Origin: Rubricoccaceae bacterium
GTDB lineage: Bacteria > Bacteroidota > Rhodothermia > Rhodothermales > Rubricoccaceae
Assembly: GCA_024639085.1 (NCBI GenBank)
Contig: JAHEJB010000009.1
Location: forward strand, 1 to 41,552
DNA length: 41,552 nt
Reading direction: 5' to 3'
Shown here: in pieces, positions 1 through 41,552 of the stretch
Layout of the letters: every line of letters begins with the position of its first letter
Numbering within the stretch: position 1 is the first letter of the stretch
Program-made: the position numbers and the translations under genes
The notes under the pieces: generated by a model
Told to the model about the DNA's origin: nothing
The model's input: the letters and a program-made list of their open reading frames with translations, nothing else
The model's database searches: none

Positions 1-904
1 GTCGAAGGAGGTAGGGCAACTTGTCGGTGGCTTTGGGGAGGATTCGGGTCATAATCTTTTCGTTCTTCCCGTCGAACAGCTTTACAACCAGACGGCGGCA
101 GCACCAGCCTCTCAGCTTCCTATGTGCCTTCTCAACGAGGCGGGTTGTTACCTCGTCGAATCGTTTCTCGTACGTCAGGTCCTCGTCCCATTCAAGGAAA
201 TACGTTGCTGTAGCGGCTTTGGGGGGATGGAACAGTCCGATTGAGCGCTCGCGAGGTGGATTGAGGTAGGCAGAGATTTCTCCACCCACAGCATCTCCAA
301 ACTGCGCCTTCAGGTGCCGCTCTGAAAGTGTCGCCGCGCGGTCCAGTGTGGGGTAGCCGAAAAGCTTCAGGCGTTCTACTACCTCCTCTTCAAAGCCCAG
401 ATTGCTCAAAACGTCCACTGACGTGTGTTTGAAGAACCCTGGCAACCTCTTTTTGGCAAGCGAGAGTACGTAGCCGGATGCGGCTCGCGCCGCTGCCAGT
501 CGCGCGATTCTACGCTTTGGAGCGACACCTACACATGCGTTGAGATCTATCGCGAGCGCTTGCAACTCGGACACGTGCGCGTTGCGCAGGTACGCAACCC
601 CACGTTCGGCTGATTCGAGAAACGGCGTGAGGGTGTGCAGACGCTCCAACACATAATCCCACATGGCGTGCTCACATGTGGAATCGCGGAGGTGAACCGA
701 GGCCCGGTTGGATACATCAGTCACACGATCCGCCGCCATGCCGATTCGCACGCCCGATTGCAGGGCATGATGTGAGGCCGAAACAACTTTTCCACCCTGG
801 ACGACGGCAACAGGGCTTTTCGTGTTCAGCGATCGCGCAACAGCCCACGCCGGAAATGCTGGGAGGTAGAAACAGACCATTCCTTTAGTCAACGCACCTT
901 CCAT
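1..904 (-). CDS. imuB: ImuB-like Y-family DNA polymerase relative (3' end cut by window edge)
   Basis: Translating the minus strand from ATG at 904 gives 301 uninterrupted codons to the window edge. With no stop in the window, the ORF track does not show it. The protein follows the Y-family layout: N-terminal palm start, 'GVRIGM', 'GVAP' followed by a basic helix, a thumb-like helix-hairpin region, and the start of a little-finger domain. The metal-binding acidic residues are missing: the usual D-x-D near the N-terminus reads VCFYLPAF, and the usual D-E-A-Y reads RGVAYL. That pattern fits ImuB, the non-catalytic mutasome subunit that links DnaE2 to the clamp, better than an active Pol IV or UmuC. 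The start lies 8 nt after the lexA stop with GAAGAG upstream, so the two are co-transcribed and probably SOS-controlled. Family call is by eye; a divergent Pol IV paralog is the alternative. Confidence 0.75.
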   Translation of the reverse strand, partial: MEGALTKGMVCFYLPAFPAWAVARSLNTKSPVAVVQGGKVVSASHHALQSGVRIGMAADRVTDVSNRASVHLRDSTCEHAMWDYVLERLHTLTPFLESAERGVAYLRNAHVSELQALAIDLNACVGVAPKRRIARLAAARAASGYVLSLAKKRLPGFFKHTSVDVLSNLGFEEEVVERLKLFGYPTLDRAATLSERHLKAQFGDAVGGEISAYLNPPRERSIGLFHPPKAATATYFLEWDEDLTYEKRFDEVTTRLVEKAHRKLRGWCCRRLVVKLFDGKNEKIMTRILPKATDKLPYLLR

Positions 905-912
905 CTCTTCAC

Positions 913-1545
913 TCAGTTGAATTCCGTGACGGAGATAGCCGAGAGCAGCACACCTTGGATAGAAACGTCCTCCGCACCTACCCGTCGCTCTTTGTAGTTC
1001 GGGTTCTCGGGGACGAGGCGCACAAACTCGCCATCGGCGTAGACTCGTTTGAGCGTGCCACCGTCGCCCGCCACCCACACGGCACAGATGGCACCGGACT
1101 TTGGGGCAACGTTTGGGCGCATGAGGGCGAGCATCCCCGAGTGCAACCCGGCACCCACCATCGAGTCGCCATCAACAGTGAGGAGGTAGTCGCCCGGTTT
1201 TGTGTCGGGAAACAGATCGGTCACATGGCTGAGCCACTCCACCTCAGCATCTTCTGCGTACCACGTAGGGCCAGCGGGAATCGACCCAGCCAGCGGGAGG
1301 CCGCGCCTCCGGCCGGAGGCTTTGTCGGTCAGCGCGTAGCGTCGCCATCCGCCCTCTTTCGGCGCCGTAACGTAGCCCTTGCGCTCCAGCACGAGCAAGT
1401 GCTCGTACGCAGAGGACGAGCTGCTAAAGCCAAATTCGTTGGCGATCTGCGAGCCGCGCGGGAAACGCCCGCTGTGGCGTTCGGAGAAGCCGACGATATA
1501 GTCGAGCACGCGCTGCTGGGCAGGCGTCAGTTCATCGTCAAACAT
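913..1545 (-). CDS. lexA: LexA-type SOS repressor
   Basis: A 210-aa protein, the usual LexA length. The N-terminal winged helix ('LTPAQQRVLDYI', then a GFSSSS recognition segment and 'LERKGYV') is followed by an S24 autoprotease domain. It has an Ala-Gly cleavage site in 'SIPAGP', the catalytic Ser in 'DGDSMVGAG' and the Lys in 'GTLKRV'. The track begins 21 codons earlier at a GTG; ATG at 1545 gives the canonical N-terminus and is preferred, although no clear Shine-Dalgarno precedes either. It would repress DNA-damage genes and cleave itself when RecA filaments form. Direct linkage to the imuB-like gene suggests a damage-inducible mutagenesis cassette. I did not find an obvious LexA palindrome by eye in the upstream region. 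It could be a second, cassette-specific LexA. Confidence 0.9.
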   Translation of the reverse strand: MFDDELTPAQQRVLDYIVGFSERHSGRFPRGSQIANEFGFSSSSSAYEHLLVLERKGYVTAPKEGGWRRYALTDKASGRRRGLPLAGSIPAGPTWYAEDAEVEWLSHVTDLFPDTKPGDYLLTVDGDSMVGAGLHSGMLALMRPNVAPKSGAICAVWVAGDGGTLKRVYADGEFVRLVPENPNYKERRVGAEDVSIQGVLLSAISVTEFN

Positions 1546-2360
1546 GATCCCGGGGAAGGAATAGGACCCACAAGATGCAGCAAGTGAAAGAAAAAATCTC
1601 GGCAACACCGAAGTTTTTCTTTTTAATAGGCCCTTGACTACCCCATTCGCCGTTTTTATCCATTATCCGATGCTCTTCAACGCTGCTTGTACCGTCTTGG
1701 GCAGTAGCTACCCCGATACGGGTGTTCCTTGTAGGAAGGCCATCCTTTCTTGGGCACGGTGAAATATGGTTCAGCCGTTAGCATGTGTATTCGGCTTTAT
1801 TCTCTGCGGATGTCACGGCAGTCTGCTGCCTGCCACATCATCCACGGTGTGCGAGCACAATTTTGCCATAATCCAGTTTGTGCTTGGTTTTCGAAGACCT
1901 TTGTCTAACCGCACGCTACTGATTCGACCGAACAATTGTCTTGGAAGTGCATGATCGGTGTGGTACCTCTGCGCTCGAGGCGCTACGTGTGGAGCCAAGC
2001 ACTAGATCACCAATTGGCAAGTACCCGTTTCTAGCCTACTACGTCAACGGCGTTTGCACTACCGCACGCGTCCCAATCTGTGGATCCCGCAAAGATCCGA
2101 CCTTGGTTATATCGCCATTCAGAACTACGAAACTTCCAAATTGGAGTCCATGAAATGCCGGCCACGCGGCGAACACACAATACTTGATCAATTAGTAACA
2201 ATGTGAGAAAGCGTCATTTTAGAGCAATGAAGAAGGATTATTGAGCATATCGGAGTGAAATATTCTCCAGATTGAGTCTCTGGCCGGAATTTTGTGCGAC
2301 AGAGTACGATTTCTGCAGGGGCACTCCATATCCACTCAACAATGCAATTCTCTTCTCGCT
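1546..2360. other. Gene-poor intergenic stretch between lexA and the pilin-like genes
   Basis: About 0.8 kb without a convincing intact gene. The track ORFs here (1766 +, 1813 -, 1941 +) are short, overlap each other in opposite frames and have no recognisable domains. The only structured content I can support is the degraded small reading frame at 1677-1784 (minus) and its homologous 5' flank to about 1855. The part nearest lexA must hold the lexA promoter; it is T/A-rich around 1590-1640, but I could not fix promoter boxes with confidence. Confidence 0.6.
1677..1784 (-). pseudogene. Degraded small gene, copy A (homologous to copy B at 5325-5501)
   Basis: Reading minus from ATG 1784 gives a 35-codon frame beginning MLTAEPYFTVPKKGWPSYKE and ending in a stop after a basic tail. 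Copy B starts with an equivalent peptide (AEPYITVPEKG, then PS, C, KE). The two DNA segments are roughly three-quarters identical by eye over about 140 bp, including about 70 bp upstream of both ATGs. After KEHP the copies separate: A carries about 20-30 extra bases and leaves the frame in which B reads VEEEMLETL, although a VEE-encoding segment survives in another frame of A. I read this as a frame-disrupted relic of an unknown gene of about 60 codons. Family not recognised. An alternative is a repeat element whose coding appearance is accidental. Confidence 0.5.
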
Positions 2361-2915
2361 ATGCCACAGTCGTTTTTGGCCCTGGGGGCCATTGTAATTG
2401 TCACGTTCCTGTCGCTTCAGCAGACGCGCCATGCCACCCACACCCAAATCGATAAGATCGACATCGATGTCACGACAATGGCGACGCAGATTGCCGTTGA
2501 CCGACTAGACGAGATGCGTCTTCTTGCCTTTGATGAAGCGACCAAAGGAGACAGGATCTGGTTGGCGTCGCAGATGACAACTCTTCTTCCATTTTCCTCC
2601 GATCCTGAGCACCTTTTCGAATCCTTTCCAGAGCGCCGCGCAGCTCATGGCACAGGACCGGACGTGGCGCATGACGACCTCGATGACTTCGATGCTGCTA
2701 CCCACACCGTGGTCAAGTCTACCCAAGAAGGCACGTTGCAGTTCAGCGTCGATACAGTTGTCGGATATGTGCAGAACGACAGTATTGGGGCCAACTCCAG
2801 CGTTCCGACAAATATCAAGAAGGCTTTTGTTCGGGTAACCGCCGTGGGCGTTCAGCCTGTTGCTTCCGTCACGATTTCTCAGATCTTTTCGTGCGGTAGC
2901 CCGTGCGCTTGGTAG
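2361..2915 (+). CDS. Predicted N-terminally anchored pilin/pseudopilin-like protein 1
   Basis: A 184-aa protein starting MPQSFLALGAIVIVTFLSL: a hydrophobic segment at residues 4-18, then a long polar helix (to about residue 50) and a soluble, Asp- and Ser-rich domain ending in a Cys pair (CGSPC). This is the topology of minor pilins and pseudopilins, but there is no classical prepilin peptidase Gly-Phe-x5-Glu site. The track start at 2292 is a TTG; ATG 2361 puts the hydrophobic stretch at the N-terminus as in the next two genes and is preferred, though no Shine-Dalgarno is visible. It is first of three same-strand genes with 25- and 22-nt gaps. Function inferred from topology only. Confidence 0.6.
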   Translation: MPQSFLALGAIVIVTFLSLQQTRHATHTQIDKIDIDVTTMATQIAVDRLDEMRLLAFDEATKGDRIWLASQMTTLLPFSSDPEHLFESFPERRAAHGTGPDVAHDDLDDFDAATHTVVKSTQEGTLQFSVDTVVGYVQNDSIGANSSVPTNIKKAFVRVTAVGVQPVASVTISQIFSCGSPCAW

Positions 2916-2940
2916 TAACTAGTTCCCAAGTTTAATAGAT

Positions 2941-3498
2941 ATGCAGTTCATTTTCGACAACTTAATAGCGATGATGGTGACAGGTGTCATCATCTTGATC
3001 CTTGCGACGAACTATCAGTCGAGCCGGAGGGAATCCATAGACACAACCGCCTATTACTCTTTGAATAGAAGCGTCTCATCGTTCAAGGAGGTCGTAAACC
3101 GCGATCTCCGTTGTCTGAGTGGAGTTGTGTCGCTTAGTGAGGTCGACAGTTCGTTTCAGTTTTTTGCCCGCGTTTCGCCCGGTGGGAGTACAGAACATCT
3201 TGTCGAATACCGCCGAACGTTAGGAGAGTTGTATGACGGCGTCCAGACATTCCGCATATCCCGATTGGTCGACGGACAACCGGACGGTGAAACCGCGTTT
3301 GAACTTACTGACTGGCAGCTTCAGATCCTGGACGATGACGGTCTCCCAGCGACGGGGCCTGAGAATGCGGATAGGGTGCACTTTGCCTTCGAAGCGATGA
3401 CGCCGTTGGCCTTGACGAGCGCGTCAACGCCATCAGACGATGTCAATTCCCGGTTCGAAGCGGTTATTCATCCGCCGATCCTCAACCCACTGTTTTAA
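2941..3498 (+). CDS. Predicted N-terminally anchored pilin/pseudopilin-like protein 2
   Basis: A 185-aa protein with the same plan as its upstream neighbour: a short N-terminus (MQFIFDNLIAM), a hydrophobic segment at about residues 8-23, a Ser/Tyr-rich linker, and a mixed alpha/beta ectodomain containing a 'WQLQILDDDG' strand pattern. Such a C-terminal strand segment is often seen in minor pilins of the PilW/GspJ type, but the similarity is too weak to name a family. It has one Cys early in the ectodomain (DLRCLSG). It lies 25 nt after protein 1 and 22 nt before protein 3, so the three are probably one operon and one surface assembly. No family recognised with confidence. Confidence 0.65.
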   Translation: MQFIFDNLIAMMVTGVIILILATNYQSSRRESIDTTAYYSLNRSVSSFKEVVNRDLRCLSGVVSLSEVDSSFQFFARVSPGGSTEHLVEYRRTLGELYDGVQTFRISRLVDGQPDGETAFELTDWQLQILDDDGLPATGPENADRVHFAFEAMTPLALTSASTPSDDVNSRFEAVIHPPILNPLF

Positions 3499-3520
3499 CC
3501 ATCAATCGTATCAAGTCATC

Positions 3521-4699
3521 ATGGGGAATTTCATCTCATTCCTAGCCGTTGTCGCCTTTCTCGTTCTTGGCGGAATCGTTCTCATGGGCACGCAGCAGCG
3601 GATGCATGAAACGAGCCAAGGAGTAGCAGACGACGAATATGCCGTACTTGCCACCAATGTTGCCGTTTCGGGGGCAGAAAGAGCCAAACAGCACCTCACA
3701 AGATCCTTCACGGGAGCGTCATTTGAAGGCAACTTCGAAGAGGGCACGTATGACGTTGACATTACTATTTCGGGTTCGACGGCGACAATAATTTCCGAAG
3801 GAACAGTTCTAACCTCCGATGGCGACATCGCGAAAAAGACTGTTAGAATTGTCGTTGAACCAGCTCCTGAGCCTGTTCCTGGTTCATTCGCATCTGGTCT
3901 GCTGGTTGATGGTGATTTAACCATCGGCGGCCATGGAGACATTTTGTCCATTGGCGTTTCAGACTCTACGGCTTTGACCATGAACGCGAACGTCCACACA
4001 AACTCCAGACTCCAGGTCATTGGCTCGGCTGCAAGGGTAGCGGGCTTTGGCAGCTATTCAGGTTCACTTCTTGGTGGGCATGCTGGCACCGTGTTTCAGC
4101 CTAATTACAATCCAGATGGCAATCCTTCCATCGCCTCTGCTCCACGATTAGATTTTCCCTCCATTGATCCGGTACAAATGGGCATCGATCTCGGAATCGA
4201 CGTAAACATCAGTACGGATATGCCTGATTCGTGGAATGAGTCAGCCACTCTCCCAGCCCGTTACAACTGCGAACTAACCGGGACGCTAGAGGGCGGTTCT
4301 TCGACGAACCCGCGTGTTGTCTACTGTCCAGGTCATCTCCGCATGGATGACCTGCTTATCGAGGGCTACGCCATCATTATATCTAAAGGCTATACCGAAA
4401 TCGATGGATTAGTGCACACCGACGTTTCTACCTATCCAGATGGAGAAACAAGCAGCCTGGCTATTTACTCTGGCAACGACATCATCATGAACGGCGGAGA
4501 CGTGGTCTGGGCGCAGCTCTTCACGAACGGGACACTGCAATACCTTGGCAATGTTGACATCTATGGCAGTCTAATTACCAAGGGTGCACTTGTTTTGAGC
4601 GGTAACGCCGATATCCATTATCGCCCAGCCCACATTGCTCTTGTCGCACCGCGAGAACGAAATCCGCGTTTGCTTATGGTTGCCTATTCGGAGGAGTGA
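3521..4699 (+). CDS. PilX-like anchored protein with beta-rich, polymer-forming-like ectodomain
   Basis: A 392-aa protein from ATG 3521; the track start at 3440 would overlap gene 2 and spoil the anchor. Residues 4-23 form one membrane segment (ISFLAVVAFLVLGGIVLM). Residues 25-112 resemble the PilX N-terminal region (Tyr/Ala/Glu-rich helix, then short strands). Residues 113-121 are a PAPEPVPG hinge. The remaining ~270 residues are rich in turns and short strands with Gly/Asp/Asn repeats (VDGDLTIGGHGDI, IIMNGGDV, LVLSGNADI), like the stacked beta domain of bactofilin-like or PilX-associated proteins. Likely an exported structural tip or scaffold protein of a type IV pilus-like or secretion filament, but no assembly ATPase, platform or prepilin peptidase is nearby. 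Role is inference. Confidence 0.65.
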   Translation: MGNFISFLAVVAFLVLGGIVLMGTQQRMHETSQGVADDEYAVLATNVAVSGAERAKQHLTRSFTGASFEGNFEEGTYDVDITISGSTATIISEGTVLTSDGDIAKKTVRIVVEPAPEPVPGSFASGLLVDGDLTIGGHGDILSIGVSDSTALTMNANVHTNSRLQVIGSAARVAGFGSYSGSLLGGHAGTVFQPNYNPDGNPSIASAPRLDFPSIDPVQMGIDLGIDVNISTDMPDSWNESATLPARYNCELTGTLEGGSSTNPRVVYCPGHLRMDDLLIEGYAIIISKGYTEIDGLVHTDVSTYPDGETSSLAIYSGNDIIMNGGDVVWAQLFTNGTLQYLGNVDIYGSLITKGALVLSGNADIHYRPAHIALVAPRERNPRLLMVAYSEE

Positions 4700-5613
4700 T
4701 TACGGTATTGCCGTCAATGTATTGGCCTCCTCTTCTTTCCCCCCGCGAACGCACAAGTTTTGCGTCAACCAAAGGGAAAGTCAACCCGCTTTCGTGACTG
4801 AATTGGCCGAGGGATGCCGTTTCAACAATTGACCGCCTTCCATCAGATGCCCTGAATTCAGATGTGTCTGATCATAAAGATCGTGCCGCTACTGAATTTT
4901 GTCGCCCCCAAAAGGTTTCTATCTGGCTCTATTGGGTGATCAAGCGGAAAGGATGGGCCTAAGCCTACGCATGAAGAAGTAGAGGTGTGGAAGGCCAAAT
5001 CGAAAATGCTGAAATTGTGAATGCAGACGCCGATTCCAATTGATGTCTCCGCCTACAGCACGGACATAAGCGACTGCCAACACTAAGCGCGAAGTGCATG
5101 GCAAGTATGTGCCAGAGCAGCGTCTTCGACTTCTTACCTGCAGGCTTGTAGGCTGAGTGTACGCGGCACAGTACAGATGGGATAACGCCTTGAGGTTCAC
5201 TTTCAGGGGTCGGTATTGGTTTGCAGTCGGTCCAGCAATTATTGCTTTGACACAAAAACTAGCAGCACTCCCACGGCTGATTTCCAGGCCCATGCTGGGT
5301 TCGCCAGCGGAGAAACTTTGACGATCACTCATTCTTGTTCACAATGTGTTGGTTTCCCGATGTCCCGTATTCATCTGCGCATCGTGCGCTAAGCGTCTCC
5401 AGCATCTCCTCTTCAACGAGTGTATACGTAGGGTTTTCCTTGCAAGAAGGCTATCCTTTCTCGGGCACGGTGATATAAGGTTCGGCCGTAAACGTATGCA
5501 TTCGGCTTCATTCACGGTAAATGTTGCGGCAGTCACTATCCGCCGTATCATCCAACGGTGTGCGTTGGACGAGGCTGAGGCCCGAACGATTCCACATCTT
5601 GGAGGATATGTGC
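4700..5613. other. Gene-poor region before the cupredoxin-like lipoprotein
   Basis: About 0.9 kb with no intact gene. The track ORFs at 4940, 4965 and 5339 (minus) and 5346 (plus) overlap each other in different frames and show no domain. One plus-strand frame near 4935-5010 gives a short PTHEEVEVWKAKSK-like peptide before stops. This is weakly reminiscent of an IS3 OrfA helix, but it is too short to call. The only supportable content is the relic small gene (copy B) at 5325-5501 with its homologous 5' flank reaching about 5566. The last 40 bases contain GGAGG at 5601, serving the lipoprotein start. Confidence 0.6.
5325..5501 (-). pseudogene. Degraded small gene, copy B (homologous to copy A at 1677-1784)
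   Basis: Reading minus from ATG 5501 gives 58 codons interrupted by one in-frame TAG at codon 17, exactly where copy A has TGG (Trp). The frame reads MHTFTAEPYITVPEKG, stop, then PSCKENPTYTLVEEEMLETL and an acidic/polar tail to a TGA at 5325. In the shared 19-codon block the two copies differ at nine codons by eye, four of them synonymous third-position changes, which suggests the frame was once a real gene. If the TAG were Trp, this would be a 58-residue acidic protein without signal peptide or membrane segment. Family not recognised; a small antitoxin-like or element-borne protein is possible. Only one base change separates it from an intact frame. Confidence 0.5.
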
Positions 5614-6600
5614 ATGAACGTCATCGCTACTCTCAATCACAAAGCAGCCCAGCCCATACTTGCTGCGGTGCTCTTGGCCGCTGTCACCATCGCGTCATTC
5701 GGTTGTGGTGGGGATGAAAGCGCGCCTGCGTCTCCAATTCCATCGGCTAGCGGACCTAATGTTGTCGAGATGAGCGTCATCGACCTCATCTTCGAAGGGC
5801 CTGATGAAATTTCATCGGGTTGGACCACGTTTAGGCTAAAGAATACGTCCGGTATGATACACTTTGCCGTTCTGGAGCGGCTGCCTGATGACAGAGGAAT
5901 AGCAGAACAGCAGCAGGAGATCGCGGCGGTTTTCCAGAGAGGAATGGACCGTATCAACCAGGGTGAAGCAGATGCTGCTGTAGAAGCTTTTGGCGCACTC
6001 CCTGAGTGGCGCAACGACATCATCTACATGGGTGGTCCTGGTCTTATCGCACCTTGGCAAACCGCGGAAACGACAGTCCTATTGGAGCCAGGCACGTACG
6101 TGCTCGAGTGTTATGTCAAGACCGTAGGTGTATTTCACTCGTATAACCCCGTCCCCGAACTCTATGGAATGGTGCACGAGATCACGGTGACGGACGAGCC
6201 ATCCGGCGCACAAGAGCCCGTGGCCGACATTGACATCACAATCTCAAGCGAGCGCGGGATTGACGTTGAAGGTGACATCGGATTGGGAAGGCATACAGTG
6301 GCAGTCCATTTTGAGGACCAGGTAGTCTATGATCACCTCTATGGGCATGATGTCCACCTCGTCCGGCTAACCGAAAACACAGACATGGATGCTCTGGCGG
6401 CATGGATGGACTGGAGCCAACCACATGGTCTTGAGACTCCTGCACCAGCTGAATTCCTGGGCGGATTGCACGAAATGCCTGCCGGTCAGACTGGCTACTT
6501 CACGATTGACCTAAAGCCAGGCAGCTACGCCTGGATAGCCGAGGTACCAGATCCGGCCGGGAAGATGATGCTTCAGACGTTTAACACATCGGTGCGGTAA
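5614..6600 (+). CDS. Lipoprotein with two cupredoxin-like domains
   Basis: A 328-aa protein. GGAGG at 5601 sits 8 nt before ATG 5614, which decides this start over the track's 5521 and over ATG 5608. A lipoprotein signal ends in ASFGC, Cys31 being the lipidation site. The mature part has two similar beta domains. Domain 1 runs from 'NVVEMSVIDLIFEGPDEI' to 'PGTYVLECYVKTVGVFHSY...LYGM', giving a Cys-His-Met order like the C-terminal copper loop of cupredoxins. Domain 2 ends 'PGSYAWIAEVPDPAGKM' and lacks Cys and His there. It is probably a periplasmic redox or metal-binding protein; copper binding in domain 1 is inference, because the loop spacing is longer than in plastocyanin. A 68-aa membrane protein follows 47 nt later and may be its partner. 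Confidence 0.75.
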   Translation: MNVIATLNHKAAQPILAAVLLAAVTIASFGCGGDESAPASPIPSASGPNVVEMSVIDLIFEGPDEISSGWTTFRLKNTSGMIHFAVLERLPDDRGIAEQQQEIAAVFQRGMDRINQGEADAAVEAFGALPEWRNDIIYMGGPGLIAPWQTAETTVLLEPGTYVLECYVKTVGVFHSYNPVPELYGMVHEITVTDEPSGAQEPVADIDITISSERGIDVEGDIGLGRHTVAVHFEDQVVYDHLYGHDVHLVRLTENTDMDALAAWMDWSQPHGLETPAPAEFLGGLHEMPAGQTGYFTIDLKPGSYAWIAEVPDPAGKMMLQTFNTSVR

Positions 6601-6647
6601 CAACGAATTACAATCGGTCAGACTTGCAGTCAACAAGGGAGGCCATC

Positions 6648-6854
6648 ATGACCAGTACAAAGCAGTTCTTGCTCGACATCGGTATCACTATCCCAATCAC
6701 GTTTGTCGTGGCGGCTTTGGTGACGTTCGTGTACAGCCTCATTGTGCACGGCTCCGGCATAGTGGATTGGGACACGTCATTCTTCCTCGCAATCTTCCTC
6801 GGAATCGTGCTGCCATTATCGAGGGCCGCAGGAGCCAGAAAGGTGGAAATCTGA
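6648..6854 (+). CDS. Small two-segment membrane protein
   Basis: A 68-aa protein from ATG 6648, preceded by AAGGGAGG with good spacing; the track's 6624 start is not needed. Two hydrophobic stretches (about residues 9-32 and 43-57) flank a short polar turn (HGSGIVDWD), so both ends probably face the cytoplasm, and the C-terminus is basic (RAAGARK). No family recognised. It follows the cupredoxin-like lipoprotein in the same direction and could anchor or assist it. It ends one base before the convergent small gene on the minus strand, and no terminator is visible between them. Confidence 0.7.
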   Translation: MTSTKQFLLDIGITIPITFVVAALVTFVYSLIVHGSGIVDWDTSFFLAIFLGIVLPLSRAAGARKVEI

Positions 6855-6855
6855 C

Positions 6856-7098
6856 CTACGGCAGGAAAGCGGCGACGCCTTTACTTTCGCCTGCTCGTTC
6901 GAGACGGAACAAGTCCATCGAACGGATCTTGCCCTCTTGAATGCTCTGCCGGATGCGCTCTATCCGCCTTTCGCCGGCTATCTCCTTTTCGAGTAACTCA
7001 TCCAGCCAGCGCTCGCAACGCTCCCGCTGCGCGGCAGACAGGTACACGTAGGGATGGGCGGGGCTGCTGAGCATGAGTGATTCCTGTAGTTGTATCAT
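6856..7098 (-). CDS. Small charged protein of unknown function
   Basis: An 80-aa frame. The track start (7125) is a TTG; ATG 7098 is preferred, and ATG 7074 (MLSSPAHPY) with an AGGA upstream is also possible. The C-terminal half is one long charged helix (LSAAQRERCERWLDELLEKEIAGERRI and on). It is faintly like the C-terminal segment of YdeI-type proteins, but too short to assign. It lies directly downstream of the metallophosphoesterase gene on the same strand and meets the 6648-6854 gene tail to tail. It may be translated from the same transcript. It is short, so a chance ORF is not excluded. Confidence 0.45.
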   Translation of the reverse strand: MIQLQESLMLSSPAHPYVYLSAAQRERCERWLDELLEKEIAGERRIERIRQSIQEGKIRSMDLFRLERAGESKGVAAFLP

Positions 7099-7165
7099 CA
7101 AAGGTAAGCTGACTGTGCGTGGCAACCACGCATCAAGATCGCGCCATCGACGACGAACATGTTGA

Positions 7166-8149
7166 CTACAGCCACCCCTTACTCAGCCTCGGCTCAACGT
7201 TGGTGACCCGACCCTGAAGTGTATCCACGACCACGCGAAGCCAGCCGATATCGGGTGAGCCGAAAGTCTCGATTCGGGTGAAATTGGAGTAGGGCTGGCC
7301 GGTATCGTCGAGGAGTGGCTGGTCTACATTGAATACGTGCGTATCGCCGTGGATGAGGTAGACGTTGCCTTCGAAAGCGCCAACGTGGGATTTCAGTTGT
7401 GGCAAGAATTCCTCAAATGCCTCCCACGACCTGAAATCAGGGAGAAAACCGATGTTTGCGTGGATCGCAATGAACACACTTTCCGAAGAATCCCGCCGGG
7501 CTATTACAAATGTGTCGGCCAGCCAGGAAATCGCTGCATCCATGCGCGTCTGTACTTCGGCGTCGTGGTCGGCTGTTCGCTCCTCAAAGGATTTCAATCC
7601 GTTCCACGAGCCAACCACATGTATTGTGGCAAAGACCAGTCCGGCGTGTGTCCATCGGCGGTTTTCTACAAACTCACTGAACGACGAATCTGCGGCTTGT
7701 GTGACGAGCGGTATGCGTCGACCGCCGAGGCTCTGCGTCGGATTGCTAAAAAAGATCCGGCGTAGGCTGGCCAAACGATCCAGTGGGTCGTAGTCACCAT
7801 TTCCCGATTCATGGCAATCCGTCCATTCATTGTCGCCGGGTGTGTAAATCACCGGATGAGAAATCTCGTTCAGCCATTCAAAACGTTGCCGGTAATTCTC
7901 GTCCGAGCATCGTCCCCACTGAATGTCGCCGACGTGTAGAAACCACTCAAGGTCGGCCTCATTCACCTCGCGAATGACGCCGTTGAATTCGTCCTCTTCC
8001 CTCTCGAAGTAGGGTCCATCCCCAAAGACCGCGAATGCGAATGAATGTGGAGGTAACGGCTCGGAATCCGGCGCGTTGCACGCTGACAGAAACAGAACAA
8101 ACGCACCTATCAGAGCACGTGGGCCTACGTCTAATACTTTGAAGTGCAT
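7166..8149 (-). CDS. Secreted/lipid-anchored metallophosphoesterase
   Basis: A 327-aa protein with a lipoprotein-like signal (ALIGAFVLFLSAC) and a calcineurin-like phosphoesterase core. Metal-site motifs occur in order: GDGP near the N-terminus, HVGDIQWG, PGDNEWTDC, AIHANIG and LIHGDTHVF. These match the D-x-H / GD-x / GDN-E / H / GH-x-H series of the family, with the first D-x-H seen here as FGDGP. It would hydrolyse phosphate mono- or diesters in the periplasm or at the cell surface; the true substrate cannot be read from sequence. ATG 8149 gives a complete signal sequence. The next gene upstream (outer-membrane channel) is separated by a terminator, so this is its own transcription unit. 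Confidence 0.85.
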   Translation of the reverse strand: MHFKVLDVGPRALIGAFVLFLSACNAPDSEPLPPHSFAFAVFGDGPYFEREEDEFNGVIREVNEADLEWFLHVGDIQWGRCSDENYRQRFEWLNEISHPVIYTPGDNEWTDCHESGNGDYDPLDRLASLRRIFFSNPTQSLGGRRIPLVTQAADSSFSEFVENRRWTHAGLVFATIHVVGSWNGLKSFEERTADHDAEVQTRMDAAISWLADTFVIARRDSSESVFIAIHANIGFLPDFRSWEAFEEFLPQLKSHVGAFEGNVYLIHGDTHVFNVDQPLLDDTGQPYSNFTRIETFGSPDIGWLRVVVDTLQGRVTNVEPRLSKGWL

Positions 8150-8232
8150 CCCTGCCGTAGTTAGCGAGGTAAGCTACTGGGAGCGCGCCTGCGAATGAGG
8201 CTTGCAAACATAGCGATTATCCCAAATGAAGA

Positions 8233-8259
8233 ACGGCCTCGCGCATCGCACGAGGCCGT
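8233..8259 (-). terminator. Rho-independent terminator after the FadL-type gene
   Basis: A perfect 9-bp inverted repeat (ACGGCCTCG / CGAGGCCGT) with a 9-nt loop lies 27 nt past the stop codon of the outer-membrane gene. On the minus strand it is followed by TTCTTCATTT, only moderately T-rich. It separates the sulfide operon from the phosphoesterase gene. Confidence 0.7.
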
Positions 8260-8285
8260 CCGCTCGGTTAGTTGTGGGATAAGGG

Positions 8286-9638
8286 TTAGTTGAACCGGTA
8301 TTCGAATCCGGCCATGACGAAGAAAGTCTGGAGTGTGCTTTCAACGCTTGTGCCAGGTACGCCTTCCGGCATCCCGGGTACAATCCACATACCCTCGCAC
8401 GAGTTCTTGAACCCGTACTGGGCGCCGATTGAGCCAATTAGCGAGTTGCTGAGATTGTAGGAGAGCCCACCGCTGATCCGGTTCGTGATCATCGCATTGG
8501 CGGGGGTGTTGAAGAACATCACCTCGTCCGTGAGCGGGTTCTGGTTGTAGGAGTACCCGACTCGAAGCGGAAGTCCATCCGTAACCTCGTACTGGAGGCC
8601 AAGAGCGACGACCATGATGCTCTCCCAACCGAAGCCTTGAACGGCTCCAAACTGGTCGTATCCCGTTTCGTCGAAGCCTTTCGTGTTTGCGTAGTCGATA
8701 TAGCGAACATCTGCCAGTGCAGTGAACGGGCCATTCTCATAGCCTACACCCCCGGAGATGATCATCGGGTAGTTCAGGCCAAACTCCAGGGTTCGGGGAT
8801 TACCCAATTCATCCGCCGAGTCAAACTGGAAGTCGCTGAAGTACTGTGTCGACTTGAACGAGGCTCCGGCTGAAAAGCCTGCATCGGTCTGGAGCTGAAC
8901 GCCCGCCTGGAATCCGAACCCGAGCGCCCCGGTGCCTGGAGCAGCCGCGTAAGTCGGGAAACCGTCGTTGTTCGCGTCGTCTGGATTAGCAGCCGGGAAC
9001 GGTGCTACTTCGAGCAACGCGTAGTTAACGGTGGGCGAGACTCCGACCGACACGTTATCCGAGACCTGGTAGGCAATCGTCGGCGAGAACTGTAGCAGCG
9101 AGAACTGCGACGAGATCGCACCGAAGCCCATGCCGTTCGGAGCCTGTGGTGTTGTGATCGGATTTGAGCCTACGGCGTAGTCCGTACCGAATCCGCCTAC
9201 AGCAAAGGCACTGATGCCGAGGGAGATCGGCGAATTCTCAAGGTTCTTTACGAACCCGAGGGCTGGGATTGGGAAAGGTCCGGCATTACTAGGCGTTGTG
9301 CCAGACATATCCTCGGCAGGACCGAACGGGCCGAATGCGCCCGCGTCGACACTGGAATTGAGGTCACTGGTTGGCATCAGGAACTGGAGGCCAAGTGATG
9401 CTCTTGTGCCATCGAATGAGGTGATGGCGGCCGGATTCCAATAGAGTGCCCCCATGAAATCCTGTGGGTTTGCTGTGCCTGCCCCAGCCAGCGCCTGGTC
9501 AACCGGGCCTACACCACTTAGGGTGTGGCCAACCTGGCCGAGCGATGATGTGGCAGTGAGCAGTGGAAGGAGGACGAACAGGGAAAGTATTCGTCGATAT
9601 GTGCGTCCTCCGAAACGTGTATTGCTTCGGGATGACAT
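8286..9638 (-). CDS. FadL/TodX (OmpP1) family outer-membrane channel
   Basis: A 450-aa precursor. The ATG at 9638 has GGAGG 8 nt upstream, directly after the stop of the dsrE-like gene; the track start at 9659 is a TTG and is rejected. A signal peptide ends near TSSLGQ. The mature N-terminus, 'GHTLSGVGPVDQALAGAGTA...MGALYWNPAAI', is the hallmark of the family (the N-terminal hatch that plugs the barrel with the conserved NPA). The chain ends in a Phe-terminated beta signal (FEYRFN). Members move hydrophobic molecules across the outer membrane. Its place as last gene of an sqr operon makes a link to sulfur compounds or to lipid-like electron sources possible, but this is inference. Confidence 0.9.
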   Translation of the reverse strand: MSSRSNTRFGGRTYRRILSLFVLLPLLTATSSLGQVGHTLSGVGPVDQALAGAGTANPQDFMGALYWNPAAITSFDGTRASLGLQFLMPTSDLNSSVDAGAFGPFGPAEDMSGTTPSNAGPFPIPALGFVKNLENSPISLGISAFAVGGFGTDYAVGSNPITTPQAPNGMGFGAISSQFSLLQFSPTIAYQVSDNVSVGVSPTVNYALLEVAPFPAANPDDANNDGFPTYAAAPGTGALGFGFQAGVQLQTDAGFSAGASFKSTQYFSDFQFDSADELGNPRTLEFGLNYPMIISGGVGYENGPFTALADVRYIDYANTKGFDETGYDQFGAVQGFGWESIMVVALGLQYEVTDGLPLRVGYSYNQNPLTDEVMFFNTPANAMITNRISGGLSYNLSNSLIGSIGAQYGFKNSCEGMWIVPGMPEGVPGTSVESTLQTFFVMAGFEYRFN

Positions 9639-9651
9639 TTCCGTACCTCCG

Positions 9652-10170
9652 TTAGACAAAGATTACGTGTGTGCGTTCGCCTTCTGCCAACGCATAAAAA
9701 TCGCCGACTGTGATGATGTCTTCCAGGTCGTCGATGAAGTCTTCGCGGTCAAGTTTGAACATATCGGATGCGAGCTTGCATCCATACAGTTTGCCTCCGC
9801 CGGCCACGATCATTTCGAGGAATTCGGAAACGGGCGGGATGTCGAGTTTGTCCATTTCCTTGCGCATCATGTAGGATGCAAACGCCTCAAAGCCAGGTAG
9901 TCCAGCAACCATCGTCGGCAGCTTATCCATGAACGCAGGGTTACCGACGGTAGCCGTGTGCAGGTGGTCCTGTTTGTCCTTCTGGATGGCCACGAGGCCG
10001 AAGAAGGTGAAGAACATATTGGCTTCTATGCCTTCCATCAGCGCGCCGTTGGCGAGAACTAATGCGGCGTAAACATCCTGCAGATTGCCTTTCGAGCAAA
10101 TGACGCAGACTTTTTTGACAGGCAGATCTTTGGTGCCCTGAATCGGGGCTTCCATTGTGCTGACTTCCAT
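9652..10170 (-). CDS. DsrE2-like (DsrE/F-family) persulfide-carrier protein
   Basis: A 172-aa protein from ATG 10170; the track's 10203 start is TTG. The alpha/beta DsrE fold is recognisable: 'KKVCVICSKGNLQDVYAALVLANGA', then 'ANMFFTFFGL', and 'GGGKLYGCKLASDMF', where the Cys is the expected sulfur-carrying residue of DsrE2 proteins. Length and motifs fit the larger DsrE2 class (often annotated 'peroxiredoxin family/DsrE-like') rather than DsrE proper. It would accept persulfide sulfur from partners such as TusA-type or DsrC/TusE-type proteins. It lies between tusE-like (24-nt gap) and the FadL-type gene (13-nt gap) in one operon with sqr. A second ATG at 10155 is an equally possible start. 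Confidence 0.85.
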   Translation of the reverse strand: MEVSTMEAPIQGTKDLPVKKVCVICSKGNLQDVYAALVLANGALMEGIEANMFFTFFGLVAIQKDKQDHLHTATVGNPAFMDKLPTMVAGLPGFEAFASYMMRKEMDKLDIPPVSEFLEMIVAGGGKLYGCKLASDMFKLDREDFIDDLEDIITVGDFYALAEGERTHVIFV

Positions 10171-10193
10171 GATGGTTATTGGTTTAGGTTTAG

Positions 10194-10505
10194 CTAGACG
10201 CAACTGGCGGGCTTTGGAATGCCGGCGATTTTGCTGGACACCTTCAATGGGCCGCCGGGAAACAGGTCATAGAACTCCTTGATGGAAACGAGCCCCGATT
10301 TTCCAACGCGCCGGATGGTGAGCGCCTGGCCGGACATGTAGCGGTCCCGCAAGAAGTTGATTACGTCGAAGTGCTTGGGGCTCAGTTCGAACCCGGCTTC
10401 CTGCGCGAGCTCGGACGCGATGTTTTCTGACCATTGCGTGGGGTCGGTGAAATAACCTTCGTCATTGACATCGACCGTCTGGCCAGCGATTACGCGATTG
10501 GGCAT
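10194..10505 (-). CDS. tusE: TusE/DsrC-family sulfur relay protein with a single Cys
   Basis: A 103-aa protein, the normal length for TusE/DsrC. It has the N-terminal 'DEGYFTDPTQWSENIASELAQEAG', the middle 'LSPKHFDVINFLRD' and the C-terminal 'LFPGGPLKVSSKIAGIPKPASCV'. The penultimate Cys of the flexible arm is present. The second Cys that DsrC has about ten residues earlier is replaced (KVSSKIA), so it is TusE-like and cannot form the DsrC intramolecular disulfide/trisulfide. In known systems such proteins carry a persulfide. Here it sits 18 nt after sqr and before the dsrE2-like gene, so the likely job is taking up sulfane sulfur made by SQR rather than tRNA thiolation. This role is inference from neighbours. 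Confidence 0.9.
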   Translation of the reverse strand: MPNRVIAGQTVDVNDEGYFTDPTQWSENIASELAQEAGFELSPKHFDVINFLRDRYMSGQALTIRRVGKSGLVSIKEFYDLFPGGPLKVSSKIAGIPKPASCV

Positions 10506-10523
10506 TGCGATCCTCTGTTTTGA

Positions 10524-11858
10524 TTAATGAGTAAGCGTTTCTTCAATGGGCTGCGGTTCGGGGACGTCCGCTCCATCTCCGGCGTGCCCGTTTGAAGCGG
10601 AAGCTTCCGGCACCTTCTTCCCAACCATCGACATGTGCGTCGACACGGGGATTGGCTTGCCGGTGAGCAGCATGTGCCAGTACACCCACTCGAAGAAAAG
10701 TTTGCCGAAGTGGTTTCGCCTGGTCTCTTTTAGCAGGCTCATTGGACCGACAGCAGGAAGGGGAAATGACCCTGGCAGAGGCTCTGTCGTGTAGTTGAAA
10801 TCAATCAGAGCTGCCTTGCTGAATCCGGTCTCGATAAAGCAGTTGGCATGGCCATCGAAGGAGGCCTCCAATGGCTTCCCTTCGATGTAGGAAAGAATAT
10901 TATCGAGTAGCACGTGGCCCTCAAAGTGAGCGACCGATCCCGCCTTCGAAGCGGGGACATTCGTAGCATCGCCGATTACGAAGATGTTCTCGTGGCCAAT
11001 CGCCCGCAACGTGTGTTTGTTCGTCGGGATGAAATTCAAATCATCGTCGTCGCTCATTTCGCTCCGCTCAATCATGTCATCCCCCATGTTGACGGGGATG
11101 GAAACGAGCAGGTCGAACGTCTCCTCCTGGCCGTCGTACGAGACGATTTTCTTCGCTTCGTTTTCCACGCGCTCGATGTAGAAATCGGGCACCACACGGA
11201 TATTCTTTTCCTCCAGAAGATTACCAAGCACCTCGGACGCGACAGGTTTCGTAAATGCTCCGGAGAGTGGCGTGGTGTAGACAATTTCCACCTTGTCTCG
11301 CATACCTTTCTCCGTGAAATAGGAGTCGGCGAGAAAGGCAAATTCTAGCGGTGCAACCGGGCACTTAATGATGCTCTCTGCAATGTTGATGACGAGCTTG
11401 CCGCCCTCCCACGTATTCAGAAAATCGGCCAGTTTACATGTGCCTTCGTATGTATAGAAATCGAAGATCTGCTTGTACCAAAGTGGGCCGTCCAGACCTT
11501 CAGTTTCGTCGGGCCGTGGAATAGTCCCAGTTGCCACGACGAGGACATCATAATCAAGAACACGACCGTCGACCAGAGCCACCTGATTGTCGTCGGGTTC
11601 GATCCGATCAACCTCAGCGAAAATTGATTGCACACCGCTAGGGAAGAAATCCTTCTTCTTCTTCACCACCTGTTCCTTGGTATACATCCCGAACGGGATG
11701 AAAAGGAAACCGGGTTGGTAGAAGTGGTTTTCGTCTTTGTCGACGACGGTGAGCTTCCACTCGCTCGCGTCAAGCTTTTTGTAGAGCTTGTTCAGCATCA
11801 GCGTGCCAGCCGTTCCTCCGCCGAGTATCAGAAGGTTTTTCATTGGATTGATCAACAT
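10524..11858 (-). CDS. sqr: Sulfide:quinone oxidoreductase (FAD-dependent)
   Basis: A 444-aa flavoprotein. The N-terminal FAD-binding Rossmann motif GGGTAGTLM comes near residue 13, then 'YDVLVVATGT' and the second FAD contact 'NIFVIGDATNVP'. Cys141, Cys166 (IIKCPVAPLEF) and Cys340 (HANCFIETG) match the cysteines of the type III/IV SQR groups that relay sulfur. The C-terminal 'LPLPAVGP...FEWVYWHMLL' is the amphipathic membrane/quinone-side region. It oxidises sulfide to sulfane sulfur and reduces the quinone pool at the membrane. It is first gene of the sqr-tusE-dsrE2-fadL operon. ATG 11858 is used; ATG 11843 (MKNLLILGGG) is also possible, and no clear Shine-Dalgarno separates them. A non-sulfide NDH-2-like enzyme is less likely given the cysteines. 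Confidence 0.9.
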   Translation of the reverse strand: MLINPMKNLLILGGGTAGTLMLNKLYKKLDASEWKLTVVDKDENHFYQPGFLFIPFGMYTKEQVVKKKKDFFPSGVQSIFAEVDRIEPDDNQVALVDGRVLDYDVLVVATGTIPRPDETEGLDGPLWYKQIFDFYTYEGTCKLADFLNTWEGGKLVINIAESIIKCPVAPLEFAFLADSYFTEKGMRDKVEIVYTTPLSGAFTKPVASEVLGNLLEEKNIRVVPDFYIERVENEAKKIVSYDGQEETFDLLVSIPVNMGDDMIERSEMSDDDDLNFIPTNKHTLRAIGHENIFVIGDATNVPASKAGSVAHFEGHVLLDNILSYIEGKPLEASFDGHANCFIETGFSKAALIDFNYTTEPLPGSFPLPAVGPMSLLKETRRNHFGKLFFEWVYWHMLLTGKPIPVSTHMSMVGKKVPEASASNGHAGDGADVPEPQPIEETLTH

Positions 11859-12152
11859 GTCGCTGCCTAAGACAGCGTGTGATTAGACTCTCCAATGCTA
11901 CGCGGTTGGCAGTTGTGGATATGTAAATGATGCCTGTACGAGGTCGTGGGCACTCCTATACTCCGAGTGACGGGGATTACCCCACTCGCATGTGGGGGTG
12001 ATTCGAGCATGCATGCACGGACAATCGTGGAGAGGACGAGGACGGAATCCGATTGTCGGAGCTAACCCTGATCCTCTTTCAATAAGCAGCCCTCCCCGCC
12101 ATGTGCGAAGAGGGCTGCTTTGTATGTATGTGATCCGCCTACCACGAACGGC
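11859..12152. promoter_or_regulatory. Upstream region of the sulfide operon with inverted repeats
   Basis: This nearly 300-bp gap must hold the sqr promoter. It contains a hairpin at 11964-11988 (CGAGT, 3-nt bulge, GGGG-atta-CCCC, ACTCG) and an 8-bp inverted repeat GACAATCG / CGATTGTC at 12020-12027 and 12050-12057 with a 22-nt spacer. Either could bind a regulator such as an ArsR-type sulfide sensor, but no regulator gene is adjacent. The promoter boxes themselves are not identifiable by eye. Confidence 0.35.
12084..12120 (-). terminator. Rho-independent terminator after the M23 peptidase gene
   Basis: A perfect 11-bp inverted repeat (AAGCAGCCCTC / GAGGGCTGCTT) with a 15-nt loop lies 33 nt past the stop codon of the M23 gene. 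On the minus strand it continues into ATTGAAAG rather than a long T-run, so strength is uncertain, but the position fits. Confidence 0.75.
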
Positions 12153-13262
12153 CTACCAGTTCGGCACTTGATCTGGTCGAGTAAAAATCACGGAGAGCAG
12201 TAGGCGAGCAGACGAGTTCAATGTCCCGCCGGGTCCGCGGCGGGTTAGGATTCGAGAGTGTAGATAATCCGCACGAACAAGCGGATCTACTCGCCCTAGC
12301 TCAATAGATGCAATGTGGATAGTCGATGGTTCGATACTCACAGGTCGTCCAGCGCGAGTGAATCCGACTTCCCATGACCACGCGAATGCAGGTGGCGCTT
12401 CCGCGTCGCAGGAGCGGCAAAGCCAAGGGTGACGTTCCAGAATCTGGGGTGGTGGGCCGGCAGGAACGTAGGCGGTAACTTCAATCTCTTCTTCGGCGAG
12501 TTTGGCAAGGATTGATGCACGCGGTCGCCTGAAGTTGTAGGTAATCAAATCGATGGGCGAGATGCCTGCCAAGTTGTACCCGTGGTATCTCCCGTGACGC
12601 GTTGGCCAGCGTGGCCTGCGTTCATCTCGCCAAACGTCGAAGTACTCACTGAGCATCAGGTTGATTTCGAAATGCAAATGTGCACGGGCACGATCCAGCC
12701 CGTCGCCAGAGTATCCCAGAATGCCAATTCGATCTCCGCGAAGAACCCGTTCACCTTCACGCACGGTTGTCTCGGCAAGATGGGCGTACAGCGTGTAAAA
12801 GGTAGAGCCTTCCCAGATGTGCTCAACGACGATGTAGCGCCCATAATCCGAGCCGTTCGGGCTACTGTTTACGTATACCACCCGCCCGTCATCGATGGAG
12901 CGCACTTCATCAAGCGGTTCGCCGTCACCGTCGCGGTAGACAGGAGCAATATCAACTCCCTCATGAAACCGAGTGAAGCGATACCCTGCAGGTGTTGATC
13001 TCGCATTTCGAACGTAACCGTAAGTCCCGCCTTCCCACGACCACTCACGCCTGCCCGCTATGAGGCGATCCAGGCCCATATAGAAATACTCGGGCTGCCC
13101 GTTGAATACGGCGTCGTTATCGGTGGGAAATTCGAGCGTAATCTGCGGGTATTCGCCGCGACCAGTTGTCCCAACCTGCGCATTAACGGCTTCGGCTGTC
13201 CATCCACAGGCAAACCACAGTACTGCCAACAGGCATGCCCTGTAGTACGTGGACCGTTGCAT
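12153..13262 (-). CDS. Exported M23 (LytM-type) metallopeptidase
   Basis: A 369-aa precursor with an N-terminal signal peptide (hydrophobic ACLLAVLWFACGW, cleavage near NAQ). The M23 core runs from about residue 100 to 205: 'FHEGVDIAP' gives the H-x3-D zinc ligands, 'DYGRYIVVEHIWEG...LYAHLA' the central sheet, and 'RAHLHFEI' the H-x-H. All zinc ligands look intact, so this is probably an active peptidoglycan endopeptidase in the periplasm. The ~150-residue C-terminal part is beta-rich with two close cysteines (CRSC); it may be a substrate- or partner-binding domain but is not a family I recognise. It is a single-gene unit with its own terminator downstream. Confidence 0.88.
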   Translation of the reverse strand: MQRSTYYRACLLAVLWFACGWTAEAVNAQVGTTGRGEYPQITLEFPTDNDAVFNGQPEYFYMGLDRLIAGRREWSWEGGTYGYVRNARSTPAGYRFTRFHEGVDIAPVYRDGDGEPLDEVRSIDDGRVVYVNSSPNGSDYGRYIVVEHIWEGSTFYTLYAHLAETTVREGERVLRGDRIGILGYSGDGLDRARAHLHFEINLMLSEYFDVWRDERRPRWPTRHGRYHGYNLAGISPIDLITYNFRRPRASILAKLAEEEIEVTAYVPAGPPPQILERHPWLCRSCDAEAPPAFAWSWEVGFTRAGRPVSIEPSTIHIASIELGRVDPLVRADYLHSRILTRRGPGGTLNSSARLLLSVIFTRPDQVPNW

Positions 13263-13437
13263 GTGCTCTGCAGAAAGCGCGGGAGAATCGCCCGAGAAAA
13301 GGCATAAACGAAGCGCTTGCAGACTAGCGGCAGATCAAAGGAGACGCAAGGGCTGTCTAACATTTCTACCAGGCAACTTCCCCTTAAGAACGCCTTGGTG
13401 TGAACCACTTTCACCAGCCACGGGTGACCTACGTGCT

Positions 13438-13869
13438 CTAAGGCGTAGCCGCCACACGATCGTACTTCGCATGAAGCCAGTCAACAGAGTGAACGTAAGC
13501 TACCGTAACGGGCACCTCGGCATGCCAGACGCCATCGAAGATATAGACTTCTCCAGGTTCGGCCTGTACTGTTTCCTCGCCCAGATAGGAGAATGACTGC
13601 CGCAACGAGTCGGCCCTGTTTGATATCGGAACGACGATGCTGGAGACGGTCCCTCGGTCGGACAGGCCCATCTCGGTCAACTCCTCGTTGTGCTGACGGT
13701 ACTGCGCTGATATTTCTGAGCCCGTCCCAATGTTGTCAATTACAATGCGCTGACCCGTTTCGGTGTTCATGTAGACTTCGCCGGGGACCGGATTGTCGTT
13801 GGACTGCGGTAGGGCAAATACGGCAGCAACAGCGCCGATGAGCAGGATGATGAAGAGTGTACTACGCAT
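13438..13869 (-). CDS. Small exported or membrane-anchored protein of unknown function
   Basis: A 143-aa protein with an N-terminal hydrophobic segment (LFIILLIGAVAAVFAL) that serves as signal or anchor, followed by a soluble part rich in beta-strand patterns: 'GEVYMNTETGQRIVIDNIG' and later 'PGEVYIFDGVWHAEVP'. The two GEVY segments hint at an internal duplication of a small beta unit, possibly SH3-like, but no family is recognised. It is about 275 nt downstream of the dnaB stop and 175 nt before the M23 gene on the same strand. Co-function with the peptidase is possible but unsupported. Confidence 0.7.
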   Translation of the reverse strand: MRSTLFIILLIGAVAAVFALPQSNDNPVPGEVYMNTETGQRIVIDNIGTGSEISAQYRQHNEELTEMGLSDRGTVSSIVVPISNRADSLRQSFSYLGEETVQAEPGEVYIFDGVWHAEVPVTVAYVHSVDWLHAKYDRVAATP

Positions 13870-14145
13870 AGAAGAACGACCGGATGAATCACTATCGGTT
13901 ATCGGCGGGATTCATGAAAACTTGAGTCCAACCTTTTCGTCTACGGTTACAGCGATTTCAATGCCTAACATCCCTCAACGGGCTCTTAGTCGGCAAGAAA
14001 GTCTTGCTGGAGCGACAGATGAGCAAACGTATCAATCGGCATTCTTGGACAGTCTCAGATTCATTCAGGTGACTTTACGACAACTGCCTCGAATCTTTCC
14101 CCTTTGGCAGTTGAGGAATGCAGCCTCCAGACCCAATCTGGTCAC

Positions 14146-15684
14146 CTAAAAAGGCGCGTCCGCTACGGGTGAGATTGGTGCGGGAGGCTGCGAGCCATCC
14201 CCACCACCCCAGCCGCCTTCCGTATCTCCTGACAAATACGTCGTTAGACTCTCAAAGCGGGCGTACTGGTTAATGAACGCGAGTTTCACGTTTCCGACAG
14301 GGCCGTTACGCTGCTTGCCGATGATGATTTCCGCCATCCCTTCAGTGGAGTTGCCGTTGTCGTCAACCGTAATTCCATACCGTTCGGCGCGGTAGATGAA
14401 GCCGACCACATCGGCGTCTTGCTCGATGGAACCAGACTCGCGGAGATCAGAAAGCTGTGGTCGCTTGTCTCCTCCGCGGGTTTCTACGGCACGAGAAAGC
14501 TGACTCAGAGCGATTACCGGAACATCGAGCTCTTTTGCCAAACCTTTCAGCGAGCGACTGATCTGAGCAATTTCCTGTTCGCGGTTTCCGCTCTTGCTCT
14601 GCGAGGTGCCGTGCATGAGTTGTAGGTAATCCACAATCACAAGACCGATTTTGTGCTCTGCTTTCAGGCGGCGGCATTTGGCGCGGAGTTCCAGAATGCC
14701 AAGCCCGGGCGTGTCGTCGATGAAGATCGGAGCCTCTGCAAGCCGACCGGCTGCGCGTGCGAGTTTGGGCCAATCACTTTCGCTGAGCCGTCCCGTTCTT
14801 GCAGCCTGGGCATCAATGCGGGCTTCAGACGTCAGCAAGCGCTGCGCAAGCTGTCCGGCGCTCATTTCCAACGAGAAGATCGCAACCGGCACCGGGTTGT
14901 CATGAAGGAAGGCAGCGTTGCGCATCATGGCGAGACTCATCGCCGTCTTTCCCATAGATGGCCGCGCCGCGATGATGATGAGGTCGGAATTCTGCCAACC
15001 TCCCGTGAGGTTGTCTAATTGTGTGAATCCACTCGGAACGCCCGTAATGCCGCCTTTAAGGTCGTGCAGATCGTGCAATTTTTGGAATGTGGCTTTTACC
15101 ACGTCGGCCATCGGAATAGCTCCCCGCCTGAGTTGGCTCTCCGAGATCTGAAAAATCTCCCGCTCTGCATTGTCCAGTAGATCAAATGCGTCCGTTGTAG
15201 GGTCATATGCTTGCCCAACCACCGTAGTCATCGTCGTGATGAGCTTCCGCAGCAGGCTTTTCTCGGCGATGATTCGTGCGTGATACTCTACGTTCGCGGC
15301 GCTGGCAACACGCGTGGTCAACTCAGAGAGGTAATAACCGCCAATCTGTTCGTAGTCGTCGCGACGCTTGAGTTCTTCTGTGAGCGTTACCAGATCGACC
15401 GGGTTGCCGCGTTCAAATAGCCCCTGTATGCCCTCGTAGATCTTCTGATGCCTACCGTCATAGAAGGAATCAGACGGAAGGATTTCAATGGCCCGGGGAA
15501 TTGCCTCCCGTTCGATGAGCATTGCGCCCAGCACAGACTGCTCCACGTCCATGGCTTGCGGCGGAACCCGCCCCGCTTGTTCATGGAAGGGGACCACGTT
15601 TGGCGGCCGCTTTTTGGATTTTGATTGAGTCGGGCCTTCGTCGAAAGAGATCGGCGGTTGGGGAGACTCGTCGTGTTCGGGCAT
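14146..15684 (-). CDS. dnaB: Replicative DNA helicase DnaB
   Basis: A 512-aa protein of normal DnaB architecture. An N-terminal primase-interacting helical domain (from 'PPQAMDVEQSVLGAMLIE') is joined by a linker to a RecA-like ATPase with Walker A 'ARPSMGKTA' (about residues 240-248), Walker B 'IGLVIVDYLQLM' and the C-terminal 'EIIIGKQRNGPVG' DNA-loop and arginine-finger region. No intein is seen. It unwinds DNA as a hexamer ahead of the replication fork. The first ~40 residues are a polar, Pro/Ser/Lys-rich extension before the conserved start. It lies 12 nt downstream of the UDG gene, so the two are co-transcribed. Confidence 0.97.
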   Translation of the reverse strand: MPEHDESPQPPISFDEGPTQSKSKKRPPNVVPFHEQAGRVPPQAMDVEQSVLGAMLIEREAIPRAIEILPSDSFYDGRHQKIYEGIQGLFERGNPVDLVTLTEELKRRDDYEQIGGYYLSELTTRVASAANVEYHARIIAEKSLLRKLITTMTTVVGQAYDPTTDAFDLLDNAEREIFQISESQLRRGAIPMADVVKATFQKLHDLHDLKGGITGVPSGFTQLDNLTGGWQNSDLIIIAARPSMGKTAMSLAMMRNAAFLHDNPVPVAIFSLEMSAGQLAQRLLTSEARIDAQAARTGRLSESDWPKLARAAGRLAEAPIFIDDTPGLGILELRAKCRRLKAEHKIGLVIVDYLQLMHGTSQSKSGNREQEIAQISRSLKGLAKELDVPVIALSQLSRAVETRGGDKRPQLSDLRESGSIEQDADVVGFIYRAERYGITVDDNGNSTEGMAEIIIGKQRNGPVGNVKLAFINQYARFESLTTYLSGDTEGGWGGGDGSQPPAPISPVADAPF

Positions 15685-15696
15685 GTAAAAAAGTGA

Positions 15697-16563
15697 TCAG
15701 CCGCTGGTCAACTCGTCGAAGCGAGAGCGGAGCAATTGGACATCCTCCCACGTCGGGCGCTTCCAGTGCGGATTTCGCAGGAGCGCAGCCGGGTGGTAGG
15801 TAATCATCAGCGGCAAGCCGTGATAGTCGTGGAAAACCCCACGCAATGACGAAAGCGATGTGTTCTTTTGAAGCAGTCCATTTCCGGCTTGTTTCCCAAC
15901 GGCAAGTAGAATCTTCGGCTTTATCAGCACAATCTGCTTGTACAACATCGGGATGTGCGCGGTTACTTCCTCCGGTTTCGGATCCCGGTTCTTAGGCGGG
16001 CGGCTTTTTAGGATGTTGGCGATGTAGACATTGTCTTCGCGTGACAAATCGATCGCGGCGAGGATGTCGTCCAGGAGCTTTCCGGCACGGCCAACGAAGG
16101 CCTCGCCACGTTTGTCTTCTTCTGCGCCTGGCGCCTCGCCAATCACCATGAGGTCGGAATTCGGATTGCCAGCGCCTAGAACAGGATTAAGCCTGGTCTC
16201 ATCAATCGGGACCAGAATGTTGGACGCCAGCCACTCACCGAGTTCGTCCAACGAAGAGATATCATGCAGCGGAGAATCAGCCGGAATGAGCGCTTCTATC
16301 CGCTCGTAAGGCGACTGGATTTCGTAGCTCACATCAGTTTCAACTACGTCGTCAAGCGCGGATACCATGTCGTCGTCCTGCGTGGAATAGGTAGAAGATG
16401 GCGACTGAACGGCACGCCCATCGGGCTGTGTCGGAAGCTCGTTGAGGAACCTGATCGGCCCAACCAGCTCTCGCTGGAAAGCGAGTAGTCGTCGGGCCTC
16501 CTCAAGGGGTTCGGTCACGTCGTAAAGGCTGTAGAAATAATGAACGAGAGAGTGACCGACCAC
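15697..16563 (-). CDS. Family-4-type uracil-DNA glycosylase lacking the Fe-S cluster cysteines
   Basis: A 288-aa protein. From about residue 115 it follows family 4 UDG: 'GAGNPNSDLMVIGEAPGAEED' (motif 1, uracil and water-activating loop), 'FVGRAGKLLDDIL', 'VYIANILKSRPPKNRDPKPEE' and 'ITYHPAALLRNP' (motif 2, minor-groove loop). It would excise uracil from deaminated DNA. Oddly, the four cysteines that bind the 4Fe-4S cluster in Thermotoga-type enzymes are all changed: Asn115, Val118, Ser187 and His203 occupy those places. The N-terminal ~100 residues include a predicted helix (PLEEARRLLAFQREL) and a low-complexity Ser/Asp linker. The start is a GTG (16563) and uncertain. It sits between the SGNH hydrolase and dnaB genes. 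Confidence 0.85.
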   Translation of the reverse strand: MVGHSLVHYFYSLYDVTEPLEEARRLLAFQRELVGPIRFLNELPTQPDGRAVQSPSSTYSTQDDDMVSALDDVVETDVSYEIQSPYERIEALIPADSPLHDISSLDELGEWLASNILVPIDETRLNPVLGAGNPNSDLMVIGEAPGAEEDKRGEAFVGRAGKLLDDILAAIDLSREDNVYIANILKSRPPKNRDPKPEEVTAHIPMLYKQIVLIKPKILLAVGKQAGNGLLQKNTSLSSLRGVFHDYHGLPLMITYHPAALLRNPHWKRPTWEDVQLLRSRFDELTSG

Positions 16564-16638
16564 GCTCTTCGCGCCACGTCAGAATGTTAAGGGGTGAGCC
16601 TCTCAGTCGCAACGGCACTTCGCGACTGGTTCTGTGAA

Positions 16639-17262
16639 TTACGACTGATCTTCCGATCTTCGTAATGCAACGCGGGTAGAGAGAAGCGCTATCTCTGTCC
16701 AGGCTGAGTAGGCTTCGCCCGTCGGATGTAGTCCATCACCGACTACCATTTCCCTTTGCGTTCGGGAGAGTGGTGTGATGTCAGCATAGGCAGCCCCGAC
16801 AAGTTGCGATTCTTCTCTATTTGCCGCATTGAAAGCATCAATCTCTTTCGCAATGGCAGCGCGATCACGACCATTAGCAAACGGAGTAACGCCCCAATCC
16901 GGAATCGAGAGCACCAGAACGCGTGATGCCATTCCACCAGCAAATCCAATCGCGCGATTGAGGAGGTTGCGGAATTGAAGGCGGTACTCTTGAAGGCTCC
17001 GCTCGCGGTATTGGTTGTTCACTCCGATCAACAGTGAGGCGAAGTCGTATGGTCCTTTCGGATCGGCTTTGTCGATGCCAGCGTCAAGCTCATCCGTCGT
17101 CCAACCGGTTACGGCAATGAAGTCTGGGTTGGCGAGGGGAATGCCTTCATCTCGCAGCCCTTCTGCCAGCTGAACCGGCCACCTTTCGCTTTCTTCTACG
17201 CCTTCTCCGATCGTATAGGAGTCGCCGAGTGCAAGGTACCGGAGCGTCGGCCGAGAACTCAT
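16639..17262 (-). CDS. SGNH/GDSL-family hydrolase
   Basis: A 207-aa protein from ATG 17262, starting one base after the coaBC stop; the track start 17304 lies inside coaBC. The SGNH blocks are visible: 'LALGDSYTIGEG' (nucleophile Ser), the block II Gly in 'VTGWTTDEL', 'LLIGVNNQ' (block III Asn) and 'VVGDGLHPTGEAY' (catalytic Asp and His). Likely an esterase or lipase-type hydrolase acting on an acyl ester; with no signal peptide it is probably cytoplasmic. Substrate unknown. Translational coupling to coaBC is likely from the spacing. It is similar in length to the TesA/arylesterase subgroup. Confidence 0.85.
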   Translation of the reverse strand: MSSRPTLRYLALGDSYTIGEGVEESERWPVQLAEGLRDEGIPLANPDFIAVTGWTTDELDAGIDKADPKGPYDFASLLIGVNNQYRERSLQEYRLQFRNLLNRAIGFAGGMASRVLVLSIPDWGVTPFANGRDRAAIAKEIDAFNAANREESQLVGAAYADITPLSRTQREMVVGDGLHPTGEAYSAWTEIALLSTRVALRRSEDQS

Positions 17263-17263
17263 A

Positions 17264-18475
17264 CTATCCGACGATGAGATCGAGCAGTTGACCTGCCAGA
17301 GCAACTTTCGTCATTTGGGGAAACTCATGACGAGCGCCATCAGATCCGAAGACGACTACCCGATTCGTGTCCACTCCGAAGCCCGCTCCTTCTTCGTTGG
17401 CATGGTTCAGCACAATCCAGTCTAGATTCTTGCGCTCCAGTTTTGCAAGGGCATTCGCTTCTCCGTTCTGGGTTTCCAGCGCGAACCCGACGAGGATTTG
17501 CCCGTTTGTTTTGCGCTCGCCAATCGCTGCGAGGACATCCGGCGTACGCTTTAGCTCAAGAACGAGGTCGTCGTCCGTCTTCTTGGCTTTCTGCTCACTG
17601 ACTGAAGCGGGAGCGTAATCGGCGACGGCGGCAGCTGCTATCACAAAGTCGGCATCGGCGTGTTTGAGTGCTTCTCGATGTAGGTCCTCCGCGCTGACAA
17701 CATCAATGCGTTTGACTCCCGATGGCGTCGGTAGGGCAACCGGCCCCGCCAACAACACGACATCCGCGCCACGTTTCCTAGCCGCGTTGGCGAGAGCAAA
17801 TCCCATTGTTCCCGTCGAACCATTCGAGAGGAAGCGAACAGGGTCTATCGCCTCTCGGGTTGGCCCAGCAGTGATCAACACCTTCTTCACTGCCAGCGAT
17901 TTGTTCGTAGATGCCTGACCATCCAACCATTCGCCGATGAACGCTGCGATGGATTCAGGCTCTGGAAGCCGACCCTCTCCAATCAGTCCGCTGGCGAGTT
18001 CTCCGTGTTCGGGATCCAGAATCTCGTAACCAAACGACTTCAGCCGATGCAGATTGGCCTGGGTAGCCGGGTGTTTCCACATATCGTGGTCCATCGCGGG
18101 GCAAACGAGAACCTCACAACGGGCGGAAAGCACACACGCAGTCAACATCGAATCGCAATAGCCGCTAGCCAATTTTGCGATAGTGTTCGCAGTCGCGGGA
18201 GCGATAATAAGGCCATCCGCCCACAAACCGAGGTCGACATGCTTGGTCCAGCTGCCGTCTTCGCTCTCGGGGAAAACCTCAATCAACACCTCGCGCTTGG
18301 CCAGTGTACCGATCGTCAGAGGAGAAATAAACCGCGTCGCGTCCTCCGTCATGATCGGCTGAACCTCGGCCCCAGCCTTCACGAGTTGCCGGATTAGCTC
18401 GGCAGCCTTGTACGCTGCAATGCTGCCGGTAATGCCGAGAATGAGCTTCTTTCCGTTCAGTCGAAGATCGGCCAT
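17264..18475 (-). CDS. coaBC: Bifunctional phosphopantothenoylcysteine decarboxylase / phosphopantothenate-cysteine ligase
   Basis: A 403-aa fused enzyme for two coenzyme A steps: joining cysteine to 4'-phosphopantothenate (CoaB) and decarboxylating the product (CoaC). The N-terminal flavoprotein half shows 'LGITGSIAAYKAAEL', the active-site His in 'DGSWTKHVDLGLWAD', 'APATANTIAKLASG' and 'CPAMDHDMW'. The C-terminal ligase half starts 'KKVLITAGPTREAIDPVRFLSN', with 'GSTGTMGFALA' and 'EQKAKKTDDDLVLELKRTPD'. All expected parts are present and the length is normal. It follows rpoZ, but a strong terminator lies between them, so it probably has its own promoter in the short gap. It is coupled downstream to the SGNH gene. 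Confidence 0.96.
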   Translation of the reverse strand: MADLRLNGKKLILGITGSIAAYKAAELIRQLVKAGAEVQPIMTEDATRFISPLTIGTLAKREVLIEVFPESEDGSWTKHVDLGLWADGLIIAPATANTIAKLASGYCDSMLTACVLSARCEVLVCPAMDHDMWKHPATQANLHRLKSFGYEILDPEHGELASGLIGEGRLPEPESIAAFIGEWLDGQASTNKSLAVKKVLITAGPTREAIDPVRFLSNGSTGTMGFALANAARKRGADVVLLAGPVALPTPSGVKRIDVVSAEDLHREALKHADADFVIAAAAVADYAPASVSEQKAKKTDDDLVLELKRTPDVLAAIGERKTNGQILVGFALETQNGEANALAKLERKNLDWIVLNHANEEGAGFGVDTNRVVVFGSDGARHEFPQMTKVALAGQLLDLIVG

Positions 18476-18503
18476 GGCAGTTACTGCAGGTTCAGCAAAA
18501 AAA

Positions 18504-18529
18504 TAGGGACAACGCGAGCGCCGTCCCTA
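18504..18529 (-). terminator. Strong rho-independent terminator after rpoZ
   Basis: A 7-bp stem (TAGGGAC / GTCCCTA) with a GC-rich 12-nt loop, followed on the minus strand by an uninterrupted T7 run (18503-18497). It closes the yicC-gmk-rpoZ unit ahead of coaBC. Confidence 0.9.
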
Positions 18530-18549
18530 CAGAATTCAATCAGGCTCAA

Positions 18550-18873
18550 TTAGAGCGCGACACCACCATCCGGACCAGCATTTCTGTAGTAAACCTGGTC
18601 GCTTTGTAGCTCTTCAAGGGCGAGGGCGCCTGACTTTGGACGCCGTTCGAACTCAAGCGAGATCTTTAACTGATCCTCGTTCGTCCGGAGTTCTTCGGCA
18701 GGCTCGACAAGGCCGAGATCGTCGTAATAGGCCAGTTGGCTATCAAGATCCTCCTTAGTGCGCGATGCAAGTTGGCGGGCACGTCGAGACGTAATGACGA
18801 CCGTTTCGTAGATGTTGCCGGTCATCTCGGCCAAATTCGTAATGTCGAGAGTTTCGATGTTCTTGGACGCCAT
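18550..18873 (-). CDS. rpoZ: RNA polymerase omega subunit
   Basis: A 107-aa RpoZ/Rpb6-like protein. 'NIYETVVITSRRARQLASRTKEDLD' is the conserved omega core that clamps the beta' C-terminus and helps polymerase assembly. The C-terminal half (LKISLEFERRPKSGALALEEL) is longer than E. coli omega in sequence space, as usual in Bacteroidota. Its place between gmk and coaBC is the common arrangement. A terminator follows it. Confidence 0.93.
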   Translation of the reverse strand: MASKNIETLDITNLAEMTGNIYETVVITSRRARQLASRTKEDLDSQLAYYDDLGLVEPAEELRTNEDQLKISLEFERRPKSGALALEELQSDQVYYRNAGPDGGVAL

Positions 18874-18915
18874 TTTGAAATCGTTAAGTAGGGATCAGAA
18901 AAGACCGGTTTTGCC

Positions 18916-19473
18916 TTAGCCGATCAGGAACGTACGGATGTGTGCAATGGTTTCCGAAACAGCCTGCTCAAGGTCGTCATTGACAATGATTTCGTCAAAA
19001 TCCTCGGCGTGGCTGAGTTCAAAGGCGGCTTTTTTCAGGCGAATTGCTATGTTTTCCGGCGAATCTGAGCCACGTTCAATCAAACGCTCTTCCAGCACTT
19101 CCATGGACGGAGGCCGGACAAAAAGTGTCAAGGTTCTTTCGCCATAAAGCCGCTTAACGTTTAGCGCGCCAAGGACATCGATATCAAGTAAAACGGCTTT
19201 GTTCCCCGCGTGCCGCTCAAGTTCCTCCTTCAGCGTTCCGTAAAAAAGCCCCGGGTAAACTTCCTCGTACTCAACGAACGCGTCGGCATCGATCTTCGAC
19301 GTGAACTCTTCATTGCTCAGGAAGAAATAATCGATGCCGTGCTTCTCTCCTTCCCTACGCGGCCTTGTGGTAGCGGAGGTCGAAAAACGAAGCTCATCTA
19401 CGACTTCCATCACGCGGCGAGCGATGGTTGTTTTTCCTGCACCGCTTGGTGCTGTGAGCACGATGAGCTTCAC
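18916..19473 (-). CDS. gmk: Guanylate kinase
   Basis: A 185-aa enzyme that phosphorylates GMP to GDP. The P-loop 'TAPSGAGKTTIAR' opens the protein; 'FSTSATTRPRREGEKHGIDYFF' is the GMP-binding region, and 'VLLDIDVLGALNVKR' and 'LIERGSDSPENIAIRL' form the lid. The start is a GTG at 19473, directly giving MKLIVLTAPSG; no ATG lies upstream in a better place. It begins 15 nt after the yicC stop, so both are translated from one message, and rpoZ follows about 40 nt later. Confidence 0.95.
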   Translation of the reverse strand: MKLIVLTAPSGAGKTTIARRVMEVVDELRFSTSATTRPRREGEKHGIDYFFLSNEEFTSKIDADAFVEYEEVYPGLFYGTLKEELERHAGNKAVLLDIDVLGALNVKRLYGERTLTLFVRPPSMEVLEERLIERGSDSPENIAIRLKKAAFELSHAEDFDEIIVNDDLEQAVSETIAHIRTFLIG

Positions 19474-19488
19474 AATTGGCTCGGCCTG

Positions 19489-20379
19489 TCAAACAACGTT
19501 CTGGACCTGCTCGCGAATTTTCTCCAACTCCTCTTTCATGCGAACGGCACGCTGTGCCATCTCAGAATCGTTTGCCTTCGACGCAATCGTATTGATCTCG
19601 CGGTTGAACTCCTGCGCTAGGAAATTTAATCGCCGCCCAACGGCCTCCTCCTCTCTCAAGGCATCGCGGAACTGCGCCAAATGCGAATGCAGTCGGACAC
19701 ACTCCTCGGTTACGTCAAGTTTGTCGGCTAACAAAGCGATTTCGGTTTCGAGTCTATCCTGATTTAGGCGCTCATCCGAAAGTAGTTCGCCGAGGCGATC
19801 TCGCAGCTTCTGTTGGGCTTCGGTTACGCGGACAGGTGACCGAGCTTCAACGACTTCAAGATGCCCTTCGATTGTATCGATACGCTCGAGAAGATCGCTG
19901 GCCAGCGCTTTTCCCTCTTGTTCGCGCATAGCGTTCAAGCCTTCCAACGCACTTTCCAGCGCTGGTTTTACGGCTTCCCAGGCCTCCGATTGCTCTGCTT
20001 CAAGATTCAAATCGGTTGACGTTAGAACTTCAGGGTATCGGAGAATGTGATCAATCGTGATCGGCGAGTCAGAAGGGTCGATGCCCGCCGTACTTCGAAG
20101 CTGCTCCATCATTCGTGCAATAGCCTCGGCCTTATCTCCGTCAACGCGATACTCGGCACCTCCGGCTTCTCGTTGTAGATTGAGATTCACGGTCACATTG
20201 CCCCGAATCAAGAGCTCTTTGCAGCGAGCTTGTATGGCCGGGTCGAACGCGTTCAGACTGCGAGGTCCGCGCACAGATACCTCTGCAAATCGACCGTTAA
20301 CGGAACGCACTTCTACGGTGGCTTCAGTGGCGCCGGCGCGGTGAGTTCCGCGTCCGAATCCGGTCATGCTGCGTAACAA
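19489..20379 (-). CDS. yicC: YicC-family endoribonuclease
   Basis: About 296 aa, full length for YicC/YloC. It has the signature N-terminus 'LRSMTGFGRG', the YicC-like domain 'EVRSVNGRFAEVSVRGP', and the C-terminal DUF1732 'AVGRRLNFLAQEFNREINTIASKAND', which holds conserved Glu residues thought to bind metal. The family cuts RNA, including small-RNA targets in E. coli. The start is either TTG 20379 (giving ML-RSMTGFGR, as in many homologues) or ATG 20367; the track's 20406 TTG is less likely. Upstream on the same strand lie the 153-bp repeats and tRNA-Ser, so read-through transcription from the frr side could place a repeat RNA in the yicC leader. Confidence 0.92.
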   Translation of the reverse strand: MLRSMTGFGRGTHRAGATEATVEVRSVNGRFAEVSVRGPRSLNAFDPAIQARCKELLIRGNVTVNLNLQREAGGAEYRVDGDKAEAIARMMEQLRSTAGIDPSDSPITIDHILRYPEVLTSTDLNLEAEQSEAWEAVKPALESALEGLNAMREQEGKALASDLLERIDTIEGHLEVVEARSPVRVTEAQQKLRDRLGELLSDERLNQDRLETEIALLADKLDVTEECVRLHSHLAQFRDALREEEAVGRRLNFLAQEFNREINTIASKANDSEMAQRAVRMKEELEKIREQVQNVV

Positions 20380-20448
20380 GGGCAGTGGTGTTTGCTGTGA
20401 ATACAACTGCCGAAAGCCAAGCCATCAGCAGAGTTCTTGATCTTGTGC

Positions 20449-20601
20449 AGAGAGGGATTGGCTTTCGCCCATCCCGAAGTGGGGTCCTGCAGCTGCGAAG
20501 ACTAGGACTTCGTCCTCGTGAACTCATGGAGCAATCTTCCGAGCAAGCTCGGGATCACTCCATATCGTTCACCGCGCAAAGCGCGTCTTCTTGTTGCGGA
20601 G
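20449..20601 (-). repeat. 153-bp tandem repeat unit, tRNA-distal copy
   Basis: This unit differs from the next one at a single position I can see (agctgcg versus aactgcg) plus a short divergence at its outer edge. On the tRNA-sense (minus) strand it holds several perfect mini-hairpins: CGCGC-ttt-GCGCG, CCGAGC-tt-GCTCGG and AGGAC-gaa-GTCCT, plus a CCCA/TGGG stem. Its outer end carries AATCCCTCTCT, matching the tRNA-Ser 3' end. The period of 153 is a multiple of 3, which is why a long plus-strand ORF appears through it. Confidence 0.95.
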
Positions 20602-20680
20602 AGAGAGGGATTGGCTTTCGCCCATCCCGAAGTGGGGTCCTGCAACTGCGAAGACTAGGACTTCGTCCTCGTGAACTCAT
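20555..20680 (-). other. Small basic ORF inside the tandem repeats (speculative coding)
   Basis: On the tRNA-sense strand, ATG 20680 opens a 41-codon frame starting MSSRGRSPSLRSCRTPLRDG, rich in Arg and Ser, and closing at TGA 20555. The distal repeat has the same start at 20527 with a different C-terminus running toward yicC. In E. coli the analogous tyrT repeats encode a small basic protamine-like protein (Tpr), so the resemblance in design is noted. No Shine-Dalgarno is visible, and repeat hairpins fall within the frame, so this may be chance. Confidence 0.2.
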
Positions 20681-20754
20681 GGAGCAATCTTCCGAGCAAG
20701 CTCGGGATCACTCCATATCGTTCACCGCGCAAAGCGCGTCTTCTTGTTGCGGAG
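20602..20754 (-). repeat. 153-bp tandem repeat unit, tRNA-proximal copy
   Basis: This unit abuts the tRNA-Ser gene. The 15-bp GGAGAGAGAGGGATT (plus strand, 20751-20765) that forms the tRNA acceptor 3' strand and part of the T stem reappears exactly 153 bp away at 20598-20612, so each unit carries a tRNA 3' end followed by the same downstream sequence. The unit contains the same mini-hairpins as the other copy. Confidence 0.95.
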
Positions 20755-20837
20755 AGAGAGGGATTCGAACCCTCGGTACCGGGAACCGGCACACACGCTT
20801 TCCAGGCGTGCCCCTTAAGCCACTCGGGCACCTCTCC
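20750..20837 (-). tRNA. tRNA-Ser (anticodon GGA)
   Basis: The minus strand folds as a class II tRNA of 88 nt. The acceptor stem pairs GGAGAGG with TCTCTCC (one G-T), discriminator G. The D arm is in GCCCGAGTGGCTTAAGGGGC. The anticodon loop CTGGAAA within CGCCT...AGCGTG gives anticodon GGA. A long variable arm (GTGCCGGTTCCCGGTACC) follows, and the T arm is GAGGGTTCGAATCCCTC. CCA is not encoded. It reads UCC/UCU serine codons. It lies between frr (upstream) and two tandem repeats that copy its 3' end. Confidence 0.97.
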
Positions 20838-20914
20838 AAAATTGAACGGCGTAAAACTAGAAGGATAGGGACCCTTGCCGCAATGCAGTCTTGGCAAAAT
20901 CGGGTTGTCGGGGC

Positions 20915-21484
20915 CTAGACCGCCATGATGTCCGCTTCTTTCTTCTCCAGCATCTCATCCACTTTGTCCGTGTGGTTGTCGGTATGCTTTTGAAGGCGCT
21001 CTTCCGCCTCAAACTTCATGTCCTCGGGCATCTGCTCCTCGTTGTGAAGCTTCTGAAGGTTGTTTCGTGCGTCGCGGCGGACATTGCGGATGGAGATCTT
21101 TGCCTCTTCGCCTTTGGCGTGAGCTTGCTTGGCTAGCTCAGTCCGCCGTTCTTCTGTGAGCGGCGGAATAGCGATCCGAATAAGTTCGCCGTCGTTGGTT
21201 GGATTAATGCCGAGGTTCGCCGCCTGAATGGCACGCTCGATAGCGCCCAGTTGGGTTTTATCCCACGGCTGAATGACGATCAGATCGTGGGAAGGCGTGC
21301 TGATGCTGGCAACCTGGTTTAGGGGCATCATGCTGCCGTACGCATCCACACGAACATCTTCCACCATCGTTGCACTGGCTCTGCCGGCCCGGATGTGTCC
21401 CAGTTCTGTAGCCAGGTGTTGCAGCGACTGATCCATCTGGTGGCGTGCGTCCTCAAGAAGGGCTTTAAGTTTTTCGGCGATCAT
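20915..21484 (-). CDS. frr: Ribosome recycling factor
   Basis: A 189-aa protein from ATG 21484 (MIAEKLKALLEDAR); the track's extra 30 N-terminal residues are not part of the family. Diagnostic segments are 'LGHIRAGRASATMVEDVRVDAYGSMMPLNQVASI', 'QPWDKTQLGAIERAI' and 'RRTELAKQAHAKGEEAKISIRNVRRDARN'. With EF-G it splits the post-termination ribosome. It is placed after pyrH as in most bacteria. The C-terminus (DEMLEKKEADIMAV) matches the normal end. Confidence 0.96.
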   Translation of the reverse strand: MIAEKLKALLEDARHQMDQSLQHLATELGHIRAGRASATMVEDVRVDAYGSMMPLNQVASISTPSHDLIVIQPWDKTQLGAIERAIQAANLGINPTNDGELIRIAIPPLTEERRTELAKQAHAKGEEAKISIRNVRRDARNNLQKLHNEEQMPEDMKFEAEERLQKHTDNHTDKVDEMLEKKEADIMAV

Positions 21485-21506
21485 GTCTTGTGGAGATTCA
21501 GGGTGT

Positions 21507-22283
21507 TCAGGATGCGGTTGCTGGAGTTGTCTCTGAAGCCACAACAGCTTCGGATCCGGCCTCCCAGTGGACAAGCGTTCCGACAGGTTCGCCGCGGAGT
21601 ACGCGGAGCAGGTTGCCGCGTCTGTTCATGTTAAAGACGTGCAATGGAAGGTTGCTTTCGCGAGCTAGCGTGATGGCAGTAAGGTCCATGACTCCAAGTT
21701 CGCGAGAAAGCACATCCATGCCTCCTATGGAAGCAAATCGTTCAGCAGTAGGGTCGTTCTCTGGGTCGGAAGTGAAGACACCGTCTACACGGGTGCCCTT
21801 CATAATGAGCTCGGCGTCCATTTCTGCCGCGCGGAGGGCAGCGGCCGTGTCGGTCGAAAAGTAGGGATGCCCGGTTCCTGCACCAAAAATGACTACACGG
21901 CCTTTTTCAAGGTGGCGAATCGCACGGCGCCTGATAAACGGCTCTGCGATTTCGTTCATATCGATGGCCGAGATGAGCCGCGTGTGCAGGCCCTGTTCTT
22001 CAAGCGCATCCTGCAACGCCATTCCATTGATCATGGTGGCGAGCATACCCATGTAATCCGCATGAGCTCGGGATGACATCTGGCTACCTTGAGGAGAGAC
22101 GCCTCTAAAGATGTTCCCGCCTCCTATAACCAGCGCAATCTCTGCGCCAGCATCCACAGCCTCGCGGATGTCCACGGCGTAGGCGTCCAGGATGTCGTGG
22201 TCTATGCCAAACTCTTTATTGCCGAGCAACGCCTCACCGCTGAGTTTGAGCAGAATACGGCGGTATTTGAGCGTGCCGGACAC
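21507..22283 (-). CDS. pyrH: UMP kinase
   Basis: A 258-aa amino-acid-kinase-fold enzyme that makes UDP from UMP. '[15 protein letters not shown]' opens the fold; '[13 protein letters not shown]', '[20 protein letters not shown]', '[23 protein letters not shown]' and '[21 protein letters not shown]' follow in order. The start chosen is GTG 22283, with GAGG about 6 nt upstream and the normal N-terminus. The track start at 22391 lies inside the tsf terminator hairpin and is rejected. The extra C-terminal ~15 residues ([17 protein letters not shown]) are a low-complexity tail. Neighbours tsf and frr are standard. Confidence 0.95.
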
Positions 22284-22373
22284 GGCTACCTCGAAAACGG
22301 TGGGGCGGAAAGAAAAGCCACGGAAGGTACGTCGGGGCCCCTTCTCCTGACAATTGAGACGGGTTGAAACAAA

Positions 22374-22405
22374 CGTGGGGGCGTGTCGCACGACACGCCC
22401 CCACG
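22374..22405 (-). terminator. Very strong rho-independent terminator after tsf
   Basis: A perfect 15-bp palindrome (CGTGGGGGCGTGTCG, a 2-nt centre, then its exact complement), followed on the minus strand by TTTGTTT. It lies 26 nt after the tsf stop and ends the rpsB-tsf transcript ahead of pyrH. Confidence 0.92.
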
Positions 22406-22430
22406 GAATGAACTCTGATAGCGGCGAGCA

Positions 22431-23264
22431 TTAGTCGCCTAGTGCGAAGCGCACGAACCGCTTCAGTTCGGCGTTGGCGCCTTCAAGCATTTGCTTCACG
22501 CTCATCGAGGAATCTTTTACAAAGGGCTGCTCAACAAGAACGTTGTCCTTGAAGTAGCGCTCCAGCTTGCCGGTCGCAATCTTGTCCAGGATCTGTTCGG
22601 GTTTGCCTTCGTTGCGCGCGGCCTCACGGCCGATTTCGAATTCTTTCTCCTGAACCTCGGCTGGAACTTCGTCGCGCGTGGCAGCAAGCGGGTTCATGGC
22701 AGCAGCCTGCATGGCCACGTCGCGCCCAGTTGCCAGGAGGTCGCCGTCGCCGACCATCTCAACGAGCACACCAAGCTTGGAGCCGGGGTGAACGTAGCCA
22801 ATCACTTCGCCGCCGTTTGTTGTTTGCACCACGGCTACGCGACGGACATCAATCTTCTCACCAATCTTGCCAGTCATGTCGGTAAGCGCCTGCTCCACGG
22901 TACGTCCACCCTCAAAATCGAGAGCCAGAAATGCAGCACGGTCGGAAGGCATTTTCTCTAACGCCAGCGCTGCCATCCGGTCGGCAAACGACACGAAATC
23001 ATCGTTGCGTGCAACGAAGTCGGTTTCGGAGTTCACTTCAACGATAACGCCAGTTTTACGGTCATCTGTCGTTGCAACAGCCACAACGCCTTCGGAGGCG
23101 TCTCGGTCGGCGCGTTTGGCGGCAACCTTCTGGCCCTTAGTACGGAGCAGTTCGATAGCCGTGTCAAAGTCGCCGTCGGCTTCCTGGAGTGCTTTCTTGC
23201 AGTCCATCATGCCAACCCCAGTCTGTTCGCGGAGACGCTTAACGTCTTGTGCTGTGATGTTCAT
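22431..23264 (-). CDS. tsf: Elongation factor Ts
   Basis: A 277-aa EF-Ts, the GDP-exchange factor for EF-Tu. The N-terminal UBA domain 'VKRLREQTGVGMMDCKKALQEADGD' is textbook, followed by 'KVAAKRADRDASEGVV', 'VEVNSETDFVARND' (EF-Tu contact) and the C-terminal coiled-coil segment. Length is normal. It follows rpsB by about 90 nt and ends at the strong hairpin terminator. Confidence 0.97.
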   Translation of the reverse strand: MNITAQDVKRLREQTGVGMMDCKKALQEADGDFDTAIELLRTKGQKVAAKRADRDASEGVVAVATTDDRKTGVIVEVNSETDFVARNDDFVSFADRMAALALEKMPSDRAAFLALDFEGGRTVEQALTDMTGKIGEKIDVRRVAVVQTTNGGEVIGYVHPGSKLGVLVEMVGDGDLLATGRDVAMQAAAMNPLAATRDEVPAEVQEKEFEIGREAARNEGKPEQILDKIATGKLERYFKDNVLVEQPFVKDSSMSVKQMLEGANAELKRFVRFALGD

Positions 23265-23357
23265 TTCGGTACTCAGTTTTGAGATGGAATCAATAACGTG
23301 AGGCTTAAACGCAGCAAGGTTCCCCGCGCATCGGCCTCTTGCTCTGTGAAGCGGCGC

Positions 23358-24272
23358 CTAGGCTTTTGGTTGCTCTGCCGCTTCTTCGGTTGAAGGCTCC
23401 TCGACTGCAGCTTCTGCAGCTGGAGCGTTTTCTGTAGCAGGTGTTTCAGGCGTTGCCTCGACAGCTGGAACGGCCTCAGCGGCCGTGGCCTTTTCCTTGG
23501 CAGCAGCGGCCTTTCGCTCTTCAGCAATTTCAGCCGCTTCGGCCTTGCGGGTTTCGGCTTCCACCTTGGCCGCTTCGCGTTCGATTTCGCCAGCCTTCGA
23601 GCCTTCGCCAATCGCATCGGCGATGACGCGCGTAAAGAGAGCAACCGACTTCATCGCGTCGTCGTTGGCCGGAACCGGGAAATCGACGAGATCGGGGTCG
23701 CAATTCGTGTCGATCAGTGCGATAACCGGGATGTTCAATTTGCGCGCTTCGCTTACAGCGATGTGCTCTCGGCGAATGTCTACGACGAAAAGGGCACCCG
23801 GCAAACGACTCAAGTCTGCTATGCCGCCAAGTACACGTTCCAGCTTCTCGCGCTCGCGACGGCGCATGAGGCGCTCCTTCTTCTTGAGCTGCGCGTTCGT
23901 GCCGTCGGTTTCTTCGCGCTGGATGGTCTCCATGCGGCGGATGCTCTTCCGGATCGTTTGGAAATTGGTGAGCATGCCACCAAGCCAGCGATCTGTGACG
24001 TAAGGCATACCTGCACGCTGCGCTTCTGTGCGAACGACTTCCTGGGCCTGTTTCTTGGTACCGACAAAGAGGATTTTCTTCCCACGGGAAGCAAACCGGC
24101 TGGCCGCGTTAGCGGCTTCGTCCAACAACGCCTGTGTCTGTTTCAGGTCGATGATGTGTATTCCGTTGCGCTCCATAAAGATGTACGACGACATCTTTGG
24201 ATTCCAACGGCTTGTTAGGTGACCGAAGTGGGCACCGGAGCGCAAGAGCTCCTCAATAGCAATGCGAGGCAT
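23358..24272 (-). CDS. rpsB: 30S ribosomal protein S2 with a long Ala/Glu-rich tail
   Basis: A 304-aa S2. The conserved body (residues 1 to about 230) includes '[19 protein letters not shown]', '[18 protein letters not shown]', '[11 protein letters not shown]', '[21 protein letters not shown]' and '[26 protein letters not shown]'. After it comes a ~70-residue charged, Ala/Glu/Pro-rich tail ([19 protein letters not shown] type) that is absent in E. coli and probably disordered. Such tails occur in several Bacteroidota-related groups. S2 binds on the 30S back near S1. First gene of the rpsB-tsf unit. Confidence 0.97.
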
Positions 24273-24416
24273 AGGGGTATGGGTTTCTGTTGATTCCGCC
24301 CTGGCCGTCTACTGCTACAAACAATCCCGGCGAACCAGGACACACGTCTGAGCATCGAGCCAGGTGTGAGATAGGGCGTTGAACACGAAGCTCGCGGCCC
24401 GATACTGCGAAACGAT

Positions 24417-24812
24417 CTAACGCTTCGAGAACTGGAACTTCTTGCGCGCCTTGGGCTGACCTGGCTTCTTGCGCTCCACCATGCGTGGATCACGTGTCAG
24501 GTAACCGCCATCGCGGAGAGGACCACGAAGCTCTTCGTCGAACTTGAGAAGTGCACGGGCAATGCCAAGCTGGCATGCTTCAGCCTGTCCGGTAAGGCCA
24601 CCGCCTTTTGTGTTCACTATCACGTCGAACTTGTCCCGCGTCTCGGTAGCGTCAAGCGGACCGGTAAGCGCCTTCTGGCGCACCTCGGTCGGGAGATACG
24701 TTTCGAGCGGCTTCTTGTTAATGGTAATCGTGCCGGAGCCTGGGCGCAGATAGACGCGTGCTACGCTGGTCTTGCGGCGGCCTACGGCCTGATACTGTGT
24801 GAGGGTAGCCAT
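24417..24812 (-). CDS. rpsI: 30S ribosomal protein S9
   Basis: A 131-aa S9: 'YQAVGRRKTSVARVYLRPGSGTITINKKPLETYLP' and the C-terminal tail 'MVERKKPGQPKARKKFQFSKR', whose last residues reach the P-site tRNA. The terminal Lys-Arg is intact. It lies 11 nt downstream of rplM in the usual rplM-rpsI pair. Confidence 0.97.
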   Translation of the reverse strand: MATLTQYQAVGRRKTSVARVYLRPGSGTITINKKPLETYLPTEVRQKALTGPLDATETRDKFDVIVNTKGGGLTGQAEACQLGIARALLKFDEELRGPLRDGGYLTRDPRMVERKKPGQPKARKKFQFSKR

Positions 24813-24823
24813 ATAGAGTTGGG

Positions 24824-25267
24824 TTACAGTGCCAGCGGTTGAGGTTGCTGCGCTTCATGTGGATGCTCGGTGCCAGCGTAAACCTTCAGCTTTTTGAGCA
24901 TTTGGCGGCCAAGCCGGTTCTTTGGAAGCATGCCCTTTACGGCGTTCTCAATGATGAACGTTGGCTTCTTCTCGCGGACATCCTTCGGAGTCGTAATAGT
25001 TACGCCGCCCGGGTATCCCGAGTGGCGGAAGTATTCCTTGTCTGTCTCCTTGGCACCCGTGAAACGGGCCTTCTCAGCATTGACAACTACGACAAAGTCG
25101 CCGGTATCGATGTGAGGCGTGTAGGCTGGCTTATGCTTGCCGCGAAGAACAGCAGCAACTTGCGACGCGAGCCGCCCGACTACCTGATTCTCCGCATCTA
25201 CGATGTGCCACGCTTGATCGACTTCGCCGACCTTTGCGCTGTACGTCTTGAATGAGTTGTGATCCAT
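24824..25267 (-). CDS. rplM: 50S ribosomal protein L13
   Basis: A 147-aa L13 from ATG 25267 ([12 protein letters not shown]); the track adds 12 upstream residues with no homology. The conserved parts are '[47 protein letters not shown]' and '[34 protein letters not shown]'. It is first gene of the leftward ribosomal block and is transcribed away from the sigma-factor gene. Confidence 0.97.
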
Positions 25268-25588
25268 GGGAATGGGATAGATCCGGAGGCAAGAACCGAT
25301 CAATCGAGAGCTCTGTCTCCGTAGTCAATAACGCGCGGCCCAACGTGCTGAAAGACTTGGCCGTGCACCTCGCCATGAACGGCGTGGGTAGAGCTTCAAA
25401 AGGTACGGAGCGCTGGTGAAGCAGGCAACGACGCGATCTTCACAAAGCACGTTGTGTCGTGCTGGTTCAACGATTCCTTACGCAAATATGGCATTTTGTA
25501 CGCACGAACCGTTGTATATCGTTGCAGGTCTATCTTCGGCGTCTAGGGTCATGGTTCGCAATTCACCCCACCGCACGCGTCCATCATC
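25268..25588. promoter_or_regulatory. Divergent promoter region between rplM and the sigma-factor gene
   Basis: This 321-bp gap separates two divergently transcribed genes and must hold both promoters and the rplM 5' leader. On the minus strand a CATATTTGCG element near 25485-25495 is one base off the Bacteroidota -7 consensus (TAnnTTTG), but I see no matching TTG at the right distance. Nothing else is recognisable. Confidence 0.3.
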
Positions 25589-26278
25589 ATGAAAACCGAA
25601 TACACGGAACGGTTAAATGCGCTGGCCTCGCGCCTGCCTTTCCGTGTGAGTGATGTACATGCTGTCAATGATATCTTTCGTCGGTGGCATGGTGAGCGTG
25701 GAATGGAGGATCTGGATACGCTGGAGCTTTGGGTCTATTGCCGCACGCAGTTCTACGTATTGGGCAAGCTGGTTCGAGATACGCGGGCGACGTCAAACGA
25801 TTTCGATAAGCTGTCTTCTGTTGTTTTCAACAAAGTGCGAACGGGCATGGAGACCGTTAGAGAGCCAGATCGTTTTGCCAATTGGGTGAACGTAGTCTGC
25901 CGTAATGCCTACGTAAACGAGAGGAAGAAAGAGCGGCCTCACGACGAACTGAATGAGGAAACGTTGCGAGATGAAACCGCGCCGCTTCTTTCGGACGTAG
26001 ATCGATCCAAGATCTTGCGAGTCGTTGAGCGGGCAATTGACAGACTGCCTCCGTCGCTCTCTGGCGTTGCCCGAATGAGACTTCTTGAAGGCAAGGAATA
26101 CCAGCACATTGTCGACGTAACAGGTCTTCCTATAGCGAGTGTGCGCACGTACACGGCAAAGGCATTGGCTCGATTGCGCGAAGACTCCGAAGTCCGCGAG
26201 ATCGCACGAGACATTATTCCTGGTCTATTTAGTACGATTAACGAAGCCGAAAAGCACACGGAGGAGCTAGAACCATGA
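25589..26278 (+). CDS. ECF-like sigma-70 family RNA polymerase sigma factor
   Basis: A 229-aa protein with the two-domain group 4 layout. Sigma-2 spans about residues 45-115 ('YCRTQFYVLGKLVRDTRATSNDFDKLSSVVFNKV', ending 'FANWVNVVCRNAYVNERKKER'). An acidic linker follows, and sigma-4 is about residues 145-200 ('ERAIDRLPPSLSGVARMRLLEGKEYQHIVDVTGLPIASVRTYTAKALARLRE', a helix-turn-helix that reads the -35). The ~50-residue N-terminal extension is longer than in typical ECF factors. The membrane protein encoded next is the probable anti-sigma partner, so this factor likely responds to an envelope signal. Subgroup not assigned. Confidence 0.88.
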   Translation: MKTEYTERLNALASRLPFRVSDVHAVNDIFRRWHGERGMEDLDTLELWVYCRTQFYVLGKLVRDTRATSNDFDKLSSVVFNKVRTGMETVREPDRFANWVNVVCRNAYVNERKKERPHDELNEETLRDETAPLLSDVDRSKILRVVERAIDRLPPSLSGVARMRLLEGKEYQHIVDVTGLPIASVRTYTAKALARLREDSEVREIARDIIPGLFSTINEAEKHTEELEP

Positions 26279-26384
26279 GCACCGTCAATTCACATTTCCT
26301 GTTGGTTACGTTTTTTCGTGAGAACGGTCTAGATGGCTGTTAGTCCCCCGTAGCGTACTGCGCCGGTTACAGGCGCCAATTCTC

Positions 26385-27152
26385 ATGTTGTCCATCCAAG
26401 AAAAAATCGTGCTCTACGCCGAACTGCCCGAATCCGAACGAGCAGAAGTAGAGCAATACATTCTCGAGAATCCTGAACTGGAAACGCTTTTTGAGGAGTC
26501 AAAAGCGCTCCATGCTTTGCTTGATTCAGCCCAGAGGGAGACCGAGATTGAGCCTGCTCTTCAGCGGCTTACCGCAACGGCTGAGGACCCGATCGCACGT
26601 TTTGAGAGACTGACGGCGAAGTCGGCCGTACATGCACCAGACCGAGAAGCGATTGCACGTCAACAGGGTATGCGACTCCTCCGTCCTGTTCGGTTGGCCC
26701 TGGCGGCTTGTGTGGCCTTTGTCGCGATCTATGGTGCTCTCGCAATTCTCAGCTGGCAGCTTCAGTCTGATCGTGCACAGCAGGTTGGCCTGCACAACAC
26801 GGGCGAAGCGTTTGAAGAGATGACCTTCCGCGGCACTGCCGATCCGTCTATTGCAGATGATCTGGACGAAGCGCTGGAGCTACTCGATCAAGCCCGTTCT
26901 TCAACGCTTGGCCTGTTTCCGACATACGACGGGGAACAACTGGATACCGCCGCCGAAATAGCCGAGCGGATAGCCACGAATGTTGCTCAGTCCACGATGA
27001 AGCGAACTCGCGCCAATTACATTCTCGGCAAGATCCGGATGTACCAGGGCCATGACGAAGAAGCTGCCCAAGCGCTACAAGTTGTTGTCGACAATCAGGG
27101 AGAAGGCGCCGAGGATGCGCGCAGGCTGATTGACCTGCTCAACTCGCAGTAG
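26385..27152 (+). CDS. Presumed anti-sigma factor, single-span membrane protein with helical repeat C-terminus
   Basis: A 255-aa protein starting MLSIQEKIVLYAELPESERAEVEQYI, like the short N-terminal helix bundle of many anti-sigma factors but without a zinc-binding His-Cys-Cys motif. One membrane segment lies at about residues 104-126 (VRLALAACVAFVAIYGALAIL). The periplasmic part ends with paired helices ('TRANYILGKIRMYQGHDEEAAQALQVVVDNQGEGAEDARRLIDLL') in a tetratricopeptide-like pattern. Position 106 nt after the sigma gene, same strand, and the topology support the role; no direct anti-sigma family match is claimed. Confidence 0.65.
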   Translation: MLSIQEKIVLYAELPESERAEVEQYILENPELETLFEESKALHALLDSAQRETEIEPALQRLTATAEDPIARFERLTAKSAVHAPDREAIARQQGMRLLRPVRLALAACVAFVAIYGALAILSWQLQSDRAQQVGLHNTGEAFEEMTFRGTADPSIADDLDEALELLDQARSSTLGLFPTYDGEQLDTAAEIAERIATNVAQSTMKRTRANYILGKIRMYQGHDEEAAQALQVVVDNQGEGAEDARRLIDLLNSQ

Positions 27153-27161
27153 CTAAAGGCA

Positions 27162-27551
27162 TCAAACCGTCCCGCAAGAAGGCAGCGACCTAGCGGGATC
27201 TTCGCATCTAGAATAGCGAAGTGGTTCGCGGTGATTCGGCATACTAGCCAATACAAGGGAGTCTTCTGTCAGCTTCAATAAGGCTGGGCGTAGTTCATCG
27301 CCCAGGATGTCTCTCAGAACGAGAATGTTGCTGTCAAGTCGCCAGTTGTATCGATAGAGGGTGTCAATGTGATTGTCGAATACAATTTGAGTCGAATCGA
27401 TGAAGGCTGTACTGTAGAGGTCCCAGGCACCCGTAGTCCAGTCGCCTGTTAGGTCGGCAGGATCAGCCACTTGGCCAAGTGGCTGTTGTTCTCGATCACT
27501 AGCACAGCCACTGACAGCTACAACTGCAAGGAGCGCGCTCCGGCAACCCAT
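27162..27551 (-). CDS. Small lipoprotein of unknown function
   Basis: A 129-aa protein with a short signal and lipobox (VAVSGCAS). The mature part begins 'LGQVADPADLTGDWTTGAWDLYS' and has alternating strands ('TQIVFDNHIDTLYRYNWRLDSNILVLRD'), like the small lipocalin-type or DUF-class 'G-x-W' beta-barrel lipoproteins common in Bacteroidota. Two cysteines close to the C-terminus (CEDPARSLPSC) could form a disulfide. It is convergent with the anti-sigma gene (9-nt gap) and lies 24 nt downstream of dnaN. Function unknown. Confidence 0.75.
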   Translation of the reverse strand: MGCRSALLAVVAVSGCASDREQQPLGQVADPADLTGDWTTGAWDLYSTAFIDSTQIVFDNHIDTLYRYNWRLDSNILVLRDILGDELRPALLKLTEDSLVLASMPNHREPLRYSRCEDPARSLPSCGTV

Positions 27552-27575
27552 GCTACTCTACCTATCGATTGTTTC

Positions 27576-28715
27576 CTAAGCGTAGGTGTTCAGCATCACG
27601 GGCATGATGAGCATAAGCATCTCTTCACCGTCCTTCTGGTTGGCCGGCGTAACGACGCCGGCTCTGTTTGGCGATGAGAATTCAAACACGACGTCCTCAG
27701 CGTCCACGTTAGATAGCACTTCGGTGAGGTAAACCGAATTGAAGCCGATCTCCATGGGCTCGGCCTGGTACTCGCACAGAACGCGCTCGCGGGCTTCGCT
27801 GGCACGCTCAAGGTCTTCGGCAGAAATAGTCAGTTCGTCCGGTTGCAAACTCAAGCGAACCTGATGCGTCATACTCGATGAATAGAGCGCAACGCGCTTC
27901 ACGGCAGCCAGCATGGCGTCGCGACTGATCGTGAGTGTACGGTCGTTCTCAACCGGGATGACGGCTTCGTAGTTCGGATAGGCTTCGTCGATCATTCGAC
28001 CGAGGACGCGGGTCACGCCAAAGTCGAACTCTACATATCCGCTTCCGACACGAAGCGAGCAAGAGGTCTCATCCTCGGTCATAGCGCGCGCAGCTAGGTT
28101 TATCGCTTTGTCCGGGGCAACGAATTCCAGCGGAGCCGACGACTTGATGCCGTCCATCTGCAGCTTTACGAGGCGATGCCCATCCGTGGCAACGGCGCGT
28201 GTGTTCTGCGTGCCGACCTGAAAGAAAACGCCCATCATGGCAGGGCGGTGCGCATCCTTGCTGACGGCGAACGAACTCTTGTCAATTGCGCGCTTGATAG
28301 CTGCGGCAGTCGTCTCAATGGTCTGCGCTTCTTCGAGGCTGGGTAACGCAGGGAAGTCGCTGCCATCGTGGCCCACCATCTTGTAGCGCCCCTGATCTGT
28401 TGTCAGCTCCACATTGTGCTCTGCATCCGATGTAAACGTGATCGGCAAATCGGGGAGCGCACGCAGCGTATCGAGAAGTCGTTTGGCCGGAACGGCAATC
28501 CGACTCTTGGCATCCGTCCCGTTGCTTTCAAACGCAACGGTAAGCTTTTGTATGATTGAGATCTCCAGGTCGGTGGCTGTTAGCATCAATGCGTCGTCGC
28601 CATCGCGCTCAAAAAGGATGCTCTCCAGGATAGGAAGCGTGCTCTTGTTCGGGACGGCACCGCCAACAGTGGTAAGGGCCTTGAGCAGCTCGGCGCTCGA
28701 TACAGTGAATTTCAT
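27576..28715 (-). CDS. dnaN: DNA polymerase III beta subunit (sliding clamp)
   Basis: A 379-aa clamp protein with three similar domains. Typical segments are 'VPNKSTLPILESILFE', 'IAVPAKRLLDTLRALPD', 'TDGHRLVKLQMDG', 'RVLGRMIDEAYPNYEAVIP' and the C-terminal 'EEMLMLIMPVML', which ends the hydrophobic pocket that binds client motifs. It lies 62 nt downstream of dnaA, as in most bacteria. An adjacent oriC fits this arrangement. Confidence 0.97.
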   Translation of the reverse strand: MKFTVSSAELLKALTTVGGAVPNKSTLPILESILFERDGDDALMLTATDLEISIIQKLTVAFESNGTDAKSRIAVPAKRLLDTLRALPDLPITFTSDAEHNVELTTDQGRYKMVGHDGSDFPALPSLEEAQTIETTAAAIKRAIDKSSFAVSKDAHRPAMMGVFFQVGTQNTRAVATDGHRLVKLQMDGIKSSAPLEFVAPDKAINLAARAMTEDETSCSLRVGSGYVEFDFGVTRVLGRMIDEAYPNYEAVIPVENDRTLTISRDAMLAAVKRVALYSSSMTHQVRLSLQPDELTISAEDLERASEARERVLCEYQAEPMEIGFNSVYLTEVLSNVDAEDVVFEFSSPNRAGVVTPANQKDGEEMLMLIMPVMLNTYA

Positions 28716-28777
28716 GTCAGGGAAGGACGCTTGGAGTCGTCAATAAGAATATGTGCTAAACGTTAGTTCGCACGATG

Positions 28778-30325
28778 CTATCGCGTGTGGAGTTCCAGCT
28801 TCTTGCGAATGCCCTCGACCATCTCGCGATAGGAGGGATCTGTGTCATATTGGTCTTCTACACTTTGCACGGCGTGAATCACCGTGGAGTGGTCCCGTCC
28901 GCCGAAGTGAAGTCCGATAGTCTTGAGCGAGTGGTTGGTGAGTTGCTTCGAAAAAAACATCGCCACCTGCCTCGCCTGAACGACCTCGCGTTTACGAGTC
29001 CGGGCACGAACGAGGTCTTCTGGAATCTTGAGGAAGTCGCAGGCAATGCGCTGGATTTCTTCGACAGTCAAACTGACACCAGCCTCAACGATCAGATCGC
29101 GCAAGACCTCACGGGACATGCTCAGATCAATTTCTCCACCGTGTAGGGCTGCATGTGCCTGAAGTCGGATTAGCGCGCCTTCCAACTCGCGGATATTGCT
29201 CTTCACATGCGTCGCGATGTAATCGAGCACATCTGGATGAACCTGCGTGCCGGTTTCTTCAGCTAGGCGCCGGAGAATGGCGATGCGGGTTTCGAGCTCC
29301 GGCATCTGCACATCCGCAGACAGACCACACTGGAAACGACTCAGCAAACGCTCCTCGATTCCCGCGATGTCCTTCGGTGGACGATCCGCCGACAAGATGA
29401 TTTGCTTGCCAGCCTGCTGCAACGCATTGAAGACGTGAAAAAATTCCTCTTGCGTTTTCTCCTTTCCGCCAAAGAACTGCACGTCGTCCACGATCAGCAG
29501 GTCGATGTTTCGGTACTTCAGGGAGAAGTCTCCGGCCGAATTCGACTTGATGGAGCGGACGAAGTCGCTCGTGAAGCGCTCGCTGGACACATAGGCAATC
29601 GACCTGGCTGTGCCATTCTCCAGCGCGTAATTACCGATGGCCTGAATAAGGTGGGTTTTCCCAAGACCAACACCACCGTAAATGAGGAAGGGATTGAAGG
29701 CCGTCGCCCCTGGGTTCTGTGCAATCGCCCAGGCGGCGCTTCTCGCGAGTCGGTTGCAGTCACCTTCGATAAAGCGCTCGAACGTATACGTGTTGTTGAG
29801 ATTCAGAGGTATTTCTTGCTGCTGAATCCCGGGGATAGCGTGAGGATTGGCATCGTATGGGAGCGACCCCGGAATCGGAAACCCGTTTGGTTGCCCGCCG
29901 CGTTGTGGCGGCGCGTAGTTCGATGATCCGAATTGGCCGGGCAAACCCGTCACCGAAAGCCGCGATGTATCCATTGTTGGCTGACCGCCAGCAGGATCGC
30001 GCGCTGGCAATTGCATAGAGCCTCCGCCTACACGAATACCATCAAATTCAGAATCATCTTTTTCAATAACGATGTCGTAGAAGAGCCTGCCACTTGGCCC
30101 GAGCACCTTCGTTATCGTCTTGCGGAGGAGGCCGTGATAGTGCTCCTCAAGCCATTCGTAATAGAAGCGACTTGGAAGCTGAACCGTTAGCTTCGACTCA
30201 TCGTCTTCCTGGTCTAAAGCGACCGCTCGCAGAGGTTCAAACCAAGTCCTAAAACTCTGGCGGCTGATGTTGTCCCGAATGATGTCGAGACACTCGTTCC
30301 AGACCGCTTCTGGTGGGCGGGTCAT
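28778..30325 (-). CDS. dnaA: Chromosomal replication initiator DnaA
   Basis: A 515-aa protein from ATG 30325 (MTRPPEAVWNECL); the 20 track residues before it are unlike the family. Domain I covers about residues 1-90 (SFRTWFEPLRAVAL). A long Gly/Pro/Gln-rich domain II linker runs to about 175, longer than in E. coli. Domain III has Walker A 'GGVGLGKTHLI', Walker B 'IDLLIVDDVQFF' and sensor 'ERLLSRFQCGLSADV'. Domain IV ends 'GGRDHSTVIHAVQSVE', the DnaA-box reading helix-turn-helix. It binds the boxes just upstream and opens oriC. Its leftward direction away from 30.4 kb matches other left-side genes. Confidence 0.97.
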   Translation of the reverse strand: MTRPPEAVWNECLDIIRDNISRQSFRTWFEPLRAVALDQEDDESKLTVQLPSRFYYEWLEEHYHGLLRKTITKVLGPSGRLFYDIVIEKDDSEFDGIRVGGGSMQLPARDPAGGQPTMDTSRLSVTGLPGQFGSSNYAPPQRGGQPNGFPIPGSLPYDANPHAIPGIQQQEIPLNLNNTYTFERFIEGDCNRLARSAAWAIAQNPGATAFNPFLIYGGVGLGKTHLIQAIGNYALENGTARSIAYVSSERFTSDFVRSIKSNSAGDFSLKYRNIDLLIVDDVQFFGGKEKTQEEFFHVFNALQQAGKQIILSADRPPKDIAGIEERLLSRFQCGLSADVQMPELETRIAILRRLAEETGTQVHPDVLDYIATHVKSNIRELEGALIRLQAHAALHGGEIDLSMSREVLRDLIVEAGVSLTVEEIQRIACDFLKIPEDLVRARTRKREVVQARQVAMFFSKQLTNHSLKTIGLHFGGRDHSTVIHAVQSVEDQYDTDPSYREMVEGIRKKLELHTR

Positions 30326-30385
30326 GGGCAGGTGGCAGGGGCAAAAAGAAGCGAGGAGGTCTACGAAGAGACGCCCTGAGCCCAA

Positions 30386-30670
30386 AAATGAAAAATCGAT
30401 TACCGCCGATTATTCACCAAGTTGTCCACATTCACGCGTGAAACATTGGATGAATAGGAAGAATGTTGGCCCCAAACGGCACCGACATTCCGACTTCTCT
30501 ATCCACGTGTTGTCCACAGCATTGAAAACTGAAGAAAATGCTTGTGTTAAAAGGGACTAGGCTTAAGAAGGTGGTAGAAATTGCACAATTGCAAATCACC
30601 ACCGAGGGCGAAAGAAAGGCAATGCGCGCCGCTCCAAAACTCTAAGCACCAACTTGTCCACACCTTGTGA
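30386..30670. other. Probable chromosomal replication origin (oriC)
   Basis: Upstream of dnaA lie three exact TTGTCCACA DnaA boxes on the plus strand at 30422-30430, 30510-30518 and 30654-30662. Close variants are TTATTCACC at 30410-30418 and CTATCCACG at 30499-30507. Between boxes, 30520-30600 is A/T-rich (runs such as GAAAACTGAAGAAAAT and TTGCACAATTGCAAAT) and may be the unwinding element. Core genes diverge from this spot. The rest of the dnaA-yceD gap to 30925 shows no gene. Confidence 0.8.
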
Positions 30671-30925
30671 ACATCCCGCTTTGGTACCGTTGGACGTCGC
30701 GTTGAGCCCGTTGTCGGAGGTCAACGACCTTGCCGACGCTCAGATGGTAACAACTACGTAACAGAGGATCAAGGCGACCGGACCGTGAATTTCCAACATC
30801 GTGTGCAGACCCTCCAAAGCCTTGCTGTAGAGCCGATTCGCGACGTAGTTTTGCATCGATTTTTTTGGCAGTTCCTTGACCTCTCCGCACTACTGATCCG
30901 ACGGGCCTGGAATGCTTCTCCCACC

Positions 30926-31423
30926 ATGCTCAGCGTAGACCTCTCACCACTCGACGAAGGCGCTCACGAACTTACGTTCAGCCCGACCGCCGAGGACATC
31001 GGGCTCGACCCGGATGTCTTTAGCAAGATCGCTCTTGACCTTCGACTCGACGTTGCCGAGCGGCGCGTGTTGGCGTCGCTTGATGTTCGCGCCGTTGCCA
31101 CTCTCGAATGCGACCGAACGCTGGTCATGTATCAGCAGCCAGTCCGTGGAGATCATTCGGTGCTCTTTCTTCCTTCAGAACAGATTTCTCCTGACTCTGA
31201 AGACGACACCCTTCAGCTCCTCCCCGAAACGGAATCGGAACTCGACCTGACCGATGCAGTACGGGAGACGCTCATGCTCTCACTTCCGCTTCGACGTGTT
31301 GCGCCTGAAGCCGAAGACGCGGAGATCACAACCTTCTTCGGAGAGCAGGAGATGCTTGATGGCACACCCGTTGATGATCGGTGGGACGCCTTGCGGAAAC
31401 TTCGACACGACAATTCTGAATGA
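30926..31423 (+). CDS. YceD-family (DUF177) protein, rpmF partner
   Basis: A 165-aa protein from ATG 30926 (MLSVDLSPLDEGAHE); the 47 residues before it in the track are non-conserved. The family pattern is visible: 'LDLRLDVAERRVLASLDVRAVATLECDRTLVMYQQPV' with the single Cys of the typical Cys-containing strand, then an acidic stretch and 'LDLTDAVRETLMLSLPLRRVAPE'. Family members sit next to rpmF and are tied to 23S rRNA processing or ribosome assembly in other bacteria. The biochemical role here is inferred. rpmF follows 39 nt later. Confidence 0.88.
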   Translation: MLSVDLSPLDEGAHELTFSPTAEDIGLDPDVFSKIALDLRLDVAERRVLASLDVRAVATLECDRTLVMYQQPVRGDHSVLFLPSEQISPDSEDDTLQLLPETESELDLTDAVRETLMLSLPLRRVAPEAEDAEITTFFGEQEMLDGTPVDDRWDALRKLRHDNSE

Positions 31424-31462
31424 TTCATTGCCGGCAGGCACTGACTGAACCCAACCCCAGTT

Positions 31463-31651
31463 ATGGCACACCCCAAACGCAGACACTCAAAAGCACGCAC
31501 GGCCACACGTCGCTCGCAGTACAAAGTGCGCACGCTACCTACAACACATGCGTGTTCAAACTGTGGCAGCGAGAAGCTGCTTCATCGTGCGTGCCCGACG
31601 TGCGGACATTATCGTGGCCGTGCCGTTGTAGAGCGCCCGGATTACGTATAG
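31463..31651 (+). CDS. rpmF: 50S ribosomal protein L32
   Basis: A 62-aa L32: 'MAHPKRRHSKARTATRRSQYK', then 'THACSNCGSEKLLHRACPTCGHYRGRAVV'. Four cysteines in two Cys-x2-Cys pairs form the zinc ribbon, so this is the zinc-bound form. Position between the YceD gene and plsX is standard. After it, 31733-31756 can form a 7-bp hairpin (GGCTTCA/TGAAGCC) without a T-run, perhaps a weak attenuator before plsX. Confidence 0.97.
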   Translation: MAHPKRRHSKARTATRRSQYKVRTLPTTHACSNCGSEKLLHRACPTCGHYRGRAVVERPDYV

Positions 31652-31795
31652 GTGAACCTATTGGCAAGGTGGCTGACTCGGTTCTTTGTGTACCGGCTCA
31701 GTATCTTCCCAACGTCTGTCACCCAGGCGGATGGCTTCAGGCCTAACGTTGAAGCCGAGTTAGACTAAACAGCTTCACCCAAGGAACGTCCGCCT

Positions 31796-32797
31796 ATGGC
31801 AACCCGAGTGGCCGTTGACGCAATGGGGGGCGATGATGCCCCTGGCGTTGTAATTGAGGGCGCGATACAGGCCGCTCGCGAAGAGCCGGGCCGGATGCAC
31901 CTCATCTTTTTTGGGCCAGAAGAAATAGTTCGCGCTGAGGTTGGCAAGCACGACACAGCGGGGCTTGGTGTTGATGTTGTTGATGCACCCGAAGTAATTG
32001 GGATGGGCGAAAGCCCGAGTGCCGCGCTGAAAACAAAGCCGAACTCGTCTATTCATCTTGGCCTCGGAGCGGTGAAGCAGAGCCATGCGGATGCGTTCGT
32101 TTCCGCAGGCAATACGGGAGCCGTGATGGCAGGCGCACTCTTCATCTGTGGGCGACTCCCCGGCGTTCATCGGCCAAGTTTGCCTGGCTACTTTCCGACG
32201 CCAACCGGAACGGCCATCGTCGTTGATGTCGGTGCCAATGTGGATGTCAAGCCTGAGCACCTGCTCCAGTTTGCCCACATGGGGTGCATTTTCGCCGAGC
32301 GTGTTTTTGGCGTCGATAATCCATCCGTGGCACTTGTCAACGTTGGTGAGGAGCGCGGAAAAGGAACAGAGGTCGTGAAGGAAGCCTACAATCTTCTTGA
32401 GTCGGCTGAGGATCTCAACTTCGTCGGCAATGTCGAAGGACGCGACCTCTTCAATCATAAAACAGACGTGGCGGTCTGCGATGGCTTTGTAGGAAACGCC
32501 CTTCTCAAACTTGGCGAGAGTTTCGCGACCGTACTTCCCAAGATGATTCGCAACGAAATAGGCAAACAGGGCCTTGATGAAGCTCAGGCTCAGATCGTTG
32601 GCCGAGTTCTGAAAGGAGCGCTAGCTCCCTTCAACTATGAAAACTTCGGCGCCGTCCCGTTGCTAGGTGTGGATGGAAATGTGCTCGTTGGCCACGGTGG
32701 CTCTACTGCCCGCGCAGTTGAGCAGATGATGTATCGCGCCTGCGAAGTGGTAGAACAGAACCTGGCAGGCAGCATCGCAGCAGCATTGGCCGAGTAG
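31796..32797 (+). CDS. plsX: Phosphate acyltransferase PlsX
   Basis: A 333-aa enzyme that makes acyl-phosphate from acyl-ACP, the first step of phospholipid acyl transfer. Signature parts are 'VAVDAMGGDDAPGVVIEGAI', 'DAFVSAGNTGAVMAGALF', 'VVDVGANVDVKPEHLLQFAHMG', 'NVGEERGKGTEVVKEAY', 'TDVAVCDGFVGNALLKLGE' and 'PLLGVDGNVLVGHGGSTARAV'. AAGGA lies upstream of ATG 31796. It opens the plsX-fabH-fabD-fabG series and feeds the acyl chains made by those enzymes into membrane lipid. Confidence 0.97.
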   Translation: MATRVAVDAMGGDDAPGVVIEGAIQAAREEPGRMHLIFFGPEEIVRAEVGKHDTAGLGVDVVDAPEVIGMGESPSAALKTKPNSSIHLGLGAVKQSHADAFVSAGNTGAVMAGALFICGRLPGVHRPSLPGYFPTPTGTAIVVDVGANVDVKPEHLLQFAHMGCIFAERVFGVDNPSVALVNVGEERGKGTEVVKEAYNLLESAEDLNFVGNVEGRDLFNHKTDVAVCDGFVGNALLKLGESFATVLPKMIRNEIGKQGLDEAQAQIVGRVLKGALAPFNYENFGAVPLLGVDGNVLVGHGGSTARAVEQMMYRACEVVEQNLAGSIAAALAE

Positions 32798-32860
32798 TCG
32801 TACGTTTCAGCTAGTTTCCCAAGCACCTCGGTTACACAACGCTTGCCCCTACGGTATCGC

Positions 32861-33904
32861 ATGAATCCAACCGCCGCCATCACCGCCATCGGGCACTATC
32901 TCCCGAAAGACCGGCTCACGAACGCCGATCTCGAGAAGATGGTGGACACGAATGACGAGTGGATTAAGTCGCGAACGGGTATTAGCGAGCGACGCATTCT
33001 ACGCGACCCGAATAAAGCAACAGCGTTCATGGCGTCCGAGGCCGCCAGGGAGCTGCTTGACAAGCGCGGCATCGGCGCGGACGAAATCGAGTGCATCATC
33101 GTTGCCACCGTAACGCCGGACATGATGTTTCCGGCGACCGCATGCCTTGTACAGAATGAGATCGGCGCGTCAAAGGCCTGGGGATTTGATCTTTCGGCGG
33201 CGTGCAGTGGGTTTTTATACGCCTTGAACGCAGGCGCACGTTTCATCGAGTCTGGAAAGCACAAGAAAGTGCTCGTCATTGGCGCAGACACGATGAGTCG
33301 CATCATCGACTACACTGACCGGACGATCTGTGTCCTCTTTGGCGATGGTGCCGGTGCCGTACTCCTCGAACCAACAACCGACGGCGTTGGAATCCTGGAT
33401 TCGGTAGAGCAGATAGATGGCTCCGGTGGCGACTTCCTCAACATGAAAGCAGGCGGCAGCCTTCACCCTGCCACGCATGAAACCGTCGAAAACCGCTGGC
33501 ATTTTGCCCGACAGGAGGGCCGACAGGTATTCAAGCATGCTGTGGTTGGAATGGCGGACGCGGCGGCCAACATCATGGAGCGCAATGATCTGACTGCGGA
33601 CGATGTGAAGTACCTCGTCCCCCATCAGGCCAACCTTCGCATTATCGACGCAACGGCTCGCCGAATGGGAATCAGTAGCGAGAAGGTCATGCTCAACATT
33701 CAACGGTACGGTAACACGACCTCGGGAACGATTCCGCTTTGCTTGCACGATTGGGAAGCCAAGCTAAAACGCGACGATAACATCGTTCTCGCAGCTTTCG
33801 GCGGTGGTTTCACCTGGGGCGCTACGTACGTGAAGTGGGCGTACGATGGCGCAGCCGTGGCGCGTACGCAAGCCGAGCACGAAGTAGAAGCACAAGCGAT
33901 TTGA
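32861..33904 (+). CDS. fabH: Beta-ketoacyl-ACP synthase III
   Basis: A 347-aa enzyme that starts fatty-acid chains from acetyl- or branched acyl-CoA and malonyl-ACP. ATG 32861 ([19 protein letters not shown]) is preferred over the track's TTG at 32843. The active-site Cys is in '[13 protein letters not shown]', the His in '[15 protein letters not shown]' and the Asn in '[11 protein letters not shown]', completing the C-H-N triad. fabD starts four bases after the stop, so they are translationally linked. Confidence 0.97.
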
Positions 33905-33908
33905 CTCA

Positions 33909-34841
33909 ATGAAAACCGCTTTTCTTTTCCCCGGACAAGGATCTCAGAAGCCCGGCATGGGCGCGGACCTTTTCGAATACTTTCCTTCGGCGCGTGGCCT
34001 TTTTGAGGAAGCCAACGAAGTGCTCGGGTTTTCGTTGTCGGACATCGTGTTCTCGGATGGCGACGATGCAGCTGAGCAGTTAAAACAGACTGAAATCACA
34101 CAGCCTGCCCTCTATGTCCATAGCCTCGCGGCGATGTCCGTTCTTGCGGGGAAAGGTTTCCTTCCCGACATGGCGGCGGGTCACAGTCTGGGGGAGTACA
34201 GCGCTTTGGCAGCATGCGGAGCGCTTTCGTTTGCAGATGGACTTCGAGCCGTGCGTCGTCGCGGCGAATTGATGGCGCAGGCCGGAGAGATTCGTCCCGG
34301 CGCAATGGCTGCTGTTCTTGGGCTTGACGATGACGTACTGGACAAGGTCTGTGCCGATGTTTCAGAAAAAGACGACGTAGTCGTGCCGGCCAATTACAAT
34401 TCGCCTGGTCAGATCGTGATTTCAGGAGATCGCGATGCAGTAGAGCGTGCGGGCCAAGCTGCAAGCTACGCAGGGGCAAAACGCGTTCTACCTCTTCCCG
34501 TGAGCGGTGCCTTTCATTCGCCGTTGATGGCGTACGCGGTAGAAGGACTAGGCGAAGCGCTTGAGTCTCTTGAGATAAACGCGCCTCGGTGCCCTGTCTA
34601 CCTCAATGTGACAGCCAACGCTACATCCGACCCCGTCGAAATTCGGCAACGTCTTTTAGACCAGTTGACCTCTCCCGTACGTTGGGCGCAGTCGCTCGAG
34701 AAGATTCACGCCGACGGCGCTAGCCGGTTTATAGAAGTTGGGACAGGCAACGTGCTTTCCGGTCTCGTCAAGCGGACGCTTGGCCGGGACGTCGAAACCG
34801 CACAGGCGGGAACGACGGAAGAAATGGAAAACCTATTGTAG
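33909..34841 (+). CDS. fabD: Malonyl-CoA:ACP acyltransferase
   Basis: A 310-aa enzyme that loads malonyl onto acyl carrier protein. It has 'FLFPGQGSQKPGMGADLF' at the start, the nucleophile Ser in 'AAGHSLGEYSALAA', the substrate Arg region 'GLRAVRRRGELMAQ', and the catalytic His in 'LPVSGAFHSPLM'. Length is normal, with a short extra tail. It is directly coupled to fabH and followed by fabG after 38 nt. Confidence 0.97.
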   Translation: MKTAFLFPGQGSQKPGMGADLFEYFPSARGLFEEANEVLGFSLSDIVFSDGDDAAEQLKQTEITQPALYVHSLAAMSVLAGKGFLPDMAAGHSLGEYSALAACGALSFADGLRAVRRRGELMAQAGEIRPGAMAAVLGLDDDVLDKVCADVSEKDDVVVPANYNSPGQIVISGDRDAVERAGQAASYAGAKRVLPLPVSGAFHSPLMAYAVEGLGEALESLEINAPRCPVYLNVTANATSDPVEIRQRLLDQLTSPVRWAQSLEKIHADGASRFIEVGTGNVLSGLVKRTLGRDVETAQAGTTEEMENLL

Positions 34842-34879
34842 GGACGAATTGCAACGCGTCGCGACAGAACCCTAATACC

Positions 34880-35629
34880 ATGACTCTCGATCTCTCAGGA
34901 AAAACGGCCCTTGTAACAGGCGGAACGCGTGGAATCGGCCGCGCCATCGTGGAAGCACTGGCAGACGCCGGGGCGAAGGTGGCGTTTACCTATCGCTCCT
35001 CCTCCGAAACGGCTGACGCTCTCAAAACTGAATTGGAAGCCAAAGGCTGCGAATGTTTTGCTATTCAGGGTGACGCCGCTGACGCCGCTCACGCAGATGA
35101 GACCGTTCAAGCCGTTATGGGTACGTGGGGTTCGATTGATGTGCTCGTCAACAACGCAGGCATTACGCGCGACACGCTGATGATCCGTATGAGCGAAGAG
35201 GACTGGGATGCCGTGCTCGACACGAATCTCAAGAGTGTGTTCAACTTTTGCAAGGCGGCCTATCGCCCGATGATGAAGCAGCGTGGTGGGACCATCATTA
35301 ACATTTCCTCCGTGGTCGGTGTAACGGGCAACGCTGGGCAGGCGAACTATGCAGCGTCAAAAGCGGGGATGATTGGTTTCACGAAGAGCCTTGCCCGTGA
35401 ACTCGGCGGGCGCGGCGTTCGCGCCAATGTGGTAGCACCCGGCTACATCGCTACGGACATGACATCCGACCTCAGCGACGACGTGAAGGAAGCAATGTCA
35501 TCCACTATCCCACTGAAGCGACTCGGCAATCCGGAAGACATTGCCGCCGCCGTGGCCTTCCTTGCTTCCGACGCCGCGACATACATCACGGGCCACACAC
35601 TGCATGTGGATGGCGGCATGGCGATGTAA
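34880..35629 (+). CDS. fabG: 3-oxoacyl-ACP reductase
   Basis: A 249-aa short-chain dehydrogenase that reduces 3-oxoacyl-ACP with NADPH. It has cofactor motif 'ALVTGGTRGIGRAIVEAL', 'LVNNAGITRDTLMIRM' (Asn-Asn-Ala-Gly), the catalytic Ser in 'NISSVVGVTGNAGQANYAASKAG', where Tyr and Lys are also found, and 'PGYIATDMTSDL'. It ends 'ITGHTLHVDGGMAM' as expected. The acpP gene that usually follows fabG is not here. Confidence 0.97.
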   Translation: MTLDLSGKTALVTGGTRGIGRAIVEALADAGAKVAFTYRSSSETADALKTELEAKGCECFAIQGDAADAAHADETVQAVMGTWGSIDVLVNNAGITRDTLMIRMSEEDWDAVLDTNLKSVFNFCKAAYRPMMKQRGGTIINISSVVGVTGNAGQANYAASKAGMIGFTKSLARELGGRGVRANVVAPGYIATDMTSDLSDDVKEAMSSTIPLKRLGNPEDIAAAVAFLASDAATYITGHTLHVDGGMAM

Positions 35630-35681
35630 CGGAAGAGCGTTGCCGGTAATCGTACGTCGGAACCCTGTCCATCCCCTCTTG

Positions 35682-36191
35682 ATGCGCCACCTCGTCTTTC
35701 TTCTCTGCCTGGCTGCCGGTGCCGCGGACGCCCAACTCGTTGCCGAGGCAGATTCCTGGCCGACCGCAGGAACTCAGGCCGGTACGAGCATCTCCACGCT
35801 TCAAGGTGGGGCGGTACTTCTGGGAGCTGCGTTTGGCGCGGTCAGTGGGGGGCTACTGGCGTCCAGCGTCGATTCAGCAACTTTTACCCTCGTTAGCTAC
35901 CCTATCATAACTGCTGCTGGCGCGTACGCTGCGGGTCGGCTTGTGAGGGCCGAAGGAACCCTTTTCGGAGCGTTGGCTGGTGGCGTGGTCGGTGCACTAC
36001 CAGGTTACTTGATCATTCTCGTCGACGAATCGTCGGACGATGCCCTATTCAACATATCCTTTTCGGGGGTGATGGTCTTTCTAATCGGACCGCCCATTGG
36101 CGCTGCCCTCGGATATTATGTGGTCCCCCGCTTGCTGGCCGGGCCGAACGATGAACTAGTCCCAGGTGCTTCTCTCCGGATTCAGTTCTGA
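35682..36191 (+). CDS. Small Gly/Ala-rich exported membrane protein, unknown family
   Basis: A 169-aa protein from ATG 35682 (MRHLVFLLCLAAGAADAQL), which gives a clean signal peptide cut near ADA-Q; the track start at 35541 lies within fabG. The mature part contains Gly/Ala-rich hydrophobic stretches ('GGAVLLGAAFGAVSGGLLAS', 'YPIITAAGAYAAGRLV', 'GALAGGVVGALPGYLIILV', 'VMVFLIGPPIGAALGYYVV') separated by short acidic loops. This is a pattern of small glycine-zipper-like membrane proteins. It ends with a strand-like 'GASLRIQF'. No family assigned. Its role beside the fab genes is unknown. Confidence 0.75.
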   Translation: MRHLVFLLCLAAGAADAQLVAEADSWPTAGTQAGTSISTLQGGAVLLGAAFGAVSGGLLASSVDSATFTLVSYPIITAAGAYAAGRLVRAEGTLFGALAGGVVGALPGYLIILVDESSDDALFNISFSGVMVFLIGPPIGAALGYYVVPRLLAGPNDELVPGASLRIQF

Positions 36192-36279
36192 CGGAGAACT
36201 CCTGCTGAAACCCACATCATACGAGACTATCAGTATCGGTAAACGGTTAGCTTGAGGGTCTATCGATTTATCAACGCAC

Positions 36280-37752
36280 GTGTCCTACTCCTCCGTTATC
36301 GACCTCACTGCTCAGGGACAGAAAGAGCAGAAGAGAGACCTCCCCGCCTACCAGCCGTTTCCGGCACCTGATCCGGAGCTTCCGGAAACAACGGCTGATG
36401 CGCTGCCCGAGAACCTCAAAGCCGGATTGAAGGCCATGGGTTGGCCGGGTCTCATGCCCGTTCAGGCCACAGCCATCCCGTACATGCTGGCCGGGCAAGA
36501 CCTCATTGTCCAGTCTCGGACGGGAAGTGGGAAGACGGGCGCCTTCATGCTGCCGTTACTGGAGAGCCTTGATGCGGGCGAGAAAGGCACGCAAGCGCTG
36601 GTACTTTGCCCAACCCGTGAGCTCGCCAAACAGATCCTCGGTGAGTTCGACCGAATGAACAGCGGATTGCCGCAAGAGCATCGTATTCGTACGATCGCGG
36701 TCTATGGCGGAACAGCCTACGGTCCGCAGATCGACGCCTTCAAGGCGGGCGCACAGCTCGTGGTCGGCACGCCGGGCCGCATCCTAGACCATCTCCAGCG
36801 TGGGGCATTGAAGCTCGACAAACTCCGCACGCTCATCCTCGACGAAGCGGACGAGATGCTTTCGATGGGCTTCTACCCGGACATGAAGAAGCTCAAGCGG
36901 TATCTCCCGGACAAACGCGGCGGCTGCATGTTCTCGGCTACGATGCCCTATGCCGTGCAACGCATCGGGCGCGAATTCCTCAAGGAACCCGGCTTCTTAA
37001 CGCTCTCCGGCGGCACCATCCACGTGGACATTATGAGCCACAGGGCCTACCTCGTGGATCCGATGGCGAAGGATCGGACGCTCGTAAAGCTAATCGAGAT
37101 GGAGAATCCGGAGTCCGCGATTGTCTTTACTAATACGAAGCGGGAGGTTGAGTATCTCGCCACGTTCCTATCGAACTACGGGATCGACGCCGCAGGCATC
37201 TCATCTGACCTTTCGCAAAAGGCACGCGAGAAAGTGATGGGTCGCCTTCGCAAAGGCAACCTCCGCATCCTCGTGGCAACCGATGTGGCTGCGCGTGGCA
37301 TCGACGTGTCGGATCTAAGTCACGTTTTTCAGTACGACGTTCCGCAGGACAAGGAGTACTACATTCACCGCGCCGGGCGAACGGCCAGGGCCGGAAAGAG
37401 CGGCGTGGCCATCAGTTTTGTAACCGCCTCAGACAGGAAGGATCTGAAGGAAATCGAACGCAAATACGAGATCGACATGGAATGGAGAGACGTCCCGACG
37501 GACGAAGAAGCGTCCGCGCGCGTAGGTGAGCGCCTCATCAATCTTCTCGAAGACGAATACCGCGAACTCTCCAACCTCGAACGCGAGCGCATCGCCCGGT
37601 TCCTGCCGGTCGTGAAAATGCTTGTTAAGGAAGGAGAACCGGAAATCCTCGCCATGCTGCTGGAAGAGGCCTACGAAGAGAGCCTGCACAATCCGCCGCC
37701 GACACCGAAAAAGGACAATAGCAAGAAGGGAAAAAGCAAAAAGGACGGATGA
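36280..37752 (+). CDS. DEAD-box RNA helicase
   Basis: A 490-aa helicase starting at GTG 36280; no upstream ATG fits. All motifs occur in order: Q-motif region 'GWPGLMPVQATAIPYML', I 'SRTGSGKTGAF', Ia 'PTRELAKQ', 'GTPGRILDHL', II 'LDEADEML', III 'SATMP', V 'VATDVAARGIDV' and VI 'HRAGRTARAGKSG'. A C-terminal extension of about 100 residues ends in a basic Lys/Ser tail (KKDNSKKGKSKKDG), likely for RNA contact. It may act in ribosome assembly or cold adaptation, but the subfamily (DeaD versus RhlE) is not clear. Its stop overlaps the next start (ATGA). Confidence 0.95.
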   Translation: MSYSSVIDLTAQGQKEQKRDLPAYQPFPAPDPELPETTADALPENLKAGLKAMGWPGLMPVQATAIPYMLAGQDLIVQSRTGSGKTGAFMLPLLESLDAGEKGTQALVLCPTRELAKQILGEFDRMNSGLPQEHRIRTIAVYGGTAYGPQIDAFKAGAQLVVGTPGRILDHLQRGALKLDKLRTLILDEADEMLSMGFYPDMKKLKRYLPDKRGGCMFSATMPYAVQRIGREFLKEPGFLTLSGGTIHVDIMSHRAYLVDPMAKDRTLVKLIEMENPESAIVFTNTKREVEYLATFLSNYGIDAAGISSDLSQKAREKVMGRLRKGNLRILVATDVAARGIDVSDLSHVFQYDVPQDKEYYIHRAGRTARAGKSGVAISFVTASDRKDLKEIERKYEIDMEWRDVPTDEEASARVGERLINLLEDEYRELSNLERERIARFLPVVKMLVKEGEPEILAMLLEEAYEESLHNPPPTPKKDNSKKGKSKKDG

Positions 37753-38684
37753 AGCGGCTCCTACTTATCGCATGTGTTCTGGCCTTTGCGGGATCCGCGA
37801 TGGCGCAGGAAGCGGATTCAACCAGTTTCGACCCAACCGGGCATTTCCGAGTTTACACGGGAGAAGGTCAAGTGGCGCAATTGGACGATATCGTTGCGCG
37901 AATGGGAGGCGTCTATGTCGTTTTCCTTGGCGAACGCCACGACGATCCAACGGCTCACGCGCTGCAGCTGTCTTTGCTGCAGGCGGCGCAGCACGAATAC
38001 CGAGAAACCAGACGAGTTGTGCTGGGGATGGAAATGTTTGAAAGTGACGTCCAGCCCGTGCTGAATGAATACCTCTCGGGACATATTCGCGAGATTGATT
38101 TTCTGAAAGCGGCGCGACCGTGGGGCAACTACGAAACGGACTATAGGCCTCTCGTCGAGTTTGCAAAGGAGTATGGCGTGGATGTCGTCGGCACGAATGC
38201 GCCCGCCCGCTATGTAAGCCTGGCTCGTCGACGTGGATTAACAGCGCTCGATAGCTTGATGAGTTCGTGGCTCACCCTGCCACACGATCTGCCGATCACG
38301 GGAATCAGCCATCTGATTGCCCCTCCATCTTCGACCTATGAAGCCAAGTTCAAAGCAGAAATGGAGGAAATGGGAGCTCACGGTGGGATGCCGGGGATGC
38401 CAAGCGTGGAGGATATGCTGGTTGCCCAAAATCTCCGTGACGCCACGATGGCGTTCTGGATCAAGCGGAATCTGGGGACTCCTCCCACCCTGCTTCTGCA
38501 CGTGAACGGTTCGTTTCACAGTGCAAACTGGCTCGGCATCCCAGAACATCTCATGCCCGAACTGGCCGCGGTCCCCATGCTGGTTGTCACGATGATTCCT
38601 TCAGAAGACATCAACACACCGCCCGAGCCGTCAGACGATGACTTCATCATTCTGACGGATGAAGGAGAAATCCGGGGAGATTGA
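37749..38684 (+). CDS. ChaN-family exported protein (haem/iron-related)
   Basis: A 311-aa precursor beginning at ATG 37749, overlapping the helicase stop by four bases. A signal peptide (LLLIACVLAFAGSAMAQ) leads to a ChaN-like domain: 'YVVFLGERHDDPTAHALQLSLLQ', 'VVLGMEMFESDVQPVLNEYLSG', 'RPWGNYETDYRPLVEFAKEYGVDVVGTNAPARYVSLARR', and the C-terminal 'LLHVNGSFHSANWLG'. ChaN of Campylobacter is a haem-binding lipoprotein; here the signal lacks a lipobox Cys, so it is probably periplasmic. The conserved His of GERHD and NGSFH are present. Translational coupling to a DEAD-box gene is unusual and probably only organisational. Confidence 0.88.
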   Translation: MKRLLLIACVLAFAGSAMAQEADSTSFDPTGHFRVYTGEGQVAQLDDIVARMGGVYVVFLGERHDDPTAHALQLSLLQAAQHEYRETRRVVLGMEMFESDVQPVLNEYLSGHIREIDFLKAARPWGNYETDYRPLVEFAKEYGVDVVGTNAPARYVSLARRRGLTALDSLMSSWLTLPHDLPITGISHLIAPPSSTYEAKFKAEMEEMGAHGGMPGMPSVEDMLVAQNLRDATMAFWIKRNLGTPPTLLLHVNGSFHSANWLGIPEHLMPELAAVPMLVVTMIPSEDINTPPEPSDDDFIILTDEGEIRGD

Positions 38685-38717
38685 CGAGGTTCCGTAGCCA
38701 GGGCTATCGATTAAGAA

Positions 38718-39086
38718 TTACGGAGAACGCAAGATCTTTTCCATCTTGCGCCCTCTGGCCAGCTCGTCCACCAGTTTGTCCAGGTATCTGGCCTGTCTCG
38801 TCAACGGCGTCTCGATGTCTTCGATTCGATAGCCACAGATCACGCCCGTGATCATATGTGCGCTTGGGTTGATGGTGGCCTCAGCAAAGAACTGTTCAAA
38901 CGTTGCCTTCTGTTCGATCAGGCGCTGTAGACGGGCCTCGTCGAAGCCGGTCAGCCAGGAAATGACCTGGTGGAGTTCTTCCACGGTTCGACCCTTTTTC
39001 TCAACCTTCGTGACGTAGTGCGGATAGACGGAGGCGAATGTCAGTTTCGCAACGCGTTCGTCATGTTCCTTTGTGGTCGTCGGCAT
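38718..39086 (-). CDS. DUF2200-family protein
   Basis: A 122-aa protein with the full DUF2200 pattern: 'VAKLTFASVYPHYVTKVEKKGRTVEELHQVISWLTGFDE', 'FFAEATINPSAHMITGVICGYRIEDIETPLTRQARYLDKLVDELARGRKMEKIL'. The family is small, soluble and of unknown function. It is a single gene, convergent with the ChaN gene. No odd features. Confidence 0.92.
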   Translation of the reverse strand: MPTTTKEHDERVAKLTFASVYPHYVTKVEKKGRTVEELHQVISWLTGFDEARLQRLIEQKATFEQFFAEATINPSAHMITGVICGYRIEDIETPLTRQARYLDKLVDELARGRKMEKILRSP

Positions 39087-39355
39087 GGTTGTGTAGTCGT
39101 TTACGCAGTAAGGCGGCTGAGAGAAGCAAGATCAGCGATGGCGACAGGACGATGCAAGCCCGCAGTGCCCTTCGTACAGTGCAGAGGGGGGTTTTGCTGC
39201 CCTGTCCCCCAACCTTCGTTTATTCGAAGAACACGCTGAAATTTACGCCTTGTCGCATCGGAGGCAGGAGGATGGCTTGGCCCGTGTGCCAACGGGTCCA
39301 CCACACTCCCACCCGCGCTATCTTTCGACCTTTCCCAACAAACCCCTTCCCACAG

Positions 39356-41059
39356 ATGATTCGCTTTGTAGCGCAGGGATTGCTCTGTTTGTCAATGTTG
39401 ACGAGCGCTTGCCGGATAGAACCGAGGAACGAGCTACCGCCGCTCTCCCCCACCGCAACAACCGATGGTCTGACCACACCGGAGGACTCCCTTCTTCTGG
39501 ACAAGCTGGCCCAGTACACGACGGTCCGGCTAGAAGCCGATTTGTCAGGGCTGTCGGATTCCACACAGCAGATGATCCCGCTGCTTATTGAAGCAGCCAA
39601 AGCGATGGACGAAGTATTCCGCTATCAAGCCTACGGCGATCTGGATTCGCTGCTGGCGACGCTTCCAACAGAGGCCGCGAGGCGGTATGTGCACATAAAT
39701 TATGGTCCATGGGACCGGCTGGATGGGAATGCGCCGTTCCTCGAAGGGTTTGGCGAGAAGCCCGCTGGCGCCAACCTGTATCCGCATGACCTCACGACCG
39801 AGGCACTTCTTCAGGCCGCGGACGCCTACCCCGACCAGAACCTGACAAGTTTGTACACGCTGGTCCGCCGAGAGAATGGACGATTGCGCGGAATTCCCTA
39901 CCACCAAGCATTTAGCGAGCAACATCAGCGCGCGGCGAGTTACCTCCGGCAGGCGTCGGAGTTCGCGCAGGATTCTCTGCTTAAGAACTACCTCGTGCTC
40001 CGGGCAGAGGCGCTCGAGACGGACGATTATCAGCCAAGCGACCTGGCGTGGATGGACATGCGGGATAACCCGATTGACATCGTCATCGGCCCGATTGAGA
40101 CCTACGAAGATGCATTAACAGGCTACAAGGCTGCGCATGAGGCATACGTCCTCATCAAAGATCTGGAATGGAGCGGACGACTTCAACGGTTCGCTCGACT
40201 TCTACCTTCCCTCCAGGAAGGATTACCCGTGGACGCTGCATACAAAGCCGAATCGCCGGGGACCGACGCAGATCTAGGCGCCTACGACGCGGTTTACTAC
40301 GCGGGCGATTCCAACGCGGGATCAAAAACCATTGCTATCAATCTCCCGAACGACGAAGAGGTTCAGCTCCAAAAAGGCTCACGACGGTTGCAACTCAAAA
40401 ACGTGATGCGGGCCAAGTTCGACCGCATTCTGATTCCAATCGCAGAGACGCTGATCGCCGAAGATCAGCAGCGACACATTACGTTCGACGCCTTCTTCGG
40501 CAACACGATGTTCCACGAAGTGGCGCACGGTTTGGGCATCAAAAACACGATTACGGACAATGGAACCGTGCGTGAGGCTCTTCGGGATCAGGCTTCCGCG
40601 TTAGAGGAGGGCAAAGCGGATGTCCTCGGATTGTACATGATCCAGAGCCTGATTGAACGCGGCGAATGGGAAGGCGACATCATGGACCATTACGTGACCT
40701 TCGTGGCCTCCATCTTCCGCTCCATCCGTTTTGGCGCATCAAGCGCGCACGGCCGGGCAAACCTGATCCGGTTCAATTTCTTCCGTGAGATAGGCGCAAT
40801 TGAGGCTACCGAGGACGGTCGCTGGCGTGTCGTTCCAGAGAAGATGGCGGAGGCTGTGGACGGCCTATCCAATCGCATCCTCACGCTACAGGGCGACGGC
40901 GACTATGACCTGGTCCAGGCCTTTGTAGGTCAGTACGGCGTAATGAGCGATGAACTGCAGGGCAGCCTCGATGCGGTAAACGACGCTGGCATTCCTGTAG
41001 ATATCGTCTTCGAGCAGGGCGTCGAAGTTCTGGGTCTGGCTCCTCGTGAAGCTGAATAA
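39356..41059 (+). CDS. M49-like (dipeptidyl-peptidase III-type) zinc metallopeptidase lipoprotein
   Basis: A 567-aa precursor from ATG 39356 (MIRFVAQGLLCLSMLTSAC); the Cys in LTSAC is the lipidation site, and the track's 39038 start overlaps the DUF2200 gene. The zinc region is 'NTMFHEVAHGLGIKNT', then 'REALRDQASALEEGKADVLGLYMI', which supplies the second Glu ligand. This matches the M49-like C-terminal domain also found in plant Nudix 3 proteins, with HExxH instead of the six-residue HELLGH of true DPP III. The N-terminal part (residues 40-230) is helical. It probably acts on peptides in the periplasm or at the cell surface; activity is unproven. Confidence 0.88.
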   Translation: MIRFVAQGLLCLSMLTSACRIEPRNELPPLSPTATTDGLTTPEDSLLLDKLAQYTTVRLEADLSGLSDSTQQMIPLLIEAAKAMDEVFRYQAYGDLDSLLATLPTEAARRYVHINYGPWDRLDGNAPFLEGFGEKPAGANLYPHDLTTEALLQAADAYPDQNLTSLYTLVRRENGRLRGIPYHQAFSEQHQRAASYLRQASEFAQDSLLKNYLVLRAEALETDDYQPSDLAWMDMRDNPIDIVIGPIETYEDALTGYKAAHEAYVLIKDLEWSGRLQRFARLLPSLQEGLPVDAAYKAESPGTDADLGAYDAVYYAGDSNAGSKTIAINLPNDEEVQLQKGSRRLQLKNVMRAKFDRILIPIAETLIAEDQQRHITFDAFFGNTMFHEVAHGLGIKNTITDNGTVREALRDQASALEEGKADVLGLYMIQSLIERGEWEGDIMDHYVTFVASIFRSIRFGASSAHGRANLIRFNFFREIGAIEATEDGRWRVVPEKMAEAVDGLSNRILTLQGDGDYDLVQAFVGQYGVMSDELQGSLDAVNDAGIPVDIVFEQGVEVLGLAPREAE

Positions 41060-41065
41060 ACAAAA

Positions 41066-41093
41066 GGGCGATCCTGACAAGTCAGGATCGCCC
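41066..41093. terminator. Bidirectional terminator between the M49-like and DoxX genes
   Basis: A perfect 13-bp stem (GGGCGATCCTGAC / GTCAGGATCGCCC) with an AA centre (effective 4-nt loop), between convergent genes. Four T residues follow on the minus strand (41065-41062), so it suits the DoxX transcript best; on the plus strand there is no T-run. Confidence 0.85.
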
Positions 41094-41138
41094 CAAGCCG
41101 AGTAGTCAGGCTGAGCGCAGGAATCCACGCCGTGGTGG

Positions 41139-41552
41139 TTACCCAGACGCCTCGGATGCTTTTCCATTGCGCATTTCATCGACGGACAACGACCCTGCGC
41201 CCGTAATCATCAGGGCCAGAAATCCGGCGATGTACAGCAGGTTGACTTCGATGCCCGGCGGCTGGTTCATAAAGAAGAAGCCGTTCGCCCAATGGAACGA
41301 GAACATGGCGCCGAGCATAACGGCGATAAGGATTACGCTGACGATTGGCACAAACGCACCCGCGACTAATGCTAGTCCACCTGCCGTTTCAATGGCGGCT
41401 ACAAGTGGTCCCATGAGTCCGGGGGCGGGAATGCCAAGTGTTTCGAAAAAGCTAGAGGTGTTTTCGATTCCTCCGGTGAACTTCGTAATACCGTGTGCTG
41501 CCATTGATCCGCCAAGGATCAGGCGCAGAGGGAGAGCTGCATAGCCCTTAAG
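41139..41552 (-). CDS. DoxX-family membrane protein (5' end cut by window edge)
   Basis: The track starts it at ATG 41504, but the frame stays open for 16 more codons to the edge, reading LKGYAALPLRLILGGS. These are the conserved residues that normally begin the first DoxX helix. The gene therefore extends past the window and the true start is outside. The remaining part has 'HGITKFTGG', 'ETAGGLALVAGAFVPIVSVILIAVMLGAM' and 'LLYIAGFLALMITGAG', i.e. the usual four membrane segments. DoxX proteins are linked to thiosulfate oxidation in archaea or to redox stress (MbfA/SodA) in others; no partner is visible here. Confidence 0.9.
   Translation of the reverse strand, partial: LKGYAALPLRLILGGSMAAHGITKFTGGIENTSSFFETLGIPAPGLMGPLVAAIETAGGLALVAGAFVPIVSVILIAVMLGAMFSFHWANGFFFMNQPPGIEVNLLYIAGFLALMITGAGSLSVDEMRNGKASEASG

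Follow-up and report, generated by a model that had tools for sequence, protein, structure and literature searches.

tRNA-tail-bordered structured elements with an rtT-like layout: a very probable class behind tRNA genes of a Rubricoccaceae genus and other bacteria

What are the two nearly identical 153-bp units that lie directly behind a tRNA-Ser(GGA) gene of a Rubricoccaceae bacterium, each carrying a copy of the tRNA's 3′ end? The layout recalls rtT, an oddity of enterobacterial tRNA-Tyr that has stood alone for decades. In E. coli, rtT is a known stable RNA with, to our knowledge, no agreed function. We analyzed a window comprising the whole 41,552-nt stretch of contig JAHEJB010000009.1 given above. 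Tandem Repeats Finder and a direct-repeat scan place its sole array at 20449–20765, with a period of 153 and two units of 99% identity, directly 3′ of tRNA-Ser(GGA) on the minus strand. This bears out an earlier note on this DNA, which had described two near-identical units and a tRNA end of ∼15 bp recurring at the same period; the repeated part is exactly 17 nt. The features of the array are as follows.

20749–20837, minus strand: tRNA-Ser(GGA) (ARAGORN; Rfam tRNA 53.8 bits)
20749–20765, minus strand: the repeated segment, last 17 nt of tRNA-Ser(GGA), T-loop A58 to C74, AATCCCTCTCTCTCCGC
20607–20754, minus strand: unit 1, from the tRNA acceptor end to a T-arm-like hairpin (covariance models R1 128 bits, R2 123.9 bits; fold z = −6.5)
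20596–20612, minus strand: exact second copy of the tRNA 3′ end, between the units, AATCCCTCTCTCTCCGC (by sequence)
20454–20601, minus strand: unit 2 (R1 125.6 bits, R2 121.8 bits)
∼20442–20459, minus strand: third, decayed copy of the tRNA 3′ end, after unit 2, AATCCCTCTCTGCACAAG / AATCCCTCTCT-GCACAAG (by sequence)

The repeat border is the AATCC of the T-arm, and unit 2 departs from unit 1 by one substitution, in the stem P1 (GUUGC to GCUGC). Since the assembly is a draft (235 contigs, 89% complete), the true copy number of the 153-bp units could differ; the one internal base difference supports at least two real copies. The tandem doubling may be recent. At the position of the congener orthologous to the decayed third copy stands an exact one. 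Behind the repeats lies yicC, on which Pfam and the earlier note agree. A 177-aa frame of RERGIRTLG...-type runs antisense through the repeats and the tRNA (20385–20918, plus strand) and is almost certainly spurious; a sub-threshold Rfam match to Plastid-psbl-rps4, antisense to the tRNA (20750–20793, plus strand), looks like a library cross-match to tRNA-Ser.

A single 153-bp unit folds at −73.6 kcal/mol (shuffles, −47.1 ± 4.1; z = −6.5). The predicted architecture is a four-way junction that has the acceptor end of the tRNA itself as part of its base, followed by the T-arm-like hairpin P5 (GGAU...AAUCC). The perfect small hairpins reported earlier in each unit do exist, but not as independent structures: they are the parts of this one fold, listed here from the tRNA outward.

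20746–20753, minus strand: P1 5′ strand, UCCGCAAC, made of the tRNA's 3′ acceptor end and trailer; partner strand 20638–20646 (fold, covariation)
20650–20743, minus strand: junction with three arms, whole span (fold; covariation helices 2–6)
20738–20743 with 20650–20655, minus strand: junction-closing stem GAAGAC/GUCUUC (fold, covariation)
20727–20737, minus strand: first arm, GCGC-UUU-GCGC (fold, covariation)
20671–20725, minus strand: long arm, cap GAGCUUGCUC (fold, covariation)
20658–20668, minus strand: third arm, GGAC-GAA-GUCC (fold, covariation)
20638–20646, minus strand: P1 3′ strand, GUUGC-A-GGA, its GGA pairing with UCC of the tRNA (fold, covariation)
20607–20628, minus strand: P5, the T-arm-like hairpin GGGAUGGGCGAAAGCCAAUCCC, whose AAUCC starts the tRNA-tail copy

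Among members of the group the architecture stays constant while the sequence turns over. P1 joins the acceptor end of the tRNA, with the first bases of its trailer, to a segment with GCAGGA at its end, of which the GGA varies with tRNA identity; the long-arm cap is GAGCUUGCUC or a GYUYRC-type loop, and P5 reads GGAUGGGCG..AGCCAAUCC. Compensatory change had been named beforehand as the key test, and it is abundant: in model-fitted alignments, whose rows are not independent, 30 of 41 pairs show changes on both sides among 14 sequences, and 40 of 41 covary among 63. For either alignment, none of 500 shuffles reached the observed covariation, and slid structures pair at ≤45%, against 88–90% for the real one. 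Double changes are present in 13 pairs even without model fitting (MAFFT alignment, 7 sequences). In the 63-sequence alignment, the outermost pairs of P1, built on the tRNA's own tail, co-vary with tRNA identity. No known RNA family in Rfam 15 matches the element.

The unit is not peculiar to one locus. A DNA search of its own genome returned a 69% relative behind tRNA-Ser(TGA) and a second, weak match behind tRNA-Ser(GCT), and the element was next located behind tRNA-Ser(CGA). All four standard tRNA-Ser genes (GGA, TGA, GCT, CGA) have it at their 3′ side. The congener, the only one of the genus, has it at each of the four orthologous genes; its CGA copy is truncated, and at GCT there are decayed stacked copies. 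In both genomes the matches of R1 are confined to these tRNA-Ser loci. A fifth tRNA-Ser(GCT) in the own genome (contig 73, L179) has a different tail, AATCCTGTCCTCTCCGC, a normal terminator-like hairpin and no element. The tRNA-Ser genes found in the seven other genomes of the family are followed by plain terminators or unrelated sequence, the element being absent.

The earlier note had looked to a covariance search of related genomes, and this search found relatives. When 115 genomes of the order and 397 genomes of the phylum were searched with the refined model R2, 20 new matches emerged, all 20 at tRNA 3′ ends (Ser, Arg, Pro); R2 includes about six tRNA bases and so favors Ser sites, while the Arg and Pro matches came without those bases. 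ARAGORN assigned the tRNA for 19 matches, and for the last the 3′ part of a tRNA-Ser was read upstream. Presence is sporadic (11 of the 115 order genomes, 10 of the 397 phylum genomes), the searched genomes being drafts and the E-values, from short calibrations, rough. The exact P5 pattern reaches further, with matches in 49 GTDB contigs. It lies ≤450 nt downstream of a same-strand tRNA in 29 of them, or 30 with L097, whose tRNA is just outside the locus. The partners are Thr in Prevotella-type genomes, Tyr and Arg in Flavobacteria, Ser and Pro in Saprospiraceae, and Ala in Spartobacteria; several non-tRNA matches look like chance matches in coding sequence, in a number near the chance expectation. 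P5 was also considered as a dispersed repeat and rejected, with only 2 of ∼396 others at one mismatch in the phylum's random genomes. Eight P5 contigs belong to one Verrucomicrobium MAG, I3b_bin-317 (L095, L105, L119, L120, L127, L129, L131, L135), where AATCCC-bordered repeats of ∼60 bp containing P5 are dispersed at intergenic places, apparently freed from tRNAs.

The border of the element is as regular as its fold. A body of ∼130 nt stands directly behind the tRNA, and where the element looks young, the last 17 nt of the host tRNA (T-loop A58 to C74) recur after it; several members share this same extent. Beyond the AATCC of P5, the copy matches the adjacent tRNA over a mean of 3.56 nt and the other tRNAs of the set over 0.22 nt; none of 10,000 permutations reached the adjacent-tRNA value. 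At two loci, Ser-GGA and Arg-TCT, it tracks a change of the tRNA between sister species. The earlier note had also pointed to the genome's other tRNAs, and tail copies do occur at some of them: 7 of 40 in the own genome and 7 of 39 in the congener, against 0 of 43 in a related genus, g2, with a shuffled-partner null of ∼1. A strong hairpin, replacing the T-arm, precedes most of these copies.

Some of these loci merit separate description. Tail copies of 14–22 nt lie 68–134 nt downstream of Lys, Arg, Trp, Asn, Gly, and Gln tRNAs (L153, L159, L160, L163, and L176 in the own genome; L241, L258, L269, L272, and L277 in the congener), most with a perfect hairpin before them and several with a common GCCTsCGCm motif. 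At L176, a tRNA-Arg(CCG), the downstream repeat contains CTAAAGGTTCGACACGAGCGA, near rtT's CTAAGGTTCGACTCGAGCGA, and terminates in AATAATCC followed by the tRNA tail; it falls below what Rfam detects. Behind tRNA-Pro GGG of the own genome (contig 48; L180 / L227) stand tandem 362-bp units with three tail copies at 97–100% identity; they carry an 81–84 aa GIY-YIG nuclease frame (Pfam E = 1e-14) in addition to the T-arm and 3′ end of the tRNA.

We conclude that these loci very probably represent one class of structured elements bordered by tRNA tails. We give an even chance to the reading that they are non-coding mini-elements that insert at the T-loop/3′ end of tRNA genes and spread in this way as DNA. 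Such site-specific insertion would leave the tRNA intact and duplicate its tail. The mobilizing enzyme would be encoded elsewhere and would recognize the folded DNA together with its pairing to the tRNA tail. Repeated insertion at one point would push older, decaying copies away from the tRNA, and the window's two near-identical units would stem either from the latest insertion or from a unit that was recently duplicated.

Several observations argue for insertion. Site specificity, tail duplication, and sporadic presence fit a gene-less element that enters repeatedly at tRNA 3′ ends. Its occurrence at all four standard tRNA-Ser genes of two species, with the rest of both genomes free of it, supports the same reading, as do the placement of every new match at a tRNA 3′ end, a tail copy that matches the adjacent tRNA and follows its changes, and the fifth tRNA-Ser, which has a different tail and no element. 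Orthologous elements are 72–73% alike, no more than non-orthologous ones, as independent insertions predict. Concerted evolution within genomes was considered and rejected, only the GCT/CGA pair being clearly more alike. The tRNA-proximal copy scores best in all eight multi-copy loci (100, 38, and 24 bits, for example), a score that is raised by the part of the tRNA end included in the model. At L323, a terminator-like stem follows the element and its tail copy, as if displaced. Finally, rtT itself varies from 0 to 4 copies among E. coli strains, and the tail copy cleanly delimits its empty and filled sites, which we count for mobility as well; in strain SK1144, the spacer between two tRNA-Tyr genes lacks the rtT unit and is joined exactly at the tail copy.

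Part of this evidence also admits other readings. Empty and filled sites can likewise come from deletion between direct repeats, and long selection on structure, also in copies without a tail repeat, could be equally compatible with a host function. The stable RNA known from rtT in E. coli likewise speaks against the mobile-DNA reading. The search for a mobilizing enzyme found none, small GIY-YIG genes being tRNA-linked at one locus only. A GIY-YIG nuclease as general mobilizer, which fits tRNA-Pro, was rejected: the other small GIY-YIG genes checked do not stand at tail-copied tRNA ends.

The rival that survives best is a functional trailer RNA of the kind supposed for rtT, co-transcribed with the tRNA, folded, and cut at the tail copies into ∼150-nt RNAs, which would titrate tRNA-processing factors or serve as sRNAs. 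The deep covariation across 63 sequences and the strand-specific placement directly behind tRNAs are what such an RNA would show. In the window genus, moreover, no intrinsic terminator lies between tRNA and units and the sense strand has no T-runs; a scan for a G+C hairpin with a T-run likewise found none on the window's minus strand. Annotation describes E. coli rtT as an sRNA that is processed out of the tyrT transcript, and RtT-family RNAs of Pasteurellaceae gave Northern signals (PMC4986893). Against this, in 17 of 36 members the first arm of the element is itself an intrinsic terminator, its U-tract forming one strand of the long arm, so that the rest of the element there would lie beyond transcription.

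The mismatches in the stems also bear on this point. A sense RNA is expected to tolerate G-U and not A-C. Isolated stem mismatches have a G-T:A-C ratio of 4:3 in stems found by a Watson-Crick-only rule, and on the model alignment the ratio is 52:38, with an alignment-error background of ∼16 per other type, compared with 131:9 in tRNA stems. This near equality counts for mobile DNA. The T-arm-like loop of P5, GNNA, has no GNRA bias (R 17, Y 22), and a patchy distribution with changing tRNA partners also weighs against a trailer RNA. Thus, scarce wobble pairs, the unbiased loop, and terminators inside many members moderately favor an element that acts as a DNA-level structure rather than as RNA, and we regard a trailer RNA as rather unlikely.

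We consider it improbable that the repeats arose by local duplication, in which the T-arm AATCC would be misaligned with the AATCC of a nearby hairpin and template switching would perfect the inverted repeats, creating and renewing them without any element or function. The AATCC microhomology at unit borders, Watson-Crick perfect stems of up to 26 bp, and the variable copy number of rtT in E. coli are all consistent with such a process, and the 362-bp tRNA-Pro units, with different contents, are duplicated similarly. However, it leaves unexplained why GCAGGAUCC, GAGCUUGCUC, and GGAUGGGCG..AGCCAAUCC are conserved across families, why every standard tRNA-Ser of two species has the element, and why none of the 43 tRNAs of a related genus does. 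Mere slippage, as the earlier note had allowed, fails for an element that recurs behind each of the four standard tRNA-Ser genes and is present in other families too.

It is very improbable that the element serves as a bidirectional terminator or insulator behind tRNAs. The order of hairpin, U-tract, A-tract, and hairpin, in which the two tracts pair within the long arm, would suit that role, as would the sense terminator in 17 of 36 members and the element's position where relatives have terminators, but the window genus has no sense-strand T-runs, and such a role accounts neither for the tail copy nor for P5 and the base pairing to the end of the tRNA. A Tpr-like basic peptide encoded by each unit has next to no chance: as 153 is a multiple of 3, an open frame in one unit continues through both, but the Arg/Ser-rich frame proposed earlier is not conserved, the lengths of other members vary modulo 3 with stops within their frames, and comparison of members rejects a conserved peptide. 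Hammerhead, attC-like, and T-box readings were also tried and rejected, no sequence signature of any of them being seen.

Returning to the mobile mini-element, it is useful to compare it with known systems, of which rtT (RF00391) is the closest in design. Both form tandem units directly behind a tRNA (178 vs. 153 bp), both have their border exactly at the T-arm AATCC with a copy of the tRNA tail in the units, and both have, by inspection, a closing stem GGAU/AUCC that takes in this copy. In E. coli O157, the 178-bp units start exactly at AATCC (AATCCTTCCCCCACCACCA, five places), and the closing stem of the Rfam RtT structure is GGGAAGGAU-G...A-AUCCUUCCC. The rtT/tyrT analogy is therefore stronger than first stated. 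rtT differs in its tRNA (Tyr rather than Ser), in an Rfam structure without a four-way junction based on the tRNA end, and in its Tpr peptide, for which no counterpart is supported in the window units. The RtT model has no match in the window region up to E = 10 or in ten related loci up to E = 1, and R2 has none in the E. coli rtT locus at E < 0.01. Given the lack of a window match, the likeness is one of layout and closing stem and not of proven common descent. More tentatively, we propose a widespread gene-less mobile class that would insert at the T-loop/3′ end of bacterial tRNA genes through recognition of a folded DNA four-way junction paired with the tRNA tail, of which rtT may be a domesticated or relict member.

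Integrative elements at tRNA genes follow, as a general rule, a pattern in which a direct repeat runs from the T-loop to the tRNA 3′ end and the tRNA stays intact (PMC9897764). The element shares with their attL and attR the direct repeats of the tRNA 3′ end at both its ends. Unlike them, it has a body of ∼130 bp with a conserved fold that pairs with the tRNA tail, and no integrase gene or conserved frame was found within that body. A further difference is that related elements stand at several different tRNAs. REP/BIME sequences and MITEs resemble it in being small, non-coding, and palindromic, with features of bidirectional terminators, and rtT-like sequences have been noted inside BIMEs (PMC2965389). 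REP/BIMEs, whose palindromes bear a tag (GTAG or CGTC), are dispersed, whereas the element is strictly at tRNA 3′ ends in the order (for R1, at tRNA-Ser only in the own genome and congener). As for MITEs, its palindromes are internal only; no MITE-type terminal inverted repeat was seen and no parent transposon was identified. In the literature covered, which left most subscription journals outside its scope, such elements are undescribed except in papers on rtT, BIMEs, and integration. The layout of rtT, here combined with a strongly covarying fold that belongs to no Rfam family, recurs behind several types of tRNA, both in this phylum and in some bacteria outside it. This turns the single-locus puzzle of rtT into a comparative problem, and the comparison predicts places in which to seek empty and filled sites, a mobilizing enzyme, and a transcript. 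It also warns annotators that copies of a tRNA tail need not be prophage scars.
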